Of a DNA stretch of 64,000 bases, positions 1 to 64,000 are shown piece by piece. The notes beneath the pieces are model-generated. The model worked only from the letters and a program-made list of their open reading frames with translations, did not search any database and was not told the origin of the DNA. The first letter of the stretch is position 1, and each line of letters starts with the position of its first letter. Both the position numbers and the translations under genes were made by a program. Source of the stretch: Deltaproteobacteria bacterium (lineage in GTDB: Bacteria > Myxococcota > JADLHZ01). The DNA lies in contig JADLHZ010000007.1 in assembly GCA_020848545.1 (NCBI GenBank), positions 124,001 through 188,000 of the forward strand, given 5' to 3'.

Positions 1-119
1 GTCGCCTGCTCGGTGCCGACGCGCTCGACGACGCCGTTCGCGAGCGAGAGCTCCGTGTCCATCTCGTAGAGATCGTACTTCACCGAGCTGCTGCCCACGT
101 TGATGACGAAGACCTTCAT
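1..119 (-). CDS. ackA: acetate kinase, N-terminal fragment (cut by window edge)
   Basis: Acetate kinase interconverts acetate plus ATP and acetyl phosphate plus ADP in the cytoplasm. Only the first 39 codons are inside the window. They begin MKVFVINVGSSSVKYDLYEM and continue to a GVVERVG segment, which matches the conserved amino terminus of the AckA family (the N-x-GSSS-K phosphate-binding strand of the ASKHA fold). The ATG is at 117-119 and is preceded by only a weak purine run (GAGAGAGA), so the ribosome binding site is poor. The rest of the gene, including the catalytic residues, lies outside the window. A related acyl kinase such as butyrate kinase is the only real alternative. Confidence 0.85.
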   Translation of the reverse strand, partial: MKVFVINVGSSSVKYDLYEMDTELSLANGVVERVGTEQA

Positions 120-286
120 ATGGTCTCTCTCTCGATCGAGCGGCGGTGAAAAGCGAGGGATCACCAGGCGATGTCGAAGCCCTCGCCCTCAGCCGGGGGC
201 ATGTGTTGCGACGAACACTCACATGACGGACGATCCGGTCACTCGAGCAGCGAGCGGATCCGTGCTGTGTCATCCTTGGATCCAAG

Positions 287-991
287 ATGACCCGCGCCTG
301 GCTCATGGCCGCCGCGCTCGCTGCCGGAGGTGCCGCGATGGACACCGAGAACCACTACGCCTCGCCGATCGAAGGTGAAGGCCGCGTCGAGTTCGATCCC
401 GTGGCCGGCGGCAAGATGTTCCAAGGCACGTGGCTCGTCACACGCGGGAGCCGCTACCTGCTCTCGTATCGACCGGACAAAGCGCTCTTGAAGTTCGCGA
501 ACAAGCGCGTCGTGTTCAAAGGCCGCCCGTATCGGCCGGGGCGCGACGTGCAGCACATCCTCGCCGAGCACTTGCACCTCGACCAAATCGCTTTGGCGCC
601 GGGCGAAGCGCCGTGGCCGGTGGAGCCGACAGAGGTCCCGCCGCCGAAGACCGCGCGTTCGAAGAAAGAGGTGGAAGCGCTATCACCCGGCTGGGCGCGC
701 GTCGTCGGCACGATCGCGAAGATCGCCGCAAGCGAGCAGATGTGGACAAAAGCGACGCTCCGCTTCGACGACGGCTCGACCATCGACGCGCCGTCCGTGC
801 GCCGCGAGGACTGGTCGAAGCTCGCCGGCAAGCGCGTCACGGTGATCGCGAGCGTCGGGCCCGAACGTGCGCCGGCGCCGATCGTTTCGCTCGACGCTCC
901 GCGCGACACGACGCCGAGTCCGATCGTGCTTTTTCCGGCGCCAGACGCGCTCTGCGAAGGCGACGTCGCTGATTGCGGAGCACGCCGGTGA
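287..991 (+). CDS. exported protein of unknown function
   Basis: A 234-residue protein I do not recognise. The first 18 residues (MTRAWLMAAALAAGGAAM) look like a short signal peptide, and the rest is soluble with no further membrane segment. A proline-rich linker (VEPTEVPPPK, near residue 115) separates two similar-sized halves. The N-terminal half contains strand-rich text (YLLSYRPDKALLKFANKRVV) and the C-terminal half ends with a cysteine-containing tail (ALCEGDVADCG), perhaps a disulfide. The stop TGA overlaps a GTG of the next frame (GTGA, 988-991), so the two genes may be translated together. Function cannot be inferred. Confidence 0.7.
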   Translation: MTRAWLMAAALAAGGAAMDTENHYASPIEGEGRVEFDPVAGGKMFQGTWLVTRGSRYLLSYRPDKALLKFANKRVVFKGRPYRPGRDVQHILAEHLHLDQIALAPGEAPWPVEPTEVPPPKTARSKKEVEALSPGWARVVGTIAKIAASEQMWTKATLRFDDGSTIDAPSVRREDWSKLAGKRVTVIASVGPERAPAPIVSLDAPRDTTPSPIVLFPAPDALCEGDVADCGARR

Positions 992-1026
992 AGTTGGCGC
1001 AGGGCTCAGGCGCGGCGCTGACGATC

Positions 1027-1548
1027 ATGCGCCACGCGCTTTGCTTCGCCGTCTTTGCTTGCGTCCTGCTCATCGCTACGGAGGCGCACGTGTCTGGATC
1101 GTCGACAGTTTACGGCCGAGGCAAGACCTTCGTCGTCAGCCAAGAGTCCGTGCGCAAGATCTTCCGCCACGAGGCGGGCCATCCGAACGCAGAACAAGCG
1201 TGGCACCGGAATTGGCGCGAGGCGCATCAGCCGATCGTCGATGCGGTCGCGAAGAGCGTGGAGGTGGCCCTCACAGCGCACGTGAAGAAGCGCCCGCTGC
1301 CGCTCATCGCCTACGACGAGAAGCTGCCCGAAGTGTGGGCGTGGAGCGAGGGCGACGAGGAGCACAGCTACGCGAGCGCGCGCAAGCGAGGCGGCCCCGT
1401 CCGCTACGTCGTGCGCTTCCGCGATCGGCCGAAGGCGCCCGAGCCGCTGCAGGACATGCAGCTCGAGCTCGCGCTGTCGACGTTGCCGCCGCAGGCGGAG
1501 CTCGACCTCGTGATCGCGGCGATCGAAGTGCGCTTCACCGGCCGCTAG
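1027..1548 (+). CDS. exported protein of unknown function
   Basis: A 173-residue protein when started at the ATG at 1027. This start gives a clean signal peptide (MRHALCFAVFACVLLIATEAH). Upstream in-frame starts exist at TTG 973 and GTG 988; the latter overlaps the previous stop by four bases, so coupling is possible but would hide the signal peptide behind 13 residues. The mature part is rich in charged residues and includes a strand-like block VRYVVRFRDRPKAPEPLQDMQLELAL. Unrecognised. Its TAG stop shares the tetramer CTAG (1545-1548) with the stop of the convergent dehydrogenase gene. Confidence 0.7.
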   Translation: MRHALCFAVFACVLLIATEAHVSGSSTVYGRGKTFVVSQESVRKIFRHEAGHPNAEQAWHRNWREAHQPIVDAVAKSVEVALTAHVKKRPLPLIAYDEKLPEVWAWSEGDEEHSYASARKRGGPVRYVVRFRDRPKAPEPLQDMQLELALSTLPPQAELDLVIAAIEVRFTGR

Positions 1549-2498
1549 ATCGTGACGACGACGCTGCCGCGCTTGTGCCCGCTGTCGACCTCGCGATGCG
1601 CGTCGACGATGCGATCGAGCGGAAACGTCGCTCCGATGACCGGCACGAGCTTGCCGCCGTCTGCGAGAGCGGCCAGCGCTCGCAGATCTTCGACGCTCTC
1701 GCCCGCAGGCCCTGCGATGATCCGCCGGTTGCCGAACGAGCGCAGCAGCTCCGAGAACGATCCGAGCACTGAGAAAAGTCGGCCCTTGTCGGTGAGGACG
1801 CGCTTGCTGCGAGACCACGGCGCCGTGCCGGCCACATCGACCACGACGTCATAGCGTTCGGCGCCCGCGGCGAAGTCTTCTTTCGCGTAGTCGATCGCGC
1901 GTTCGGCGCCGAGCGACTCGACGAGCGCCACGTTCTTACCGCTGCACACGCCGGTCACGTGCGCGCCCTGCGCTTTGGCGATCTGCACCATGGCGCTGCC
2001 GACGTTGCCCGAGGCGCCGTTGACGAGCATCCGCTCACCGACTTGCAGCTTGCCACGGCGACAGAAGTGTAGCGCCGTGATGCCGCCAAACGAAAGGGCA
2101 GCCGCTTGCGCGTAGGTCAGCGCGCTCGGCAACTTCACGATGGGCCCGTCTTCGCGCACGCACTTGTACTCGACGTGGCAGCCCATCTTCGCGCCGGGGA
2201 ACGCAAAGACGCGGTCACCGACCGCGAACGAGCGCACGTTGGCGCCGATGGCGGTGATCTCGCCAGCGAGCTCGGTGCCGAGGATCGGCTGGCGCGGCTT
2301 CGTCACGCCGAACACCAAACGGCCGAGCAAGCCGAAGCCCGCCGGCATCTGCAAGCTGCGCGCACGCCAATCGCCGGTCGTGACCGTGGTGGCGTGCACG
2401 CGGATGAGCACCTCTCGATCGCCCACGGCCGGCGTAGGCACGTCGGCGATCGAGACGACTTCGGGCCCGCCGTAGCGGTGGTAGACGGCGGCTTTCAC
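1545..2498 (-). CDS. zinc-independent medium-chain dehydrogenase / quinone oxidoreductase family
   Basis: A 317-residue medium-chain dehydrogenase/reductase. It starts at GTG (2496-2498) with KAAVYHRYGGPEV, the standard N-terminus of NADPH:quinone oxidoreductases. The GroES-like domain occupies residues 1-120 (GTELAGEITAIG, VGDRVFAF), followed by a Rossmann domain with the nucleotide-binding turn NGASGNVGSAMVQIAKAQGA. The cysteine ligands of the zinc-dependent alcohol dehydrogenases are absent, so this is the zinc-free branch, which reduces quinones, enones or similar acceptors with NAD(P)H. Substrate unknown. It lies four bases downstream of the exported protein at 2503-3282 on the same strand and is probably cotranscribed with it. 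Confidence 0.85.
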   Translation of the reverse strand: MKAAVYHRYGGPEVVSIADVPTPAVGDREVLIRVHATTVTTGDWRARSLQMPAGFGLLGRLVFGVTKPRQPILGTELAGEITAIGANVRSFAVGDRVFAFPGAKMGCHVEYKCVREDGPIVKLPSALTYAQAAALSFGGITALHFCRRGKLQVGERMLVNGASGNVGSAMVQIAKAQGAHVTGVCSGKNVALVESLGAERAIDYAKEDFAAGAERYDVVVDVAGTAPWSRSKRVLTDKGRLFSVLGSFSELLRSFGNRRIIAGPAGESVEDLRALAALADGGKLVPVIGATFPLDRIVDAHREVDSGHKRGSVVVTI

Positions 2499-2502
2499 GT
2501 GA

Positions 2503-3282
2503 TCAGGGGTTCGCGACCGCGACAGAATACACGACGATGCCGTTCGCCTTCGCCACGGTGATCGCGGTCGCGCTGTCGCCGAGCGCGCGCGTGAGCACGA
2601 AGAGCGGATCGCCCGTCTTGCCGGCGCCGAGCGCTTTGCCGAGCTGGCCACCGACGTCGGCGGCTTTGTTCTTCGCCGTCGGCGCCACGACGATCCAGCG
2701 CGGCGTCGCCGTGCCGGTGCGCTTCGCTTCGGCGACGAGCGCGGTGGCGACCGTGTCGACCGGCTTCTTCTCGGCGACGACGTCGGGCTTCGGCGCGGTG
2801 ATCTTGGCGATGGCGTTGCCGCTGATCACGTCGCGCACATCGAGCTCGACGAGCGTTTGCTTGCCTTCGACCTTGCTGCGCAAGACGACGAGCGCTTCGC
2901 TCGGGCCGAAGTTCGCGGCCGGGATCGGATCGTTCTCACCGGCGTCGGCGTAGGCCTCGGAGATGCCGCGGATGATCTCTTCGCGCTCGTTCTGCGCGAC
3001 GATGGCGACGAGCTTGCCGCCTTGCGCGATGCCGCCGAGCAAGCGCTGGGCGAGCGGCTCGAGCCACACGCCGGCGGTGCCGTCGCGATCGTGCACGCGC
3101 AACGCGACGACGCCGTTCAAGCGGATCAGCGTCGCGAGGTGCGCCGGCGCTTCGTCGAAGGTCTTCAGCGCTTTGACGGCCGGTGCGGGCGCTGCTGCCG
3201 GCGCGGGCGTCGCCGGCGCGGCGGTCTTTGGTGCAGCGGTCACAACGAGGGCAGCGAAGAGGGCGGTCTGGAGTGCGATCAT
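2503..3282 (-). CDS. exported protein with Ala/Pro-rich linker, unknown function
   Basis: A 259-residue protein beginning with a signal peptide (MIALQTALFAALVVTAAP) and an alanine/proline-rich linker to about residue 40. The remainder is an alpha/beta sequence with no membrane helix. Blocks such as GGKLVAIVAQNEREEIIRGISEAYA, ALVVLRSK and PRWIVVAPT alternate strand and helix and resemble the periplasmic alpha/beta domain of TolB/CsgG-like or LpoB-like lipoproteins, but the match is weak and I do not assign it. It has no lipobox cysteine. The stop is four bases before the start of the dehydrogenase gene, so the pair is likely an operon. Confidence 0.7.
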   Translation of the reverse strand: MIALQTALFAALVVTAAPKTAAPATPAPAAAPAPAVKALKTFDEAPAHLATLIRLNGVVALRVHDRDGTAGVWLEPLAQRLLGGIAQGGKLVAIVAQNEREEIIRGISEAYADAGENDPIPAANFGPSEALVVLRSKVEGKQTLVELDVRDVISGNAIAKITAPKPDVVAEKKPVDTVATALVAEAKRTGTATPRWIVVAPTAKNKAADVGGQLGKALGAGKTGDPLFVLTRALGDSATAITVAKANGIVVYSVAVANP

Positions 3283-3383
3283 GGGCGCGACGCTTAGCCG
3301 CTCGCGAAGATCGGCGCAAACTGGAGGCGCCAATCGCACGGTATTCGGAGCAACATCGCCGTGGCGCAACCGAAAAAGGGGGC

Positions 3384-4154
3384 ATGAACCTCTCGGCGTG
3401 GCTCGTGCTGTTCCTCCTCCCCGGCACACTGCCGGCGAAGAAGCCGGTCAACGATGCCATCGAAGCGTGGGCGCGCACGAGAAAGCTCTACCTCGAGCAC
3501 GCCGGCCGCCGGGTCATCTTCAAAGCCGCGAAGAGCCACTGCTACGACGGCGTCGAGCTCCAGCTCGGAAAGTACAGCGCCAAGGCGCTCGGCAAGGACG
3601 GCCACGACTGCAGCGAGCCCGAGCGCTTCGAGCTCGCCGGCTTCGTGCGGCCGGACGCGCCGCCGGTTTGGCTCGTCACCTTCGACAGCGCCTACGGCTC
3701 GAACGTGGCGGCGTACATATTAAAGGACGGCAAGCTGCGGCCGGACGCGAGCGTGAGCGTGCCGACGGCGAGCGACCTGCTTCCGGCAGAGCTCAAGACC
3801 GCCGGCGAGAACGACGCGGTGCAAAAGGCGCTGCGCACGATCGAGCCGCACTACTATCTCGACGAAAAAGGTGTGCGCGCCGAGCTCGAGGCGAAGCAGC
3901 TCGACCAGCTGTGCGCGCTGCACGGTGCCGCCGAGAACCGCGCACCGGACGTCTGCGGCAGCAACGCGCCGCGCGTCATCGTGAAGAAGTGGAACAGTAA
4001 GCTCGGCGCCTTCGAAGACGATCCGATCGCGACGAAGAACGCCACCGAAGCGGCGATCGCGCACGCGTCGGCCACGTTGAAGGCCGTTCCGCGCCGAGAC
4101 CCAACGCCCGCGGCCGAAGAAGACACGACGCCCAAGCGCCGCCCGCTGCGCTGA
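3384..4154 (+). CDS. exported protein of unknown function
   Basis: A 256-residue protein. The ATG at 3384 follows a purine-rich AAAAAGGGGG run (a usable ribosome binding site) and opens a signal peptide (MNLSAWLVLFLLPGTLPA). The mature protein contains four or five cysteines (SHCYDG, HDCSEPE, DQLCALHG, DVCGSN) that could form disulfides, and a C-terminal basic tail (TPKRRPLR). A block reading PVWLVTFDSAYGSNVAAYIL suggests a compact beta domain. The genes at 287, 1027, 3384 and 18891 are all small exported proteins of this kind, which fits a predatory or social delta-type proteobacterium, but no function can be assigned. Confidence 0.75.
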   Translation: MNLSAWLVLFLLPGTLPAKKPVNDAIEAWARTRKLYLEHAGRRVIFKAAKSHCYDGVELQLGKYSAKALGKDGHDCSEPERFELAGFVRPDAPPVWLVTFDSAYGSNVAAYILKDGKLRPDASVSVPTASDLLPAELKTAGENDAVQKALRTIEPHYYLDEKGVRAELEAKQLDQLCALHGAAENRAPDVCGSNAPRVIVKKWNSKLGAFEDDPIATKNATEAAIAHASATLKAVPRRDPTPAAEEDTTPKRRPLR

Positions 4155-4202
4155 ACACGACGCCGCTCGATCAGCGCGCCCCAGCCTGCTACGCGTCCTT
4201 CG

Positions 4203-4859
4203 ATGATTCGCGCCGCCCTCTTCGATCTCGACGGCACGCTGGTCGACAACATGCGTTACCACTTCGCCGCGTGGCGTAAGACCGCGGCGGCGCTCGGCGT
4301 TACGCTCGACGATCGGACGATCCAGCGCGAGTTCGCCGGCAAGAAGAACGACGAGATCATTCCGATCGTGCTCGGCCGCGCCGCGAGCCCGGCCGAGATC
4401 GCCAACATCGCGTGGCAGAAAGAGTCGGCCTATCGCGACGCCTATGCCGCGCACGTCGCGCTCGTGCCCGGCGCGCTCGCGCTGATCGACGCGCTGCGAG
4501 CGCGCGGCATGAAGACCGCGATCGCCAGCGCGGCGCCGCCCGAGAACCGCGCGATGGTGCTCGACGCTCTCATGCTGCGCGCGCGCTTCGACGCCATCGC
4601 CGGGGGCGAAGAGTGCAAGCGCGGCAAGCCCTGGCCCGACATCTTCTTGCTCGCCGCGGAGCGCGTCGGCGTGGCGCCGGCAGAATGCGTCGTCTTCGAA
4701 GACGCCGTGCTCGGCGTGAAGGCAGCGGTCGCCGCGGGCGCGGTCGTCGTCGGCGTCACCACCGTCGAGCCGGCGCACGCGTTACTCGGCGCCGGCGCGC
4801 GGATGACGATCAAAGACTTCGTCGATGCAGCGCTGTCCGCTTTCTTGACCACACACTGA
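4203..4859 (+). CDS. HAD-superfamily phosphatase / beta-phosphoglucomutase-like
   Basis: A 218-residue haloacid-dehalogenase-fold hydrolase. Motif I is FDLDGTLVDN, with the nucleophile Asp8 and the acid/base Asp10. A cap domain follows (residues 16-90), motif II is the Ser in IASAAP, motif III the Lys in RGKPWPD, and motif IV FEDAVLGVKAA. The order and the C1-type helical cap match beta-phosphoglucomutase and GPH/CbbY-like sugar-phosphate phosphatases. The substrate cannot be read from the sequence. The TGA stop (4857-4859) overlaps the GAAC-N4-GTTC palindrome before the topB-recQ gene, so transcription of the two genes is probably separable. Confidence 0.85.
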   Translation: MIRAALFDLDGTLVDNMRYHFAAWRKTAAALGVTLDDRTIQREFAGKKNDEIIPIVLGRAASPAEIANIAWQKESAYRDAYAAHVALVPGALALIDALRARGMKTAIASAAPPENRAMVLDALMLRARFDAIAGGEECKRGKPWPDIFLLAAERVGVAPAECVVFEDAVLGVKAAVAAGAVVVGVTTVEPAHALLGAGARMTIKDFVDAALSAFLTTH

Positions 4860-4870
4860 ACAAGTGTTCA
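4857..4870 (+). promoter_or_regulatory. SOS-box-like palindrome in the topB-recQ promoter
   Basis: The sequence TGAACAAGTGTTCA is a near-perfect palindrome with the form GAAC-N4-GTTC, which is the LexA/DinR operator pattern known from Firmicutes and also used in several other phyla. It lies in the spacer of a plausible promoter: TTGACC at 4845-4850, 17 bases, then TCATAT at 4868-4873. A start site about seven bases further on would fall at or next to the ATG at 4881, giving a nearly leaderless message, in agreement with the absence of a Shine-Dalgarno sequence. A repressor here would block the promoter directly. Regulation by LexA is inferred; Myxococcus LexA uses a different published consensus. 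Confidence 0.5.
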
Positions 4871-4880
4871 TATTGCCGCG

Positions 4881-7800
4881 ATGATCGTCATCGTCGCGGA
4901 GAAGCCGTCGGTCGCTCGAGACATCGCGCAGGTCGTCGGCGCGAACAGGCGATCCGAAGGCGCGCTGCATGGCGGCGACTACGCGGTGACGTGGGCGATC
5001 GGGCACCTCGTCCGCCTCGGGCAACCCGACGAGATCAAGGCCGAGTGGAAGCCGTGGCGGCGCGAGCAGCTGCCGATGTTTCCCGGGCGCTGGCCGCTGG
5101 TCGTCATCGACGAGACCGCCGCGCAGTTCAACGTCATCGCGCGGCTCTTGAACGACCGCACCGTCGAGCAGGTGGTCTGTGCGACGGACGCCGGTCGTGA
5201 AGGCGAGCTCATCTTTCGCTTCATCTACGAGGCCGCGGGCTGCACGAAGCCGGTGAAGCGCTTGTGGATCTCGTCGCTCACGCCGGCGGCGATCTCCGCG
5301 GGCCTGCGCGCGATGAAGGACGCGCAGGCTTACGATGCGCTCGGCGACGCGGCGCGCGGGCGGGCGCAGGCGGATTGGCTCGTCGGCATGAACCTCTCGC
5401 GCTTTTACACCTTGGGCCATGGCGACACCTTGTCAGTCGGCCGCGTGCAAACGCCCACGCTCGCGTTGCTCGTGCAGCGTGAAAAGGAGATCCGCGCGTT
5501 CGTGCCGAGCGACTACTTCGAGGTCGTCGCCGACTTCGCCGCCGCCGACGGCTCGTATCGTGGCACGTGGTTCGCGCCGCCGGTGCACCGCAGCGATGGC
5601 AACGACACGCCGCTCGGCGATCGCAAACGTCTGCCCGCGGACGGCGAGCGCGCACAGGCGATCGTCGAGCGCGTGCGCGCCGTCGGCCGCGGCGTGATCA
5701 GCGCCCGCACGGACGAGACGCAGAAGATGCCGCCGCCCTTGCTCTACGATCTCACCGAGCTGCAGCGGCACGCGAACCGTGTCTTCGGCTTTTCCGCCGA
5801 GCACACCTTGAAGGTCGCGCAGAGCTTGTACGAGTCGAAGAAGCTCCTCAGCTATCCGCGCACGGACAGCCGGCATCTCTCGAGCGACGTGGCGCAGACG
5901 CTGCCGGACGTCGTCGCAGCGATCGCCGATCGCTACCGGCAGGCGCCAGCAGGTCCGCTCGGCCGGCGCTTCGTCGACGACGACAAGGTGGGCGATCACC
6001 ACGCGATCATTCCGACGACGCTCTCTCCGGATCGCGTGCCGCTCAGCAGCGACGAGGCGAAGATCTACGACCTCGTGTGCCGGCGGCTGCTCTCGGCGTG
6101 GCTCCCCGATCACGTCTGGTCGACGACGACGATCATCACCGACGTCGGCGCCGATCGCTTTCACAGCGCCGGCACCGCGGTGATCGACCTCGGGTGGAAG
6201 GCGCTCGATCTCGCCGCAAAGAAAGACCAGGTCGATCTTCCTTCCGGGCTCGCAGAGGGCGGCGAGCATCCGGTGAACGCCGTCGACGCCGAAAAGAAGC
6301 AGACGCGACCGCCGAAACGACTCACCGACGCCACCTTGCTCTCGGGCATGGAGTCCGCCGGCCGCATGCTCGAGGACAAAGAGCTGTCGCGCGCGATGAA
6401 GGACTGCGGCCTCGGCACGCCGGCCACACGCGCCGCGATCATCGAGACCTTGATCGCGCGCGAGTACGTCGTGCGCGAGCAGAAGACCTTGCGCGCGACG
6501 GACAAAGGCATCGCGCTCATCGAGAACGTGCACGCTGACGTGGCGAGCCCGGCGATGACCGGCGAGTGGGAGGCGCGCCTCGCGAAGATCGCCCGCGGGG
6601 AGGGCGACCTCGCGCAGTTCATGCACGGGATCGAAGCGTACGTGAAGGAGGTGGTCGGGCGTGCGCCGCCGCCGCCGCCGGAAAAAAACGAAAAGGGACC
6701 GGGGACGTTTTCGCCGCCGCGGCCGCGGGGCTCGCCGCGCGAGATCCTGCACGATGTCTTCGGACACGCGCTCTTTCGGCCGCGACAAGAGGAAGTGTGC
6801 CGAGCGGTCGCTGAAGGCGAAGACGCGCTGCTGGTCATGCCGACCGGCGCCGGCAAGTCCCTGTGCTATCAACTGCCGGGCCTCGTGCGCGGCGGCACCA
6901 CGCTCGTCGTGAGCCCGCTCATCGCGCTCATGGAAGATCAGGTCGGCAAGCTGCAGAAGCTCGACCTGCGCGCGGAGCGGATTCACTCGGGCCGGAGCCG
7001 CCAAGATTCGCGCGCCGCGTGCGTGGCGTACTTGGCCGGCGCGCTCGACTACTTATTCATCGCGCCCGAGCGCCTCGGCGTGCCGGGCTTTCCGGAGATG
7101 CTCGCGCGACGGAAGCCCACGCTCATCGCGGTCGACGAAGCGCACTGCATCTCGCAGTGGGGGCACGACTTTCGTCCGGACTACCGCATGCTCGGCGAGC
7201 GGCTGCCGCTCCTGCGACCGGCGCCGGTGATGGCGTTGACCGCAACGGCGACGCCTGCTGTGCAAGACGACATCGTGGCGCAGCTCGGCCTCGCCCGCGC
7301 GCGGCGCTTCGTCCATGGCTTTCGCCGCGACAACATCGCCATCGAGGTCGTCGAGGTGCCGCGGCCGCAGCGCATGGCGGTGCTCGCCGATCTCTTGCGG
7401 GACCAAGCGCGCAGGCCGGCCATCGTCTACGCGCCGACGCGCAGCGACGCCGAGAAGCTCGCGGAGATCTTGGCCCCGTCCACCGGCGCTGCGGCCTATC
7501 ACGCTGGCATGACACCGGCCGCGCGCGAGCGTGTGCAAGCGGCGTTTCTTTCGGGCGCGCTCGACGTCGTCGTCGCGACCGTGGCGTTCGGCATGGGCGT
7601 CGACAAGGCCGACATTCGCACCGTCGCGCACTTGGCGTTGCCGCAGACGCTCGAAGGATACTATCAAGAGATCGGCCGCGCCGGCCGCGACGGCCTGCCG
7701 GCGCGCGCGGTGCTCTTGCACTCGTACGTCGATCGCAAGACGCACGCGTTCTTCCGCGAGAAGAACTACCCGGAGCCGAGCGTCTTGCGCGCGCTCTTCA

Positions 7801-8510
7801 CGAAGCTGCGCGACGAAGGCGAAGCGCGCGAGGCGTTGGAGCGGCGCGTGCGCGTGCGCGACTTCGACGGCGTCCTCGAGAAGCTGTGGATCCACGGCGG
7901 GGCTAAGATCAGCGACGCGGTGGTCTCGCGCGGCGACGACGGCTGGATGCCGGGCTACGAGGCGCAGCGCGCGCATCGCGTGAAGCAAGAAGAGCAAATG
8001 GCTGCCTTCGCCGAGACGCGCGGCTGCCGCATGGTGCGCATCGTTCAGCACTTCGGCGACGAAGAAGACGGCAAAGTCGCGTGCGGAAAGTGCGACGTCT
8101 GCGACGCCAGCGCATGCGTCGTGCAAAAGACGCGGCCGCCGACGGGCGACGAGCAGGCGGTGTTGCGCGAGATCCTCGCGGCGGTCGGGCGACGGCCGCG
8201 CGTCGCCGTCGGCGCGCTGTATCGCGAGATGTTCGCGCACTTCGATCGTGACGTGTTCGAAGCGCTGCTCGCGGGGCTCTCGCGCGCGCAGATGCTTTGC
8301 GTCGAGGACGATGCGTTCGAGAAGGACGGCAGGACGATCGCGTTTCAGCGGGTGACGGTGACCGACAAAGGCGTGCGCGCGCAGAGCAGCGCCGTCTGGG
8401 ACGTGGCGATCCCGGCGGCGTTCGTCGCGGAGAAACCGAAGCGCGCGTTTCGACCGCGGCGCAAACGGCGGGTGAAGCGGCGGCCGCGCTTGCGGGCAGG
8501 GGGCGCGTGA
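4881..8510 (+). CDS. fused DNA topoisomerase III - RecQ helicase
   Basis: One uninterrupted 1209-residue protein. Residues 1-592 are a type IA topoisomerase III. The TOPRIM domain has EKPSVA (Glu7) and TDAGREGE (Asp103, Glu107). The active-site tyrosine is Tyr325 in LLSYPRTDSRHL, and the closing motif is GLGTPATRAAIIETL near 510-525. A proline-rich linker (593-620) leads to a full RecQ. This has Walker A MPTGAGKS (653-660), DEAH (752-755), TATATP (787-792), motif VI QEIGRAGRDG (929-938), a four-cysteine zinc site (C1049, C1068, C1071, C1074), a winged-helix region about 1085-1165 and an Arg/Lys-rich tail. An HRDC domain and the topo III C-terminal zinc fingers are missing. RecQ and Top3 act as separate partners in most organisms, unwinding and decatenating joined DNA; here they are one chain. 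The stop overlaps the recX start by one base. Confidence 0.95.
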   Translation: MIVIVAEKPSVARDIAQVVGANRRSEGALHGGDYAVTWAIGHLVRLGQPDEIKAEWKPWRREQLPMFPGRWPLVVIDETAAQFNVIARLLNDRTVEQVVCATDAGREGELIFRFIYEAAGCTKPVKRLWISSLTPAAISAGLRAMKDAQAYDALGDAARGRAQADWLVGMNLSRFYTLGHGDTLSVGRVQTPTLALLVQREKEIRAFVPSDYFEVVADFAAADGSYRGTWFAPPVHRSDGNDTPLGDRKRLPADGERAQAIVERVRAVGRGVISARTDETQKMPPPLLYDLTELQRHANRVFGFSAEHTLKVAQSLYESKKLLSYPRTDSRHLSSDVAQTLPDVVAAIADRYRQAPAGPLGRRFVDDDKVGDHHAIIPTTLSPDRVPLSSDEAKIYDLVCRRLLSAWLPDHVWSTTTIITDVGADRFHSAGTAVIDLGWKALDLAAKKDQVDLPSGLAEGGEHPVNAVDAEKKQTRPPKRLTDATLLSGMESAGRMLEDKELSRAMKDCGLGTPATRAAIIETLIAREYVVREQKTLRATDKGIALIENVHADVASPAMTGEWEARLAKIARGEGDLAQFMHGIEAYVKEVVGRAPPPPPEKNEKGPGTFSPPRPRGSPREILHDVFGHALFRPRQEEVCRAVAEGEDALLVMPTGAGKSLCYQLPGLVRGGTTLVVSPLIALMEDQVGKLQKLDLRAERIHSGRSRQDSRAACVAYLAGALDYLFIAPERLGVPGFPEMLARRKPTLIAVDEAHCISQWGHDFRPDYRMLGERLPLLRPAPVMALTATATPAVQDDIVAQLGLARARRFVHGFRRDNIAIEVVEVPRPQRMAVLADLLRDQARRPAIVYAPTRSDAEKLAEILAPSTGAAAYHAGMTPAARERVQAAFLSGALDVVVATVAFGMGVDKADIRTVAHLALPQTLEGYYQEIGRAGRDGLPARAVLLHSYVDRKTHAFFREKNYPEPSVLRALFTKLRDEGEAREALERRVRVRDFDGVLEKLWIHGGAKISDAVVSRGDDGWMPGYEAQRAHRVKQEEQMAAFAETRGCRMVRIVQHFGDEEDGKVACGKCDVCDASACVVQKTRPPTGDEQAVLREILAAVGRRPRVAVGALYREMFAHFDRDVFEALLAGLSRAQMLCVEDDAFEKDGRTIAFQRVTVTDKGVRAQSSAVWDVAIPAAFVAEKPKRAFRPRRKRRVKRRPRLRAGGA
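6685..6711 (+). repeat. AT/GC-stepped repeat inside the topB-recQ linker
   Basis: A stretch AAAACG, 15 bases, CGTTTT, forms a small inverted repeat in the DNA that encodes the linker EKNEKGPGTF. Its core (6690-6705, GAAAAGGGACCGGGGA) is identical over 16 bases to 8996-9011 in the intergenic gap after recX. The A-run and T-run are out of character for the surrounding GC-rich coding DNA. It may be an interspersed intergenic repeat that became coding when the two genes joined. That origin is inferred. Confidence 0.5.
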
Positions 8511-8974
8511 TGCGCTTGACGAAGCAGTCGTTGGAGAATGCGGCGCTCTACTACTTGGAGCGTCACGCGACGACGCGCGCGCAGCTGCGGCGCGTGCTCT
8601 TGAACAAGATTCGCCGCGTGCGGGACGCGGCGCCGGAGCAGGTCGCCGCCACGCAAGCGTTGGTCGATCCGTTGATCGCGCGCTACGCCGAGGCCGGGCT
8701 CGTCAACGACGCCGTCTTCGCCGAGAGCCGAGCGAGCTCCTTGCGTCGGCGCGGCGGATCGGCGCGCGCGATCGCCGGAAAGCTCGCGATGAAGGGCGTC
8801 GATCGCGCGACGATCACGGAGACGGTGGCGATCGGCGGGCGCGACGCGGAGGTCGCAGCCGCGCGCGAGCTCTGCCGGAGGAAGCGCCTCGGCGCCGATC
8901 GCAAGCGTGACATCTCCATCCTCGCGCGGGCAGGGTTTCGTTACGATGTGATCGTCGAAGCGCTCAGTCGCTGA
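8510..8974 (+). CDS. recX: regulatory protein RecX
   Basis: A 154-residue RecX-family protein. RecX binds RecA filaments and limits RecA recombinase activity. The family signature is seen in three tandem helical repeats: SLENAALYYLERHATTRAQLRRVLL (residues 6-30), then YAEAGLVNDAVFAESRASSLRRRGGSARAIAGKLAMKGV (about 61-100), then a C-terminal repeat with ILARAGFRYDVIVEAL. The ATG at 8510 overlaps the topB-recQ stop as TGATG, which signals translational coupling. RecX is normally beside recA; recA is not in this window. The placement suggests that the fusion protein and a RecA modulator are made together. Confidence 0.88.
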   Translation: MRLTKQSLENAALYYLERHATTRAQLRRVLLNKIRRVRDAAPEQVAATQALVDPLIARYAEAGLVNDAVFAESRASSLRRRGGSARAIAGKLAMKGVDRATITETVAIGGRDAEVAAARELCRRKRLGADRKRDISILARAGFRYDVIVEALSR

Positions 8975-8995
8975 AAGCCACCCTCGCCTAGAGCG

Positions 8996-9011
8996 GAAAA
9001 GGGACCGGGGA
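8996..9011 (+). repeat. second copy of the 16-bp linker repeat
   Basis: GAAAAGGGACCGGGGA lies in the 41-bp gap between the convergent recX and NYN genes. It is identical to 6690-6705 within the topB-recQ linker. There is no T-tract, so I do not call it a terminator. Confidence 0.5.
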
Positions 9012-9015
9012 AGGC

Positions 9016-10164
9016 CTATTCCGGAAGCGCGTCGGACGACGACGGCTCGGCCGCTTCGCCGGAGTCTGACTCGCCGGCATCTGACTCCGTCACGGACTCG
9101 GATCCCGGCGCCCCCGCACGAGATCCGCCGCGGCCACGACGACGGCGGCGCCGGCGGCGGCCTTCGCCGGAAGCGCCGTTTTCACCGGACGCGCCGGCGT
9201 CGCTCGACGTGCCCTCGCCGGGGACCGCATCGCCCTGCGGCGCCGCCGGCCCACCACCGCGCAGGCGCACCTTGCCGTTCGGCAGGACCTCGACCGCTTT
9301 CAATTGATGCAGGCGCGTGACGAGCCGCGGCGAACCCGGCGGCCGATGAAAGCCCGCCGCCTTCAACGCCAAGGTCAAGGCGTCGAGCGTGGTCGTGCGC
9401 GATGGCGACGCCGCCGCGAGCCGCGTGATCGTGTCGACGAGGTCCTGCGGCGACGCGCCGTGCACGGCGTCCACCGACGACAAGCGCGCCGGCGCTGCGA
9501 TCGGCGGCGCTGCGCCAGACACCGGTGTCACGCGCCGCACGTCGCTGCCGCTTCTGCGCAGGTCACCACCTCCGCGGCCCCGCCGTCCGCCGCGCCGACG
9601 TCTGCTACCGCCCGCCGCCCGCGCCGGTCGCTCGTCGCCGCCTTCCGCTGCCTCGGCCCGCGCGTCGGCCCGCGCCGCCGCCGCCGCCGATCCGCCGCGA
9701 TAAGTGATCCGCCGAAAGGTGACGCCGAGCTGCGCCGCGGCGTCGCCCACCGCGTCGAACGCCCGATCGTGCGACACGATCTCGATGATGTCCCCTGCCC
9801 GCGCGCGCCCGAGCCAGATGCCCGCTTGCACGGCGATCCACAGGTCGCTCCAGTCGCGCACGCGAGCCGCCGGCGCGCTGTGCACGAGCACCGCCCCACG
9901 CTCGGCGAGCTTGCGCCCGAGCGATTGGCCGACCGCGCGCCAATTGCCGATCGCCGAGACCTGGGTGACGCCGTGCTGCGGATCGACCTTCAGCTCGTCG
10001 AGCACGCGCGTCAGCTCGGCTTCGTTGCTCGTGTTCTCGACGTCGATGAACACCGAGCGCCGCGGCCCTGACGACACGATGGCTTCCTTCGGCGCCTTCG
10101 CCGGCGCGCTTCGTTTGCTCGCAGTCTTCTTCTTGGCGCGCGGCGCCGCCTTCTTGCTCACCAT
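9016..10164 (-). CDS. NYN (PIN-like) domain protein with C-terminal LOTUS/OST-HTH-like domain
   Basis: A 382-residue predicted RNA-acting protein. It starts at ATG 10162-10164 (MVSKK). Residues 4-26 are Lys/Ala/Pro-rich. The NYN nuclease-like domain follows, with VFIDVENTSN (Asp41), RDWSDLWIAVQAGIWLG and a late acidic strand IVSHDRAFDAVGDAAAQLGV, the order of acidic residues expected for the LabA/NYN family. An Arg/Gly-rich stretch (near 200) separates it from a helical region about 235-315 (SPQDLVDTITRLAA to VLPNGKVRLRG) that resembles an OST-HTH/LOTUS RNA-binding domain. A second Arg-rich run and an acidic serine tail follow. Such proteins usually bind or cleave RNA. A longer in-frame start at 10224 is possible. 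Confidence 0.78.
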   Translation of the reverse strand: MVSKKAAPRAKKKTASKRSAPAKAPKEAIVSSGPRRSVFIDVENTSNEAELTRVLDELKVDPQHGVTQVSAIGNWRAVGQSLGRKLAERGAVLVHSAPAARVRDWSDLWIAVQAGIWLGRARAGDIIEIVSHDRAFDAVGDAAAQLGVTFRRITYRGGSAAAAARADARAEAAEGGDERPARAAGGSRRRRGGRRGRGGGDLRRSGSDVRRVTPVSGAAPPIAAPARLSSVDAVHGASPQDLVDTITRLAAASPSRTTTLDALTLALKAAGFHRPPGSPRLVTRLHQLKAVEVLPNGKVRLRGGGPAAPQGDAVPGEGTSSDAGASGENGASGEGRRRRRRRRGRGGSRAGAPGSESVTESDAGESDSGEAAEPSSSDALPE

Positions 10165-10222
10165 GGCGGCCCTTCTTCCACACGTGCCTACGCCGCGTCG
10201 ATGGTGGCGCGCTCGTTCGGCC

Positions 10223-10519
10223 ATGGTGCCCTACTCCGTCTTGCCCCAGGACACGATCATGCAACCAGTGGATCCCGAGGCGCGCATGAGAGTGGGCGCA
10301 GCTCTCGAGATCGAATACCGGCGCTTCTACGGCCAACTCGATTGCTACATTATCGGTCAGCTCGAAGGCATGGTGCAGCACTATCGCCTGCACCCCAAGA
10401 TCGAGGTGCGCCTCGAGCAGTTCGAGAACGGCTTCTTCAAGATCGCCTGGTCGAGCGGGCCCTCGCCGGATGCGGGCCGCCGGCTCACGCCGCCGATCGA
10501 CGCACTGGGCCTTGCCTGA
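10223..10519 (+). CDS. small protein of unknown function
   Basis: A 98-residue soluble protein if started at ATG 10223 (MVPYSVLPQDTIM); the ATG at 10259 (MQPVDPEARM) would give 86 residues. The body reads ARMRVGAALEIEYRRFYGQLDCYI and then VEVRLEQFENGFFKI-like strands, giving a helix followed by strands. No signal peptide or known motif is visible. It sits between divergent and convergent neighbours (the NYN gene upstream, PilZ gene downstream with its stop 3 bp away). The balanced amino-acid composition favours a real gene. Confidence 0.55.
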   Translation: MVPYSVLPQDTIMQPVDPEARMRVGAALEIEYRRFYGQLDCYIIGQLEGMVQHYRLHPKIEVRLEQFENGFFKIAWSSGPSPDAGRRLTPPIDALGLA

Positions 10520-10522
10520 TCC

Positions 10523-10924
10523 CTACTGGACGACGTCGTCGTCTTCGACGAGCACGACCTTGTCGGTGTCGACGAGCTCGTCCGTCAGCAGCTCTTCGCC
10601 GGTGAGCGTGGCGAGCGCCGCGTCGACCTCGGCCGGGAGCGCCGCGAAGCGCACGGCCACCCCGCCGTCTTCACCTTGGTCCGTCCGCACGACGAAGGCG
10701 TCGAGGCACACGCGCTTCGGCATGCCCGGCACGCGGATCGTGATCTGAATCGGCGCGCCCGGCGCGGCGACGAGCTTGCTCGTGCGAATGTAGAGGCCGC
10801 CGAGCGAGATGTCGGCGGTGTAGTCGAGGATGTGCCGGCCGCCGGTGTCACCGCCCACCGCGATGGTGAACGGGATGCGCCGTGCGGTCCGTCTGTCTCT
10901 CGGGTCGAGGGTGTCTTCGCGCAT
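10523..10924 (-). CDS. PilZ domain protein
   Basis: A 133-residue single-domain PilZ protein. The cyclic-di-GMP signature is present: an N-terminal Arg cluster RDRRTARRIPF (RxxxR) and the later D-x-S-x-x-G motif in ADISLGGLYIRT, followed by the beta-barrel strands IQITIRVPGMPKRVCLDAFVVR and GGVAVRF. The C-terminus is a short acidic tail (VLVEDDDVV). PilZ proteins in delta-type proteobacteria link cyclic-di-GMP to motility, exopolysaccharide or gene expression; the partner here is unknown. The ATG at 10922-10924 is the only good start. A second PilZ protein is encoded at 19343-19822. Confidence 0.85.
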   Translation of the reverse strand: MREDTLDPRDRRTARRIPFTIAVGGDTGGRHILDYTADISLGGLYIRTSKLVAAPGAPIQITIRVPGMPKRVCLDAFVVRTDQGEDGGVAVRFAALPAEVDAALATLTGEELLTDELVDTDKVVLVEDDDVVQ

Positions 10925-11043
10925 CGGGGTGCCGTTAGCATTGTCGGCGCCAGCGGGGTGAGCGTTTTCTGTATTTCGAAGCCCGGGGCAACTCAAAAGC
11001 ACTGAAGCGGTTTCGTGTTCAATGCGCCGGCCGCAGCCTCGAG

Positions 11044-13038
11044 TCACGGAATATTGATCGCGATCGGCACCGGCGCGGTGATCCCGATCGGGGCCGTCAA
11101 GGTGATCACAGCCGTCCCCGAAGCGATCCCACGCAGGGTCGTCGTCGCGCGGGTGCCGCCCGCCGGCAGCGTGATCGTCGCTGGATCGACTTGGACGACC
11201 GCCGGATCGCTCGACATCAGCGTCACCGTCACCGGCGCGGCGAGCGTGCAATCGGAGAGCACCGAGAGCACGCGGAAGCCAGAGACGCCCGGCGCGCTCC
11301 CGTTCATGCTCAGCGCAGGCAGCTCTTTGACGGAGACGGTCGTCGCCGTCGTGCTCGCGCCGAGCTTCAAAAGCACGTCGCTCACGCCGTCTTTGTTCTT
11401 CGCCCGCAAGAGCACGGACGCGACGCCGCTGCCGGCGCGGACGATCACGGGATTGGTCAGCGCTTCGAGCACCGTCGGATCCGAGAGGGTGACGGTGAGC
11501 GGCGTGTCGACCGCGACCGCCGACGACAAGAACACCGTGAGCGCCGTCGTCGCGCCCCACTGCAAGTCATCGTCACCGAACACCTGGTTCAACGTGGCGG
11601 CGCCGCCGACGAAGAAGGACCACGGCGTCGTCACGCCGTTGAGCGTGGCGGTGACGATGACAGCGCCCGCGGCGACCGGCATCAGCGGCACCGTGGCCGA
11701 GAGCGCGCCGGCGCCGATGACGACCGTGCTCGGCACCGGCAAGATGTTCGGGTTGGTCGTGCCGAGCGCGACTGTGGCGTCCGTGCCGGCCACCGCGTCG
11801 AGCATGATCGCCAGCGAGCCTCGGCCCTGGGCGACGAGGCCCAACGCATCGAGCGACGCCACGCTCTGCGCCGCGACCACGTTCAGCGTCGTCACGCGGG
11901 AAACGCCGCCGAGCGTGGCGGTGATCGTCGCCGACCCCGCCTTCGCCGGCACCAGCGGCAGCTCATGATCGTCTTCGCCGGGCAGTACAGTGAGCGACGC
12001 CGGCACCGCGAGCACAGTCGGATCGCTGCTCGCGAGCGTCACGGTGCGCGCCGTCGCGAGCGCCGCGTCGAGGGACACTTCGAGCGTCACCGGCGTCGCC
12101 ATGGCGACCGTCGGCTGCTCGAAGCCGACGTGGCTCACGTGCGCCGCGTCGACGCCGCCGATCACGATCGCGCGCGTCTGAGCGCCGAACGCGATCGTGA
12201 TCGTCGTCGAGCCGGCGCCGAGCACGCTGGCCGTCGTGGTGAGCGAGCCTTCGCCGGCGCCGATGACCAGCGTGTCTGTGACGAGGGCCACGCTCGGATC
12301 GCTCGACGTCAGCGTCACGGCTTCGTCGGCAGCGTTCAGCGCGTCGAAGCCGATCTCGATGACGACGCCGGCGCCCTTTTCGGCGCGCGCGTCGCGCGTG
12401 AACAAGGTGAGCGTCAAGGACTCGACCACCGTGATCGTCAGCGACAGCGCGCTCGTACCGTCGCTGCAAGTGATCCGCGCGGTGCCAGGGGCGAGCGCTG
12501 CGACCGCCACGTCCGCGAACGACTCCCACGCGGGCAGGATGACGGCGGACGGGATCGCGACGACAGCATCATCGCTCGATGCGCAAGAGAGCTTCACGTC
12601 CGACGCGAGGGTGGCCGAGAGCGAGATCTCGAAGAACGATCCGGCGCCGACTTGCAGCGCGTCGTCGAAGGCCTCCGCGAAGGCGAGGTGAACAGACGTC
12701 ACGACGCGCGCCGAGACCGCCGCCGCGGACTTGCCGAGCGTCGCGGTGAAGATCGTCGTGCCCGGCGCGACCGCGGTCCATGGCACCTCGATCGCGAGCG
12801 CGCCGTCGTCGAAGTAGAGGCTGCCTTCGATCGTCGCCACATTGGGGTTGGAGGAGGTGAGCTTCACCTCGGCGAGGCCGTCGCTGCTGCCGCGGGTGAT
12901 GCGCAACTTTCCCCCGCCGCCATTGGCGCCGCCGGCGAGGCCGTCGGTGGCGCTGATCTCGGTGAGCGTTCGGGTCAGCGGATTGAAGTCGGAGCAGGAC
13001 GCGAGGACGAGCAAGAGAACGCCGAGCCGTTGATGCAT
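11044..13038 (-). CDS. lipoprotein with tandem Ig-like (Big-type) repeats
   Basis: A 664-residue predicted lipoprotein. The signal peptide ends in LLLVLASC with Cys15 as the likely lipidated residue. The remainder consists of about seven tandem beta-sandwich repeats, each recognisable by a strand-turn phrase such as SSNPNVATIEG, SSDPSVALVTD, SSDPTVLAVPA, TTNPNILPVPS, LSDPTVLEALT and SSDPAVVQVDP, followed by a GAGxxSxTVPLMPVAAG-type strand. This is the pattern of bacterial Ig-like surface repeats, used as stalks or adhesion modules. The protein contains no catalytic module, so a structural or adhesive surface role is the best guess. The repeats differ from each other enough that recent expansion is unlikely. 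Confidence 0.8.
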   Translation of the reverse strand: MHQRLGVLLLVLASCSDFNPLTRTLTEISATDGLAGGANGGGGKLRITRGSSDGLAEVKLTSSNPNVATIEGSLYFDDGALAIEVPWTAVAPGTTIFTATLGKSAAAVSARVVTSVHLAFAEAFDDALQVGAGSFFEISLSATLASDVKLSCASSDDAVVAIPSAVILPAWESFADVAVAALAPGTARITCSDGTSALSLTITVVESLTLTLFTRDARAEKGAGVVIEIGFDALNAADEAVTLTSSDPSVALVTDTLVIGAGEGSLTTTASVLGAGSTTITIAFGAQTRAIVIGGVDAAHVSHVGFEQPTVAMATPVTLEVSLDAALATARTVTLASSDPTVLAVPASLTVLPGEDDHELPLVPAKAGSATITATLGGVSRVTTLNVVAAQSVASLDALGLVAQGRGSLAIMLDAVAGTDATVALGTTNPNILPVPSTVVIGAGALSATVPLMPVAAGAVIVTATLNGVTTPWSFFVGGAATLNQVFGDDDLQWGATTALTVFLSSAVAVDTPLTVTLSDPTVLEALTNPVIVRAGSGVASVLLRAKNKDGVSDVLLKLGASTTATTVSVKELPALSMNGSAPGVSGFRVLSVLSDCTLAAPVTVTLMSSDPAVVQVDPATITLPAGGTRATTTLRGIASGTAVITLTAPIGITAPVPIAINIP

Positions 13039-13066
13039 GGCGTGCGAGCTACCGGCGAAGGGAGCG

Positions 13067-13270
13067 TCAGCGCAAGAGGAGGACGCTGGCGATGATCCCC
13101 ATCGAGACCGCGAGCGCGGTGAGGATGATCGCCACTTCGCTCTTCGTGTAGCCGTCAGACGGCGCGAGGCTCGTGTCGCGCACGGTGGTCTTGTGCGCTT
13201 GCGACGACGGCGCGGGCGACGGACGGGACTGACTCGGGGTTAACTTGCGTTGGGCGGCTGCTTTCGCCAT
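13067..13270 (-). CDS. small tail-anchored membrane protein
   Basis: A 67-residue protein starting at ATG 13268-13270 (MAKAAAQRKL). The first 45 residues are polar and rich in Ser, Pro and Thr (SQSRPSPAPSSQAHK), and the last 21 form one hydrophobic helix (VAIILTALAVSMGIIASVLLL). It therefore looks like a C-terminally anchored inner-membrane protein. It is 28 bp upstream of the Ig-repeat lipoprotein gene on the same strand and may share its promoter. I do not recognise the family. Confidence 0.6.
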   Translation of the reverse strand: MAKAAAQRKLTPSQSRPSPAPSSQAHKTTVRDTSLAPSDGYTKSEVAIILTALAVSMGIIASVLLLR

Positions 13271-13346
13271 GCGCGGGACCTCGCATTCTGAAGCAAAGAC
13301 GTCAACAAATATGTCATCCGACTCGCAAACGAGCTTTCGCTGAGTC

Positions 13347-13631
13347 ATGCCTCGAACCTTGACCGAGCTAGCCGCCGAACCTATGCAGCCAGCCATGACC
13401 ACTCTCTCTACGCTGTCTCCCCAAGCCCTTCGTCGCGCCGCCACCATCAAAGAGAAGATCGAGCGTCTCGAGGGCGAGCTGAATCGCCTGCTCGGAGGCA
13501 GCGCTAGCTCTGGTGTTGTGCGCGCGGCCAGCGATGGCCCGAAGCGCAAGGTCAGCGCAGCGACACGCGCGAAGATCGCCGCGAGGGTAAAAGCCTCGTG
13601 GGCCAAGCGCAAAGCCGACTCGAAGAAGTGA
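13347..13631 (+). CDS. small basic protein with coiled coil, possible nucleic-acid binding
   Basis: A 94-residue basic protein. Residues 25-47 (SPQALRRAATIKEKIERLEGELNRLL) predict a short coiled coil. The C-terminus (KRKVSAATRAKIAARVKASWAKRKA) matches a basic motif of the form SAAxRAKIAAxxxxxWAK, common at the end of small proteins in high-GC Myxococcota, Planctomycetes and Verrucomicrobia and thought to touch DNA or RNA. The ATG at 13347 is used here; ATG 13383 and 13395 are alternatives. It has a similar size and layout to the coiled-coil gene at 37589. Confidence 0.6.
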   Translation: MPRTLTELAAEPMQPAMTTLSTLSPQALRRAATIKEKIERLEGELNRLLGGSASSGVVRAASDGPKRKVSAATRAKIAARVKASWAKRKADSKK

Positions 13632-13687
13632 GCTTCGCCCGGTAGGAAATCTCGACGCCACGTCCCCGCCGTGTGAAGCCTCTCGGC

Positions 13688-15178
13688 ATGACCACACGCG
13701 CACGCCTCCTCCGTCTCTTGCTGTTGCCCGTGCTGTGCACCCTCGTCCGCTGCGACGTGCCGAGCGATCCGGCGACGCCGGAGTATTGGATCTCTCGGCT
13801 TGACGACAAGCGAGAGCAAGAAGAAGCCGTCAAAAAGCTCGGCGAGCTCAAGGACAAGAAGGCCGTCGACCCGCTGATCAAAGTGATGAAGGAGAACGAC
13901 AAGCTGCGCCCCGCCGCCGCGCAGGCGCTCGGCACGATCGGCGATCCGAAGGCGATCCCCGAGCTGATGGCGATCGTCACGGTCGACCCCGGCGCGCTCA
14001 ACGACGACGCCACGCGGCAGAAGCAGCTGACGACCGAACGGGCCATCAACGCGCTCGGCGACTTGAAGGCGAAAGAGGCCGCCGACCTCATTTTGCAGGT
14101 GTCGCAAAAGGCGCGCGACCTTCCGACGCGCATGGCTGTGCTCCGCGCGATGGGCAGCATCAAGGATCCGAAGTTCGGTCCGGCGATGCTGCAAGTGCTC
14201 GACGACGACAGCGAGAGCATGCCGGCCAAGAAGGCGGCCGTGGAAGTGCTCGGTGAGATGCGCGATCCGGCGGCGGTGCCGGGCCTCATCGCGGCGATGT
14301 ACACGGAGAAGGCCGGCGGCACCGTCTACCCGCAGGCAGCGCTCGCGCTCTACAAGGTCGGCGCACCGGCGGTCGCGCCGCTGATCCAAACGCTCGAAGG
14401 GAAGAACGATCGGGTGCAGAAGCTGGCGGCGGAGAAGAGCTTCGTCGAAGGCGCCGTCGCGATCAAAGCGCTCGAAGTGCTCGCCGATCTCGGTGGCGAC
14501 GCCAAGCAGGCCGAAGACGCGATGATCGCGGCGTGGGAGATCAAGAACGAAGACACCCGCCCCTACGTTCGCCGCGGTGTGGCGCTGGCGCTCGGCACCG
14601 TCGGATCGAAGAAAGCGGTGGCGCATCTGACGAAGGCGCTCGACGAGCCGTCGGGCGAGCTGCGCCAGTTCTACACGGAGGCGTTGAACGAGCTCTCGGA
14701 TCGGTCGGCGTTGCCGGCCCTGTTGAAGGCGGCGAAGAAAGGCACCGACATCGGCAAGCGCTCGTGCATCGTCGCTTACACCCGCCTCGGTGAAGCGAGC
14801 GACGCGGCGGCGGCGAAGGCGGCGGTCAAAGGAGCGGCCGACTTGCAGCCGGAGCTCGCGCGCTTGGACGCTGCGGCCGAGTGTAAAGGCGCCGTCGACT
14901 GTTGGATCGGCAAGCTCAAAGACAAAGACGCGCGCGTGCGCGATCGGGCGGCGTATTCGCTCGGGCGAATCGGCGACAAGAAGGCGGCCGAGGCGTTGGT
15001 CGCCGCGTTGAAGGATCCGAACCTCGAGACGCGCTACGCGATCATCTGGGCGCTGCGGCGGGTGGGATCGAAGGCGCAGGTCGAAGCGTTGAAGGCGATC
15101 GCCGCGAGCGAGCGTGGCTTGCCGACCCATCGCGGCAATGGCTACTTGCAGAAGTTGATCATCGGGCTCGAGCGCTGA
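13688..15178 (+). CDS. HEAT-repeat lipoprotein
   Basis: A 496-residue predicted lipoprotein. The signal peptide MTTRARLLRLLLLPVLCTLVRC places a cysteine at residue 22, although LVRC is an atypical lipobox. The rest is a continuous HEAT/PBS-lyase-type alpha solenoid. Repeats include KLGELKDKKAVDPLIKVMKE, ALGTIGDPKAIPELMAIV, VLGEMRDPAAVPGLIAAM, ALGTVGSKKAVAHLTKALDE and SLGRIGDKKAAEALVAALKD. HEAT solenoids are protein-binding scaffolds, so a role in organising periplasmic or outer-membrane complexes is likely, but no partner is shown. A GTG start at 13673 is in frame, but the ATG gives the better signal peptide. Confidence 0.82.
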   Translation: MTTRARLLRLLLLPVLCTLVRCDVPSDPATPEYWISRLDDKREQEEAVKKLGELKDKKAVDPLIKVMKENDKLRPAAAQALGTIGDPKAIPELMAIVTVDPGALNDDATRQKQLTTERAINALGDLKAKEAADLILQVSQKARDLPTRMAVLRAMGSIKDPKFGPAMLQVLDDDSESMPAKKAAVEVLGEMRDPAAVPGLIAAMYTEKAGGTVYPQAALALYKVGAPAVAPLIQTLEGKNDRVQKLAAEKSFVEGAVAIKALEVLADLGGDAKQAEDAMIAAWEIKNEDTRPYVRRGVALALGTVGSKKAVAHLTKALDEPSGELRQFYTEALNELSDRSALPALLKAAKKGTDIGKRSCIVAYTRLGEASDAAAAKAAVKGAADLQPELARLDAAAECKGAVDCWIGKLKDKDARVRDRAAYSLGRIGDKKAAEALVAALKDPNLETRYAIIWALRRVGSKAQVEALKAIAASERGLPTHRGNGYLQKLIIGLER

Positions 15179-15215
15179 CTTTTTCGCCCGCGTCCCGTAG
15201 GCCTGCCGTCGTCCG

Positions 15216-18200
15216 ATGCCGATCACCTTCCCGCCCGAGCTGCCGATCTCCGCGCGCGTGGCCGACATCACCGCCGCGCTCGCAGAGCACCAAGTCGTGA
15301 TCGTCGCCGGCGCGACCGGCAGCGGCAAGACGACGCAGCTCCCGAAGGTCGCGCTCGCGGCCGGCCGCGGCGAGCAGCTGCGCATCGGCATCACCCAGCC
15401 CCGGCGTATCGCCGCGACGAGCGTGGCCGCGCGCGTGGCGAGCGAGCTCGGGGTCCCGCTCGGCGCCGAGGTCGGCTACCAGATCCGCTTCGAAGATCGT
15501 ACCGGCAAGAGCACGCGCATCAAGTTCATGACCGACGGCATCCTGCTCGCCGAGATCCAAGGCGATCGCCTGCTGCGCCGCTACGACACCTTGATCATCG
15601 ACGAAGCGCACGAACGCAGCCTGACGATCGACTTCCTGCTCGGCTGGCTGAAGCGCATCTTGCCTGAGCGAAGGGATCTGAAGGTGATCGTCAGCTCGGC
15701 GACGATCGAGACCGCGCGCTTCTCCGAGTTCTTCTCGGGCGCGCCGGTGCTGCAGGTGGAGGGCCGCACCTATCCCGTCGACGTGCTCTACGAGCCGCCA
15801 GAGGACGACGACGACCTCGCCACCGCCGTCGCGAGCTCCGTACAGAACGTCGTCGACTTGGATCCGCACGGCGACGTCCTCGTCTTCTTGCCGGGCGAGC
15901 GCGAGATCAAGGAGGCCGAGAACGAGCTGCGCGCGAAGAACCTGCGCCACACCGTCATTCAACCGCTCTACGCGCGCCTGTCCGCCGCCGAGCAGAACCG
16001 GGTCTTCGCGAGCATCCCCGAGCGGCGCGTCGTGCTCGCGACGAACGTGGCGGAGACCTCGCTCACGCTTCCCGGCATCGTCTATGTCATCGACACCGGC
16101 ATCGCGCGGCTCTCCCGCTACGATCCGCGCTCCGGCACGACGCGCCTGCAGATCGAAGCGGTGTCGCAGGCGAGCGCCGATCAACGGAAGGGCCGCTGCG
16201 GCCGCGTGCGCGACGGCATCTGCGTACGCCTCTACGACGAAGCGAGCTTCGCCGCGCGTCCGGCGTTCACGGATCCCGAGATCAAACGCAGCGGCCTCGC
16301 CGGCGTCATCTTGCGAATGAAGGCGCAGGCGCTCGGCGACGTCGAGGACTTTCCGTTCTTGGATCCGCCGCACCCGCGCGCGATCGCCGAGGGCTACCGC
16401 GTGCTCGAAGAGCTGGGCGCGCTGGCCGATGGAAAGACGTTGACGCCGCTCGGCGAGCAGCTCGCGCGCTTCCCCGTGGATCCGCGCATCAGCCGCATGA
16501 TCCTCGCCGCGAGCGAGCTCGGCTGCCTCGAAGAAATCTTGGTGATCACCGCCGCCCTGAGCACGCAGGATCCAAGGGAGCGCCCGCGCGAGCTGCAGCA
16601 GAAGGCCGATGATCTCCACCGCCGCTTTCGCGACGAGAGCTCGGACTTCATCGGCCTGTTGAAGCTCTGGCAGTTCCTCAAGGACGCCGAGAAGAAGGGC
16701 AGCTCGAACCTGCGCCGCACGTGCCGCGAGAGCTTCCTCTCATTCATGCGCGTGCGCGAGTGGAACGAGGTGCACCGCCAGCTCGTCGAGATCGTGCGCG
16801 ACATGCGGCTCTCGGTCACGAGCACGAGCAGCGCCGACGTGGTGCACAAGGCGTTGCTGACCGGCCTTCTGTCCAAGGTGGGCGAGTGGCAACCGGACAA
16901 GCGGATCTACTTCGGCGCCAAGCAGACGAAATTCATGATCCATCCGTCGTCCGCGCTCAGTAAGAAGCCACCGCAGTGGGTGATGGCGTTCGAGCTCATC
17001 GAGACGACGCAACTATTCGCGCGCATGGCCGCAAAGATCGATCCCGACTGGCTGTACCAAGCGGCGCCGCACCTCGTGAAGAGAAGTTACTCGGCGCCGC
17101 ACTGGTCCGAAAAATCGGCGCGCGCGTCAGTGAAGGAGAACGCCACCTTCTTCGGCCTCACCGTCGCGCGCGATCGCAGCGTCGACTACGCGACGGTCTG
17201 GCCGAAAGAAGCGCGGCGCATGTTCATCGAGCACGCGCTCGTCCGCGGCGAATACAAGACGAAGGGCGCGTTTCACGAGAAGAACCGCGCGCTCTTCGCC
17301 GAGCTCTCGCGCCTGCGCGACAAGGCACGCAAGAGCGACATGCTCGCCGACGAGGGTGCGCTCTACGCGTTCTTCGATGCGCGCGTGCCGATGAGCGTGG
17401 TCAACGGCAAGACCTTCGAAGCGTGGCGTGAAGAAGCCGAGGCCGTGCGACCCGGCGTGCTCCTCTTGACGCTCGACGACTTGCTCGTCGGCGAGCCGGA
17501 TCTCGTGGCGACGGACTACCCGGACACGATCGTGCTTCACGGCACGCCGATCGCGGTGAGCTATCGCTTCGATCCTGGCGCCGACGACGACGGCATCACC
17601 TTGACGCTGCCGCTCGTCCTGCTGCCGGCGCTCGATCCCGGCGAGCTCGACTGGACGATCCCCGGTTGGCATCGCCAGAAGATCCACGCGCTGCTCGACG
17701 AGCTACCCAAAGCGATCAGGAAGACGCTGCCGCCCTTGGAAGCGCTCGCGCTGAGCATCGCCGCGAGGCTCACGCCGTTCGCGGGTCCGATGATCCCACA
17801 GCTCGCCGACGCGGTGCTCGACGAGACCGGCGTGCGCGTGGCCGTCGGCGCGTTCTCGCCGAAGGACATCGTTCCGTACTGGCGCACGACCGTGCGCATC
17901 GTCGACGAGCACGGGAAAACTCTGGCGCAAGGCCGCGACGCAGACGAGCTGCTCGAACGCTACGGCGCCAAAGCGCGCCTCGTGCTGCAAGCGAGCGCGC
18001 CGCCGTCGCAGTGGGAGAAGAAGGGGCTCACTACCTGGGACTTCGGTGAGCTCGAGGCCGCGATCGTGCGCCGGGTGGGCAAGGTGGACGTCAAGAGCTA
18101 TCCCGCGCTCGCCGACAACGGCCAAAGCGTCGACCTCGTGCTGCTCGAAACGCCCGCCGCCGCCGAGGCAGCCACGCGCGCCGGCGTCCGTCGCTTGTTG

Positions 18201-18854
18201 ATGATCGCGCTGAAGCAAACGCTGCAGGCCGTGACACGGCGCTTGCCGAACGCGCTGGCGCCCGTGCTCGGCGCCCACAAGGCCTTCGGCTCCCGGCTCA
18301 CGGCGCGGATCGTCGACGAAGCGTGCGGGCTCGGAGATCCCCTGCCCCGCTCGCGCGCCGCGTTCGACTTGCTGGTGGCGGCGGGCTCGTCGCGCCTGGA
18401 CGCGACCGCGACGCGCTGGCTCGAAGCGCTTGCGCCCGTGAGCAGCGCGCTGACGAAAACGTTACAAGGGCTGCGCGCCGCAGAGAAGCACCCGAGCGGC
18501 CAAGCAGCGATCACAGACATGCGCGCGCAGATCGCCACGCTCCTGCCCGACGATCTCATCACCACGATCTCGCTCGAGCGCCTCGCGTGCTACCCGCGCT
18601 ATCTGAAGGCGATCGACGCGCGCCTCGCCCGCGCCGTCAACGATCCGAAGAAAGACCAAGAGAAGCACGCGCCCTTCGCCGAGCTGTGGGCCGCGTTCGC
18701 GAAGAAGCGCGATGCGGCGCACGATCGCGAGGCGGCGACGGCGCTCTTCTGGTCGTTCGAGGAGCTGCGCGTGGCGATCTTCGCGCCGGAGCTGAAGCCG
18801 GCCGAGCCGGTGTCGCTTGCGAAGCTCGCCGCCGCCGTCGCAGCGCTGCGCTGA
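15216..18854 (+). CDS. hrpA: ATP-dependent RNA helicase HrpA
   Basis: A 1212-residue DEAH-box helicase of the HrpA family. It has Walker A GATGSGKTT (32-40), the DEAH box in LIIDEAHERS (129-132), SSATIE, TNVAETSLTLPGIVYVIDTG (motif V) and QRKGRCGRVRDGICVRLY (motif VI). These are followed by the HA2 and OB-fold regions and a long C-terminal DUF3418-type region, which together set HrpA apart from the shorter HrpB. HrpA remodels mRNA and rescues stalled, colliding ribosomes in E. coli. The gene begins 37 bp after the HEAT lipoprotein gene and is followed at 36 bp by a small exported protein gene. Confidence 0.92.
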   Translation: MPITFPPELPISARVADITAALAEHQVVIVAGATGSGKTTQLPKVALAAGRGEQLRIGITQPRRIAATSVAARVASELGVPLGAEVGYQIRFEDRTGKSTRIKFMTDGILLAEIQGDRLLRRYDTLIIDEAHERSLTIDFLLGWLKRILPERRDLKVIVSSATIETARFSEFFSGAPVLQVEGRTYPVDVLYEPPEDDDDLATAVASSVQNVVDLDPHGDVLVFLPGEREIKEAENELRAKNLRHTVIQPLYARLSAAEQNRVFASIPERRVVLATNVAETSLTLPGIVYVIDTGIARLSRYDPRSGTTRLQIEAVSQASADQRKGRCGRVRDGICVRLYDEASFAARPAFTDPEIKRSGLAGVILRMKAQALGDVEDFPFLDPPHPRAIAEGYRVLEELGALADGKTLTPLGEQLARFPVDPRISRMILAASELGCLEEILVITAALSTQDPRERPRELQQKADDLHRRFRDESSDFIGLLKLWQFLKDAEKKGSSNLRRTCRESFLSFMRVREWNEVHRQLVEIVRDMRLSVTSTSSADVVHKALLTGLLSKVGEWQPDKRIYFGAKQTKFMIHPSSALSKKPPQWVMAFELIETTQLFARMAAKIDPDWLYQAAPHLVKRSYSAPHWSEKSARASVKENATFFGLTVARDRSVDYATVWPKEARRMFIEHALVRGEYKTKGAFHEKNRALFAELSRLRDKARKSDMLADEGALYAFFDARVPMSVVNGKTFEAWREEAEAVRPGVLLLTLDDLLVGEPDLVATDYPDTIVLHGTPIAVSYRFDPGADDDGITLTLPLVLLPALDPGELDWTIPGWHRQKIHALLDELPKAIRKTLPPLEALALSIAARLTPFAGPMIPQLADAVLDETGVRVAVGAFSPKDIVPYWRTTVRIVDEHGKTLAQGRDADELLERYGAKARLVLQASAPPSQWEKKGLTTWDFGELEAAIVRRVGKVDVKSYPALADNGQSVDLVLLETPAAAEAATRAGVRRLLMIALKQTLQAVTRRLPNALAPVLGAHKAFGSRLTARIVDEACGLGDPLPRSRAAFDLLVAAGSSRLDATATRWLEALAPVSSALTKTLQGLRAAEKHPSGQAAITDMRAQIATLLPDDLITTISLERLACYPRYLKAIDARLARAVNDPKKDQEKHAPFAELWAAFAKKRDAAHDREAATALFWSFEELRVAIFAPELKPAEPVSLAKLAAAVAALR

Positions 18855-18890
18855 TTGACCGCAGAGTGCTTCGATGCGCACGAGGCAGGC

Positions 18891-19346
18891 ATGCTCCTTC
18901 TGCTGATCGCGCTCGCGGCGTCGCCTGCTTCGACGGCGTGCACGAAGATCCCGAAGGGTCCCATCATCTGGCGCGAGCAACACAGCCCGCTCGTCTACGT
19001 CGAGAACGGGCCGCAGAAGGTGCCGACGACGATCATCGAGATCTATCAAAGCGGCTACTTCACGATCGTCCAGAGCGGTGAAGCGGGATCGAACGAAGCG
19101 CTCGGGCGCTCCGGTTGTCTCGCGTCCGCGCAGCCGTTCGCGGCGCTCCTCAAAGCGGCGACCTTTGGCTACGCAGCAAATTCGGTCTGCGACGCGGTGC
19201 CGATGACGAAGCTCGTCTACGAAGCACCGCTGCGAAAGAAGAAGATCGCGACCGAGACGCCCTGTGGCAGCGAGCTCGACAAGAGCACGCAAGCGCTCGT
19301 CGATGCCGTCCGGAACGCGCTCGCAGCGGCGGAGCGCAGCCGCTAG
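18891..19346 (+). CDS. small exported protein of unknown function
   Basis: A 151-residue protein. The ATG at 18891 opens a signal peptide (MLLLLIALAASPASTACT); the upstream in-frame start at 18855 would add an unlikely 12-residue leader. The mature chain is short and contains three or four further cysteines (SGCLASAQ, SVCDAV, TPCGSE), suggesting disulfides and a periplasmic or secreted location. The strand-rich core reads LVYVENGPQKVPTTIIEIYQSGYFTIVQS. Unrecognised. Its TAG stop and the CTA of the convergent PilZ gene share the four bases CTAG (19343-19346). Confidence 0.7.
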   Translation: MLLLLIALAASPASTACTKIPKGPIIWREQHSPLVYVENGPQKVPTTIIEIYQSGYFTIVQSGEAGSNEALGRSGCLASAQPFAALLKAATFGYAANSVCDAVPMTKLVYEAPLRKKKIATETPCGSELDKSTQALVDAVRNALAAAERSR

Positions 19347-19822
19347 ACGATCTCGGCCAGCGCGCGCAGGTGATCCAAGTACAGCGGATAGTACGCGCGC
19401 GCGAAGTAGTCGTGCCGCCGGTGTGCGTCGCGCTCGGTGAGGACGAGCCCCGCGCTGTGCCGGCCGGCGCGCACGCGACATGCGAGCTCCACCTGCTGCC
19501 AGGTGCGATCGATCGCCGACCAGATCGCCGTGACCTCGACCGGGCTGCCGTCCTCGAGCGCGATGTGATCGCCGCCGAGCGAAAGCCCGCCCCAGCTGAC
19601 GTCTGTGATCTCGAGGATCGCGGCGGAACCATCGGCGCCGCCGATGCGCGCCATGACGCGACCGCCGCCGCGCAGGCGCGCCGACTTGCGCTGCTCGCCG
19701 GCGCCGTTGTGCGGAAACACGATCGCGGCGAGCTCTTGCCAACGTTTCAAGGATGGCGCGTCCAAGGGGCGAAGGGCTTCCAACGCATACAGCTCGCGCG
19801 CAGCGGTCTTGACGTGTTCCAT
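19343..19822 (-). CDS. PilZ domain protein
   Basis: A 159-residue protein starting at ATG 19820-19822, preceded by a strong AGGGAGGGAG ribosome binding site. The N-terminal 50 residues form a helical lead (EHVKTAARELYALEALRP). The PilZ domain follows, with the RxxxR part in EQRKSARLR and the DVSWGGLSLGG turn (D-x-S-x-x-G-x-x-x-G). The C-terminus HRRHDYFARAYYPLYLDHLRALAEIV is an amphipathic helix. It should bind cyclic-di-GMP, but its output partner is unknown. It does not resemble the PilZ protein at 10523-10924 beyond the motif. Confidence 0.82.
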   Translation of the reverse strand: MEHVKTAARELYALEALRPLDAPSLKRWQELAAIVFPHNGAGEQRKSARLRGGGRVMARIGGADGSAAILEITDVSWGGLSLGGDHIALEDGSPVEVTAIWSAIDRTWQQVELACRVRAGRHSAGLVLTERDAHRRHDYFARAYYPLYLDHLRALAEIV

Positions 19823-19874
19823 GGTCGTGGCTCCCTCCCTTGAGATGCGCTGGGCGCGGCCGAGTGGCAACTTT

Positions 19875-20861
19875 TCAGCGGTTCAGCTTATCGACCAGCT
19901 CCGGCACCAGCGCTTGCACCTGCGAGAGCAGCGCGTCCTCGTTCTCGATGAGCCGGCTCGCCCGCGCCGCCACCGCCGCGCCTTTGCTGCGGATGACGCT
20001 GATGTTGATGTTCGTCGTCTTTCCCACCTTGCCGACGTCGCCATAGAGCACGAGGTCGGTGCCGAGCGCGCCGCCGATCTCGGCAAGGCAGCTCGTGTTG
20101 TCGCAGCCGAGCACCTGCTTCTTGCGATCGACGTCGAGCATCGCTTGCAGATCGTCTTGGCCGACGGTGGTCAAACCGCGCACGCCGTCGAGCTGGCTCA
20201 AGAGCAGGTTGGTCGCGAGCTGCACGGCGTCGGCGCTGACGCCCGCGCGCGCTTTCAACGGCAGCACGAGGATCTTGGCCCGCACACGGATCTCGAGGAC
20301 GCTGCCGCTCGTGAGCGCGGCGGCTTGCTTCGGTGGGGTTTCCTGCGGCGCCTTCCCCTGCGCGAGCGCGACGAGCTCGCTCTTCGTCGCGAGCTGCGCC
20401 TCGCGCATCAAGATCTGCAGCGTATGTTTCGGCACTTCCTCGTTGGAGCCAAACCCGGGAAGGTCCTCCCAGTGCCGGCTCAAGCGCGTGAGCGGGTCGC
20501 CGTCCTGCGACGTCATCGCCACGTCGAGGTCGACGTCGAGCGCGTCGAAGCCGCAGCCGCCTTTGAAGAAGTAGTTGAGCGCCACCCTCACCGCCGCCTT
20601 CTTCTCGGCGGCTTCCTTCCAGCCGACCGCCGTGAGCTCCTGGGTCAAGGTCGCGACGGCGATACGTCCGAAGAATCCGTTGGGGCTTCCGTCGATCGAG
20701 CCCATGCACGAACCGTTGTCGTACCGCCCGCTCACCGGCGCGATCGCAAAAGTGAGGCCGGCGATGTCCGGGCTCGGCGCGACGGCCGGCGGCGGCACGA
20801 GCGCGGGAACTTCACTGCACGCCGCCAGCAAGAACGGGAGAATGAGCGCGCGAGAAATCAT
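19875..20861 (-). CDS. lipoprotein with TolB/CsgG-like domain
   Basis: A 328-residue predicted lipoprotein. The signal sequence MISRALILPFLLAAC places the lipidated cysteine at 15. The C-terminal part reads LSQLDGVRGLTTVGQDDLQAMLDVDRKKQ, then LGCDNTSCLAEIGGALGTDLVLYGDVGKVG. This CxxxSCLAEIGGALGxDxVLxGxVG phrase is very common in delta-proteobacterial periplasmic proteins, whose fold resembles TolB N-terminal/CsgG/LpoB domains. The N-terminal half has three cysteines and a separate beta-rich domain. Such proteins are thought to support outer-membrane or envelope assemblies. The gene is followed 22 bp upstream on the same strand by 20883-21440. Confidence 0.72.
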   Translation of the reverse strand: MISRALILPFLLAACSEVPALVPPPAVAPSPDIAGLTFAIAPVSGRYDNGSCMGSIDGSPNGFFGRIAVATLTQELTAVGWKEAAEKKAAVRVALNYFFKGGCGFDALDVDLDVAMTSQDGDPLTRLSRHWEDLPGFGSNEEVPKHTLQILMREAQLATKSELVALAQGKAPQETPPKQAAALTSGSVLEIRVRAKILVLPLKARAGVSADAVQLATNLLLSQLDGVRGLTTVGQDDLQAMLDVDRKKQVLGCDNTSCLAEIGGALGTDLVLYGDVGKVGKTTNINISVIRSKGAAVAARASRLIENEDALLSQVQALVPELVDKLNR

Positions 20862-20882
20862 GAAGGGTAGTTATCGCCCGTC

Positions 20883-21440
20883 TCAGCGTTCGTCGACCTT
20901 CTTCGCGATTGGCGCCCGGCAGTTACCTTGGAACGAGCTCCACTCGGCGGCTTTCCAAATGCCCTTGTCGTTCTTCTTCAACTGCAGCGGCTTCGAGCTC
21001 TCGGCGCCAGTCGTGTGCACATAAACGCGCACGTCGTCTTCCTTCGCCGGCATGACGCGCGCGATCGACACCGTCCACGGCATCGCCGGGCGCGTGTAGC
21101 CGTTCTCCGGCGAGGTCCCTTGGATCATCGAGTACGCGATGTACGGTTTCGCCTTGTTGCGATCCTTGAAGTCCTTCATCGCCGTCGGTTCCTTCCCCGA
21201 CAGCTTACTCATGTCGACGACCAAGCCGAGCAGCTCGGCGCCCTGCGGATGACCGTCGGAGTACATGTTGAGCGCGAGCGCAAACATCGCCGCGCCTCCT
21301 TGCGGCGTCGTCGCCAGCTTGTTGCGCAGCGCGATGAACTCTTCTTCGGTCGCCGGTAAGGACTCGAGGGTCACCGTCTCCGCGAACGCGGGCGTCGAGC
21401 AAAGCACGATTGAAGTCAGCAGCAGAGTTTTTTGAAACAT
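20883..21440 (-). CDS. exported protein of unknown function (DUF6935-like)
   Basis: A 185-residue protein with a clear signal peptide (MFQKTLLLTSIVLCSTPAFAET). The mature chain starts with an acidic helix (LPATEEEFIALRNKLATTPQGGAAMFALALNMYS). It then has the block PYIAYSMIQGTSPENGYTRP and a C-terminal beta part (VRVYVHTTGAESSKPLQLKKNDKGIWK, WSSFQGNCRAPIAK). The phrase order helix, then TPQGGAAMFALAL, then GTSPENGY is one I associate with small exported DUF proteins in Myxococcota (similar to DUF6935), but I cannot confirm this. The function is unknown. It is cotranscribed with 19875-20861. Confidence 0.65.
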   Translation of the reverse strand: MFQKTLLLTSIVLCSTPAFAETVTLESLPATEEEFIALRNKLATTPQGGAAMFALALNMYSDGHPQGAELLGLVVDMSKLSGKEPTAMKDFKDRNKAKPYIAYSMIQGTSPENGYTRPAMPWTVSIARVMPAKEDDVRVYVHTTGAESSKPLQLKKNDKGIWKAAEWSSFQGNCRAPIAKKVDER

Positions 21441-21485
21441 GGGTGCTCCCCTTCTATAGTCCCAGCCTACCTGGAGGCCAAACGA

Positions 21486-22817
21486 ATGCGATTCTTGCTC
21501 TTAGTCGGAGCTCTCTGTTTCGTGGCGAGCACCGCCACCGCCAAGGAAATCTACGTCTCGGGCGACACCGGGTCCGACGACAACCCTGGGACGAAAGACA
21601 AGCCGAAGAAGCTCTTGTGGAAGACGCTCGGCGAGTACGCGGCGGGCGACGTCATTCGCGTCGCCGAAGGCTTTCAACACGGCCAGCAGAAAGCCGGCGT
21701 GATGCCGAACCTGACGGCGTCGGTCGTGCTCGAGGGCGGCTGGAAGAAAGACTTCAGCGAGCGCGATCCGTTCAAGTACCTGACGATCATCACCGCCGGC
21801 TTCGACCGCGGCGGCGCGACCAGCGAGGTGTTCCGCATCGAGGACAGAAACTCCGATGTCACGATCGACGGCTTCATGATCGATCGCGGCGGCGGCACAG
21901 TCTACTTCAGCGACGGCGAGATGGGCGCGAACAAGCGCATCGAAGGCCACTCGGACTGCACGCCCTTCGGCTACCGGAACGAGAACAAGAAGATGAGCGG
22001 CTCGGATCCGTCGATCGAGCTCATCGGCCGCAACATGACGGTGCGCAACAACATCATCATCAACTCGCCGTGGTGGGGCATCTACGTGAAGGGCGGCGGC
22101 GACGGCACGATCACCATCGAGAACAACATGGTGCTCGGCTTCCAAGGCCGCGGTATCGAGGCGATCGTCGGCGGCGGCTGGGGCAAGCCGAAGTGGGTCA
22201 TTCGCAACAACACCATCGCGTTCGGCTGGGAGATGGAAGGCCGCGGCCTGTCGATCGATCCGAAGGACGACAACGGCAAGTACCTCATCGAGAAGAACGT
22301 CATCGCGTTCACGCACCAGACGGGCGTGATGGCGAAGTTCCAAACGCAGGGCGACATCGTCACGTTGACGAACAACCTCTTCTTCATGAACCGGCTCGGC
22401 GACTGGGGCCACGGCGGCAGCGGCTGCTGCAACGCAGGCGATCTCGACGATGAAGTGAAGTTCAAGGTGTCGAAGAACGTGCACGAGCTGCCGAAGTTCA
22501 TCGCCAAGATCAACAAGCAGTACTTCGATCGCTACTCGATGACCCAGGAGATCGTGAACGGGGCGAAGACGAAGGACGAAGAGCTGCTCGCCGCGCGCAA
22601 GTCCGTGGGCCTCGGCGACTACGCTCCTATCGGCTTCGATAAGACGTACACGAAGCACGCCGAGCTGCCGAACGGCCGGACGACCTACGACAACAGCCGC
22701 TTCCCGACGCCGATGAAGGTGAACACCGGCCTCGACGCGGCGGGTTGGGTCGCCAACGTGCTGCCGCTCATCGGCCAAGACGGCGAGCGCGGAATTCAGG
22801 CGAAGTTCGTGAAGTAG
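21486..22817 (+). CDS. exported right-handed parallel beta-helix protein
   Basis: A 443-residue exported protein. The ATG at 21486 follows a GGAGG ribosome binding site (21472-21476) and opens a signal peptide (MRFLLLVGALCFVASTATAK). The mature N-terminus EIYVSGDTGSDDNPGTKDKPKK is the usual opening of pectate-lyase-like and DUF1565 beta-helices. It is followed by repeating coil phrases DVTIDGFMID, NMTVRNNIIINS, TITIENNMVLGF, WVIRNNTIAFGW, YLIEKNVIAF and IVTLTNNLFF. Polysaccharide binding or cleavage at the cell surface is likely, but there is no clear catalytic Lys/Arg/Asp set, so it may be structural. An upstream ATG at 21432 would spoil the signal peptide. Confidence 0.82.
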   Translation: MRFLLLVGALCFVASTATAKEIYVSGDTGSDDNPGTKDKPKKLLWKTLGEYAAGDVIRVAEGFQHGQQKAGVMPNLTASVVLEGGWKKDFSERDPFKYLTIITAGFDRGGATSEVFRIEDRNSDVTIDGFMIDRGGGTVYFSDGEMGANKRIEGHSDCTPFGYRNENKKMSGSDPSIELIGRNMTVRNNIIINSPWWGIYVKGGGDGTITIENNMVLGFQGRGIEAIVGGGWGKPKWVIRNNTIAFGWEMEGRGLSIDPKDDNGKYLIEKNVIAFTHQTGVMAKFQTQGDIVTLTNNLFFMNRLGDWGHGGSGCCNAGDLDDEVKFKVSKNVHELPKFIAKINKQYFDRYSMTQEIVNGAKTKDEELLAARKSVGLGDYAPIGFDKTYTKHAELPNGRTTYDNSRFPTPMKVNTGLDAAGWVANVLPLIGQDGERGIQAKFVK

Positions 22818-22850
22818 GCGGGCGCGTCCTAGTCCCTCCGCCGTGAACAC

Positions 22851-23230
22851 GTCCTTGCCGGCGCGCCGCGCTCTCGGCACCGGGCGGCGCATGCCACTCG
22901 GCCGCATTCGCCGTGGTGCGGCACTTCGCACAAACCATCCAACTTGGTGCGCTTCCTGCCCCGCCTAGCTGCTCGTCACGACTTCTGTCGGCCTCACGCT
23001 CGCGGAAGTACCGGCGTTACTGCGATCAGACTTCGTCGACCGGCTTAGTGCGTGCCTCGTTCGACCTTGGTCAGATGCTCGCTGGCCTATGATGCTTCTT
23101 CGTGCGTGGAGCTTTCCCGCTCTTCCTCGTCTCCGTGCGGGCTCCTTTTCACGGCGTCTGACTGCGGCCAAGCGGCACGCCCGCCCCGGCCGACGCGCGG
23201 GTTTCGTGGCGTGCGGGATGGATGTGCGCG
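22851..23230 (+). repeat. left 380-bp inverted repeat flanking a toxin-antitoxin pair
   Basis: The 380 bp at 22851-23230 recur as the reverse complement at 24301-24680 with about 85-88% identity by hand alignment. Both copies include GCATGCCACTCGGCCGCATT and GCTGGCCTATGATGCTTCTT. They lack a shared open frame: a frame open through the right copy is stopped in the left by TAG at 22966-22968. I therefore treat it as non-coding or decayed. The 22818-23418 gap holds only this repeat, a small minus-strand ORF and the toxin promoter. Confidence 0.85.
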
Positions 23231-23241
23231 AGCGACGTCGC

Positions 23242-23379
23242 TCACTGCGCTCTTGTGTCCTTGAATGCGATCGGAGTGCTCCCGAACTCGAGTTTCGGGA
23301 AGTACGAGAGATCGAGCTCGATGCGTTGTTTCGCGGTGCAGATCCGGACCCGATTCTCCGAAACGCTGCTCTTGCTCAT
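23242..23379 (-). CDS. possible 45-residue small protein
   Basis: A short minus-strand frame that begins with MSKSSVSENRVRICTAKQ and continues IELDLSYFPKLEFG to a TGA at 23242-23244. The composition is balanced and not arginine-rich like the shadow frames of this genome. It begins divergently from the toxin gene, and its ATG (23377-23379) touches the proposed toxin promoter. It may be a real small protein or the remnant of a gene broken at the inverted repeat edge, which ends 11 bp away. There is no recognised homolog or visible ribosome binding site. Confidence 0.35.
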   Translation of the reverse strand: MSKSSVSENRVRICTAKQRIELDLSYFPKLEFGSTPIAFKDTRAQ

Positions 23380-23416
23380 TGATCGAGCACTTGGAAACTG
23401 TTAGTTTAAAGCTAAC
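23379..23416 (+). promoter_or_regulatory. predicted promoter and operator of the toxin-antitoxin pair
   Basis: TTGATC (23379-23384), 16 bases, then TTAGTT (23401-23406) form a plausible promoter whose start would fall near the toxin ATG at 23419, giving a leaderless message, since no Shine-Dalgarno sequence is present. The -10 region lies within GTTAG-N7-CTAAC (23400-23416), a small inverted repeat similar in layout to the MqsA operator AACCT-N5-AGGTT. Autorepression by the antitoxin is inferred. Confidence 0.4.
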
Positions 23417-23418
23417 TC

Positions 23419-23763
23419 ATGTCAAAACCGCCCGATAATCCAGTGGATGCCAAGAAATGGGTGAAGGCGGCAGTTGAGGCAGGACGATACTTGTTCGCAC
23501 CGATTCATTTTCCCCAGCGCCTGCGTGAGCGCAAAGAGACGTTAGACAGCGTCAAGGCTGCCATCGCGCGAGCAGATCGTGTCGAGCCATACCCGTCAAT
23601 GCCAGTGTGCGGTGGCACGTGTTGGCGGGTCGAAGGAATGGGCACCAACGGCAAGCGGGTCGCGATCGGCGTCGAGCTGTTCTTGGACGATGAGAACAAA
23701 TGGACCGCGTTCGTGACCGTGATCGACCTGACTCGAAAGACAATCAAAGGGAGACGACGATGA
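23419..23763 (+). CDS. putative toxin of a type II toxin-antitoxin pair (DUF4258-like)
   Basis: A 114-residue protein, less GC-rich than its surroundings. The layout resembles DUF4258/RelE-fold proteins: a helix with FPQRLRERKETLDSVKAAIARADRV, then the strand CGGTCWRVEGMGTNGKRVAIGVELF and the closing strand KWTAFVTVIDLTRKTIKGRRR. DUF4258 genes are regularly next to a YgiT/MqsA-type antitoxin gene, as here, with the toxin first. The stop TGA overlaps the antitoxin ATG by four bases (ATGA), an arrangement typical of coupled toxin-antitoxin genes. RNase activity is inferred from the fold class, not from a catalytic motif I can point to. Confidence 0.65.
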   Translation: MSKPPDNPVDAKKWVKAAVEAGRYLFAPIHFPQRLRERKETLDSVKAAIARADRVEPYPSMPVCGGTCWRVEGMGTNGKRVAIGVELFLDDENKWTAFVTVIDLTRKTIKGRRR

Positions 23764-24230
23764 AAAGCAAATGCGGCCAGAAGATGAACAAGGTCGTGCT
23801 CGACGAATACGATTTCTCCGATCTCGCCGGCCTACCCGTCGTGGTTCGCGACATTCGCATTCTTCGCTGCGCGAAGTGCGGCGAGGAACTGATGCTTGGC
23901 GCAGAAACGGACCGGATCATGAAACAGGTTGCACTCGCTGTAGTGAATCGTCCTGAACGACTCGGCGCCAACGAGGCCCGCTTTCTTCGCGGGCACCTCG
24001 GCCTGACACAGAAGGAGCTTGCCGAGCGGATGGGACTGCACAAGATCACGGTCGCCGCGTGGGAATCGAAAAAACCGATCTCGCCGCAGCACGACCACAT
24101 TCTGCGCGCGATGGTATTGGCGAAGCTGATGAGAAAGGACTCGAGCGATTTGCTCGCTCTGGAGCACGTGCACACTGCGAAGCCCCGGCGGGCCGTTCGC
24201 CGCCTGGTCGTCGAACGGTTGGCGAGCTGA
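23760..24230 (+). CDS. antitoxin, YgiT/MqsA type (zinc ribbon plus HTH)
   Basis: A 156-residue protein. It has an N-terminal YgiT-type zinc region (MKSKCGQKM ... RCAKCGEELMLG), then an HTH_3/XRE DNA-binding domain (RFLRGHLGLTQKELAERMGLHKITVAAWES, about residues 80-108). This is the MqsA architecture: an N-terminal zinc-binding, toxin-binding part and a C-terminal HTH that represses its own operon. The second CxxC is intact but the first is reduced to one cysteine, so zinc binding may be weakened. The start overlaps the toxin stop as ATGA. It can be expected to bind the GTTAG-N7-CTAAC element upstream. Confidence 0.78.
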   Translation: MKSKCGQKMNKVVLDEYDFSDLAGLPVVVRDIRILRCAKCGEELMLGAETDRIMKQVALAVVNRPERLGANEARFLRGHLGLTQKELAERMGLHKITVAAWESKKPISPQHDHILRAMVLAKLMRKDSSDLLALEHVHTAKPRRAVRRLVVERLAS

Positions 24231-24300
24231 CCGCGTCTGTAATGCCAAAGAACGCTGGTGTCCGAGGGGTCAAGCGACGTCAGGATTCGTGAAGGTTCGA

Positions 24301-24680
24301 CGCGCGCATCGAAACCCGCACGCCACGGAACCCGCGCGCCGGCCGGGGCGGGCGTGGCGCTCGGCGCAGTCAGACGCCGTGAAAAGGAAATCGCACGGAG
24401 ACGAGGAAGAGCGGGAAAGCTCCACGCTCGAAGAAGCATCATAGGCCAGCGAGCATAGTACCCAGGTTGAACAAGCCGATGATCAGTCCGGCCGCTGAAG
24501 GTCGATCGCAGCAACGCCGAAACTTCCGCGAGCGTGGGGCCGACAGCAGTCGTGACGAGCAAGTAGGCGGGGCAGGAAGCGCACCAAGGTGGATGGTTTT
24601 GTAGAAGTGCCGCACCACGGCGAATGCGGCCGAGTGGCATGCGCCGCACCGTGCCGAGAGCGCGGCGCGCCGGCAAAGAC
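24301..24680 (-). repeat. right 380-bp inverted repeat flanking the toxin-antitoxin pair
   Basis: This is the reverse-complement partner of 22851-23230, equal in length and about 85-88% identical, with the middle (around 24450-24500) most diverged. It ends 25 bp before the rplC promoter. The 24231-24797 gap contains a short unassigned segment (24231-24300), this repeat, and the rplC promoter and leader. Confidence 0.85.
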
Positions 24681-24705
24681 CCGAGCTGGCACAAGAGAAG
24701 CCCCA

Positions 24706-24734
24706 TTGACAATCCCGCAGGACTTTCCTAGCGA
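24706..24734 (+). promoter_or_regulatory. predicted rplC promoter
   Basis: A perfect -35 hexamer TTGACA (24706-24711) is followed after 17 bases by TAGCGA (24729-24734), a weak -10. A start at about 24741 would place the hairpin at 24746-24776 at the very 5' end of the transcript. Confidence 0.45.
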
Positions 24735-24745
24735 CTCCGCTCCCT

Positions 24746-24776
24746 TGGACCGCCAGTACGGCCAGTACTGTGTCCA
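24746..24776 (+). promoter_or_regulatory. rplC leader hairpin
   Basis: Two nested perfect arms: TGGAC (24746-24750) pairs with GTCCA (24772-24776), and CAGTAC (24754-24759) with GTACTG (24765-24770), around a GGCCA loop, with a small internal asymmetry. CCAGTAC also occurs as a direct repeat within it. It lies 9 bp upstream of the AAGGA ribosome binding site (24786-24790) of rplC. It could be an RNA element for autogenous control of L3 or an operator. Confidence 0.55.
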
Positions 24777-24797
24777 CCTATATATAAGGACAACCCC

Positions 24798-25475
24798 ATG
24801 GCCACTGACCGCAAACTAGGACTCCTCGGCAAGAAGCTCGGCATGACCCAAATCTTCGACGGCGAAGGCAAGCGCATCGGCGTGACCGTCGTCGAGCTCG
24901 GGCCGTGCGTCATCATGGCGAAGAAGTCGAAGGAAAAAGACGGCTACGTCTCGCTCCAGCTCGGCTTCGTCGACAAGAACGAAAAGCACTCGACGAAGGC
25001 GGAGCAAGGCACCGGCAAGAAGGCGAACACCCCTTCGAAGCGCTTCCTGCGCGAGCTGCGCGTGAGCGCCGACGTCGCCAGCAAGTACGAAGTCGGCCAG
25101 TCGGTAAAGGTCGAAGAGCTCTTCGCCGACGGCCAGCTCGTCGACGTCACCAGCAAGACCAAGGGTCGCGGCATGACCGGCGTCATGAAGCGCTGGAACT
25201 TCCGCGGCAAGAACGCCACCCACGGCACGCACGAGTTCTTCCGCCACGGCGGCTCGATCGGTAACCGCGAGTTCCCGGGCCGCGTGTTCAAGAACCGCAA
25301 GATGGCGGGCCAGTACGGCAACGAGACCGTGACGGTGCAGAACCTGCTCGTCGCCAAGGTCGTCGCCGACAAGAACCTGCTCCTCGTCCACGGCGCCGTG
25401 CCGGGCGGCGACGAGGTGCTCGTGCTCGTGCGCCCCGCGGTGAAGACCAAGAAGTCGGCGCCGCCAGCGAAGTAA
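24798..25475 (+). CDS. rplC: 50S ribosomal protein L3
   Basis: A 225-residue ribosomal protein uL3, which initiates 50S assembly near the peptidyl-transferase centre. The N-terminus [20 protein letters not shown] is diagnostic, and the loop region reads [53 protein letters not shown]. At the place where E. coli L3 has the PrmB-methylated Gln (GSIGQNQTPG) this protein has [15 protein letters not shown] (24786-24790) precedes the ATG by seven bases. The gene is not in the usual S10 operon: rpsJ and rplD are absent, and it is followed after 3 bp by an RlmI-like methyltransferase gene. Whether this is the only rplC cannot be seen. Confidence 0.95.
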
Positions 25476-25478
25476 GCC

Positions 25479-26357
25479 TTGTCATTTGCCCTCCTGACGG
25501 CCGATCCCTGGCCCGACTACGCCCTCTTAGACAGCGGCAACTTCCAAAAGCTCGAACGCTTCGGGCCGTACGTCCTCGCGCGCCCTGAGCCGCAGGCGAT
25601 CTGGGATCCGCACCTCCCCGACTCCGAGTGGCAGAACGCGCACGCCGTCTTCACCCGCGCGGGCGAGTCCCAGGAAAAAGGCCAGTGGAAGCTGAAGCCG
25701 AAGATGCCCGAGCGCTGGGTCATCGACTACGCGCGGCCGGGCATGGCGCTGAAGTTTCGCATGGGGCTCACGTCGTTCAAGCACGTGGGCCTGTTTCCGG
25801 AGCAGGATCCGAACTGGCGCTTCATCTATTCAGAGTGCGAACGCCGGCGCGCGCCGAAGGTGCTGAACCTCTTCGCGTACACCGGCGCCGCGACCTTGGC
25901 CGCACGGGCCGCCGGCGCCGAGGTCACGCACGTCGACGCGGTGAAGCAAGTGAACCTGTGGGCGCGCGAGAACATGGAGGCGAGCGGCCTCGCCGACGTG
26001 CGCTGGATCGTCGACGACGCCGTCAAGTTCGTGCAGCGCGAGGTGCGGCGCGGCAACAAGTACCAAGGCGTGATCCTGGACCCGCCGGCATACGGGCGCG
26101 GGCCGAACGGCGAGAAGTGGCAGCTCGAAGACGAGCTCAACCAGATGCTCAAGCTGTGCGCGCAATTGTTGGATCCGGCCGATCATTTCTTCTTGATCAA
26201 CCTCTACTCGCTCGGCTTCTCGGCGATGATCTTGGAGAACTTGGTCAACGGGATCTTCCCTGGCGCGAAGTCTCTGAACGAGCTCGGCGAGATCTTCCTG
26301 CCCGATAGTGGCGGACGCAGGCTGCCCCTCGGCACCTTCCATCGCTTTTCCACGTGA
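25479..26357 (+). CDS. class I SAM-dependent methyltransferase, RlmI/RlmK-like
   Basis: A 292-residue methyltransferase starting at TTG 25479, three bases after the rplC stop. The N-terminal YALLDSGNFQKLERFGPYVLARPEPQ is a common lead in this COG1092-like branch. The Rossmann SAM site is LNLFAYTGAATLAARAAGAEVTHVDAVKQ, and the catalytic DPPAYGRGPNGEKWQLE matches the DPPxF/Y motif of 23S rRNA m5C methyltransferases such as RlmI, although an N-terminal PUA domain is absent. It probably methylates rRNA, which agrees with its location behind an L3 gene and before an RluA-type enzyme. The exact base is unknown. It overlaps the next gene by four bases. Confidence 0.82.
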   Translation: MSFALLTADPWPDYALLDSGNFQKLERFGPYVLARPEPQAIWDPHLPDSEWQNAHAVFTRAGESQEKGQWKLKPKMPERWVIDYARPGMALKFRMGLTSFKHVGLFPEQDPNWRFIYSECERRRAPKVLNLFAYTGAATLAARAAGAEVTHVDAVKQVNLWARENMEASGLADVRWIVDDAVKFVQREVRRGNKYQGVILDPPAYGRGPNGEKWQLEDELNQMLKLCAQLLDPADHFFLINLYSLGFSAMILENLVNGIFPGAKSLNELGEIFLPDSGGRRLPLGTFHRFST

Positions 26358-27007
26358 AGGTCCTCTACGACGATAACCACGTGATCGCCGTCTACAAACC
26401 GGCGGGCGTGCTCGTGCAAGGCGACGCGAGCGGCGAGCGCACGTTGATGGACGACGTGAAGGACTGGATCGCCGAGAAGTACAAGAAGCCCGGCAACGTG
26501 TTCTTGGGGCTCGTGCACCGGATCGATCGCCGCGTCGCCGGGGTCGTCGTCTTCGCACGGACGTCGAAGGCGGCGGCGCGCTTGTCGGAGCAGATCCGCC
26601 TGCGCACGGTCGAGAAGATCTATCGCGCGTGCGTCGAGGGCACGATCGACGGTGACGGCGCCGAGCTCGTGCACTGGTTGTCGGAAGACGATGGCTACGT
26701 CAGCGTGCATGAGCGCGCCGGCCCGGGGCGCAAAGAGGCGCGGCTCTCGTACAAGGTGCTCGGCCGCCAAAGCGATCGCATGTGGCTCGAGATCACGCTC
26801 GACACCGGGCGCAAGCATCAGATCCGCGCGCAGCTCAGCAAGAGCGGCCATCCGATCTTGGGCGACGATCGCTACGGCGCGCGGATGAAGTGGCCGCCGC
26901 CCGGGATCGCGCTCTTCTGCGTGCGCATGTGCTTTCGCCACCCGACGCAGGATCGCGAGATCAACGTGGAGCTGCCGCCCGAGCTGTTGCCGGACACTGG
27001 CGCGTGA
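26354..27007 (+). CDS. RluA-family pseudouridine synthase
   Basis: A 217-residue pseudouridine synthase starting at GTG 26354, overlapping the upstream stop (GTGA). Conserved parts are KPAGVLVQGD near residue 15, VHRIDRRVAGVVVFART with the catalytic Asp (usual form HRLDRxTSG), YKVLGR and LDTGRKHQIRAQLSKSGHPILGDDRYG. It lacks an S4 domain, as do small RluA/RluC-like synthases. It isomerises uridine in rRNA or tRNA; the site is unknown. It completes an apparent operon rplC - methyltransferase - pseudouridine synthase. Its last 47 bases overlap the convergent methyltransferase gene at 26961. Confidence 0.88.
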   Translation: MKVLYDDNHVIAVYKPAGVLVQGDASGERTLMDDVKDWIAEKYKKPGNVFLGLVHRIDRRVAGVVVFARTSKAAARLSEQIRLRTVEKIYRACVEGTIDGDGAELVHWLSEDDGYVSVHERAGPGRKEARLSYKVLGRQSDRMWLEITLDTGRKHQIRAQLSKSGHPILGDDRYGARMKWPPPGIALFCVRMCFRHPTQDREINVELPPELLPDTGA

Positions 27008-27749
27008 ACTCCATGCACAGCGCCGCCGCAGCCATCGCCACGTTGAGCGACTCGGCGCGGCCGACGCGTGGGATCGAGATCACCTGCGCGCCGATCTCTT
27101 CGACGGCGGCCGAGTGCCCGTGTGATTCGCTGCCGAGCACGAGCACGCCGGGCAGCGTGAGCGGCGCCGAGAACGCCGGCGTCCCATCCATGTCCGCGAT
27201 ATAAATCTGCGCGCCGTTGTCACGCAGTTGCTGCAGCTCTTCGACGAGGTCGACACCGGTGCGGACGCCGACGTGGAACAACGATCCCATCGTCGACGAG
27301 ACGGCCTTCGGGTTGAACACTTCCATGCACTCTTTGCTGCAGATGACGCGCTCGAGGCCGAACCAGTCGGCGATGCGAATCAGGCTGCCCATGTTGCGCG
27401 GATCTTTGACGCCGTCGAGCGCGAGCACGAGCTCGTTCTGCGCCGGCGCCTTGAACGGCAGCTCGCCCGGCGTCTCGACGATGGCGATGAGCTCGTTGCC
27501 CTTCTCGAAGGTGCCGATGCGATCGAGCTCGCTCTCAGGCAAGACGTGCACGCTGACGCCGCGCGGCTGCGCTTTGTCGGCGACCCACTCGGCGGCGTCT
27601 TGGGTGGCGAGGATCGTCTCGATCTTCCACAGCGACGCGAGCAGCTCGGCGACCATCTTCTTGCCCTGCACCAAGAAGCGCCCTTCTTCTTCGCGCGCTT
27701 TTTTTTGCTGCAACGCGCGCAGGCGCTTGAGCTCACCCGCCGCGAGCAT
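26961..27749 (-). CDS. TrmH/SpoU-family RNA methyltransferase
   Basis: A 262-residue 2'-O-ribose methyltransferase of the SPOUT fold. The N-terminal substrate-binding part has LKRLRALQQKKAREEEGRFLVQGKKMVAELL. The trefoil-knot domain shows LDGVKDPRNMGSLIRIADWFGLERVI (motif 1), VLVLGSESHGHS (motif 2) and SIPRVGRAESLNVAMAAAALC (motif 3). These match the RlmB/TrmH branch that modifies rRNA or tRNA. It starts 17 bp inside the 3' end of the RlmE gene and runs 47 bp into the convergent pseudouridine synthase gene, an unusually tight packing. Confidence 0.87.
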   Translation of the reverse strand: MLAAGELKRLRALQQKKAREEEGRFLVQGKKMVAELLASLWKIETILATQDAAEWVADKAQPRGVSVHVLPESELDRIGTFEKGNELIAIVETPGELPFKAPAQNELVLALDGVKDPRNMGSLIRIADWFGLERVICSKECMEVFNPKAVSSTMGSLFHVGVRTGVDLVEELQQLRDNGAQIYIADMDGTPAFSAPLTLPGVLVLGSESHGHSAAVEEIGAQVISIPRVGRAESLNVAMAAAALCMEFTRQCPATARAAAPR

Positions 27750-28437
27750 CCGCCGCTCCTTTGAAGCCGAGACACAGGATATAGCGCTCTTCGCTGCCGC
27801 TGCGCACCGCGTCCGGGCGTTGCGCCAACACGCGCTCGAACGCAGGCTTCAGGGTCTTCTCGAACGCTTGATAGTCGTTCGACACGAACACCTTGAACAC
27901 GTAGGCCCCGCGCTTCTTCAAGAGCACCTTGGCGGCCTCGTAGCCCATCTGCACGAGCTCGAGCGACCGCGCGCGATCGGTGACCTTGATGCCGGTCGTG
28001 GCCGGCGAGGTGTCGCTCAAGACGACGTCGATCGATCCTGGCGTGGCGCCGAGCGCGGCGAAGTCTTCGGGCTTCGCTCTCAGGATGTCCATCTGCACGC
28101 GGAGCGCGGCTTGCGGGAGCGGTGCGGTGATCTCATTGAGATCGAGGCCGAGCAGGTAGCCGCTCGGTAGCACGATCTTCGCCGTGTACTGCATCCACGA
28201 TCCGGGCGAGGCGCCGATGTCGACCACGCGATGGCCCGGCTTCAGCAAGTGGTACTTCTTGTCGAGCTCTTCCAGCTTGTAGACGCTGCGCGCGGAGAAG
28301 CCTTCGCCCTTGGCTTTCTCGCCGAAGCGATCACGCTTTTTGAAGTCCGAGCCCACGCCGGCGTTGTAGTGGATGCGGCGCGAACGAGCAATGTGTCCAA
28401 TGCGACGCAGATCGCGCGGGTGTATCATGGTGGCCAT
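27733..28437 (-). CDS. rlmE: 23S rRNA 2'-O-methyltransferase RlmE (FtsJ)
   Basis: A 234-residue RlmE/FtsJ protein, which methylates U2552 in the 23S rRNA A-loop. The K-D-K-E catalytic set is readable in order: Lys in SVYKLEELDKKY, Asp in VVLSDTSPATTG, Lys in YVFKVFVSNDYQAF and Glu in GSEERYILCLGF. The SAM site is VVDIGASPGSWMQYTAK, close to the family's D-L-G-A-A-P-G-G-W. The ATG at 28437 is preceded by AGGA; it gives about 25 residues more than E. coli RlmE. It is followed by the TrmH-type gene with a 17-bp overlap. It lies in a block of rRNA-modifying genes beside rplC. Confidence 0.92.
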   Translation of the reverse strand: MATMIHPRDLRRIGHIARSRRIHYNAGVGSDFKKRDRFGEKAKGEGFSARSVYKLEELDKKYHLLKPGHRVVDIGASPGSWMQYTAKIVLPSGYLLGLDLNEITAPLPQAALRVQMDILRAKPEDFAALGATPGSIDVVLSDTSPATTGIKVTDRARSLELVQMGYEAAKVLLKKRGAYVFKVFVSNDYQAFEKTLKPAFERVLAQRPDAVRSGSEERYILCLGFKGAADARGG

Positions 28438-28508
28438 GAGTCCTGTGCATCCCGACGAGGTCCGCGCGCGCGGCCTCGAAGCGAAGGTTCGATGGTAGCG
28501 TTTCGCCC

Positions 28509-29642
28509 ATGTTGAAGAGCGCGATTCATGCGGCGGCGCGCTTGTGGCTCGCGCGTGACGAAGCCACCGATTCGCCGCTCGTCGGCTTGGCGGAGCTCTC
28601 CGCGCTCGACGGCGCGCTCGAAGACAACCTCCGCAAGATCGCGTGGAACGAAGCCACGGCGAACATCGCCACCGACGGCGCGCTCTTCGCCGCCGCCGTG
28701 CTCGCGTTTCGCGCCGCCGATCGCGAGCGCATCGGCATGGCGTTGCAGGAGGCAGCGAAGTCGAAGGAGCGCTTCCGCGAAGTCGAGAGCGCGCTCGGCT
28801 GGGTGGATCTATCGCCGCCGCTGCGCGCCTTGCTCGAACAGTGGAAGCTGCACCCGGAGACGATGCTGCGCCGGTTGGCGATCGCCGGCTTCGCCGTGCA
28901 CCGCATCGATCCCGGCCCTGCGCTCGCCGAGGCCGTGCGCGATCCGAACATTCCTTTGCGTGCGCGGGCGGCGCGGGCCGTCTATCAGCTCGCGCGGCGC
29001 GATCTCTTGCCGCTGCTCCGCTACGACGATCCCGACGTGCCGACGCGCTTCAACGCCTGCTGGTCCGGTGCGCTGCTCGTAGGGGATCCCGACGCCGTCA
29101 GCGTGCTTCGCGGCTTCGCCGAACGCGGCGAGCGTTATCCGGATCGTGCGGCGCAGCTCGCGTGCTTGAACATGGCGCCGGCTCGTGCGCGGGCGTGGCT
29201 GCGAACGATCCCGGTCCGCTACGCGATCTTCGGCGCGTGGGCGCTCGCTGATCCTGCCGACGTGCCGTGGCTGCTCGCGTGTTGCGAACAACCTGCGAAC
29301 GCGCGCGTCGCGGCGGAGGCGATCGCGGCGATCACCGGGCTTCCGACGCCGGCGCGACATGCCGCGGCCCTGCCGACGGCGATCGATCCCGCGGACGTCG
29401 AGCTCGCGGATCCGGATCTCTCGGCGCTGTGTTTGGCGGCATCGTCGCTGCGGCTCGACCCTGGCGTGCGCCACCAGCTCGGCCGTCCGATCACGAAGGC
29501 GCTGCTCCGCGAGCACCTGTCGACGGCGAAGATGCGCATCCGCACGCTCGCCGCCGTCGAGCTCGCGCACCTGTCGCCGGCGCCGAGCTTCGAAGTGCGC
29601 GCGTCGGCCGCGCATCAGACGCGCTGGCTCGCGGCGCAGTGA
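28509..29642 (+). CDS. HEAT-repeat-like protein (TIGR02270-like)
   Basis: A 377-residue helical protein with no signal peptide. From about residue 110 it shows degenerate HEAT-like repeats: LHPETMLRRLAIAGFAVHRIDPGPALAEAVRDPNIPLRARAARAVYQL, then VLRGFAERGERYPDRAAQLACLNMAPARARAW, and later FAGAWALADPADVPWLLACCEQ. The N-terminus resembles the conserved TIGR02270 proteins of delta-type proteobacteria (AIHAAARLWLARDEATDSPLVGLAEL). These are found in several contexts, some near type VI secretion genes, but no such genes are here. Its start is 71 bp from the divergent RlmE gene. A scaffold role is likely. Confidence 0.68.
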   Translation: MLKSAIHAAARLWLARDEATDSPLVGLAELSALDGALEDNLRKIAWNEATANIATDGALFAAAVLAFRAADRERIGMALQEAAKSKERFREVESALGWVDLSPPLRALLEQWKLHPETMLRRLAIAGFAVHRIDPGPALAEAVRDPNIPLRARAARAVYQLARRDLLPLLRYDDPDVPTRFNACWSGALLVGDPDAVSVLRGFAERGERYPDRAAQLACLNMAPARARAWLRTIPVRYAIFGAWALADPADVPWLLACCEQPANARVAAEAIAAITGLPTPARHAAALPTAIDPADVELADPDLSALCLAASSLRLDPGVRHQLGRPITKALLREHLSTAKMRIRTLAAVELAHLSPAPSFEVRASAAHQTRWLAAQ

Positions 29643-29648
29643 ACGTGC

Positions 29649-30056
29649 TCAGGTCCCGGTCGGAAACAACTGCAGCCCCGTCACGTCGATCGCCACGCGC
29701 GATCCTTCGACGAGGGCCGCGCCGCCGATGTCGTTGCTGTCGATCGCCAAGTAGTTCGGCCCGGGCTCGATGAAGAGATCGTACAAGACCGTGCCGCTGC
29801 CGATCTCCATCTGACTCTCGATCTCGCCGACGATCCGATGCCGGCCGCCCGGGAGCGCGTAGATCCCGGGGAGCTCCGTCGTCTCGGCCCACGACTCCAC
29901 GCCGTCGACGCCGAGCTCGACGAACACCATCTTGCCGACGAGCGCGCAGACGTTGTCGGCGACGAGGTTTACGATGAGCGGCTTGTCGCCGAAGAGCACC
30001 TCGACCTGCCAGCGGCGCTCGGCGCCCTTGATCACCTTCTGCACGACGATCGCCAC
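29649..30056 (-). CDS. conserved small protein of unknown function
   Basis: A 135-residue soluble protein starting at GTG 30054-30056 (VAIVVQKVIKGAERRWQVEVLFGDKPL). A good ribosome binding site, GAGGGGAG, precedes this start, whereas the longer frame to 30074 lacks one. The sequence is almost all beta: KMVFVELGVDGVESW, GTVLYDLFIEPGPNYLAI, SRVAIDVTGLQLFPT. No known motif stands out. It is divergent from the outer-membrane-like protein at 30104 with a 47-bp gap and convergent with the HEAT-like gene. Confidence 0.6.
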   Translation of the reverse strand: MAIVVQKVIKGAERRWQVEVLFGDKPLIVNLVADNVCALVGKMVFVELGVDGVESWAETTELPGIYALPGGRHRIVGEIESQMEIGSGTVLYDLFIEPGPNYLAIDSNDIGGAALVEGSRVAIDVTGLQLFPTGT

Positions 30057-30103
30057 GGCGCTCCCCTCGCACACGGCGCGAGAAACGGCTACTCCGCAGG
30101 GAC

Positions 30104-30646
30104 GTGCTCCTTCTCCTCCTCATCGCCGCCACGTCCGAGCCGACGGCCACGCAACCGTTCACGCAGCACCGAACGTGGAACGATCGCTCGCTCGCCTTCG
30201 GCACGAAGGTGGTCCGTGACGGGTGGCACGCGCAGCTCGTCGTCGGCCTCGGCGGCGGCATCAACAACGACGGCCTGTTCGCCGCCGTCGAGCTCGGCGG
30301 CACGTTCAAGAACGGCGTCACGCTCGCCGCGCTGCACGTGTTCTTGCAGAACCAAGGCGTCATCGGCCCGTCGCGCGGCGCCGACGCGCTCGGCGGTTGG
30401 CTCGTCGAGTGCAAAGTGCCGGTGCTGGTGCCGGAGATCGAAGCGAAGATCGCCGCCGGCCTCGGCTTCGTAGTCGACGAGCTGCGTCCGAGCCTCATCC
30501 CTGGCGTGGGCCTCGCGTACGGCGTCGACGTGCATCTGCCGATCTACACAGCGCACGGCCCGACCGCCGGGATCACCTTCTTCCACGCGCTCGTTCCTCA
30601 GCACTACTTCACCGTCGGCGTCGGCGTTGGGTACACGTTCTTCTGA
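30104..30646 (+). CDS. probable outer-membrane beta-barrel protein
   Basis: A 180-residue protein starting at GTG 30104 with a short signal peptide (MLLLLLIAATSEPTA). The rest alternates polar and aromatic strands (HAQLVVGLGGGINNDGLFAAVELGG, KIAAGLGFVVDE, YFTVGVGVGYTFF). It ends in phenylalanine, the typical final residue of outer-membrane barrels recognised by the BAM complex. At this size it would be an eight-stranded barrel or a partial one. The stop overlaps the start of the glycosidase gene by one base (TGATG), so the two are coupled. Confidence 0.62.
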   Translation: MLLLLLIAATSEPTATQPFTQHRTWNDRSLAFGTKVVRDGWHAQLVVGLGGGINNDGLFAAVELGGTFKNGVTLAALHVFLQNQGVIGPSRGADALGGWLVECKVPVLVPEIEAKIAAGLGFVVDELRPSLIPGVGLAYGVDVHLPIYTAHGPTAGITFFHALVPQHYFTVGVGVGYTFF

Positions 30647-32031
30647 TGCGCGCGCACACGATGATCATCGTCGCGCTCGTGGCGGCGTGTCAGTCGCGAC
30701 CGAAGCCAAGCTTCGATCAGTGCGCCGCAATCACCAACGAGATCTCGGCGCCCACCCCCGCGCCGCTCCACGCCGACGGTCCCTACTTCAAAGACGAGCT
30801 CGGCCGCGTCGTCTTGCTCCGCGGCGTGAACGTCGCCGGCGACTCGAAGGTGCCGCCGTTCATGACGATCACCGACGCGTCACAGCTCGATCCGCTGCCA
30901 GGGTTCGGTCTCAACGTCGTGCGCCTCTTGTTCACTTGGGAAGCGTTCGAGCCGTCGCCGTGCACGTACGACGAAGCGTACCTCGCCTACTTCGAGCGCG
31001 TGACGAGCTGGGCGGGGGCGCGTGGGCTCTACGTCATCGTCGACTTTCACCAGGACGCGTTCTCGCGCTTCTCGATCGACGGCTGCGGCGAAGGTTTTCC
31101 CGAGTGGGCGGTGCTCTCGTCGCTGCCGACCCATGCGCCGGACAACGGTCGCGCGTGCGAAGCGTGGGGCATCAAGATGGTGTTCGACAGCACGCACCTC
31201 GACACGTGGACGGCGTTTCACCGCGACTTGGAAGGTGCGCGCACGCGTTTTCTCGCGATGGTGAGCCGCGTCGCCGCGCGCATGAGCTCGCACCCGAACG
31301 TCATCGGCTACGACGTGTTGAACGAGCCCTGGGGCCAGAGCTACGAATTGCACGCACTCTTCGAAGACATCGGCACCGCGATCCGCGCCCAAGATCCCGA
31401 GCGCATTCTGTTCATTCCGCCGCAGGCGCTCGGCTCGTCCGGCGCCGCGAACATCGTGCCGCGCGTGAGCCACACGAACATCGCGCACTCGCCGCACTAC
31501 TACGACGCCGCGATCGTCGTGTTCAAAGCGTGGCACGGCGCCGGTGTCGGTCCGCCACTCGACGGGATGCTTCAGACTGCCACGGAGTGGAACGCGCCGA
31601 TGTTGCTCGCCGAGTTCGGCGCCGGCGTGAGCATCGGCTCAGCGGCCGCGTACATCGAAGCGTTCTACGCGTGGCTCGACGAGCGCTTCGTGTCCGGCAC
31701 GCAGTGGAACTACACGCCGGGGTGGACCGCCGATCGCAAGGACGGCTGGAACACGGAAGACTTCAGCATCACCGGGGCGGGCCTCGCGCTGCGCAAGGAG
31801 CTGTTCACGCCGCGGCCGTATCCGCAGAAGACCGCCGGCGTGCCGATCGCGTTTCGCCGCCACGGCCGCGGCTTCACTTATCGCTGGACGCACGATCCTT
31901 CGTTGGGCGCGACGGAGATCTTCGCGCCCGACGGGAACATCCAAAGCGAAGGCGTCCGCTGCGTGCGCGTCGAATCGTTACTGTCGTGTACAGGCGAAGC
32001 GGGCGAAGCCGTGGTGACCGTCTCCGAGTGA
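30646..32031 (+). CDS. GH5-family glycosidase lipoprotein (endoglycoceramidase-like)
   Basis: A 461-residue lipoprotein with LVAAC as lipobox (Cys15). The catalytic domain is a GH5 TIM barrel: LRGVNVAGDSKVPPF (strand 1), GFGLNVVRLLFTWEAFEP, LYVIVDFHQDAFSRF, then the acid/base Glu227 in DVLNEPWG and the nucleophile Glu323 in LLAEFGAG. The HQDxFSR phrase and the barrel followed by a small C-terminal beta domain resemble endoglycoceramidases and related GH5 enzymes, which cleave glycans from lipid or sugar partners. The real substrate is unknown. It is coupled to the outer-membrane-like protein gene upstream. Confidence 0.8.
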   Translation: MRAHTMIIVALVAACQSRPKPSFDQCAAITNEISAPTPAPLHADGPYFKDELGRVVLLRGVNVAGDSKVPPFMTITDASQLDPLPGFGLNVVRLLFTWEAFEPSPCTYDEAYLAYFERVTSWAGARGLYVIVDFHQDAFSRFSIDGCGEGFPEWAVLSSLPTHAPDNGRACEAWGIKMVFDSTHLDTWTAFHRDLEGARTRFLAMVSRVAARMSSHPNVIGYDVLNEPWGQSYELHALFEDIGTAIRAQDPERILFIPPQALGSSGAANIVPRVSHTNIAHSPHYYDAAIVVFKAWHGAGVGPPLDGMLQTATEWNAPMLLAEFGAGVSIGSAAAYIEAFYAWLDERFVSGTQWNYTPGWTADRKDGWNTEDFSITGAGLALRKELFTPRPYPQKTAGVPIAFRRHGRGFTYRWTHDPSLGATEIFAPDGNIQSEGVRCVRVESLLSCTGEAGEAVVTVSE

Positions 32032-32035
32032 GACA

Positions 32036-32058
32036 GAGTGTCCCAAAATCGGACACTC
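32036..32058 (+). terminator. perfect hairpin between the glycosidase and the Cys-rich lipoprotein genes
   Basis: GAGTGTCC (32036-32043), loop CAAAATC, GGACACTC (32051-32058): an eight-base perfect stem just after the glycosidase stop. There is no T-tract, so it may be a Rho-type or stabilising hairpin. As DNA, GTGTCC-N7-GGACAC could also be an operator, 46 bp upstream of the ATG at 32105. Confidence 0.4.
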
Positions 32059-32104
32059 GCGTCTTGGCGATCCATCGACCGCCGCCAGCGTGAATGAAGC
32101 GGGC

Positions 32105-33280
32105 ATGAAAACGACCCACTATGCCCTTGTCGCGACGACTGTTTTTCTGACCGCCTGCCCGGACCTGTCGAACGGCAGCTCGAACGGCAACTCGACCGCC
32201 GGCGGACCGGCCTCGGCCACGACCACGACGACCACGAAGCCCGTCTGGCAGGTCGGCAGCTACTCGGACGGCACCGCCATCGACAACAACATCGCCAAGA
32301 GCACCGAGACGACGAAGCTGGTCATCGACCTCGCGACGGCCGGCAAGGGCAAGTACCACTTCGGCCAAGGCAAGGCGCTCTCGGAAGGCGACTACAGCGC
32401 CGGCAGCGACGGCAAGCTCTCGTTCAGCGGCGGCCCGCTCGCCGGCAAGTCGGTCACCTTCGCCGACGGCTGCCGCCTCGTCACTGCCGATGGAAAGACT
32501 TTGTTCCGCGACGAGCCCGTCGCCGACTGCCCCACGAAAAAAGCGCTGACGCCGGCGGAGTGCAAGCTCGTCGGAACGTACGTGAAGGCGTCGCGCAGCG
32601 GCTCGAGCAGCTCGTCGTACGAAACGTCGACCACGATCGTCGTCGATCGCGACCGCTTCTACAGCCAGACGAGCGGGAGCGCGAGCTCGGTGTGCTACGC
32701 GACGACGTGCAAGTCGCTCGTCAACTCGCAGAAGCCCGTCGTCGGCACGTGGCAAGCGTCGGGCTCCACGCTGACGACGCCGAACGTGGCCGGCTTCGAG
32801 TTCACGCCGGGATCGTGCGACGGCTCGCCGGTCGGCGAAAACGAAACGCCGACGCAGCCGACCCCGACCCCCGGCACCACGGGAACCACGGGAACCACGG
32901 GAACGACGGGATCGTCTGGCACCCCGACGCCGCCGCCCGCGGAGGTCTGCGGCAACGACGTGTGCCTCGGCAGCGAGACGTGCACGAGCTGCGAGAGCGA
33001 CTGCGGCAAGTGTCCGCAGAAGTACGGCAGCTGCACCAGCGACGCCGACTGCGACGAAGTCTACTGCGTGAACCACCCGGGCGGCAGCATGTGCTCGGCG
33101 AGCTGCAGCTACGACTACGACTGCCCGACGCCGCCGGCGGGCTCGGGGCTCTCCCGGCTCTGCGGCGCGAAGAAGTTCAATAACTATCACTGCTTCTTGA
33201 ACTGCTCGAGCGGCGGCACCTGCCCGAGCGGCACGACCTGCACACAGACCGGCGACCCGGCGATCAAGCTCTGCCAGTAG
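32105..33280 (+). CDS. cysteine-rich lipoprotein
   Basis: A 391-residue predicted lipoprotein with the lipobox FLTAC (Cys18). After a Ser/Asn/Thr-rich spacer there is a beta domain (about 50-240), a glycine/threonine repeat (TGTTGTTGTTG, encoded by a 9-bp unit GGAACCACG) and a C-terminal cysteine-rich part with CGNDVCLGSETCTSCESDCGKC, DCDEVYCVNH and CSASCSYDYDC. Cys-rich domains of this style are common in exported Myxococcota proteins and are stabilised by disulfides. Function unknown. The 3' end overlaps the convergent amidohydrolase gene by 17 bp. A GTG at 32090 is in frame, but the ATG gives the better signal peptide. Confidence 0.75.
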   Translation: MKTTHYALVATTVFLTACPDLSNGSSNGNSTAGGPASATTTTTTKPVWQVGSYSDGTAIDNNIAKSTETTKLVIDLATAGKGKYHFGQGKALSEGDYSAGSDGKLSFSGGPLAGKSVTFADGCRLVTADGKTLFRDEPVADCPTKKALTPAECKLVGTYVKASRSGSSSSSYETSTTIVVDRDRFYSQTSGSASSVCYATTCKSLVNSQKPVVGTWQASGSTLTTPNVAGFEFTPGSCDGSPVGENETPTQPTPTPGTTGTTGTTGTTGSSGTPTPPPAEVCGNDVCLGSETCTSCESDCGKCPQKYGSCTSDADCDEVYCVNHPGGSMCSASCSYDYDCPTPPAGSGLSRLCGAKKFNNYHCFLNCSSGGTCPSGTTCTQTGDPAIKLCQ

Positions 33281-34553
33281 TCTTCGAAAGCTCCGCCAGC
33301 GTGCGATCGACCGCGATCAAGAACGCACGAATCGACTTGTCCAGCGCCGGCCGCGGCGTGTCTTCGATGCGGGTGTGCGAAACGCCCGGGCTCGACTGCG
33401 CGAAGATCATCGCCGTCGGCACCACCGCCGCCATCTCCGAAGCGTCGTGCAAAGGTCCCGAAGGCAGCTCCGTCGCCCCACCGGTCACGTCCTTCACCGC
33501 GCCGCGCATGATCTGCATGAGCTTCTCGTCGAAAGGCCGCGGCGTGATGTGCAGGAGCGGGCTCCACGTCACCTTCACGAGATGCCTCTTCGCCGCCTTC
33601 TTCGCCGCCGCCTGCGCGTCCTTCAGCATCTTCTTCAGAACCTTGCCATCGAGCGCGCGCAGATCGATCGAGATCTCGGTCGAGCCCGGCACCGCCGTCA
33701 CGAAGTTCGGCTCGACTTTGACGACGCCGCAAGTGGCGACGACGCGCGAGCGCGGTGTCTTGCCCGAGTACTTCACGCTGATCGCGCGGCACGCGAGCGC
33801 GAACTCGGCGGCGGCGAGGAACGCGTCTTTGCGCAGGTGGATCGGCGCGGCGCCCGAGTGCGCGGCCTGGCCGATGAACTTCAAGCTGTAGCGCTCGACG
33901 CCCATCGTGCCGAGCACGACGCCGACGGGCTTCTTCATCTCCATCAGCACCGGCCCTTGCTCGATGTGCAGCTCGAGGTACGCGCGCGCGGCGAGGCCGT
34001 CGAAGTACGCTTTCGCCGTCGCCATGCCGTCGAGCGTGACGCCGTTCTCGGCGAGCGCGTCGGGCAGCTTCACGCCGGCCCGGTCCGTCAGGTGCGCGAG
34101 CTCCTTGTGCGCATCGAGCGCGCCGGCCGACGCCGCCGAGCCCGTGAGGCTGCGGCCGAAGCGCGCGCCTTCTTCGTCGGCCCAGTCGACCACGTGGATC
34201 GTCAGCGGCGGCGTTCTGTCTTTGTATCGGCGCAGGACTTCGACGCCCGCCATCACGCCGAGGCAGCCGTCGAGCCAGCCGCCGCCGGGCACCGAGTCCA
34301 AGTGGCTGCCGATGACGATGCTCTGTTTCGACTCGCCGGGCAGCGTGGCCCAGAGGTTCGCGGCGCCGTCGAGCTCAGGCGTGATGCCGCAGTCGGTCTT
34401 CAGCTTCTCGACGAACCACGCGCGGGTCGTGCGCCACATTGGCGTCCAGGCGACGCGCTGCGCACCGCGGGCGTCGGTGGTCAAGGCGGCGAGCGCTTCG
34501 AGGTCGGCGATCACACGGTCGGACGTCGGCTTGGGGTCACGGCGCTGTTGCAT
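33264..34553 (-). CDS. M20-family amidohydrolase (allantoate / N-carbamoyl amino acid hydrolase type)
   Basis: A 429-residue Zn/Mn-dependent hydrolase. The binuclear metal ligands can be seen in order: His in IVIGSHLDSVPGGGWLDGCLGV (with the bridging Asp), Glu in ADEEGARFG, His in ELHIEQGP, and the last His in GVSHTRIED. This is the signature of the AllC/HyuC branch that cuts carbamoyl or ureide C-N bonds, for example in allantoate or N-carbamoyl amino acids. The substrate cannot be decided here. There are no purine or hydantoin genes nearby. The ATG at 34551-34553 gives MQQRRDPKP. Confidence 0.85.
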   Translation of the reverse strand: MQQRRDPKPTSDRVIADLEALAALTTDARGAQRVAWTPMWRTTRAWFVEKLKTDCGITPELDGAANLWATLPGESKQSIVIGSHLDSVPGGGWLDGCLGVMAGVEVLRRYKDRTPPLTIHVVDWADEEGARFGRSLTGSAASAGALDAHKELAHLTDRAGVKLPDALAENGVTLDGMATAKAYFDGLAARAYLELHIEQGPVLMEMKKPVGVVLGTMGVERYSLKFIGQAAHSGAAPIHLRKDAFLAAAEFALACRAISVKYSGKTPRSRVVATCGVVKVEPNFVTAVPGSTEISIDLRALDGKVLKKMLKDAQAAAKKAAKRHLVKVTWSPLLHITPRPFDEKLMQIMRGAVKDVTGGATELPSGPLHDASEMAAVVPTAMIFAQSSPGVSHTRIEDTPRPALDKSIRAFLIAVDRTLAELSKTTGRA

Positions 34554-34643
34554 GCGCCGACGCCTTGGCACGACGCGGGCCCCTTTGAAAAGGAGGGCGT
34601 TTTTGCTGGTCAAAGTGCTCGCAGCCGCGTATGCGCCGCCGCC

Positions 34644-35750
34644 ATGAACGCCTTTAGCGACCTGCCGCTGTTGCCCTCGTTACAGCAGACGCTGGTCGAG
34701 AAGAGCCTCGTCACGCCGACCGAGATCCAAGCCCGCGTCATTCCCGAGTTGCTCGCGGGCCGCTCCATCGTTGGCGTGTCGGAGACCGGCAGCGGCAAGA
34801 CGCTCGCGTACGCCCTCCCCGTCCTCCACGCGTTGAAGTCGCTCGAAAACGCCGGCGACGCCGTCAAAGAGAGCGGCCGCCCGCGCGCGGTCGTCGTGGT
34901 GCCGTCGCGTGATCTCGGCGAGCAAGTGACGCGCGTCTTCAAGCTGTTCACGCACACGACGCGCCTGCGCGTGCGCAGCATCCTCGGCGGCACCAAGCTC
35001 GACGTCGCCAAGGAGAACGTGAGCGGGCCCTTCGAGGTGCTCGTCGCCACGCCCGGCCGCATGTTGAAGCTGCTCGAGCGCGGGCTCGTGAACCTGAGCG
35101 ACGTTCGCACGTTGATCTACGACGAAGCCGATCAAATGCTCGACCAAGGCTTCTTGCCGGACGCCAAGCGCGTCGTCGGCGCGGTGCCTGCGGCCTGCCA
35201 GCTCGCGCTGTTCTCGGCCACCGTTTCACCGCACGTGCAGTCGGTGATCGCGGCGCTCTTTGCCGGCGTCGAGATCGTGCGATCCGAGCGAAGCCACAAG
35301 GTGGTGCGGAGCCTGAGCACCGACAACCGGCAAGTCATCGACGGCCAGCGCGTGCCGCTGCTCAACCGGGTCCTGCGGGAGAAGACCGCGGGGGTGACGC
35401 TGATCTTCGCCAACACGCGCGAGCAGTGCGACGCCGTGGCCAAGGAAGTTCGCACGCTCGGCCACGTTTGCGCGGTCTATCGCGGCGAGATGGACAAGGT
35501 GGAGCGGCGCAAGAACCTGAAGGCGTTTCGCGCCGGCGAGACCCGGATCATGATCTCGACCGACCTCGCATCGCGCGGCCTCGACATCGCCGACGTCGAT
35601 CGGGTGATCAACTATCACCTTCCGCGCGAGGTCGGACCGTACCTGCACCGGGTCGGACGCACCGCCCGCGCCGGCAAGACGGGCACGGTCGTCAACTTCG
35701 TCACCGAGCGCGATGCGCCGTTGATGAAGCAGGTCGCGCGGCTGTCGTAG
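34644..35750 (+). CDS. DEAD-box RNA helicase
   Basis: A 368-residue helicase of the DEAD family. It has the Q-motif (LVTPTEIQARVIPELL), Walker A GVSETGSGKT, VVVPSRDLGEQ, GGTKLDVAKE, ATPGRMLKLL, DEAD in LIYDEADQMLD, SATV, IFANTREQCDAV, STDLASRGLDIADVDRVINYHLP and HRVGRTARAG. There is no C-terminal RNA-binding extension, so it is shorter than DeaD or SrmB and close to the RhlE-type minimal core. It may act in ribosome assembly or mRNA decay. It starts at ATG 34644, 90 bp from the divergent amidohydrolase gene. Confidence 0.9.
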   Translation: MNAFSDLPLLPSLQQTLVEKSLVTPTEIQARVIPELLAGRSIVGVSETGSGKTLAYALPVLHALKSLENAGDAVKESGRPRAVVVVPSRDLGEQVTRVFKLFTHTTRLRVRSILGGTKLDVAKENVSGPFEVLVATPGRMLKLLERGLVNLSDVRTLIYDEADQMLDQGFLPDAKRVVGAVPAACQLALFSATVSPHVQSVIAALFAGVEIVRSERSHKVVRSLSTDNRQVIDGQRVPLLNRVLREKTAGVTLIFANTREQCDAVAKEVRTLGHVCAVYRGEMDKVERRKNLKAFRAGETRIMISTDLASRGLDIADVDRVINYHLPREVGPYLHRVGRTARAGKTGTVVNFVTERDAPLMKQVARLS

Positions 35751-35751
35751 A

Positions 35752-37419
35752 CTACTTTGCCTTGAGCTGCTTGCCGTCCCAGTCGAGCCGCTTCACCGCG
35801 CGCTTGCCACCGCTCGTCTGCTCGACCTCGACCCACGTCTCACCCTTCTTCGGATTGCGAATGAGCGAGAGCGCGAGCGAGCAATCGGCGCCGCACTTGA
35901 TGGCCGTGTAGACGCGATCGAAGCGCTTCTTCGCGACGTCGAAGAGGAAGAGCTCGGCGTAGGCATCCTGCTTCACTTCGGGCACGCCCGTCACGATCGG
36001 CACGAACACCGCGACGTGCGTGTCGTCGATCGGCTGAAACGCCGCGGCTTCGTAGTGCACATAATCACCGGGCGCGAGCGCGAGCGCTTGCTCCGCGACG
36101 AGCGCGTGCTTGGCGACCTGCGGATTCACGCCTTTTTCGAGCTGCGACGGATCGCGCACCGTGACGCTGAACGCACGCGCCGCGTCGCCCTTCGGCTTCG
36201 ACAGCGCGCAGTACTCGTACGCCTTCAGCATCAGGCATTGGCTGAGCTCTGAGCCGCTGAAGTACTTCTTCTTCGCCGAATCGAGCTTGCGCTGATCATC
36301 GCCCGCGTTCTTCTTGGCGCCGCCGCCTTCGAGCACCGCGACGGCGGAGCGTTGCCCGCGCTCGGTCGCGATCGATAGCGCGCTCTTGCCCTCGGCGTCT
36401 TTGATGTCGACATCGGCGCTCGCTTCGATCAACGCGCGCAGGACGTCGGTCTTGCCGTTTCCGGCCGCGTACATGAGCGCCGTCTTGCCGGCGTTGTCGA
36501 CCTCGTTCGGCTTCGCGCCCTTCTGCAGCAACGCGCGGGCGATGTCGCCGTTAGCTGCTTGCATCAGCACCGTCTGCCCTTCCTTGACGGTCTTCCGGCT
36601 TGGGTCGGCGCCCTTGTCGAGCAGGCGCTTGACGATCTCCGTCTTGGCGAAGCGCGACGCTTCGAAGAGCGGCGTCTGCCCGTTGTTGTCCGGGATGTCG
36701 ACCTTCGCGCCCTTGTCGAGCAGCTTCTGTACGGTCACCATGTCGCCAACGTTGCTCACGTACTGCAGCGCGGTCTTGCCTTCGCCGCTCTGCTTGTTCA
36801 CGTCGAGCGTCTTTTGGGCCAAGATCAGATCGATGAGCTCGGGCTTCTTCGTCCGCACGGACGCTTGCAACGCGGAAGCGTCGTCAGAGCCGCCGTTCAA
36901 GTTCGGGTCGGCGCCTTTGTCGAGCAGCATCTTGACGATCGCCGTGTCGCCCGCCTTCAGCGCCGCGTGCAGCGCCGTCTCGTTCTTCTCCTTGGGGTGC
37001 TGATGGTTCGCCGGCGCCTTGGCGTCGAGCAAGAGCTTCACCACCTCCGAGTGCTTGTTCTTGGCCGCGAGGTAGAGCGGCGTCCACGCGTAGTTGCCGC
37101 CGGTGAGCGACGGATCTGCCTTCGCCTTCAACAGCGCGGCGACGACCGGAGCGTGGCCCTTCTCGGCGGCGTCGACGAGCGCGCGCGTGTGGGCCCAACC
37201 GCTCTCCAAGTTCGGGTTCGCGTTCGCTTGCAGCAACAGCTCGACGATCTCGAGGAAGCCACGCCGCGCCGCGATCGCCAGCGGCTGCTCTTGGCCTTTC
37301 GTGTCGACGTCGACGCTCTTGATGACGGCTTTGACCCCGGCGACGTCACCGGCCTCGACGGCTTTAATGAAGTCGGACTTCGCGTCTGCGGTGAGCAAGA
37401 AGAAAAGGGAAATGAGCAT
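35752..37419 (-). CDS. exported ankyrin-repeat protein
   Basis: A 555-residue protein. It begins with a short hydrophobic leader (MLISLFFLLTADA) and has about eleven ankyrin repeats to residue 375, each ending in a phrase such as VELLLQANANPNLESG, VKLLLDAKAPANHQHP, VKMLLDKGADPNLNGG, VQKLLDKGAKVDIPDNNG, VKRLLDKGADPSRKT and LRALIEASADVDIKD. The C-terminal 170 residues form a separate, non-ankyrin domain with cysteines (SQCLMLKAYEYCALSKP, YTAIKCGADCSLALS). Ankyrin stacks bind other proteins. The gene's stop is 1 bp from the convergent helicase stop. Confidence 0.82.
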   Translation of the reverse strand: MLISLFFLLTADAKSDFIKAVEAGDVAGVKAVIKSVDVDTKGQEQPLAIAARRGFLEIVELLLQANANPNLESGWAHTRALVDAAEKGHAPVVAALLKAKADPSLTGGNYAWTPLYLAAKNKHSEVVKLLLDAKAPANHQHPKEKNETALHAALKAGDTAIVKMLLDKGADPNLNGGSDDASALQASVRTKKPELIDLILAQKTLDVNKQSGEGKTALQYVSNVGDMVTVQKLLDKGAKVDIPDNNGQTPLFEASRFAKTEIVKRLLDKGADPSRKTVKEGQTVLMQAANGDIARALLQKGAKPNEVDNAGKTALMYAAGNGKTDVLRALIEASADVDIKDAEGKSALSIATERGQRSAVAVLEGGGAKKNAGDDQRKLDSAKKKYFSGSELSQCLMLKAYEYCALSKPKGDAARAFSVTVRDPSQLEKGVNPQVAKHALVAEQALALAPGDYVHYEAAAFQPIDDTHVAVFVPIVTGVPEVKQDAYAELFLFDVAKKRFDRVYTAIKCGADCSLALSLIRNPKKGETWVEVEQTSGGKRAVKRLDWDGKQLKAK

Positions 37420-37588
37420 CGCTCATGCCTACCCGCCGGCAGACGCGCCAGCACGCAAAGTCGCTCTGCACTGCCGTTCCGCCGTACGGAGCGGAATGAT
37501 CAAAGCGCGCCTTCTCGTCGCTGCCAGCGGACACGCCGCGCGGTGATCTTGGAATGGCCGAATTTGTCGTTTTCGGTACCCTCTCAGC

Positions 37589-37753
37589 ATGAACATTCAA
37601 CAAGAGCTCGACAGTACCTTGAAGGAATTGGAACTAGCGAAGGCCGGGTTGAAGACCGCGGGCGGCGACGCTCAGCAGAGGAGCAAGATGGAGAGCAAGC
37701 TCCACTGGCTCGAGCAGAAGGTCGAGAAGCTGCGCAAGAAGTCGCAGAGCTGA
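37589..37753 (+). CDS. small coiled-coil protein
   Basis: A 54-residue protein starting at ATG 37589 (MNIQQELDSTLKELELAKAG) and ending KVEKLRKKSQS. Nearly the whole chain is predicted as a two-part coiled coil (STLKELELAKAGL, then MESKLHWLEQKVEKLRKK). It is a plausible real gene because the frame has unusually low arginine for this genome. The 169-bp region 37420-37588 upstream is divergent from the ankyrin gene and holds no other gene. The function is unknown. Confidence 0.5.
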   Translation: MNIQQELDSTLKELELAKAGLKTAGGDAQQRSKMESKLHWLEQKVEKLRKKSQS

Positions 37754-37941
37754 TCCTTTCGCGTCGTTCCAAGCGACCTATGCGGGCAAATGTCCGCCGT
37801 CTCATCCCCCGGCGCTGCCTACGGAATCTCGTCGCGCGCGCGCTTAGTCTCGCGACCCGTTAGAAACGCCCACGATAATGCGAGCAACCATTCACGTACA
37901 ATCGCAGTATGTGACGCGGCACACGTTCGCGGAGGTGGGTG

Positions 37942-40461
37942 ATGGTCGCACGGATCGGACTCGCGTTCTGTTCGCTGGCTTGGCTCGTCGCTTGTGGATC
38001 GCGGACGGTGAAATCGGACGAGGCGCCGGTCGTCGCGCTCGTCGAAGCAGCGGCGACCGCGCGGCCCAGCGCGCCATCGCCATCGCCATCGCCATCGCCA
38101 TCGCCATCGCCATCGCCATCGCCATCGCCATCGCCATCGCCATCGCCATCGCCATCGCCATCGCCATCGCCATCGCCATCGCCATCGCCCGATCCGGCGC
38201 AAGAGCTCGCGTTCGTCGAAGCCGACGTGAGCGACGGCAACGCCGCCACCGCCGCCGACAACAAGTCCTTCGCCGACGACGGCTGGTCGCTCGCGCCCGC
38301 GCCGGCGCCGGACATGCGCCTGGTCGCCTACGATCCCGCGCTCGCCAATGAAGCGCCGGCGGCGCTCCTCGCGCAGCTGCAATCGACGACGCCCGCCGCG
38401 CCCGACGTGCCCGCGATCAAAGAGATCGCCGCCTCCGCGAGCGACGTGCGCCTGCGCCTCGCCGCGGTGGAAGCGCTCGGCCGCACGCCGGCGCCGGTCG
38501 CCCAAGACGCGCTCGTCGACCTCCTGCACACGAACGCCCTCACGCTGGATCCCGAGACCCGCCGCGTGGCCGCCGCGCGCATCATCCCGAAGAAGCTCAC
38601 GGACACAGTCGTGACGAAGATCGCGCCGCTCCTCGATACGAGCGCGCTCGGGGACGTGGAGAAGAACCAGCTCGCGTTCACGCTCTCGGCCATCGCCGTG
38701 CGCGATCGCCAAGAGCTGCCGGTCGCCTTGACCAACAACCTCTCGACGCTCGCCAAGCAACGGCTGACGACGCAGACGACGGCGATCCAGCTCGATCCCT
38801 ACGTGAAGACCTCGCTGCGCCAGCAGATCGCGGTCGCGCCAACGACGCTCGCGCTCGCTCCCTCGGCCGCGCTCGCGACGCCGGTCACCGCTGCGCCGAT
38901 CACCGCGGCTCCCGCCACGACTTACACGATCGCCCCCATCTTCGTCCCGATCGATTGGACGCTGCTCCTCAAGTGGCGTTGCAAACGCGCCGACGGCACC
39001 ACGTGCACCGCCGCTGATCGGGCGAACACCGGCCTGCGCCAGATCGTGCTCCTCCCCGCCGGCTACGCCGCGAGCGACGAAGCCACGTTCTGGACCGACT
39101 TCGATCGCATGGTCACGCTGATGACCCAAGCGAGCAGCGCCGGCTCGTCGTGGAGCGTGCAGAAGAAGAACCAGCTCCTGTTCATCGGCTACTTCCTGCC
39201 GAGCACGCCGCTCGGATCGCAGGGCGCGCTCTTCGACGCCGCGATCCGCCCGCACCCGATCCGCGGCTACGCGACGACGCTCGACCAGAACGCCGTCTAC
39301 AATAAGGTGGCGCAGATCGGCGCCGAGATCAGCGGGCTGCGCCCGATGACTGTCGGCGTCATCTTCAACACGATGCAAGAAGGCACCACGGGGAACGCCT
39401 CACCGCCGTCGGTCGTCGGCAAAGCGTACGGCATCGCCAAGTGGACCCGGCGCGACCTCGACGAGCGCGGCGCTTACCTCCCGGTGCACGAGCTCGCGCA
39501 CGCCGGCCTGAACTTCCTCGACGAGTACGTGGAGCAAGGTTTTCAGGACGTCGACATCCGCTCGCTCGACGTGCTGACACCGCTCGTGCTCCTCGACGGC
39601 TCGTGGGGCGGCGCGCTCGACGCCATCGGCGATCTCGTGGGCGTGTACGACATGCGCATCAGCGACATCTTGGCGAACAACGGCAGCGACAACATCGCGA
39701 CGACGAAGGTGCCGGCCACCGTCGACACCTACGGCTTCGGCAAAGAGAGCTACGGCTACGAAGGCGGCATGTTCTTCGGCCGCGGCACCTGGCACATGCC
39801 GACGTCGAACTTGATGAACAGCGGCTTCGTGCAGCGCGGCCCGGGCGACACCTTCGCGTTCGCGCATTCGCCAGCGCAGCAAGCGGTCGTCAACGAAGCG
39901 TTCGGCGCCGGCGCCCACCGGCCGAACGATCGCCTGCGAAACGTGGGGCCGGGCGACAGCTGGCCCGCGGCGTTCGGCTCGTCCACGAAGGTCGTGCTCT
40001 TCGACGGCGACAAGCTCCACCACTTTCACCCGACGCAGACGTACAGCGTGCAAGTCGGCTGGTGGGAGCGCACCTGGTACGTGTGCTGGGCCGGGCCGTT
40101 TCCGTACCCCTGCTACAGCGAAGACTGGAAGACGGCGACACGCACGGTCGCCGCGCGCGAGCGCACGATCCGCTTGCAGCTCACCGCCGCGTATGGCCTC
40201 GCGGGTTTACTGCAGCGCGCGGCGTGCGCCTTCGGCGTCACCCAGATCGAGACCGGCGGCGGCACCTTCCGCCTCTGCGATCAAAGCCTCGACGAGATCA
40301 CCGGCGCCTTCGTGCCGACGGTCGTCTTCCGCTTGCCTTACCAAGAGGTCTCGGTGCCGGCGTCGCAGTGGATGACGAAGTACTGGTGGCACTTCAAGAC
40401 GCACAACGGCACACACGAGTCGGGCTACACGGGGTGGTCGAGCTTCATCCGCACCTTCTGA
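37942..40461 (+). CDS. M64-like metallopeptidase lipoprotein with HEAT-like region and (Pro-Ser)19 linker
   Basis: An 839-residue predicted lipoprotein (lipobox LVAC, about Cys18) preceded by a GGAGGT ribosome binding site. A microsatellite-encoded (Pro-Ser)19 stretch (residues 45-82) forms a stalk. Residues about 110-260 are helical repeats of HEAT type (LRLAAVEALGRTPAPVAQDALVDLL). The middle contains VHELAHAGLNFLDEYVE, with zinc ligands His516 and His520, catalytic Glu517, and the downstream DEY, as in M64 (IgA protease-like) metallopeptidases, whose signature is HExGHxxxxLxDEY. C-terminal parts are beta-rich with several Cys and Trp (WWERTWYVCWAGPFPYPCY). It probably acts at the cell surface on extracellular proteins. 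Confidence 0.75.
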   Translation: MVARIGLAFCSLAWLVACGSRTVKSDEAPVVALVEAAATARPSAPSPSPSPSPSPSPSPSPSPSPSPSPSPSPSPSPSPSPSPDPAQELAFVEADVSDGNAATAADNKSFADDGWSLAPAPAPDMRLVAYDPALANEAPAALLAQLQSTTPAAPDVPAIKEIAASASDVRLRLAAVEALGRTPAPVAQDALVDLLHTNALTLDPETRRVAAARIIPKKLTDTVVTKIAPLLDTSALGDVEKNQLAFTLSAIAVRDRQELPVALTNNLSTLAKQRLTTQTTAIQLDPYVKTSLRQQIAVAPTTLALAPSAALATPVTAAPITAAPATTYTIAPIFVPIDWTLLLKWRCKRADGTTCTAADRANTGLRQIVLLPAGYAASDEATFWTDFDRMVTLMTQASSAGSSWSVQKKNQLLFIGYFLPSTPLGSQGALFDAAIRPHPIRGYATTLDQNAVYNKVAQIGAEISGLRPMTVGVIFNTMQEGTTGNASPPSVVGKAYGIAKWTRRDLDERGAYLPVHELAHAGLNFLDEYVEQGFQDVDIRSLDVLTPLVLLDGSWGGALDAIGDLVGVYDMRISDILANNGSDNIATTKVPATVDTYGFGKESYGYEGGMFFGRGTWHMPTSNLMNSGFVQRGPGDTFAFAHSPAQQAVVNEAFGAGAHRPNDRLRNVGPGDSWPAAFGSSTKVVLFDGDKLHHFHPTQTYSVQVGWWERTWYVCWAGPFPYPCYSEDWKTATRTVAARERTIRLQLTAAYGLAGLLQRAACAFGVTQIETGGGTFRLCDQSLDEITGAFVPTVVFRLPYQEVSVPASQWMTKYWWHFKTHNGTHESGYTGWSSFIRTF
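38074..38187 (+). repeat. (CCATCG)19 hexanucleotide tandem repeat within the metallopeptidase gene
   Basis: Nineteen perfect copies of CCATCG, encoding alternating Pro and Ser. Because the unit is six bases, changes in copy number keep the frame and only alter the stalk length. The same unit occurs at 51501-51548 and 58206-58246. Confidence 0.95.
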
Positions 40462-40556
40462 AGCAATCTCAGCGGCAAAAATTCGCCGCGCCGGGTACGA
40501 TAAATTGCGAAGATGCGGAAGAAATCGCATAGGCGACCTGTTGTAGTCCCCAAGTC

Positions 40557-40928
40557 GTGCTCACCGTCGTGCTGCCCCTGATGTTGCGCCCACTGCAAAC
40601 GGTCGTCGTTCTGACCTGCTGCATCGGGTCTTCGCCCGAATCGGCCGACCGCGCCGTGCCGCAAGCCAACGCGTTCGTCCGACCCGCGCACGCCGCCATC
40701 GAAGCCGTGCAGCAGCCGGAGCACGCGACGGTCACGCAGCTCGCCGTCTTCGAAGAAGACACCGACGACGAACGCGACTCGACTGAAGAAGACGGCTGGC
40801 TCCCGACCGCCGGCGCCGCCGCGTTCACGACTTCGCTGCACGTCGACTGGCTCCGCCCCACCGCTCGCAAGCTCCGCGCCCTCGTGTGTGAGAGTCACTT
40901 CGCGCGCGGCCCCCCCGCCCTCGCGTAG
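40557..40928 (+). CDS. possible exported protein
   Basis: A 123-residue frame starting at GTG 40557. The N-terminus MLTVVLPLMLRPLQTVVVLTCCIGSS is hydrophobic like a signal peptide or lipoprotein signal, with a Cys-Cys pair. The rest is acidic in the middle (VFEEDTDDERDSTEEDGW) and unlike any family I know. It lies in the gap between the metallopeptidase and the efflux operon and may be a short exported protein. The support is only the hydrophobic start and the acidic, non-arginine composition. Confidence 0.4.
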   Translation: MLTVVLPLMLRPLQTVVVLTCCIGSSPESADRAVPQANAFVRPAHAAIEAVQQPEHATVTQLAVFEEDTDDERDSTEEDGWLPTAGAAAFTTSLHVDWLRPTARKLRALVCESHFARGPPALA

Positions 40929-40977
40929 CTCCAGAACCTCGTCACCTTCAGCGTCCCTTTTTACGTCGGGAACGTCG

Positions 40978-42063
40978 ATGATCACGCGTCGCCTCGAGAT
41001 TTTTTCTCTTGCTCTCACCGCACTGCTCGCCGCGCGCTGCTCCGCGCACGGCGGCCACAACGAAGCGCCCAAGTTTCCAACGACGAGCCCCGCGCGCACC
41101 GACACCGAAGTCACGCGCGAGTACGTCGGCCAGATCCGCGCGATCCAACACATCGAGCTGAGAGCCCTCGAGCGCGGCTACCTGCAAGACATCTTCGTCG
41201 ACGAAGGCCAGGTCGTGAAGAAGGGCAAGCTGATGTTCCAAGTCGCGCCGACGATCTACCAAGCGGAGCTGCACAAGGCGCAGGCCGAGGCCGGCTTCGC
41301 CGAGATCGAGTACGCGAATACGAAGAAGCTCGCCGAAGGGCACGTCGTCTCGCCGAACGAGCTCGCCCTGAGCCAAGCGAAGCTCGACAAAGCGAAGGCC
41401 GAAGCCGAGCTCGCCAAGGCGCACCTCACCTTCACCGAGATCCGCGCGCCCTTCGACGGCATCATGAACCGCTTGCTCGTGCGAAAGGGCAGCCTGCTCG
41501 ACGAAGGCGAGCTGCTCAGCACGCTCTCCGACAACAGCAAGATGTGGGTCTACTTCAACGTCAACGAGGCCGAGTACTTGGACTACAAGTCGCACCAGGA
41601 CGGCGCCGACACCTCCGAGGTCGAGCTGATCATGGCGAACGCCGAGCCCTTCGAGCAGCACGGGCGCATCGAGACCATCGAGGGCGAGTTCAACAACGAC
41701 ACAGGCACCATCGCTTTTCGCGCCACCTTCGAGAACCCGAAGGGGCTCTTGCGCCACGGCCAGACCGGCAAGGTGCGGATGAAGTCGGCGCTGAAGAACG
41801 CGCTCGTCATCCCCCAGAAGTCGACCTTCGACATCTTGGACAAGAAGTTCGTCTTCGTCGTCGGTGAAGACAGCGTCGTGCACGCCCAGCAGATCGTCAT
41901 CGCCAAGGAGCTGCCGCAGGTCTACGTCGTCGCCAGCGGCATCACCGAGAAGGACAAGATCCTGCTCGAAGGCCTGCGCAAGGTGAAGGACGGAGACAAG
42001 GTGTCGACGAGCTACTTGGAGTCCCAGGCCGTCTTGTCGCACTTGGAAGCGCCCGCCAACTAA
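40978..42063 (+). CDS. RND efflux periplasmic adaptor (membrane fusion protein)
   Basis: A 361-residue HlyD/AcrA-family adaptor linking the inner-membrane pump to the outer-membrane channel. The N-terminal signal carries a cysteine (ALLAARC, Cys22), so it may be lipid-anchored like AcrA. Standard parts follow: EVTREYVGQIRAIQHIELRA with the lipoyl half, the coiled-coil hairpin (QAELHKAQAEAGFAEIEYANTKKL to ELALSQAKLDKAKAEAELAK), the second lipoyl half TEIRAPFDGIMNRLLVRKGSLL and a beta-barrel. The ATG at 40978 has a GTCGG upstream but no strong ribosome binding site. It is followed 18 bp later by the pump gene. Confidence 0.92.
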   Translation: MITRRLEIFSLALTALLAARCSAHGGHNEAPKFPTTSPARTDTEVTREYVGQIRAIQHIELRALERGYLQDIFVDEGQVVKKGKLMFQVAPTIYQAELHKAQAEAGFAEIEYANTKKLAEGHVVSPNELALSQAKLDKAKAEAELAKAHLTFTEIRAPFDGIMNRLLVRKGSLLDEGELLSTLSDNSKMWVYFNVNEAEYLDYKSHQDGADTSEVELIMANAEPFEQHGRIETIEGEFNNDTGTIAFRATFENPKGLLRHGQTGKVRMKSALKNALVIPQKSTFDILDKKFVFVVGEDSVVHAQQIVIAKELPQVYVVASGITEKDKILLEGLRKVKDGDKVSTSYLESQAVLSHLEAPAN

Positions 42064-42080
42064 TCCGATCGGAGCGCCTC

Positions 42081-45000
42081 ATGTTCTCCCGCTTCATGCA
42101 TCGTCCCGTGCTCGCGATCGTCGTCTCGCTCGTGCTGATCTTCCTCGGGCTCTTGGCGATGCGCACGCTGCCGGTGTCGCAGTTCCCCGAGATCTCACCG
42201 CCGCGTGTGATCGTCTCGATCGCGTATCCGGGATCGAGCGCCGACGTGCTCGTCACGTCCACGCTCGTGCCGCTGGAAAAGGCGATCAACGGCGTGCAGG
42301 GCATGAAGTACATCATCTCCGACGCGACGAGCGCCGGCGAAGCGACCATCCAAGTCATCTTCGAGCTCGGCTCGGATCCGAACCGCGCCGTCGTCAACGT
42401 GAAGAACGCCGTCGACCAAGTGCTGAACCAGCTGCCGCCGCTCGTGCAGCGCGAAGGCGTCGTCGTCTCGCCGGTGCAGCCGAGCATGCTGATGTACGTG
42501 AACCTCTACAGCACGAACAAAGACGCCGACGAGAAGTTCATCTACAACTTCGCCAACGCCAACATGCTCCCCGAGATCAAGCGCATCCCCGGCGTCGGCC
42601 GCGCGCAGATCTTGGGCAGCCGCCAGTTCGCCATGCGCGTGTGGCTCAAGCCGGATCGCATGCGCGCCTACAACGTCTCGACCGAAGAGGTCATGAAGGC
42701 GATCGACGAGCAGAGCGTGATCGGCCGCCCGGGCCGCACCGGCATCAGCTCAGGCAAGCGCTCGCAGGCGATCGAGTACGTGCTCATTTACGAAGGCCGC
42801 TACAACCGGCCCGAGCAGTACGCGTCGATCATCATCAAGTCGACGCCGGAGGGCGAGTTCCTTCGTCTCAAGGACATCGCCGACGTGGAGCTCGGCAGTG
42901 AGTTCTTCGACATCTACTCCGATCTCGACGGCAAGCCCTCGGCCGCGATCGTGCTCAAGCAGAACGTGGGCAGCAACGCCAACGACGTCATCGCGTCCGT
43001 GAAGGCCACCCTCGAGGAGCTGCGGCCGTCGTTCCCGCCGGGCATGGACTTCGAGGTCAGCTACGACGTCTCGAGCTTCCTCGACGCGTCGATCGAGAAG
43101 GTGACGCACACCTTGCTCGAGGCGTTCATCTTGGTGGCGCTCGTCGTCTTCATCTTCCTTGGCGATTGGCGGTCGACGTTGATCCCCACGCTCGCCGTGC
43201 CGGTGTCGCTGATCGGCACCTTCGCTGTCATGCAGGCGTTCGGCATGACCATCAACCTCATCACGCTCTTCGCGCTCGTCCTCGCCATCGGCATCGTCGT
43301 CGACAACGCGATCGTCGTCGTCGAAGCCGTGCATGCGAAGATGGCCGAGGAGCACATCTCACCCTACAAGGCGGTGACCAAGGTGCTCGACGAGATCAGC
43401 GGCGCGATCATCGCGATCACGCTGATGATGACCGCGGTGTTCGTTCCGGTCGCGTTCATGACCGGCCCCGTCGGCATCTTCTACCGGCAATTCGCGATCA
43501 CGATGGCGACCGCGATCATCATCTCGGGTGTCGTCGCGTTGACGCTGACGCCGGTGCTCTGCGCGATGATCTTGAAGGCGCACCGCCCGGGGCAGAAGCG
43601 GAAGACGCCGGTCGGGCTCTTCATCGATTGGTTCAACAAGAACTTCGAGAAGGTGGCCGGAAGGTACACGAGCCTCCTGCGGCTCATCGTCACGCGGCGC
43701 CTCGTCACCTTCGGCATGTTCGCGGCGTTCGCGATCGGGATCTTCGTGATCAACGCGCGGCTGCCGTCGGGCTTCGTGCCGAACGAGGATCAAGGCATGA
43801 TCTACGCGATCATCCAGACGCCGCCGGGCTCCACCCTCGAGCAAACGAACGCCGTCGCCAAGCACGTGCAAGCGATCGTCAAGGAGGTCGAAGGCGTGCA
43901 GTCGGTATCGTCGCTCGCCGGCTACGAAGTGCTGACCGAAGGCCGCGGCTCGAACGCCGGCACCTGCCTCATCAACTTGAAGCCGTGGTCCAAGCGCAAG
44001 CACTCGGTGACCGAGATCATCGAAGAGCTCGAAGAGAAGACCAAAGACATCGGCGCCATCGTCGAGTACTTCGAGCCGCCGGCCGTGCCGGGCTACGGCG
44101 CCGGCGGCGGCTTCGCGCTGCGCATGCTCGATAAGACGAACTCGACCGACTATCAGGAGTTCGACAAGGTCAACCAGCACTTCATGGACGCGCTGCGCGA
44201 GCGGAAGGAACTGAGCGGCCTCTTCACCTTCTTCGCCGCGAACTATCCGCAGTACGAGGTGGTCATCGACAACGGCCTCGCGATGCAGAAGGGCGTGTCG
44301 ATCGGCAAGGCGCTCGAGAACCTGAACATCTTGATCGGCAGCACCTACGAGCAGGGCTTTGTGCGCTTCGGCCAGTTCTTCAAGGTCTACACACAAGCCG
44401 CGCCGGAGTATCGCCGCTTGCCCGACGATCTCTTGCAGCTCTACGTGAAGAACGATCACGATCAGATGGTGCCGTACTCGGCGTTCATGAAGCTGCGAAA
44501 GACGCAGGGGCCGAACGAGATCACGCGCTACAACCTCTACAACTCGGCGGCGATCCGCGGCGCGCCGGCAAAAGGCTACACGAGCAGCGATGCGATCCGC
44601 GTCGTGCGCGAGGTGGCGGCGCAGTCACTGCCGCGCGGCTACGACATCGCGTGGGAAGGCTTGTCGTACGACGAAGCGAAGCGCGGAAACGAAGCGCTCT
44701 ACATCTTCTTGGTCGTGCTGCTCTTCGTCTACCTGGTGCTCGCCGCGCAGTACGAGAGCTTCGTCATTCCGCTCGCGGTGATCCTGTCGTTGCCCGCCGG
44801 CGTGTTCGGATCGTTCCTACAGCTCCAGCTCATGGGGCTCGCCAACGACATCTATGCGCAGGTCGGCTTGGTGATGCTCGTCGGCCTGCTCGGCAAGAAC
44901 GCCGTGCTCATCGTCGAGTTCGCGGCGCAGAAGCACGCGCAGGGCCTCACCGTGGCCGAGGCCGCGATCGAAGGCGCCAAGGTGCGCTTCCGGCCGATCT

Positions 45001-45242
45001 TGATGACCTCGTTCGCGTTCGTCGCCGGCTTGATCCCGCTCGTCGTCGCCACCGGCCCGGGCGCCGTCGGCAACCGCACGATCGGCTCGGCGGCGTTGGG
45101 CGGCATGCTCCTCGGCACCGTGTTCGGCGTCATCGTCGTGCCCGGCCTCTATTACGTGTTCGCGAAGATCGCCGAAGGCAAGTCGCTCATCCGCGACGAA
45201 GACGAGAGCCCCCTCACCGAGGACCTGGTTCATCATGTGTAG
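42081..45242 (+). CDS. RND efflux transporter, HAE1 (AcrB/MexB/MexF) family
   Basis: A 1053-residue inner-membrane proton-driven pump. Twelve transmembrane helices flank two large periplasmic loops. TM4 reads LAIGIVVDNAIVVVEAVHAKM; the first acidic proton residue is kept, but the second (AcrB Asp408) is Asn, as in some HAE1 members such as the MexF group. TM10 has GLLGKNAVLIVEFAAQ (the key Lys). The N-terminal VLAIVVSLVLIFLGLLAMRTLPVSQFPEISPP and PPRVIVSIAYPGSSADVL are typical. The substrate range is unknown. The pump gene overlaps the outer-membrane factor gene by eight bases. Confidence 0.93.
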   Translation: MFSRFMHRPVLAIVVSLVLIFLGLLAMRTLPVSQFPEISPPRVIVSIAYPGSSADVLVTSTLVPLEKAINGVQGMKYIISDATSAGEATIQVIFELGSDPNRAVVNVKNAVDQVLNQLPPLVQREGVVVSPVQPSMLMYVNLYSTNKDADEKFIYNFANANMLPEIKRIPGVGRAQILGSRQFAMRVWLKPDRMRAYNVSTEEVMKAIDEQSVIGRPGRTGISSGKRSQAIEYVLIYEGRYNRPEQYASIIIKSTPEGEFLRLKDIADVELGSEFFDIYSDLDGKPSAAIVLKQNVGSNANDVIASVKATLEELRPSFPPGMDFEVSYDVSSFLDASIEKVTHTLLEAFILVALVVFIFLGDWRSTLIPTLAVPVSLIGTFAVMQAFGMTINLITLFALVLAIGIVVDNAIVVVEAVHAKMAEEHISPYKAVTKVLDEISGAIIAITLMMTAVFVPVAFMTGPVGIFYRQFAITMATAIIISGVVALTLTPVLCAMILKAHRPGQKRKTPVGLFIDWFNKNFEKVAGRYTSLLRLIVTRRLVTFGMFAAFAIGIFVINARLPSGFVPNEDQGMIYAIIQTPPGSTLEQTNAVAKHVQAIVKEVEGVQSVSSLAGYEVLTEGRGSNAGTCLINLKPWSKRKHSVTEIIEELEEKTKDIGAIVEYFEPPAVPGYGAGGGFALRMLDKTNSTDYQEFDKVNQHFMDALRERKELSGLFTFFAANYPQYEVVIDNGLAMQKGVSIGKALENLNILIGSTYEQGFVRFGQFFKVYTQAAPEYRRLPDDLLQLYVKNDHDQMVPYSAFMKLRKTQGPNEITRYNLYNSAAIRGAPAKGYTSSDAIRVVREVAAQSLPRGYDIAWEGLSYDEAKRGNEALYIFLVVLLFVYLVLAAQYESFVIPLAVILSLPAGVFGSFLQLQLMGLANDIYAQVGLVMLVGLLGKNAVLIVEFAAQKHAQGLTVAEAAIEGAKVRFRPILMTSFAFVAGLIPLVVATGPGAVGNRTIGSAALGGMLLGTVFGVIVVPGLYYVFAKIAEGKSLIRDEDESPLTEDLVHHV

Positions 45243-46638
45243 GCGCCTGGCGATCCTATCCGTCGCGTTGGCGTTCTCGGGCTGCTGGCCGGCGCTCGAG
45301 CACCCACCGCGCCTCGAGAGCACGAGCATGCCCGCGAGCTTCCCGAGCGAAGACGATGCGGCGAATTCGGCGCAGCTCGCGTACAACGCGTTCTTCACCG
45401 ACCCGAAGCTCACCGCGCTGATCGAGACGGCGCTCACGAACAACCAAGAGTTGAACATCGTCGCGCTCGAGATCGACATCGCCAAGACCGAGATCATGAC
45501 CCGTGAGGGCGAGTTCCTGCCACGGCTCGACTTCAAGGTGGGCGCCGGCATCGAGAAGGTGGGCAAGTACACGAGCCAAGGCGCGGCCGACGAGGCGAAC
45601 GGCGTCCCAGAGCACCTCGCCGATTTTCAGCTCGGCTTCTCGGCGTCGTGGGAGATCGACATCTGGTCGAAGCTGCGCAACGCCACGAAGGCGGCGACGC
45701 TGCGCTACTTGGGCTCGGTCGAAGGTAGAAAGTTCGCCGTCTCGGTCTTGGTCGCCGAGATCGCGGAGAGCTACTACGAGCTCTTGGCCCTCGACGGGCA
45801 GCTCGACGTCTTGAAGCAGAACATCTCGATTCAAAAGAGCGCGCTCGAGGTCGTGCGCCTGCAGAAGGAGGCGGCGCGCGTCAGCGAGCTCGCCGTCAAG
45901 CGCTTCGAGGCCGAGGTGCTGAAGAACCAGAGCCGGCTGTTCACCGTGCAGCAGCAGATCGTCGAGGCCGAGAGCCGCATCAACTTCCTCGTGGGCCGCT
46001 TCCCGCAGACGATCGACCGCAGCACGGAAAGCTTCGCGACCCTGGTTCCCGCGACGGTTCACGCCGGCATCCCCTATCAGCTCTTGGAAAACCGTCCGGA
46101 CGTGAAGCGCGCAGAGCTCGCGCTCGGCGCCGCCAAGCTCGACGTGAAGGTGGCGAAGGCCGCGTTTTTGCCGAAGCTCGGGATCGGGGCCAACATCGGC
46201 TACCAATCGTTCGACTTCTTGAAGATGCTCGCGACGCCGGCGTCCTTGCTCTACAGCGCCGGGGCCGATCTCCTGGTGCCCCTGCTCAACCGAAAGGGCT
46301 TGAACGCGGACTACTACGCGGCGAACGCCAAGCAGATGCAGGCGGTCGTCGCTTACGAGCGCGCGATCCTGAAAGCGTACATCGAGGTGGCCAACCGCGT
46401 GAAGCTCATCGGCAACTTGGAGCAGAGCTACGCGCTGCGCAGCCAAGAAGTCGAGAAACTGAACGAGTCGGTCGACATCTCGTCGCGCTTGTTCAACTCG
46501 GCGCGGGCGGATTACATGGAAGTCTTGCTGACGAGAAGAGACGCGCTCGAGTCGCAGATGGAGCTCATCGAGCTGAGGAAGCAGCAGATGACGAGCGTCG
46601 TTGGGTTGTACCAGGCGCTCGGAGGAGGCTGGCGGTAG
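45235..46638 (+). CDS. outer-membrane efflux protein (TolC/NodT family)
   Basis: A 467-residue lipoprotein of the NodT branch (lipobox AFSGC, Cys17). It forms the outer-membrane channel of the tripartite pump. The two-fold repeat of the TolC fold is visible: ALTNNQELNIVALEIDIAKTEI ... AEIAESYYELLALDGQLDVL and, later, AYERAILKAYIEVANRVKLIGN ... LFNSARADYMEVLLTRRDALESQMELIELRKQQM. The linker motif YQLLENRPDVKRAELALGAAKLDVKVAKAAFLPKLGIGA is standard. It starts inside the pump gene's last codons (45235 versus the stop at 45242), so expression is coupled. Confidence 0.92.
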   Translation: MCRRLAILSVALAFSGCWPALEHPPRLESTSMPASFPSEDDAANSAQLAYNAFFTDPKLTALIETALTNNQELNIVALEIDIAKTEIMTREGEFLPRLDFKVGAGIEKVGKYTSQGAADEANGVPEHLADFQLGFSASWEIDIWSKLRNATKAATLRYLGSVEGRKFAVSVLVAEIAESYYELLALDGQLDVLKQNISIQKSALEVVRLQKEAARVSELAVKRFEAEVLKNQSRLFTVQQQIVEAESRINFLVGRFPQTIDRSTESFATLVPATVHAGIPYQLLENRPDVKRAELALGAAKLDVKVAKAAFLPKLGIGANIGYQSFDFLKMLATPASLLYSAGADLLVPLLNRKGLNADYYAANAKQMQAVVAYERAILKAYIEVANRVKLIGNLEQSYALRSQEVEKLNESVDISSRLFNSARADYMEVLLTRRDALESQMELIELRKQQMTSVVGLYQALGGGWR

Positions 46639-46691
46639 AGGAGACTTCCCGCACTTGGCCTGCGCCTCGCACTTCGGCTAACCATTCGTCT

Positions 46692-48368
46692 GTGCACACT
46701 CTGCTGCTGCTCCTCCTCCTCGCCGCTCCGAAGCCTATCACCCTCACCCGCTCCGCCGGCGCGTGGACGCTCTCCGCCCCAAAATCCTGCAAGCAGATCC
46801 AAGGTAAGACGATCGCCCTCGTCCCGGCCGGCGCCGATTGGGGCGAGCTGCGCACCGCGCTCTTCCCGCTCTTCGAGTGCGGGCCGCAGAACCTCGTCCT
46901 CGGCGCCGTGCCGATCGCGCTGCCATCCAAACAGACCCGCCCGATCGTCATCGTGAAGAACGATTCGCTCTGGCTCTGGCACGAAGGCGCGCGCACGAAG
47001 ATCGACGGCGCCGATCCGGATGCGATCAAATCGATCACCGCCGCCGGCGTCGCGGTCTACTTCGCGCCGACGGTGATGCTGGCGCCCGCGACGCTCGATC
47101 GCGTGAAGAACTTGGGCCCGCTCGAGCTCGCCGATACGAAGCTCGCGGGGGTGCGCGTCACCGCGGGCGAAACGGCCCGGGCCGAGACGATCGAAAAACC
47201 GAGCGGTGCTCTCGTACGCGTGTTCGGCAGCGCCGAGATGCCGGTGGCGGGCGCCGCGCCGCCGCCGTCGTGGACCACGGGTGGGCCGCGGCGTTGCTAC
47301 GGCAAAGGCGGCGCGCCGGTCGCGTGGGCAGCGGGCGTCGCCGCCGGCATCTTCGATCCAGCGAAGGCGCGCGAGGCCGCCGACGCCGCGGCCAAAGCCG
47401 AGATGGCGAAGTTCCTCGACGCGACGGCAGAGCCGCCGAAGAAGGGAAAGCCCGCGCCGCCAGCCGAAGTCGTGATCATCGATCACTACGACGACGCCGC
47501 GAGCAGGACGAACTACGCGCTCGCGGAGACGGCGATCCTGAAGAAGAGAGGCGAAGAGCTCGACACCTGCTTCGACGCCGATCCTGGCGTGACGTGGACG
47601 TGGCAAGCGGTCGACACAGACGGCGGCGTGAAACGCGCGCCGCCCGAGTGGGCGAAAGGTTCCGGCCTCTCAGGCCACCCGCTGGGCCTGCACTTCAGAT
47701 ACATCGGCGTGGCGAAGAGCCCGTACGCGAACGAGCGCGCGGCGGCAGAGTCGGCGCTGCTCTCGGCCATGCGTGGCGGCCTGGCGAAGATCTGCGCGAC
47801 CGCGGTCGTCGACGGGAGCGCGATCGCGGCGGCCGAGTGGTTCGCCGAACAACAGCTCGGGGCGTGGACCTTTCGCGCGACGCTCGCTTGGGCGCCGGTG
47901 CCAGAGTCGGTCTACGGCGGCTGCGCGCGCCAAGACGGCGAGATCGCGCTCGGCCGGCCGCCGCCGATGCAGAACGCGCCCGGCTGGGTGTCGCGCGGCG
48001 CGAGCGAGACGAACGACGCGTTCTTCGTCGCGACCAAAGACGGCGACACCAACGCGATCTGGGCCACGGTCCATTCGAAGCTCGCGCCGGCCCTGCCGGA
48101 GGGCTGGCCGTCCCAAGGCGGCACGGCGTTTCTCGCCAAAGCGATCGCCAAGGACGCGACCGGCACGCAAACCTGGCGCGATCCGAACTACGGCGTCGAC
48201 TACGCCCTCCGTCGCGTGCCGAAGATCGCGATCGCGCAAAGGTTGAAGGAATGCCAAACGACGCGGGCCTGCGAGACGCTGGCGGACGAAAAGAAGGCGA
48301 TCGAGCAGCTGCAGCGTGGGCTGTCGGCGGTGCTCGCGGCGCAGGCGGCGAGTCAGCCGGCGAAGTGA
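46692..48368 (+). CDS. large exported protein of unknown function
   Basis: A 558-residue protein starting at GTG 46692 with a short signal-like leader (MHTLLLLLLLAAPKP). The mature chain has repeated alpha/beta blocks (PSKQTRPIVIVKNDSLWLWHEG, GVAVYFAPTVMLAPATLDRVKNLG, TLAWAPVPESVYGGCARQDGEI), with cysteines spread through it (KSCKQIQ, LFECGPQ, LDTCFDA, AKICATA). I do not recognise the family. It follows the efflux operon on the same strand with a 53-bp gap and could be cotranscribed, but nothing in its sequence points to efflux. Confidence 0.62.
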   Translation: MHTLLLLLLLAAPKPITLTRSAGAWTLSAPKSCKQIQGKTIALVPAGADWGELRTALFPLFECGPQNLVLGAVPIALPSKQTRPIVIVKNDSLWLWHEGARTKIDGADPDAIKSITAAGVAVYFAPTVMLAPATLDRVKNLGPLELADTKLAGVRVTAGETARAETIEKPSGALVRVFGSAEMPVAGAAPPPSWTTGGPRRCYGKGGAPVAWAAGVAAGIFDPAKAREAADAAAKAEMAKFLDATAEPPKKGKPAPPAEVVIIDHYDDAASRTNYALAETAILKKRGEELDTCFDADPGVTWTWQAVDTDGGVKRAPPEWAKGSGLSGHPLGLHFRYIGVAKSPYANERAAAESALLSAMRGGLAKICATAVVDGSAIAAAEWFAEQQLGAWTFRATLAWAPVPESVYGGCARQDGEIALGRPPPMQNAPGWVSRGASETNDAFFVATKDGDTNAIWATVHSKLAPALPEGWPSQGGTAFLAKAIAKDATGTQTWRDPNYGVDYALRRVPKIAIAQRLKECQTTRACETLADEKKAIEQLQRGLSAVLAAQAASQPAK

Positions 48369-48393
48369 GCTACGTCTCGGAGTCGCGCGCGCT

Positions 48394-50142
48394 TCAGATG
48401 GAATCCCAGCCGTAGCCCTCGCGCTCGAACGCGTGATCGGCGAGCGACTTGATGAGCTCGTCGTCGTTGTCGTCGATCTTGCCGAAGTTCGAGCGCACGC
48501 GCCGGCTCACTTGCCCGGTCAGCACCTGCAGGATCTCGAGCTCCTTCTGGCTCTTCTCCACGCCTTGGCTCTCGACGATGCCGTTGACGCGGCTGATCGT
48601 GCAGGCGTGGACGAAAAGATCGATCATGATGTCGGCGAGGCGCTTCGTGGCGAACTGCTTGTCGATGATCGCGCGGCCGTGCTTGCGCAGGATGCGATCG
48701 GCGGCGGCGGCGAGATCGCGCGTCTCATCCTCGAACTTCTGCGCGTGCGGGCGGAGCGGCGGCGCGAGCTTGGTGAAGCGGCTCTTCTCGCGGTTGATGC
48801 CGGTGAGCAGCGATGCTTGCTTCTTCGCGTAGCCCGACAAAACGCCGAAGCCTTTGATCGGATCGTTGAACGCGCCCTTCAGTGACGACGAGAGCTCCTT
48901 CAGCTGCGTGCCGACGTCGTTCATCGCCGTCAACGCGATGAACAGGCGCAGGATGTCGTTCGTGCCTTCGTAGATGCGGGCGATGCGCGCGTCCCGCAGA
49001 ATGCGCTCGTACGGAAAGTCCTTCATGAAGCCGTTGCCGCCCGCGATCTGCAGTGCCTCGTCGGCGGTGCGCCACATGCACTCGCTGCCGAAGACTTTGC
49101 TGATCGCCGCCTCGACCGCGTAGTCCTGGTAGCCCTGGTCGACGAGGCTCGCGACCATCGTCACGCAGCTCTCGGTAGCGAAGCAGTCGACGACCATGTG
49201 GCCGAGCTTCTGCTTGATGAGCCCGAACTCGGCGATCGGCCGGCCGAACTGCTTGCGCTCCTTGGCCTGCTTGGTCGCCAAGCCGATCAGCGTCTTCATC
49301 GCGCCGACGGTGCCGCCGCCGAGGCCGCTGCGCCCGCTGTTCAAGATGCCCATCGCCACCTTGAAGCCCTTGCCCACTTCGCCGAGCACGTTCTTGCCCG
49401 GCACGCGCACGTTGTCGAAATCGACGGTGGTCGTCGAGCTCGCGCGTTGGCCCATCTTGTCTTCGTGCGTGCCGGTGCTGACGCCCTTCATCCCGCGCTC
49501 GACGATGAACGCGGTGATGCTGCCCTTCTTGTCGATCTCGCCGGTCTTGGCGAAGACGGTGTAGAACTGCGCGATGCCGCCGTTCGTGATCCACAGCTTG
49601 CCGCCGTTCAGGATCCAGTCGTCGCCGTCTCTTTCTGCCTTCGTCTTGATCGACGCCGCGTCCGATCCGGCGCCGGGCTCCGTCAAGCAGAACGCGGCGA
49701 TCATCTCGCCGGTCGCGAGCTTCGGGTAGTAGCGCTGCTTTTGCTCTTCCGTGCCGTAGAGCAAGAGGCCGCGCATGCCGATCGAGCTGTGCGCGCCGAC
49801 GGTCACCGCAACGGCGCCGTCGAACTTCGCGACCTCTTGCAGCGCGCGCGAGTACGCCGACGCGTTGAAGCCGAGGCCGCCGTGCGCCTCCGGCACGACG
49901 AGCCCGAAGAGACCGAACTGCTTCAGCTCGTCGATGAAGCTCGGCGGAAACTCTCCGGCCTTGTCCCACGCGCGATAGTCTTTCTCGTGGCCCTTCAAGA
50001 GCTCCGAGATCGACGCGAGCACGCTTTTCAGCGTCTCCTTCTCCGGCGCCGGCATGATCGGGAACGGCAGGATGATGTCTTCTTCGATCTCGCCGAGACA
50101 CAATGACTGCATGAAGCTCGCGGTCGCCTTGTCGATGGCCAT
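48394..50142 (-). CDS. acyl-CoA dehydrogenase, very-long-chain type
   Basis: A 582-residue flavoprotein that takes the first step of fatty-acid beta-oxidation. It has the N-terminal ACAD domains with FCLTEPGAGSDAASIKT (FAD/substrate signature), WITNGGIAQFYTVFAK and the C-terminal ADEALQIAGGNGFMKDFPYERILRDARIARIYEGTNDI, whose Glu in YEGTND is the usual catalytic base. A further 180-residue helical C-terminal extension resembles ACADVL/ACAD9, so long-chain substrates are likely. ATG 50140-50142 is followed by AIDKATASF. It belongs with the thioesterase, FadJ and thiolase genes downstream in the window. Confidence 0.9.
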   Translation of the reverse strand: MAIDKATASFMQSLCLGEIEEDIILPFPIMPAPEKETLKSVLASISELLKGHEKDYRAWDKAGEFPPSFIDELKQFGLFGLVVPEAHGGLGFNASAYSRALQEVAKFDGAVAVTVGAHSSIGMRGLLLYGTEEQKQRYYPKLATGEMIAAFCLTEPGAGSDAASIKTKAERDGDDWILNGGKLWITNGGIAQFYTVFAKTGEIDKKGSITAFIVERGMKGVSTGTHEDKMGQRASSTTTVDFDNVRVPGKNVLGEVGKGFKVAMGILNSGRSGLGGGTVGAMKTLIGLATKQAKERKQFGRPIAEFGLIKQKLGHMVVDCFATESCVTMVASLVDQGYQDYAVEAAISKVFGSECMWRTADEALQIAGGNGFMKDFPYERILRDARIARIYEGTNDILRLFIALTAMNDVGTQLKELSSSLKGAFNDPIKGFGVLSGYAKKQASLLTGINREKSRFTKLAPPLRPHAQKFEDETRDLAAAADRILRKHGRAIIDKQFATKRLADIMIDLFVHACTISRVNGIVESQGVEKSQKELEILQVLTGQVSRRVRSNFGKIDDNDDELIKSLADHAFEREGYGWDSI

Positions 50143-50203
50143 GGGCACGCTCCTCGGCGACACTCTCGCGCGACCGGGGCTTCGGGACAATGGGCGTCAG
50201 CGA

Positions 50204-50947
50204 TCACGGTGCGCGGTCGAACCCTGGCCCGACGAGCTCGCTGAGCACGGCCTCGACCGCCACTGTGACGCTTTCGTCGCCGACGGTCGCATCCTGCTCG
50301 CCATCCGTGAGTCGCGCGGCGACCGTGTTGCCGGCCGCGAGGGTGATCACCGTCCCGTCCGCAAGCGGCGGTCCGTCGATGCTCACGGTGAGGATCTGAT
50401 CGAAGTCTTCGCTGCCGGCGATCGGATGCACCAAGAAGCGCCCGCCGAACACCCAGTAGCTCAGGGTCTCGGGCGTCTCGATCTGGCCGAGCACGTTCGC
50501 GTGAAGGACCGCGTCAATGGTCACGGTGATCTTGCGCAGCGCCTCGCCTCCAGCTTCGAAGTTGCCGCGGTAGAGGGTGCCGCGCATCGCCTTCACTTTG
50601 CCATTCACCGCGTCGTTCAGCGAGAACGCATCCGGCAAGAACGAGTGCAGCTCGCCTTTGTAGTCGCCGGCGTCTTTGAAGCGCACGCGGAAGATCGCCT
50701 GCACGTCGTGCGGGCGATGGAACATGGGGATGTGCGACATGAAGACGCCGCCCTGCTTATCGCCGAACACGATCATTCCGTGCGTGCCAACGCGCTGGCC
50801 GGCGGGAAAGTCGCCGCTCTCGAGGCCGTGCGCTTGTTCGCCGTGATCGTGCGTGTGCGACGGCGCCGGCGGAACGCTGACGCTTGGGGGCGCTTCGACG
50901 CCGCAGGCCAGGAGGAGGAGGAAATACGAAACGCGCAGAAGGGTCAC
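50204..50947 (-). CDS. lipoprotein with His-rich N-terminus
   Basis: A 247-residue predicted lipoprotein. The GTG at 50945-50947 follows a TGGAG ribosome binding site and opens a signal peptide with LLLAC (Cys15). The mature N-terminus contains the histidine-rich SHTHDHGEQAHG, possibly metal binding. Then comes a conserved-looking block HGMIVFGDKQGGVFMSHIPMFHRPHD, as in a family of exported proteins with a SHLPMFHxPHD phrase whose function I do not know. The rest is beta-rich. It is upstream of, and on the same strand as, the acyl-CoA dehydrogenase gene (61 bp). Confidence 0.65.
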   Translation of the reverse strand: MTLLRVSYFLLLLACGVEAPPSVSVPPAPSHTHDHGEQAHGLESGDFPAGQRVGTHGMIVFGDKQGGVFMSHIPMFHRPHDVQAIFRVRFKDAGDYKGELHSFLPDAFSLNDAVNGKVKAMRGTLYRGNFEAGGEALRKITVTIDAVLHANVLGQIETPETLSYWVFGGRFLVHPIAGSEDFDQILTVSIDGPPLADGTVITLAAGNTVAARLTDGEQDATVGDESVTVAVEAVLSELVGPGFDRAP

Positions 50948-51178
50948 GGGCAGCTCCAGAAGTGGATCTGCAGGCCGTCCTGCTTTTGGTGTCAGACGCG
51001 CATCATTTGCGATGGCTCCAAGGAGCCGATGGCGCATGCGCGAGCCGTCCCGCGAATGTCGGGGCGCGAGGTAGCGGAAGCAGGGCGAGGTTGGCAAGTG
51101 AAATCGCCCTCCCCATGTGAGCGAGCGCGGTGTCGCCGCCCGAGGTTGACCACGCGGCGGGCGATTGCTACCCGCATC

Positions 51179-51481
51179 ATGGCGAACGAACCTCGCGGCG
51201 ATCTCCCGCTCTCCTTCATGCGCCAAAAGCCGCCGTCGAATCGCTGGTTGCTCGGCGCCGTGGCGATCGGCGCGGTGGTGGGCGTGGGCCTCATGTTCTA
51301 CAACCCCGCGCCGCCGGAGCCGCCGCCGATGGTGAAGAAGCCAGAACCAGCGTCGCAGGCCGCCGCGAGCGTGCCGGCGAGCGCACCGGCGGCGGACGTG
51401 ATCGAGAAGAAGGAAGCTCCGAAGGTCGTGGCGAAGCCGGCCGCGAAGCCGGAGAAGAAGGCGAAGAAGAAGCGGAATTAG
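51179..51481 (+). CDS. small single-pass membrane protein, TonB-N-terminus-like
   Basis: A 100-residue protein. After a polar 20-residue N-terminus (MANEPRGDLPLSFMRQKPPS) there is one hydrophobic helix (RWLLGAVAIGAVVGVGLMFYN), then a Pro-rich (NPAPPEPPPMVKKPEPAS) and Ala/Pro/Lys-rich tail (KPAAKPEKKAKKKRN). This resembles the start of a TonB or a periplasm-spanning linker, without any C-terminal globular domain. The 231-bp region before it is divergent from the lipoprotein gene at 50947 and contains nothing else I can identify. The function is unknown. Confidence 0.55.
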   Translation: MANEPRGDLPLSFMRQKPPSNRWLLGAVAIGAVVGVGLMFYNPAPPEPPPMVKKPEPASQAAASVPASAPAADVIEKKEAPKVVAKPAAKPEKKAKKKRN

Positions 51482-51500
51482 GTCACGACGTGATGGCGCG

Positions 51501-51548
51501 CCATCGCCATCGCCATCGCCATCGCCATCGCCATCGCCATCGCCATCG
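51501..51548 (+). repeat. (CCATCG)8 intergenic tandem repeat
   Basis: Eight perfect copies of the same hexamer found within the M64-like gene (38074-38187), here in intergenic DNA 20 bp after the small membrane protein. The two neighbouring arrays are in the same orientation on the + strand. Confidence 0.95.
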
Positions 51549-51668
51549 TTTTGGAATCGCGGTGCGATCGGAAGCGAGGCGAGGCCGTGCCAGCCAACTG
51601 CCGCTGGCACTGGCCTCGCACGCCAGCGAACGCGTGGACGATGAGTGAGCTGTGTCGCGTGCACTTCG

Positions 51669-51724
51669 CGTGAGTCATCATCCACCTCCGGGGGCGGGGC
51701 ACAGGAGGTGGATGATGACTCACG
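51669..51724 (+). promoter_or_regulatory. 21-bp perfect stem covering the ribosome binding site of the four-helix-bundle gene
   Basis: Arms 51669-51689 and 51704-51724 are perfect reverse complements over 21 bp with a 14-base G-rich loop; outer pairing may continue after a 2-base bulge. The right arm contains the strong ribosome binding site AGGAGGT and the two ATG codons (51712, 51715) of the downstream gene, so the folded RNA would hide the start. The left arm carries the same signals on the other strand. It could act as a translational switch, or be an RNase III substrate. Confidence 0.8.
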
Positions 51725-52080
51725 AAGCCGAAACTGAAACGAAGTATTTCCGGTACGAGAAGCTCGACGCATATGGGCTGGCGCGCCAAGCCACGCAGTT
51801 CGTCGCGGCGCGGCGTGCGAGGCTGCGCGGGCTTCCGGGCGAAGCGGGGCCGCAGCTCGAACGCGCCGTCGTCGGAGCGCAGACGAACCTCGCGTCGGGA
51901 GCGTCGCACTTCGGAGCCGAAGGTCGGCGGCACTTTCGCATCGCCCTCTCGGAGGCAACCGAAGCCGGCGCGGCGCTCGACGTCGCATTCGACTTCGGCG
52001 CCTTCGACGAGGCCGAGCACAGAGCGCTACGCGCGATCTTGCTGCGCCTCGCGGCGACGTTGCGCGGGCTCGCCGGCTAG
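51712..52080 (+). CDS. four-helix bundle protein (23S rRNA intervening-sequence protein family)
   Basis: A 122-residue protein of four amphipathic helices, beginning MMTHEAETETKYFRYEKLDAYG and continuing GLARQATQFVAARRARLRGLPG, ALSEATEAGAALDVAFDFGAFDEAEH and LRAILLRLAATLRGL. The opening KYFRYEKLDAYGLA resembles the start of the S23/IVP family (TIGR02436), proteins first found inside 23S rRNA intervening sequences of Leptospira and enterobacteria but also stand-alone in many genomes. Its function is unknown. The start is buried in the 21-bp stem. The sequence lies in an accessory strip between the hexamer array and a decayed toxin gene. Confidence 0.72.
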   Translation: MMTHEAETETKYFRYEKLDAYGLARQATQFVAARRARLRGLPGEAGPQLERAVVGAQTNLASGASHFGAEGRRHFRIALSEATEAGAALDVAFDFGAFDEAEHRALRAILLRLAATLRGLAG

Positions 52081-52119
52081 GTCGGCAAGCAGAGCTGCCC
52101 GCCGGTCGATGCTGGCGGG

Positions 52120-52248
52120 CACCCAGTGGGCATCTCCATGAAAGAAAGATTGATCGTAGTGGCTCATACTGATCGAGCGGATATGATACGTATCATCAGC
52201 GCGCGACGAGCAACGAAGCGCGAACGGCGTGCCTATGAAAACAGCTAA
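52120..52248 (+). pseudogene. brnT: BrnT toxin fragment (C-terminal part)
   Basis: About 42 in-frame codons from 52120 to the TAA at 52246-52248 match only the C-terminal half of BrnT (DUF497): LIVVAHTDRADMIRIISARR and then KRERRAYENS, ending the usual RIISARRAT-x-x-ERRxYE phrase. The frame is open only from just behind the stop of the four-helix-bundle gene at 52080. BrnT is usually about 90 residues; the first half, with the RNase-fold strands, is missing. An internal ATG (52138) could give a 36-residue piece. The adjacent antitoxin remains intact, so this is a broken toxin gene. Confidence 0.72.
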
Positions 52249-52444
52249 GAAATCGAAGAGCGAAATGCAGCGCGAGTACGACTTTTCGAACGGCACCCGC
52301 GGCAAGTACGCGGCTCGCTTCGCGAAGGGCACGAACGTCATCGTCCTCGAACCGGACGTCGCAGAGTACTTCCCTGACTCGGAATCGGTGAATGAAGCGC
52401 TGCGCGTGCTCGTTCGCGTGGCCGCCCACCGCGTCGGCAAGTAG
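52235..52444 (+). CDS. BrnA-type antitoxin of a decayed BrnT/BrnA pair
   Basis: A 69-residue protein starting at ATG 52235, which lies inside the last codons of the BrnT fragment (14-bp overlap). The sequence MKTAKKSKSEMQREYDFS opens it, followed by RGKYAARFAKGTNVIVLEPDVAEYFPDSESVNEALRVLVRVA. The REYDFS...RGKYAARFxxGTNVVVLxPDVAxxFPDSESVN phrase is typical of the small proteins encoded after BrnT toxins. It neutralises the toxin and autoregulates in complete systems. Here the toxin is truncated, so it may persist as an orphan antitoxin that protects against related toxins. Confidence 0.75.
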   Translation: MKTAKKSKSEMQREYDFSNGTRGKYAARFAKGTNVIVLEPDVAEYFPDSESVNEALRVLVRVAAHRVGK

Positions 52445-52460
52445 AGGCGCCTCGCTCCGC

Positions 52461-53327
52461 ATGACCACCAAGCTCGCCGAGCTCGTCACGCTTCTGAAGC
52501 TCGAGCGCATCGAAGAGAACCTCTTTCGCGTCCAGAGCCAGGATCTCGGCTGGGGCACCGTGTTCGGCGGGCAGGTGCTCGGCCAAGCGCTATCGGCCGC
52601 GGTGCAGACCGTTCCCGCAGAACGCCCGCCGCACTCGTTGCATGCGTACTTCCTCCGACCCGGCGACGTGTCGCGGCCGATCGTCTACACCGTCGACCGC
52701 GCGCGCGACGGTGGCTCGTTCACCACGCGCCGAGTCGTCGCGGTGCAAAACGGTCAACCGATCTTGAACATGTCGGCCTCGTTTCAGATCGAAGAGCCGG
52801 GCTTCTCGCATCAAGATCCGATGCCCGCCGCGCCCGCGCCGGACACGCTCGTCACCGAGCAAGCACGCTTCGCCAGGTTTCCGCTGCCGGACGCGCTGCG
52901 CGAACGCGCCACCGGCGAGCGTGCGTTCGACCTGCGCACGAGCGACCCGCTGACGACGGATCCCTTCAGCGCGCCGGTGCAGCCGCCGAGCCGCATGGTG
53001 TGGCTGAAAGCGAGCGCGCGCCTCGCCGACGATCCGGCGCTGCACCGTTATCTGCTCGCGTATGTCTCGGACTTTTCGTTCATGACCGCGTCGCTCTTGC
53101 CACACGGCGTGACGTGGCTCTCGCCCGGTATGCAGATCGCGTCGATCGATCACGCGATGTGGTTTCATCGGCCGTTTCGCATCGACGAGTGGCTGCTGCA
53201 CGCGGTCGACAGCCCGTCGGCGAGTGGCAGCCGCGGCTTCGCGCGCGGGCGCGTGTTCAATCAGAACGGCGAGCTCGTGGCGTCGACGGCACAAGAAGGG
53301 CTGATTCGGATGCGTGGGAAGAAGTGA
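52461..53327 (+). CDS. tesB: acyl-CoA thioesterase II
   Basis: A 288-residue TesB thioesterase, close to the E. coli length of 286. It hydrolyses medium- and long-chain acyl-CoA. The double hot-dog fold signatures are FGGQVLGQALSAAVQTVP (first hot dog), SLHAYFLRPGD, and the active-site region MQIASIDHAMWFHRPFR with the catalytic Asp of DHAMWFH, and the Gln of ASTAQEGLIRMRG at the C-terminus. The start is ATG 52461; upstream in-frame sequence lies in the antitoxin gene. It could tune the acyl-CoA pool for the nearby beta-oxidation enzymes. The stop overlaps a GTG of the DUF1801 fragment. Confidence 0.9.
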   Translation: MTTKLAELVTLLKLERIEENLFRVQSQDLGWGTVFGGQVLGQALSAAVQTVPAERPPHSLHAYFLRPGDVSRPIVYTVDRARDGGSFTTRRVVAVQNGQPILNMSASFQIEEPGFSHQDPMPAAPAPDTLVTEQARFARFPLPDALRERATGERAFDLRTSDPLTTDPFSAPVQPPSRMVWLKASARLADDPALHRYLLAYVSDFSFMTASLLPHGVTWLSPGMQIASIDHAMWFHRPFRIDEWLLHAVDSPSASGSRGFARGRVFNQNGELVASTAQEGLIRMRGKK

Positions 53328-53467
53328 AGAACAAGGTCGCCCTGCTCTCCGGCAGCAATCAGCAGATCAAGAAGGCCGACGGCGACGGGCCGGTGCAAGC
53401 ATACATCGCGGCGATTCCGGAGTGGAAACCCTCAGACATGGCCCTCAGACATGACCCTCAGACATGA
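53324..53467 (+). pseudogene. truncated DUF1801 (YdhG-like) gene fragment
   Basis: A 47-codon frame starting at GTG 53324 (GTGA overlap with tesB). It reads KKADGDGPVQAYIAAIPEWK, the conserved N-terminal phrase of DUF1801 proteins (normally 110-140 residues). The frame then runs straight into a 13-bp tandem array and stops at TGA 53465-53467. The rest of the domain is absent. The most likely history is disruption by the repeat complex, leaving a 33-codon stub. Confidence 0.6.
53429..53467 (+). repeat. 13-bp tandem array A, three units
   Basis: Three adjacent copies of CCCTCAGACATGR (53429-53441, 53442-53454, 53455-53467), identical except for the last base of the first. The array ends at the stop codon of the DUF1801 stub and merges with the following quasi-palindrome. 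Confidence 0.9.
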
Positions 53468-53562
53468 CCGCGCTCGCGAGCCCGAGCCTGACCTTGGCCC
53501 TGGACCGCCCGGCGCCGGGTCAGGGCCATGGCTAGGCTCAGGCTCGCGAGCGCGGCCATGTC
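53461..53562. repeat. 102-bp quasi-palindrome
   Basis: Arms 53461-53488 and 53535-53562 are reverse complements at 26 of 28 positions (both contain CCGCGCTCGCGAGCC or its complement). Inner segments also pair (CTTGGCCCTGGA with TCAGGGCCATGG) around a GC-rich core containing CCCGGCGCCGGG. As DNA it could extrude a cruciform; as RNA it would form a strong hairpin. It lies between two 13-bp arrays and matches no gene. Confidence 0.85.
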
Positions 53563-53580
53563 CTTCGGTCAGGGTCAGCG

Positions 53581-53632
53581 TTTGGGGTCAGGGTTTGGGG
53601 TCAGGGTTTGGGGTCAGGGTTTGGGGCCAGGG
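53581..53632 (+). repeat. 13-bp G-rich tandem array B, four units
   Basis: TTTGGGGTCAGGG repeated at 53581, 53594 and 53607, with a fourth variant copy (TTTGGGGCCAGGG) at 53620-53632, and a related half unit just before it. Each unit has a G4 and a G3 tract, so the array offers at least eight consecutive G-tracts on the + strand and may form G-quadruplexes. It resembles telomeric repeats only in composition. The array stops 9 bp before the end of the FadJ-type gene. Confidence 0.9.
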
Positions 53633-53641
53633 GGCGCTCGC

Positions 53642-55819
53642 TCAGACCCAGAGCTTACCCTGCTCGGCGATCGCCATCAGCGACGCGGGCGGCGTGAAGT
53701 GCTTGCCGTACTTCTCGGCGAGCTCTTGCGCGCGCGCCACGAAGCCACGCGGACCCTTGCCCTTCGCGCCTTCGTAGCCGTTGATGTACTGGATGACGCC
53801 GCCCGTCCACGGCGGAAAGCCGATGCCCATGATCGAGCCGATGTTCGCTTCCGGCACCGAGCGCAGCACCTTCTCATCGAAGCAGCGCACGGTCTCCAGC
53901 GCCTCGGCGAACAACATGCGCTCTTGCATGTCGATGAACGGGATCTCTTTGCCCGCCTTCGTGAAGCTCTCGCGCATGCCCTTCCACAGCCCCACGCGCT
54001 CATTGTCCGCATAGTCGTAGAAGCCGCCACCGGTCGAACGACCCTTACGTCCGAGCTCGATCATCTTGTCGATGACTTCGTAGCTCGCGTGGTGCGGGAA
54101 CGTTTTGCCAGCCGCTTCGAGGCCGGCCTTCGTCTCTTTGCGAATCTTCTGGCCGAGCGTGAGCGTCAATTCGTCCATCAGCTGCAGCGGCGCCGCCGGA
54201 TAGCCCGCTTGCAGGCCCGCTTGCTCGATCGACGCCGGCTGAAGGCCCTCGCCCACCATCGCCACCGCTTCGTTCAAGAAGGTGCCGATGACGCGGCTCG
54301 TGAAGAAGCCGCGGCTGTCGTTGACGACGATCGGCGTCTTGCCGATCTGCGCCGCGAGATCGAGCGCCTTCGCTAGCGCGGCCTGGCTCGTCTTCTCACC
54401 GGTGATGATCTCGAGCAGCGGCATCTTGTCGACCGGCGAGAAGAAGTGCAGGCCGATGAAGTCGTCCTGCCGCTTCACGCCCTGCGCGAGCGCGCTGATC
54501 GGCAAGGTCGACGTGTTCGAGCCGAGCAACGCGTCTTTGGCGACAACGTCTTCGATCTCCTTGAACACCTTGTGCTTCAGCTCGACGCTCTCGAACACCG
54601 CTTCGATCACGAGATCGCAGCCACTCAACGCCTTCGCATCGGCCGTCGGCGTGATGAGCTTCAGGTGCGCGTCCATCTTCTCTTTCGAGAGCTTCCCGCG
54701 CGACACGGCTTTTTCGAGCAGCTTCGTCGAGTAGGCCTTGCCCTTCTCGGCGGCCTCCAAGCTCACGTCCTTCAGCACGACTTCGATGCCGCTCTTGGCG
54801 CACTGGTACGCGATGCCCGCGCCCATCATGCCGGCGCCGAGCACGCCGACCTTCTTCGCGGCCCACTTCGGCTGATCCTTCGGCCGCGCGCCGCCGCCCG
54901 TGATGTGCTGCAGGTCGAAGAAGAACGCCTTCGTCATGTTCTTCGCGACTTGGCCGATGACGAGCTCGGTGAAGTAGCGCGTTTCGATGAGGAACGCGGT
55001 GTCGACGTCGACCTGCGCGCCTTCGACGGCTGCGGCCATGATCGCGCGCGGCGCAGGCATCGGTGCGCCCTTCAGCTGCTTGCGCAAATTCGCCGGAAAC
55101 GCCGGCAAGTTCGCCGCGAACGCCGGGTGCGACGGCGTGCCGCCCGGGATCTTGTAGCCCTTCACGTCGAACGGCTGCTCCGCGCGAGGGTTCTTCTCGA
55201 TCCACGCCTTCGCGGCCGGGATCAACGCCTCGACCGTCGGCACGATCTCGTGCACGAGGCCGACTTCCTTGGCTTCCGCCACCTTGTAGCGCTGGCCTTG
55301 CAAGAGCACCTTCATCAGCGCGTCTTGGATGCCGAGCATGCGCACCGTTCGCACGACGCCGCCGCCGCCGGGGAGCAAGCCGAGCGTGACTTCGGGCAGA
55401 CCAATGACCGTGCCCTTCACGTCGGCCGCCACGCGATAGTGACACGCGAGCGCGATCTCGAGCCCGCCGCCCAACGCCGCGCCGTTGATGCACGCGACCA
55501 CCGGCTTACCGAGCGTCTCGAGCTTGCGCAGCATCGCCTTCAGCTCGTTGCCCCAATGGGTCATGCGCTGAGCGTCTTCGCGCTTCACTTCGATGAGGTC
55601 CTTGAGATCGCCGCCGGCGAAGAAGGTCTTCTTCGCGCTGGTGAGGATGACGCCTTTCAACGCGTCCTTCTCTTTGTGCAGGCGCTCGACCGTCTCTTGC
55701 ATCGACGTGAACCACGCCTTGTTCATCGTGTTCGCGGACTGATCCGGATCGTCCATCGTCAAGGTGACGAGGCCGCCGTCGTTCTGCCACTTGATCGTTC
55801 CGTTAGCTACAGTACCCAT
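53642..55819 (-). CDS. fadJ: multifunctional fatty-acid oxidation protein (enoyl-CoA hydratase / 3-hydroxyacyl-CoA dehydrogenase)
   Basis: A 725-residue FadB/FadJ-type protein that hydrates enoyl-CoA and oxidises 3-hydroxyacyl-CoA. The crotonase domain covers residues 1-200, with FFAGGDLKDL (oxyanion hole), NGAALGGGLEIALACHYR (Glu121) and IGLPEVTLGLLPGGGG (Glu143). The NAD-binding HAD domain begins with VGVLGAGMMGAGIAYQCAKSG (325-345) and includes IGLHFFSPVDKMPLLEII with the catalytic His. The C-terminal HAD domain has IDKMIELGRKGRSTGGGFYDY. ATG 55817-55819 follows a GAGGG ribosome binding site. It is cotranscribed with the thiolase gene, which ends two bases before its start. Confidence 0.92.
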   Translation of the reverse strand: MGTVANGTIKWQNDGGLVTLTMDDPDQSANTMNKAWFTSMQETVERLHKEKDALKGVILTSAKKTFFAGGDLKDLIEVKREDAQRMTHWGNELKAMLRKLETLGKPVVACINGAALGGGLEIALACHYRVAADVKGTVIGLPEVTLGLLPGGGGVVRTVRMLGIQDALMKVLLQGQRYKVAEAKEVGLVHEIVPTVEALIPAAKAWIEKNPRAEQPFDVKGYKIPGGTPSHPAFAANLPAFPANLRKQLKGAPMPAPRAIMAAAVEGAQVDVDTAFLIETRYFTELVIGQVAKNMTKAFFFDLQHITGGGARPKDQPKWAAKKVGVLGAGMMGAGIAYQCAKSGIEVVLKDVSLEAAEKGKAYSTKLLEKAVSRGKLSKEKMDAHLKLITPTADAKALSGCDLVIEAVFESVELKHKVFKEIEDVVAKDALLGSNTSTLPISALAQGVKRQDDFIGLHFFSPVDKMPLLEIITGEKTSQAALAKALDLAAQIGKTPIVVNDSRGFFTSRVIGTFLNEAVAMVGEGLQPASIEQAGLQAGYPAAPLQLMDELTLTLGQKIRKETKAGLEAAGKTFPHHASYEVIDKMIELGRKGRSTGGGFYDYADNERVGLWKGMRESFTKAGKEIPFIDMQERMLFAEALETVRCFDEKVLRSVPEANIGSIMGIGFPPWTGGVIQYINGYEGAKGKGPRGFVARAQELAEKYGKHFTPPASLMAIAEQGKLWV

Positions 55820-55821
55820 GA

Positions 55822-57033
55822 TTAAACCCTCTCCACGAGCGTCGCGACGCCCATGCCGCCGCCGATGCACAACGTGACAATCGCGCGCTTGGCTTTCCTA
55901 CGCTCGAGCTCGTCGACCACCGTTCCGAAGATCATCGCGCCGGTCGCGCCGAGCGGATGGCCCATCGCGATCGCGCCGCCGTTGACGTTCAGCTTCTCGT
56001 CCGGGATCTTCAGATCCTTCTGATACTTCAGCACGACCGACGCGAACGCTTCGTTGAGCTCGAAGAGGTCGATGTCGTCCGCCTTCAAGCCGGCGAGGGC
56101 GAGCACTTTCTCCGTCGCCGGCGTGGGGCCCGTCAGCATGATCGTCGGCTCGGCGCCGCTCGTCGCCGCGGCAACGATGCGCGCGCGCGGCGTCAACCCC
56201 AGATCCTTACCGACCTTCTCGTTGCCGACGAGCACCAACGCCGCGCCGTCGACGATGCCCGAAGAATTGCCGCCGGTGTGCACGTGATCGATCTTCTCGA
56301 CCTGGTGGTACTTCTGCAGCGCCACGGCGTTGAAGCCGCCCATCTCGCCCATCATCGGAAACGCCGGGCTCAACTTGGCCAAGCCTTCCATCGTCGTGTC
56401 GGGGCGCATGTGCTCATCGCGATCGAGCACGGTGACGCCGTTCTGATCGACGACGGGAACGATCGACTTCTTGAAGTAACCTTCCGCCGTCGCCTTGCCC
56501 GCGAGCTTCTGCGAACGCAGCGCGTACTTGTCGACGTCTTCGCGCGAGAAGCCTTCGATCGTCGCGATGAGATCTGCCGAGATGCCCTGCGGCACGAAGT
56601 AGGTGTCATAGCTCGTCGCGGGATCCATCGCCCACGCGCCGCCGTCCGAGCCCATCGGGATGCGCGACATCGACTCGACGCCGCCGCCGATGACGAGGCC
56701 TTCGAAGCCCGAGCGCACTTGCATGGCGGCCATGTTCACCGCGGTGAGGCCGCTCGCGCAGAAGCGATTCACCTGCACGCCGCCGACCGTGTGCGGCAGG
56801 CCCGACGCTAGCACGAGCGTGCGCGCGATGTCGGCCCCTTGATCGCCGACCGGCGTGACGATGCCGAGGATCAAGTCGTCGATGCGTTTGGGATCGAGCT
56901 TCGGGTTGCGCGTCTTCAGCGCAGTGACGAGGCCCTTCAGGAGATCGATCGGCTTGACGGAGTGCAACGCACCCTTCTTGCCTTTCCCTCTCGGCGTGCG
57001 GATGGCGTCGTAGACGAAAGCTTCTTGGTTCAT
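55822..57033 (-). CDS. fadI: acetyl-CoA acyltransferase (thiolase)
   Basis: A 403-residue thiolase for the last step of beta-oxidation. The nucleophile is Cys92 in [12 protein letters not shown]. The second half has [22 protein letters not shown] (catalytic His) and TLCIGGGMG (catalytic Cys). [20 protein letters not shown] lies between. The start [28 protein letters not shown] matches the FadI/FadA group, and the pairing with the FadJ-type gene supports the beta-oxidation role over acetoacetyl-CoA synthesis. ATG 57031-57033 is used; the longer in-frame lead to 57087 is unlikely. Confidence 0.9.
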
Positions 57034-57195
57034 GGGCGCGAAGCCTGGGCGGGAGTGGCCGTTCTGGTCAAGGGCCCAGCCAGCCAAAAATAGGACGGGC
57101 GGTCAAAACGCTCCGCGGAGCCCAAAGCCGGCGCCGGTCGCGCTCACGAACGGCGCGACGTCGACCGACACCGCGCGCGGCGGAGGGTCTGGGCC

Positions 57196-58194
57196 GTGCA
57201 ACAATCGGTGCGCGCCCAGGATCAAGAGGACCTGGCCCCAAACGCAGAGACCCCGAGAAGCGCGAGCGAAGCGGCGACCTCGGCGACCGCGAGGGTGGAC
57301 AGTTCAGTGACTGACCGGTCAGTCACGCTCCCGGGCATTGCGCGCACGCGCGAATTCGTTGACGACCCTGGCGTGCGTCGCCCCACCGCTTTCGAACGAG
57401 CTCAGCTCCGCGGCTTCGAACGTGTCGCCTTCGCCATCGCCGAGCTGTGCAACGCCCCGCCGCTCAAGGCGGTGGGCCAAGCGTTTCTGGCCACGGTCGG
57501 CCGCACTTGGGTGCGCGTGCTCAGTCAGAACCTGCATCGGAAGCGTGGCCTCGAGCACCTGCCGCAGAGCGCGCCCGATCGCGGCGTCATGCTCGTCGCG
57601 AACCACAGCAGCTTCTTCGATCTCTACGTCGTCTCGAGCATCCTCTTTCACGAGGTCGACTGGATCAAAGAGCTCTACTTTCCGGTACGCAGCGACTTCT
57701 TCTACGACCGCCCGCTCGGCGTCTTCGTCAACGGCATCATGGCGGCGCAGAGCATGTATCCGCCCGTGCTGCGGCAAAAGGAGCGCCGCTTGTTCAACCG
57801 CTTCGCGATCGAGTTCGTGATCGACGCGTTGACGAAGCCCGGCACCGTCGTCGGCTATCATCCGGAAGGCACCCGCAACAAAACCGGCGACCCGTACACG
57901 ATGTTGAAGGCGCAGCCCGGCGTCGGCGAGATCGCCTACCACAGCCGGCCGCTGATCATCCCGGTCTTCATCACCGGCCTCGGCAACGACTTGCCGCGCC
58001 AGGTGCGCAGCAACTTCGACGGCACCGGCACGCCGATCGACGTCGTGTTCGGAAAGAGCCCGGATCTGCAGCGCCTCTACGAAAGGCCGGCGGGGCCCGA
58101 GACGTATCAAGCCATCGCCGACGCCATGCGCGACGAGATCATGCGCCTCGGTGAGATTCAGCGCGCCGCCCCGAGCCTACGCGTCGCGAGCTGA
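57196..58194 (+). CDS. PlsC-type 1-acyl-glycerol-3-phosphate acyltransferase
   Basis: A 332-residue acyltransferase when started at GTG 57196, which has a good GGAGGG ribosome binding site eight bases upstream. The catalytic HX4D motif is VANHSSFFDLYVV and the third block is VGYHPEGTRNKTG, both standard for the PlsC/LPLAT family of phosphatidate biosynthesis. The first 58 residues are polar and low-complexity. An alternative GTG at 57373 would give 273 residues and would leave the 20-bp palindrome (57307-57326) upstream as an operator. Which start is used decides whether that palindrome is coding. Confidence 0.82.
   Translation: MQQSVRAQDQEDLAPNAETPRSASEAATSATARVDSSVTDRSVTLPGIARTREFVDDPGVRRPTAFERAQLRGFERVAFAIAELCNAPPLKAVGQAFLATVGRTWVRVLSQNLHRKRGLEHLPQSAPDRGVMLVANHSSFFDLYVVSSILFHEVDWIKELYFPVRSDFFYDRPLGVFVNGIMAAQSMYPPVLRQKERRLFNRFAIEFVIDALTKPGTVVGYHPEGTRNKTGDPYTMLKAQPGVGEIAYHSRPLIIPVFITGLGNDLPRQVRSNFDGTGTPIDVVFGKSPDLQRLYERPAGPETYQAIADAMRDEIMRLGEIQRAAPSLRVAS
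57307..57326. promoter_or_regulatory. 20-bp perfect palindrome, TetR/FadR-like operator
   Basis: The palindrome GTGACTGACCGGTCAGTCAC has the half-site layout TGAnTGA-N4-TCAnTCA, which matches that of the TetR-family fatty-acid regulator FadR of Bacillus (TGAATGA-N4-TCATTCA). It lies between the divergent thiolase and acyltransferase genes, or within the 5' part of the latter if the GTG at 57196 is used. A perfect 20-bp palindrome is unlikely by chance. No TetR gene is in the window. Confidence 0.6.
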
Positions 58195-58205
58195 GACGCG
58201 CGGCT

Positions 58206-58246
58206 ATCGCCATCGCCATCGCCATCGCCATCGCCATCGCCATCGC
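58206..58246 (+). repeat. (CATCGC)n intergenic tandem repeat
   Basis: About seven copies of the CCATCG/CATCGC hexamer in the 172-bp gap after the acyltransferase gene, the third occurrence of this unit in the window. The rest of the gap (58247-58366) shows nothing recognisable. Confidence 0.93.
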
Positions 58247-58366
58247 AACTATCGTCGCGGCCGTTGCAGTCAGCCCGACGGAGACGTCCGCTCGCTGGCC
58301 GTCGAGCACGGTCGCGCGCGCAAATTTTCGCCGCGATGCGTGTCATCGCCGCGCCACGACGGAAGA

Positions 58367-60598
58367 TCACCAAGTCTGCTTCACCGGCGTCGCCTGATTC
58401 GCAGTCTTGGCACCGTTGCCGATCTGCCCGCTGCTGTTATCGCCCCAGCAGCGCAGGGTGCCGCCCGTTTGAATCCGCGCGCATGTCGTATCGCCGCGCG
58501 CTCTGCTCGACAGCCCGAGCGCGTTCGATGGCGCCGTGATCAGCGACGGCACGGCGTAGGCCACGTCGGCGCCGGTCGCGCCCGTTCCCAGCTGGCCGCG
58601 GTTGTTCGTGCCCCAGCAGTGGACGGCGCCTCCCGCGATGGCGCAAGTATGGCCGTCGCCGCCGGCGATCGCGGTGACCCCGGTGAGAAAGCTGCCGCAA
58701 CCGGCGCTGCTGCACACGGTCACCGGCTGATGCTCCGTCGTCGTGTTGTTCGGGTTGTCGTCGCCGCGCTGCGGGCCCCAGCCCCAGCACCGGGCCACGT
58801 TGCTCGCGGGCGTGCCGTCGGAGATCACTGCGCACGAGTGATATGCCCCGACCGCCATGCGGATGGGAATCTTGCCGCTGTCGTTTACCGCAGTCACCGC
58901 GTAGGGATAATTCCGTTCGTTGACCACGTTGTCGTCGAGACCCACCTGCGCGTCGTTGTTGTAGCCCCAGCAGAACACCGTGTTCGCTTGCAACGCGCAG
59001 ACGTGCATATAGCCGAGGCTCACGTCCACGAAGCCGCCGCCGCTCGATCCGAGATAGTCGCCGCAGCCGGTGGTCGCGCACACCTGCGTCGGGTTGTAGC
59101 GGCACTTCGACGGCGTGCTCGGGCAAGAGCCGCCAGTTTGCCAGTCGGTGCCGTCGCCCACTTGACCGTAGAGGTTCGTCCCCCAGCACATCAGGCGTTG
59201 GTTCGTCATCGCCGCGCACGTGTTCTCCGGACCGCCTGCCGCGAAGCTCACGCCGGCGAGCGCGACGCAGGTGCCGGCCGATCCCGTCGCGCACACCGGC
59301 GTCGGGGTGTGGTGCGCCGCGCTGTCGGCGACGCCGATGCCGAGCTGGCCTTCGCTGTTCGTTCCCCAGCACTTCATCGAGTTGTCGTTCATCACCGCGC
59401 ACGCGTGGAACTCGCCGGTGGCGATGCTGCGCACGTTGCTCAGCGCGGTCACCTGCGTCGGCACCAAGCGTTCATTGGTGTCGCCGACCCCGAGCTGACC
59501 CGCCCAGTTCGCGCCCCAGCAATAGACGACGCCTTGCGAGGTCAGCGCGCAGACGAAGTCGTTGCCGGCCGCGACTTGCGAGACAGTGGCGCACGCCGTC
59601 GCGCCGCACAGTTGATCCGCACACGCCACCTGCGACGACTCGCACGCGCCCATCGAGCACACGCCGGCGAGCGTTCCCACTCCAGCGGTGCAGCTCCCGG
59701 CCGGCGGGCAGCTCCCGACCGGATACAAGCACGCGGTCGTGGTCACGCCGTCGCAAAAACCCGAGCACGGTCCGTCGGCGATCCCCATGCAGCTGCGCGC
59801 TCCGTGCGGCGCGCTGGCGACCGCCGTGCAAGTGCCGAGGCTCCCCGCCACGTCGCACGCGGCGCACACACCCATGCACGCGCTGTTGCAGCAATAGCCG
59901 TCGGCGCAGATGCCGGTGGTGCAGGTGTCGCCCGGCGTACATGGCTGACCTTGCGTGCGCGGCGGCGGGTTCGCGACGCAGGTGCCGGTGGCGAGGCTGC
60001 ACCCCGTTCCCACCGGGCAGTCGAGCGTCGTGCTGCAGCCGCATTTCTGCGCGATGCACTTGTGGCCCGCGGCGCTCGTCGCGCAGCTGACGCACGCTGA
60101 CGCGTTGCCGCAGGCGATGTCGGCGGTGCCGAGCTCGCAGCTCGTGCTCGTGCAGCAGCCGCTGCCGCAGGCCGCGGGATCGCAGATCCCTTTGCATACG
60201 CCATTGCCTGCGTCGCAGATCGGCGTCGCTCCGCCGCACGCTTCGCACAAGCTGCCGTTCTTCCCGCAGTTGCTGTTCGACACGTCCAAGCACGCATTGC
60301 TCAAGCAGCAGCCGTCGCAGCTGTTCGACGTGCACTCGCAGCGGCCGTCGTGGCACTCCTGCCCCGCCGCACATCCGTCGTCGCAGGCCGAGCTGAGCAG
60401 GTTCGACGCGCAAAAGCCGGTGCTCCTGCACACCTCGCCGCTCTTGCAGTCGAACGCGCTCACGCACTTCTTCGCGCAGATGCCGTCCGGATTGCACGAG
60501 AGGCTATTGGCGCAGTCGCGGTCTTCCTTGCAGCGCGAGGCTCCGTTGGTGCAGCTCAAGAGCAACGCGAGCATCGGCACGCCTACGAGCTTGTGCAT
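58367..60598 (-). CDS. RCC1-repeat lipoprotein with Cys-rich N-terminal domain
   Basis: A 743-residue predicted lipoprotein (lipobox LLLSC, Cys16). The first 330 residues are packed with cysteines (CKEDRDCANSLSC, CDDGCAAGQECHDGRCECTSNSC, CGSGCCTSTSCELG), the myxobacterial Cys-rich pattern. From about residue 335 there are RCC1-type beta-propeller blades, such as FVCALTSQGVVYCWGANWAGQLGVGDT, HACAVMNDNSMKCWGTNSEGQLGIG and HTCAIAGGAVHCWGTNNRGQLGTG. A surface propeller usually acts as a binding platform. The ATG at 60596-60598 gives MHKLVG. Confidence 0.85.
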   Translation of the reverse strand: MHKLVGVPMLALLLSCTNGASRCKEDRDCANSLSCNPDGICAKKCVSAFDCKSGEVCRSTGFCASNLLSSACDDGCAAGQECHDGRCECTSNSCDGCCLSNACLDVSNSNCGKNGSLCEACGGATPICDAGNGVCKGICDPAACGSGCCTSTSCELGTADIACGNASACVSCATSAAGHKCIAQKCGCSTTLDCPVGTGCSLATGTCVANPPPRTQGQPCTPGDTCTTGICADGYCCNSACMGVCAACDVAGSLGTCTAVASAPHGARSCMGIADGPCSGFCDGVTTTACLYPVGSCPPAGSCTAGVGTLAGVCSMGACESSQVACADQLCGATACATVSQVAAGNDFVCALTSQGVVYCWGANWAGQLGVGDTNERLVPTQVTALSNVRSIATGEFHACAVMNDNSMKCWGTNSEGQLGIGVADSAAHHTPTPVCATGSAGTCVALAGVSFAAGGPENTCAAMTNQRLMCWGTNLYGQVGDGTDWQTGGSCPSTPSKCRYNPTQVCATTGCGDYLGSSGGGFVDVSLGYMHVCALQANTVFCWGYNNDAQVGLDDNVVNERNYPYAVTAVNDSGKIPIRMAVGAYHSCAVISDGTPASNVARCWGWGPQRGDDNPNNTTTEHQPVTVCSSAGCGSFLTGVTAIAGGDGHTCAIAGGAVHCWGTNNRGQLGTGATGADVAYAVPSLITAPSNALGLSSRARGDTTCARIQTGGTLRCWGDNSSGQIGNGAKTANQATPVKQTW

Positions 60599-60675
60599 GC
60601 TCGAAGCGTAACACGAAGCTCAGCGCGGCTCGAAGACACGGTGTCCTGAGGGCTCAGGCGCCCACGTCCAGCCCA

Positions 60676-61170
60676 CTATCGAGCTCGTGCGACTTCGGGG
60701 AACGACGCGTCGAGGATGCGCCACGCCTTCTCCACGCACGCCTTCGCGAGCGCGCGATCGAAGGGCTTGACGGTCCCGAGCCATTGCAACGCCAGATCGA
60801 TGTCCAGCGGCGGAAACGCGCGCGCGTTCATGCTCGGCACCAACCAAGCGAGCGCCGTCAGCGCTCCGAGCAAGGTCCGGCTGTCGGTGAGCAGCGCCAC
60901 GTGGAGCTTCGGCAGCGCGTTCTTCTTGACGAAATCGGCAGTGATGCGGCGCTGCGCGGAGCTCGGATACGCGCCTGCGAAGTGGGCCACGCTTCCCCAC
61001 GGGGTGGCGGCTTGGTCGCGCGTGAGTTGCATGATCCCCTCGAGGTAGTGCGTCCACTCCTCGTCGGTGATGGCATGCGCGCGGCAAATCGAGAGGCTCA
61101 GGCCATCGATCAAGAACCACTGCAGGCGCCCGTTCAGAAATGCATGCGGGCCAATCGACATCAGCGACAC
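60676..61170 (-). CDS. protein of unknown function
   Basis: A 164-residue soluble protein with no signal peptide. It starts MSLMSIGPHAFLNGRLQWFLIDG and contains EEWTHYLEGIMQLTRDQ, SSAQRRITADFVKKNALPKLHVALLTDSRTLLGALTALAWL and SMNARAFPPLDIDLALQWLG. The strand-helix order with VALLTDSRTLLGALTALAW resembles the small STAS-like/SpoIIAA-like regulatory proteins that are common in Myxococcota, but I cannot assign it. The gene is between the RCC1 gene and a transpeptidase gene, on the same strand. Confidence 0.58.
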   Translation of the reverse strand: MSLMSIGPHAFLNGRLQWFLIDGLSLSICRAHAITDEEWTHYLEGIMQLTRDQAATPWGSVAHFAGAYPSSAQRRITADFVKKNALPKLHVALLTDSRTLLGALTALAWLVPSMNARAFPPLDIDLALQWLGTVKPFDRALAKACVEKAWRILDASFPEVARAR

Positions 61171-61263
61171 CGCGCAAGCGCTGGGGCGACCGCCTTCAAC
61201 GCGGCGCCGAGCTGCTGCCAGTCGCGAGACATGCAGTGGCGATATCAGAACGCGTCCCCTCGG

Positions 61264-62127
61264 TCACTGCCGCAGCGCGAGCGCGCCGGCGCTCACCCGC
61301 GCGAATACGGGGGCAGCCACACTGCCGCCGTAGATCTGCGCGCCATTGCCGTCGAGGTAGACGAGGGCCACGATGCGCGGTGACTCCGCCGGCGCGTAGC
61401 CGACAAAGCTCGCGCCGCTGCCGCCTTCGAGCGATCCGGTCTTACCCGCGAGCGCCGGCACCGCCGCGGCGATCGACTTCGCCGTGCCTTCGGTGACGAC
61501 GAGCGCGAGCATGCCACGCACTTCGCGCGCCGTCTTTTCGGAGAGCACGCGGCGCACGACCACTTTGCCAGAGCGATCCGTCGCGCTCTTCGGCGCCAAG
61601 AGCTCGCCGCCGTTGGCGATGGCCCCGTACGCTTGCAGCACTTCGAGCGGGGAGACGCGTATCGAGCCTACAGCGTAGTCGGTGAGCGCAGCGGCCGCGG
61701 TCGAGAAGCCGAAGCGCGTGAAGGCGTCTTGCATGCGGGGCGCGCCGAGCTGCGACGCGACGTCGTAGGAGCAAACGTTGCTCGAGAAGACGAGCGTGTC
61801 GCGCGAGCTCAACGATCCGAACGCTTTCCAATCGCCGAGCCCGCCGCCCTTCGTGCAGTCGTGCATCGCGCCGGCGGTGGTCGTGCCGCCGTCCAAGGCC
61901 GCCGCGACGACGAAGGTCTTCGCCAGCGAGGCGATCGTGATCGTCTCGTCGAGCGGGCTGCGGTGCATGCCGGCGACGGCGAGCACCCGCCCATCGTTGG
62001 GATCGCCGATGAGCACGATGCCGCCGGCCACGTTCTTGTTGGTGAGCGCTTGGCTGAGCGCGTCCTCGGCGATGCGTTGCATGGCGGGGTCGACTTCGAA
62101 GGCGGCGAAGAAGAGAATGACGAGCAT
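61264..62127 (-). CDS. minimal penicillin-binding transpeptidase-domain protein
   Basis: A 287-residue protein consisting of little more than a PBP transpeptidase domain. The active-site triad is present: ASLAKTF (SxxK), SSNVC (SxN) and GKTGSLEGG (KTG). The N-terminus DPAMQRIAEDALSQ is the typical start of the class B PBP catalytic domain. The start is ATG 62125-62127, with AAGGAGA as ribosome binding site. A full class B PBP (FtsI/PBP2) has 550-650 residues with a pedestal and a longer membrane anchor; here only a weak leader (MLVILFFAAF) is present. It may be a periplasmic D,D-transpeptidase or penicillin-sensing protein. Confidence 0.75.
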   Translation of the reverse strand: MLVILFFAAFEVDPAMQRIAEDALSQALTNKNVAGGIVLIGDPNDGRVLAVAGMHRSPLDETITIASLAKTFVVAAALDGGTTTAGAMHDCTKGGGLGDWKAFGSLSSRDTLVFSSNVCSYDVASQLGAPRMQDAFTRFGFSTAAAALTDYAVGSIRVSPLEVLQAYGAIANGGELLAPKSATDRSGKVVVRRVLSEKTAREVRGMLALVVTEGTAKSIAAAVPALAGKTGSLEGGSGASFVGYAPAESPRIVALVYLDGNGAQIYGGSVAAPVFARVSAGALALRQ

Positions 62128-62186
62128 GGAGATCTCCTTGGTGAGGACCTCGCAACCGCCCGGCCGGCGAAAACGCTCGCGCAATT

Positions 62187-63401
62187 TTAGTGCAATTCGG
62201 CCCGCTGGCAGTACGCGATGCCCTGATCGAACAAGCTCTCGTTCGGATCGAGCGCGTGACCTTCTTCGAGCCACGGCTTTGCATCGTCACACCGCTCTTG
62301 CTTCAAGAGCTCCATCACCTGCCGCGACACGGCGTTCACCAGCGTGGTCCGCACGCGGGTGTCGTCCTTCACGGTCTTCATGGCGCTGCGCAGCTCGACG
62401 GCAGCGACGTCGTAGCGCTTCGCCCGCATGAGCTCGACGCTCTTGTCGACGAAGCACGTCTCGATTGGCGCGTCGGCCACGCCCGGCTCGATCATCCCGG
62501 ACCACGCGTCGGCGGCGTCTTGCGCTTCCTTGCAGCGGCGCTCCGCCGTGAGCGCGAGCACGTGGTTCTTGGCGATCGCGCGCGCCGATTCGGCAAACAC
62601 ACCGACGCCGTGACGCTTGAAGAACGCCGCCGCTGCCGCCACGCCGTCCTTCTCGCTCCATTTCTGCAGGCGCTCCGCGTCGAGCGCGCGGAGGGCTTCG
62701 CAGCGCTCGCCATCTCCGCACCGGCGCAAGAGCACGTCGATGGCGGCGCCGGCGCCAGGCGGATCGCCTGCGGCGATGCGCTTCACGATGGTCGCCAGCA
62801 CGGCGTGCTCGAGCTGATGCTGCGCCACGTCGCCCGGCGCGTGATCGAAGGCCTTCTGATAGAGCGCGGCGTCGGTGGTCGCTTTTTGCACGAAGATCAA
62901 CGCGACGAGCACCGCCTCGGTGATCAGCGTCCCTTCGCCTTCGGAAGTGATCGCCGGCGTCGCCTCGAAGCGCGCGAGCTCGGCGCCCACCCGCACAGCC
63001 AAATCACCGCCGTTGAGCAGGGCGGCCGGCTGGAGGCCCGCTTCCCGCGCGGCGACATAATAAAGGACAGCGCCCGACACGGCGTTGAAGCGGCCCGTGG
63101 CGATGACATCGTAGAGGCTCGCGGCGTTCGGCGCGTAGCGCTTCAACAACGCGCCGCGGCCGAAGTCGTACTGCACGAGCTCGAGCAGTCGCTTCGCGCG
63201 CGCTTCCGGCTCGGCTTCCTTCAGCTCGGCGAGCACCGGCGCGAGCTTCGCCTTCAGCACGGTCAACGCCGCGGTCACGGCGGCCTCGCCCTTTGGCCCA
63301 CCAGCGATGACCGCGACGCGCTCGAGCGTCGGAGCCGGCGTCGGAGCCGCAGCGAGGGCGATAGCGGTGAGGCAGGCGAGCCACATGGCAGTGGTGCGCA
63401 T
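62187..63401 (-). CDS. exported helical-repeat protein of unknown function
   Basis: A 404-residue exported protein. The ATG at 63399-63401 opens a signal peptide (MRTTAMWLACLTAIALAAAPTPAP). The mature chain is almost all helical, rich in Ala, Glu and Leu (LTVLKAKLAPVLAELKEAEPEARAKRLLELVQYDF, FFKRHGVGVFAESARAIAK). The C-terminal block LLKQERCDDAKPWLEEGHALDPNESLFDQGIAYCQ looks like a TPR. It contains scattered Cys pairs (RRCGDGERCEAL). A tetratricopeptide-like scaffold is the likely class. It lies 59 bp upstream of the transpeptidase gene and may be cotranscribed. Confidence 0.62.
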   Translation of the reverse strand: MRTTAMWLACLTAIALAAAPTPAPTLERVAVIAGGPKGEAAVTAALTVLKAKLAPVLAELKEAEPEARAKRLLELVQYDFGRGALLKRYAPNAASLYDVIATGRFNAVSGAVLYYVAAREAGLQPAALLNGGDLAVRVGAELARFEATPAITSEGEGTLITEAVLVALIFVQKATTDAALYQKAFDHAPGDVAQHQLEHAVLATIVKRIAAGDPPGAGAAIDVLLRRCGDGERCEALRALDAERLQKWSEKDGVAAAAAFFKRHGVGVFAESARAIAKNHVLALTAERRCKEAQDAADAWSGMIEPGVADAPIETCFVDKSVELMRAKRYDVAAVELRSAMKTVKDDTRVRTTLVNAVSRQVMELLKQERCDDAKPWLEEGHALDPNESLFDQGIAYCQRAELH

Positions 63402-63474
63402 AGTGAAGCGCCTGGCGGTTGGGCAAGGGAAATTTCGTTGCAGGCCGTCGCCGGTTCCGGAGGCCCCGAGCGCC

Positions 63475-63915
63475 TTACTCGAGGTTCTTCGCGTCAACGA
63501 GATCCTGCGCGCGCCCGCTCGCGATCTTGAGCGCGCGCAGATCGGCTTTCCCGATGACGCGAATCTCCACATCTCCGAGCACGACCGTCGTCGAGCGCGA
63601 GTACATCGCGGCGAAGTCGCCGCCCGGAACGCCCTTCATCAAGTCGATTCGGTTCGGCGGAATACCGAACCACAAGACGTCCATCGCCGATGCGGAGTGC
63701 AACTGAGCGATCACGTTGCTCGGCGCCCCGAATTCAGCGAGCGCGTTGGCGACGGCGTCCAAGTTGTTCGGCGCGGCATCGATCCACAGGTCGAGATCTT
63801 TCGTGAACCGCGGCTTGGCATGCACCGCCATCGCATATCCGCCGATGAGCAGATACCTAACGCGATGCTGGGCGAACGCCGCCAACAGATCGTGCAGATC
63901 CGGGTGCAGCTTCAC
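63475..63915 (-). CDS. nucleotidyltransferase-fold protein (DUF6036/AbiEii-like)
   Basis: A 146-residue protein starting at GTG 63913-63915 with a GGAGGG ribosome binding site. The minimal nucleotidyltransferase signature is YLLIGGYAMAVHAKPRFTKDLDLWI: GG, then DLD with the metal-binding aspartates. VLWFGIPPNRIDLMKGV and VLGDVEIRVIGKADLRALKIAS follow. This matches MNT/AbiEii-type or DUF6036 proteins, which are often the toxin of a toxin-antitoxin pair that modifies tRNA or proteins. The upstream partner would lie at the window edge. A longer ATG start at 63951 has no ribosome binding site. Confidence 0.72.
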   Translation of the reverse strand: MKLHPDLHDLLAAFAQHRVRYLLIGGYAMAVHAKPRFTKDLDLWIDAAPNNLDAVANALAEFGAPSNVIAQLHSASAMDVLWFGIPPNRIDLMKGVPGGDFAAMYSRSTTVVLGDVEIRVIGKADLRALKIASGRAQDLVDAKNLE

Positions 63916-64000
63916 TCGGGTTTCCCTCCGCCCATTCCTGCGCCATGGCAAACGCAGCGGCGAGGCGCTCGGCTGCGGTCGTGTCCTTGAAGAAAGTGAG
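63857..64000 (-). CDS. possible partner gene of the nucleotidyltransferase, 3' end (cut by window edge)
   Basis: An open minus-strand frame enters from the window edge with LTFFKDTTAAERLAAAFAMAQEWAE and runs to a TAG at 63857-63859. It would overlap the start of the nucleotidyltransferase by 59 bp. The LTFFKDT and helical AAERLAAAFAMAQEWAE phrase looks like coding sequence, and an overlapping small upstream partner would fit a toxin-antitoxin arrangement. The last 20 residues, however, are Arg/Ser/Gly-rich and may be out of the true frame. Support is limited. Confidence 0.35.
   Translation of the reverse strand, partial: LTFFKDTTAAERLAAAFAMAQEWAEGNPSEAAPGSARSVGGVRPASR

Follow-up and report, generated by a model that had tools for sequence, protein, structure and literature searches.

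A topoisomerase III and a RecQ helicase joined in one bacterial protein

Introduction

RecQ helicases, which unwind DNA, and topoisomerase III, which untangles it, are distinct proteins in most cells. The partnership of the two is biochemically established: as separate proteins, they stimulate each other, by mechanisms that a review calls 'elusive' (PMC8191776). The role of bacterial topoisomerase III in suppressing recombination is described as poorly defined (PMC13244152). We analysed a 64,000-nucleotide stretch of DNA from a Myxococcota genome (the window), where one reading frame appears to encode both enzymes. The locus raises the question of whether they are truly made as a single protein and, if so, what such a protein would do. 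Its host is a soil-type bacterium.

In the open-access papers that we searched, we found no description of a topoisomerase III-RecQ fusion, and reverse gyrase is the only fusion of a type IA topoisomerase with a helicase discussed there. The fused sequences have surely stood in databases for years, and we claim no priority.

Results

A single reading frame spans both enzymes

The features of the locus, in window coordinates, are the following.

4845..4874, + strand: promoter-like hexamers TTGACC-18-CATATT, overlapping the box below; a weak signal from a consensus scan (1 found, 0.4 expected)
4857..4870, no strand: perfect palindrome TGAACAAGTGTTCA, a candidate LexA/SOS-type box, read from the sequence, which lies after the stop of the HAD gene upstream and before the ATG
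4881..6665, + strand: topoisomerase III half, residues 1-595, with Toprim, catalytic core and active Tyr325 (Pfam, NCBIfam, residue conservation, predicted fold)
6666..6716, + strand: proline-rich linker, residues 596-612 (linker comparison; pLDDT below 50 at 599-612)
6717..7728, + strand: RecQ helicase core, residues ~613-949, with Walker A, DEAH and motif VI (Pfam, recQ_fam, conservation, predicted fold)
7776..7931, + strand: additional insert with a winged-helix-like fold, residues 966-1017, separating the helicase core from the zinc site (AlphaFold2, HHHEE)
8025..8102, + strand: four-Cys zinc site, C1049, C1068, C1071 and C1074 (Pfam RecQ_Zn_bind, conservation)
8145..8381, + strand: C-terminal winged-helix (RQC-like) region, residues 1089-1167 (AlphaFold2, HHHEEH)
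8408..8507, + strand: basic C-terminal tail, residues ~1177-1209, where relatives run on into an HRDC domain and the window's copy does not (alignment)
8510..8974, + strand: recX, its start overlapping the stop of the fused gene (TGATG) (open reading frame; PF02631 RecX_HTH2, 1.7e-8)

The fused gene (4881-8510, + strand) is one frame of 1209 codons for amino acids, without internal stop, that covers both enzyme halves. Its 5' limit is tight, the open frame reaching just 7 codons upstream of the ATG, and the protein begins with MIVIVAEKPS, a typical opening of topoisomerase III. GC at third codon positions lies at 0.75-0.97 per block across the gene, codon-position GC is even over the junction with no sign of a change of frame, and codon bias is strong.

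Adjacent genes merged through a sequencing error or misassembly could mimic such a frame, and neighbouring but separate genes do exist: in Listeria the same pair is genetically linked, recQ preceding the topoisomerase III gene by 23 bp. The order of that pair is the opposite, however, as topoisomerase comes first in the fused protein, and codon-position GC runs uniformly through the junction. Moreover, where a stop or frameshift between residues 590 and 625 was looked for, the frame proved open through both halves in relatives that span at least three phyla. Because the fusion is conserved across phyla, an artefact is untenable; its probability is negligible and we dropped it. The proposal of the sequence-only reading, topoisomerase III and RecQ in a single protein, is thereby upheld.

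The topoisomerase III half

Pfam places Toprim at residues 3-132 and Topoisom_bac, the catalytic core, at 151-581 (1.2e-111). Both NCBIfam models of topoisomerase III score above their cut-offs, PRK07726 with 657.4 bits (cut-off 597) and TIGR01056 with 565.2 bits (cut-off 515.75). In the alignment, Toprim residues E7, D103 and E107, the active-site Tyr325 and its adjacent Arg are invariant among fused and standalone topoisomerase III rows; the active-site segment reads S324-Y325-PRTDS. At position 105 the fused protein has G, a residue that it shares with 10 of 12 standalone enzymes. The predicted fold best matches E. coli topoisomerase III (2o19, E 6.8e-46). By curated score and catalytic residues, this half is a member of bacterial topoisomerase III (TopB), in agreement with the complete type IA topoisomerase first read from the sequence.

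The same reading had remarked on missing C-terminal zinc fingers. This is no special trait: to our knowledge E. coli topoisomerase III itself has none, and the fused half aligns with it to residue 612 of ~653. The decatenation loop was sought in an alignment covering residues 215-285 and was not identified within that span.

The RecQ half

Pfam matches comprise DEAD (634-795), Helicase_C (832-938) and RecQ_Zn_bind (1027-1074). Walker A (MPTGAGKS, 653-660), the DEAH box (752-755), an aromatic-rich loop, motif VI (929-938) and the four-Cys zinc site are all found, so the complete RecQ core described earlier is borne out, its residues lying where they had been placed. The named topoisomerase and RecQ residues are conserved in 23-24 fused and 12-32 standalone relatives. 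The predicted fold best matches RecQ 4tmu (E 2.1e-35).

The NCBIfam subfamily model TIGR00614 (recQ_fam) is exceeded, at 383.6 bits for a cut-off of 219.8, whereas the equivalog of canonical RecQ, TIGR01389, stays below its cut-off (438.2 versus 640.2 bits). Judged by its sequence, the helicase half is a RecQ-family helicase but not a canonical RecQ. From motif VI to the zinc cysteines there are ~113 residues in its clade, versus ~48 in E. coli-type RecQ. Despite the winged-helix-like fold predicted at 1089-1167, Pfam RQC has no match in the fused protein or in the relatives scanned.

In the fused relatives examined, including sister genome G009, an HRDC domain follows a basic linker. The window's copy has none, and a search of all frames within 10 kb of the gene found no HRDC (best E 0.65); the domain is not obligatory for RecQ membership. 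Since relatives retain it, its loss is a property of this copy and not of the architecture, to which the earlier remark on a missing HRDC does not extend. In BLM and Sgs1, HRDC aids action on Holliday junctions.

Linker and predicted structure

AlphaFold2 models the fused protein with a mean pLDDT of 85.8: both halves fold well, and the disordered joint is at residues 599-612. The proline-rich linker that had been proposed to join the halves is thus present and predicted to be disordered. It measures ~17 aa here and 17-277 aa across relatives, with a sequence that is also highly variable. This length and variability do not call for a rigid coupled machine; the pTM of 0.52 gives no confident placement of one half relative to the other.

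Distribution and history of the fusion

Among 195 genomes sampled from Myxococcota, 98 match the fused query at E<=1e-110. We removed four with an ordinary topoisomerase III (family f3) and six with a standalone RecQ (f15, f21), which leaves the fusion family in ~88 of the 195, mostly with one long open frame that spans the two halves. The carriers belong mainly to family f8, nearly all of whose genomes have it, and also to f10, f13 and f29. Family f8 has large genomes, and those loci of its group that carry names belong to Myxococcaceae. Named genomes with the fusion include Acidobacteriota (L066, L067, L071, L081), a Bdellovibrionota (L069) and another Myxococcota (L068). The family occurs in 70 of 120 genomes of one Acidobacteriota order, the majority fused; among 144 Bdellovibrionota genomes, two are fused and 13 carry the RecQ half alone. 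How widespread the fusion is, a question left by the sequence-only reading, can therefore be answered: it is common in Myxococcota and in the sampled Acidobacteriota order, and rare in Bdellovibrionota. In our search for a mobile origin, the fused query was not covered to 80% by any phage or plasmid record; eight viral contigs match it, in the RecQ part only.

A search for stand-alone topB and recQ found no second topoisomerase III in the window's genome, which has, besides the fused gene, topA; on contig 12, a gene for a canonical RecQ complete with RQC and HRDC; and, on contigs 18 and 31, genes for two more proteins that resemble RecQ. A second topoisomerase III is likewise absent from the five further fused genomes that we searched one by one.

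In the tree of topoisomerase halves, every fused protein falls into one clade (100/99), which excludes the 12 standalone topoisomerase IIIs; this single clade points to one fusion event, and a single origin is likely. In the RecQ tree, fused and standalone proteins interleave, the latter from Myxococcota (f15, f21), Acidobacteriota and Bdellovibrionota: fused RecQs are monophyletic in 0% of bootstrap trees, and standalone RecQ L163 sits inside a 100/100 group of fused ones. These standalone RecQs differ in having no topoisomerase half; in the checked genomes that carry them no topoisomerase III was found, nor were topoisomerase remnants beside their genes. Their interleaving suggests that the topoisomerase half was lost several times after fusion, although counts alone do not separate gain from loss. 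Taking both trees together, one fusion followed by several such losses is the simplest account.

The upstream box and recX

Neither the upstream box nor recX figures in the sequence-only reading. The fused gene and recX are probably translationally coupled, to judge from their overlap. The motif TGAACN4GTTCA, to which the palindrome belongs, has just five sites in the 8.0 Mb genome, the same count on either strand, versus none for the reversed control; two further copies lie before the genes of an Lhr helicase and of an SRAP (SOS response associated) protein. For CTGNRCAN3GTTCAG, a related pattern, the counts are again five sites and none for the control, and the five include those of recA, ku (PF02735) and SRAP. 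The lexA promoter of this genome contains CTGTACACTCATTCAGG and the recA promoter CTGTGCATCCGTTCAGG. The motif class is thus common to the promoters of the fused gene, lexA, recA, ku, SRAP and lhr, on which ground the fused gene and recX probably form an SOS operon, under LexA control and inducible by DNA damage.

Elsewhere this arrangement is only partly conserved. Scored against CTRHAMRYBYGTTCAGS, which we take to be the myxobacterial LexA consensus, three fused genes (L147, L153, L157) have an upstream box that reaches at least 16/17, with a background of 2.5% for at least 15/17; most other fused genes tested have no upstream box. Beside the fused genes of relatives, neither recX nor any other conserved neighbour was found at E 1e-4, and gene neighbours are in common only among close relatives. 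In the DNA-damage proteome of M. xanthus, RecQ MXAN_1950 (not necessarily the fused protein) and RecX MXAN_6708 are damage-responsive (PMC12288472).

Proposed function and alternatives

We propose, with a probability of roughly 0.7, that the fused protein acts on intermediates of recombination and replication as a RecQ-Topo III 'dissolvasome' made of one chain. The RecQ half would unwind and branch-migrate joined DNA in an ATP-dependent manner, while the tethered topoisomerase III half would cut, pass and reseal single strands in the DNA exposed by the helicase. Double Holliday junctions, hemicatenanes and converging forks could in this way be separated without nuclease cleavage. The protein would serve as the sole topoisomerase III of the window's genome, and DNA damage would act through LexA to induce both it and the coupled recX, whose product modulates RecA. 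The enzymatic activity, the coupling of the halves, the LexA control and the substrates are all what we infer from sequence and predicted structure. The idea in the sequence-only reading that a single molecule unites helicase and strand passage is likewise plausible.

For this proposal speak the scores of both halves, above curated family cut-offs, catalytic residues that are invariant across 23-24 fused proteins, the confident predicted folds on either side of a disordered tether, the conservation of the fusion in three phyla, the lack of a second topoisomerase III in fused genomes, the single clade of fused topoisomerase halves, the linkage of the separate genes in Listeria and the established partnership of the separate proteins; for its SOS part speaks the box with its counterparts at lexA, recA, lhr, SRAP and ku and before three other fused genes. 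By the logic of gene fusion, a natural fusion also predicts a functional bond of RecQ and topoisomerase III in bacteria. Against the proposal count the persistence of the RecQ half alone in related lineages without topoisomerase III, the lack of HRDC in the window's copy, the span of linker lengths and the pTM of 0.52; against its SOS part, the absence of the box before most other fused genes and the unconserved recX neighbourhood. A bolder version is tentative and in our view rather doubtful: translocation by the helicase would itself power strand passage by the topoisomerase, and the damage-inducible one-chain dissolvasome would be, in logic, a mesophilic reverse gyrase built on RecQ, taking the place of RecQ-Topo III-RMI across much of Myxococcota and Acidobacteriota.

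The main rival to the dissolvasome is that the fusion merely equalises the amounts of two independently acting enzymes and keeps them in the same place, with no mechanistic coupling. The disordered linker, so variable in length and sequence, fits this well, as do the pTM and the repeated persistence of the RecQ half without its partner. We nonetheless hold it to be unlikely, because the same order and architecture are conserved across phyla and RecQ and topoisomerase III stimulate each other even when separate (PMC8191776). That the window's copy is a specialised or decaying enzyme and not a typical member is very unlikely: its missing HRDC, present in relatives as close as the sister genome, would suggest it, but all its catalytic residues are intact, its codon bias is strong, and an SOS-type box and a coupled recX accompany it.

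Reverse gyrase, whose helicase part has been termed RecQ-like (PMC8185306), likewise unites a type IA topoisomerase with an SF2 helicase in one polypeptide. By analogy, the helicase of the fused protein might drive directional strand passage and an ATP-dependent change of supercoiling. This we regard as highly improbable. The NCBIfam reverse-gyrase model reaches 104.8 bits for a cut-off of 471.7, over the topoisomerase part only; the helicase is a RecQ and is not N-terminal, so that the domain order is reversed, and the carriers found are not hyperthermophiles, judged by record titles. Reverse gyrase has an interlocked latch where the fused protein has a flexible linker. We thus rejected an identity with reverse gyrase; the comparison drawn in the sequence-only reading holds as one of logic, with opposite order and a different helicase, and no further.

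The locus bears on how RecQ and topoisomerase III hand over DNA, which is unsettled, as a natural covalent fusion fixes their stoichiometry. It could greatly ease dissolvasome assays, single-molecule work and structure solution. Unreported in the papers searched, though Myxococcaceae are well studied, it offers an accessible experimental system.

Known dissolvasomes (RecQ-TopB in E. coli, Sgs1-Top3-Rmi1 in yeast, BLM-TOP3A-RMI1/2 in human) draw on the same two enzyme families, and the fused protein has a single, bacterial-type version of each with intact active sites. It differs from them in being one chain with the topoisomerase first, in the HRDC lost from the window's copy, and in its winged-helix insert before the zinc site.

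SOS-type boxes in the window's genome

A GTTCAG-type box is common to lhr, ku, SRAP, recA and lexA of the window's own genome (contigs 22, 27, 42, 84 and 134), and these genes constitute a candidate SOS regulon. Two of the five perfect TGAACN4GTTCA sites in this genome fall in the loci L179 and L182:

L179:3012, perfect site, upstream (~400 bp) of the toxin gene listed next
L179:3436-3963, the YhaV-type toxin gene (PF11663, 1.6e-61)
L182:2983, perfect site, 3' of the minus-strand gene that follows
L182:3027-4466, minus-strand gene encoding NADase-type translocation (PF25302) and F5/8 C domains

Other RecQ and topoisomerase III proteins

Another RecQ of the window's genome (contig 18, 15323-16810, minus strand; locus L003) has a weak C-terminal match to a ComF-like phosphoribosyltransferase (PF00156, 1.1e-4) and is possibly a second RecQ fusion. 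The topoisomerase III-RecQ fusion is absent from G031, a reduced-size genome (2.7 Mb) of f8, a Myxococcota family that includes fused carriers; its sole topoisomerase III (locus L035) is ordinary, standalone and long-branched (36%).

Other features of the window

Adjoining recX is an NYN-domain protein (weak match, 8.4e-5), whose C-terminus is Arg/Gly-rich and of low complexity. The window also holds three perfect hexanucleotide arrays (100% match), all sharing the unit CGCCAT:

9019-10224, minus strand, NYN-domain protein
38072-38189, (CGCCAT)n array, 19.7 copies
51499-51548, (CGCCAT)n array, 8.3 copies
58206-58246, (CGCCAT)n array, 6.8 copies

These arrays may be length-variable (phase-variable) tracts. 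The array at 38072-38189 encodes an (SP)n stretch in an 840-aa ORF.
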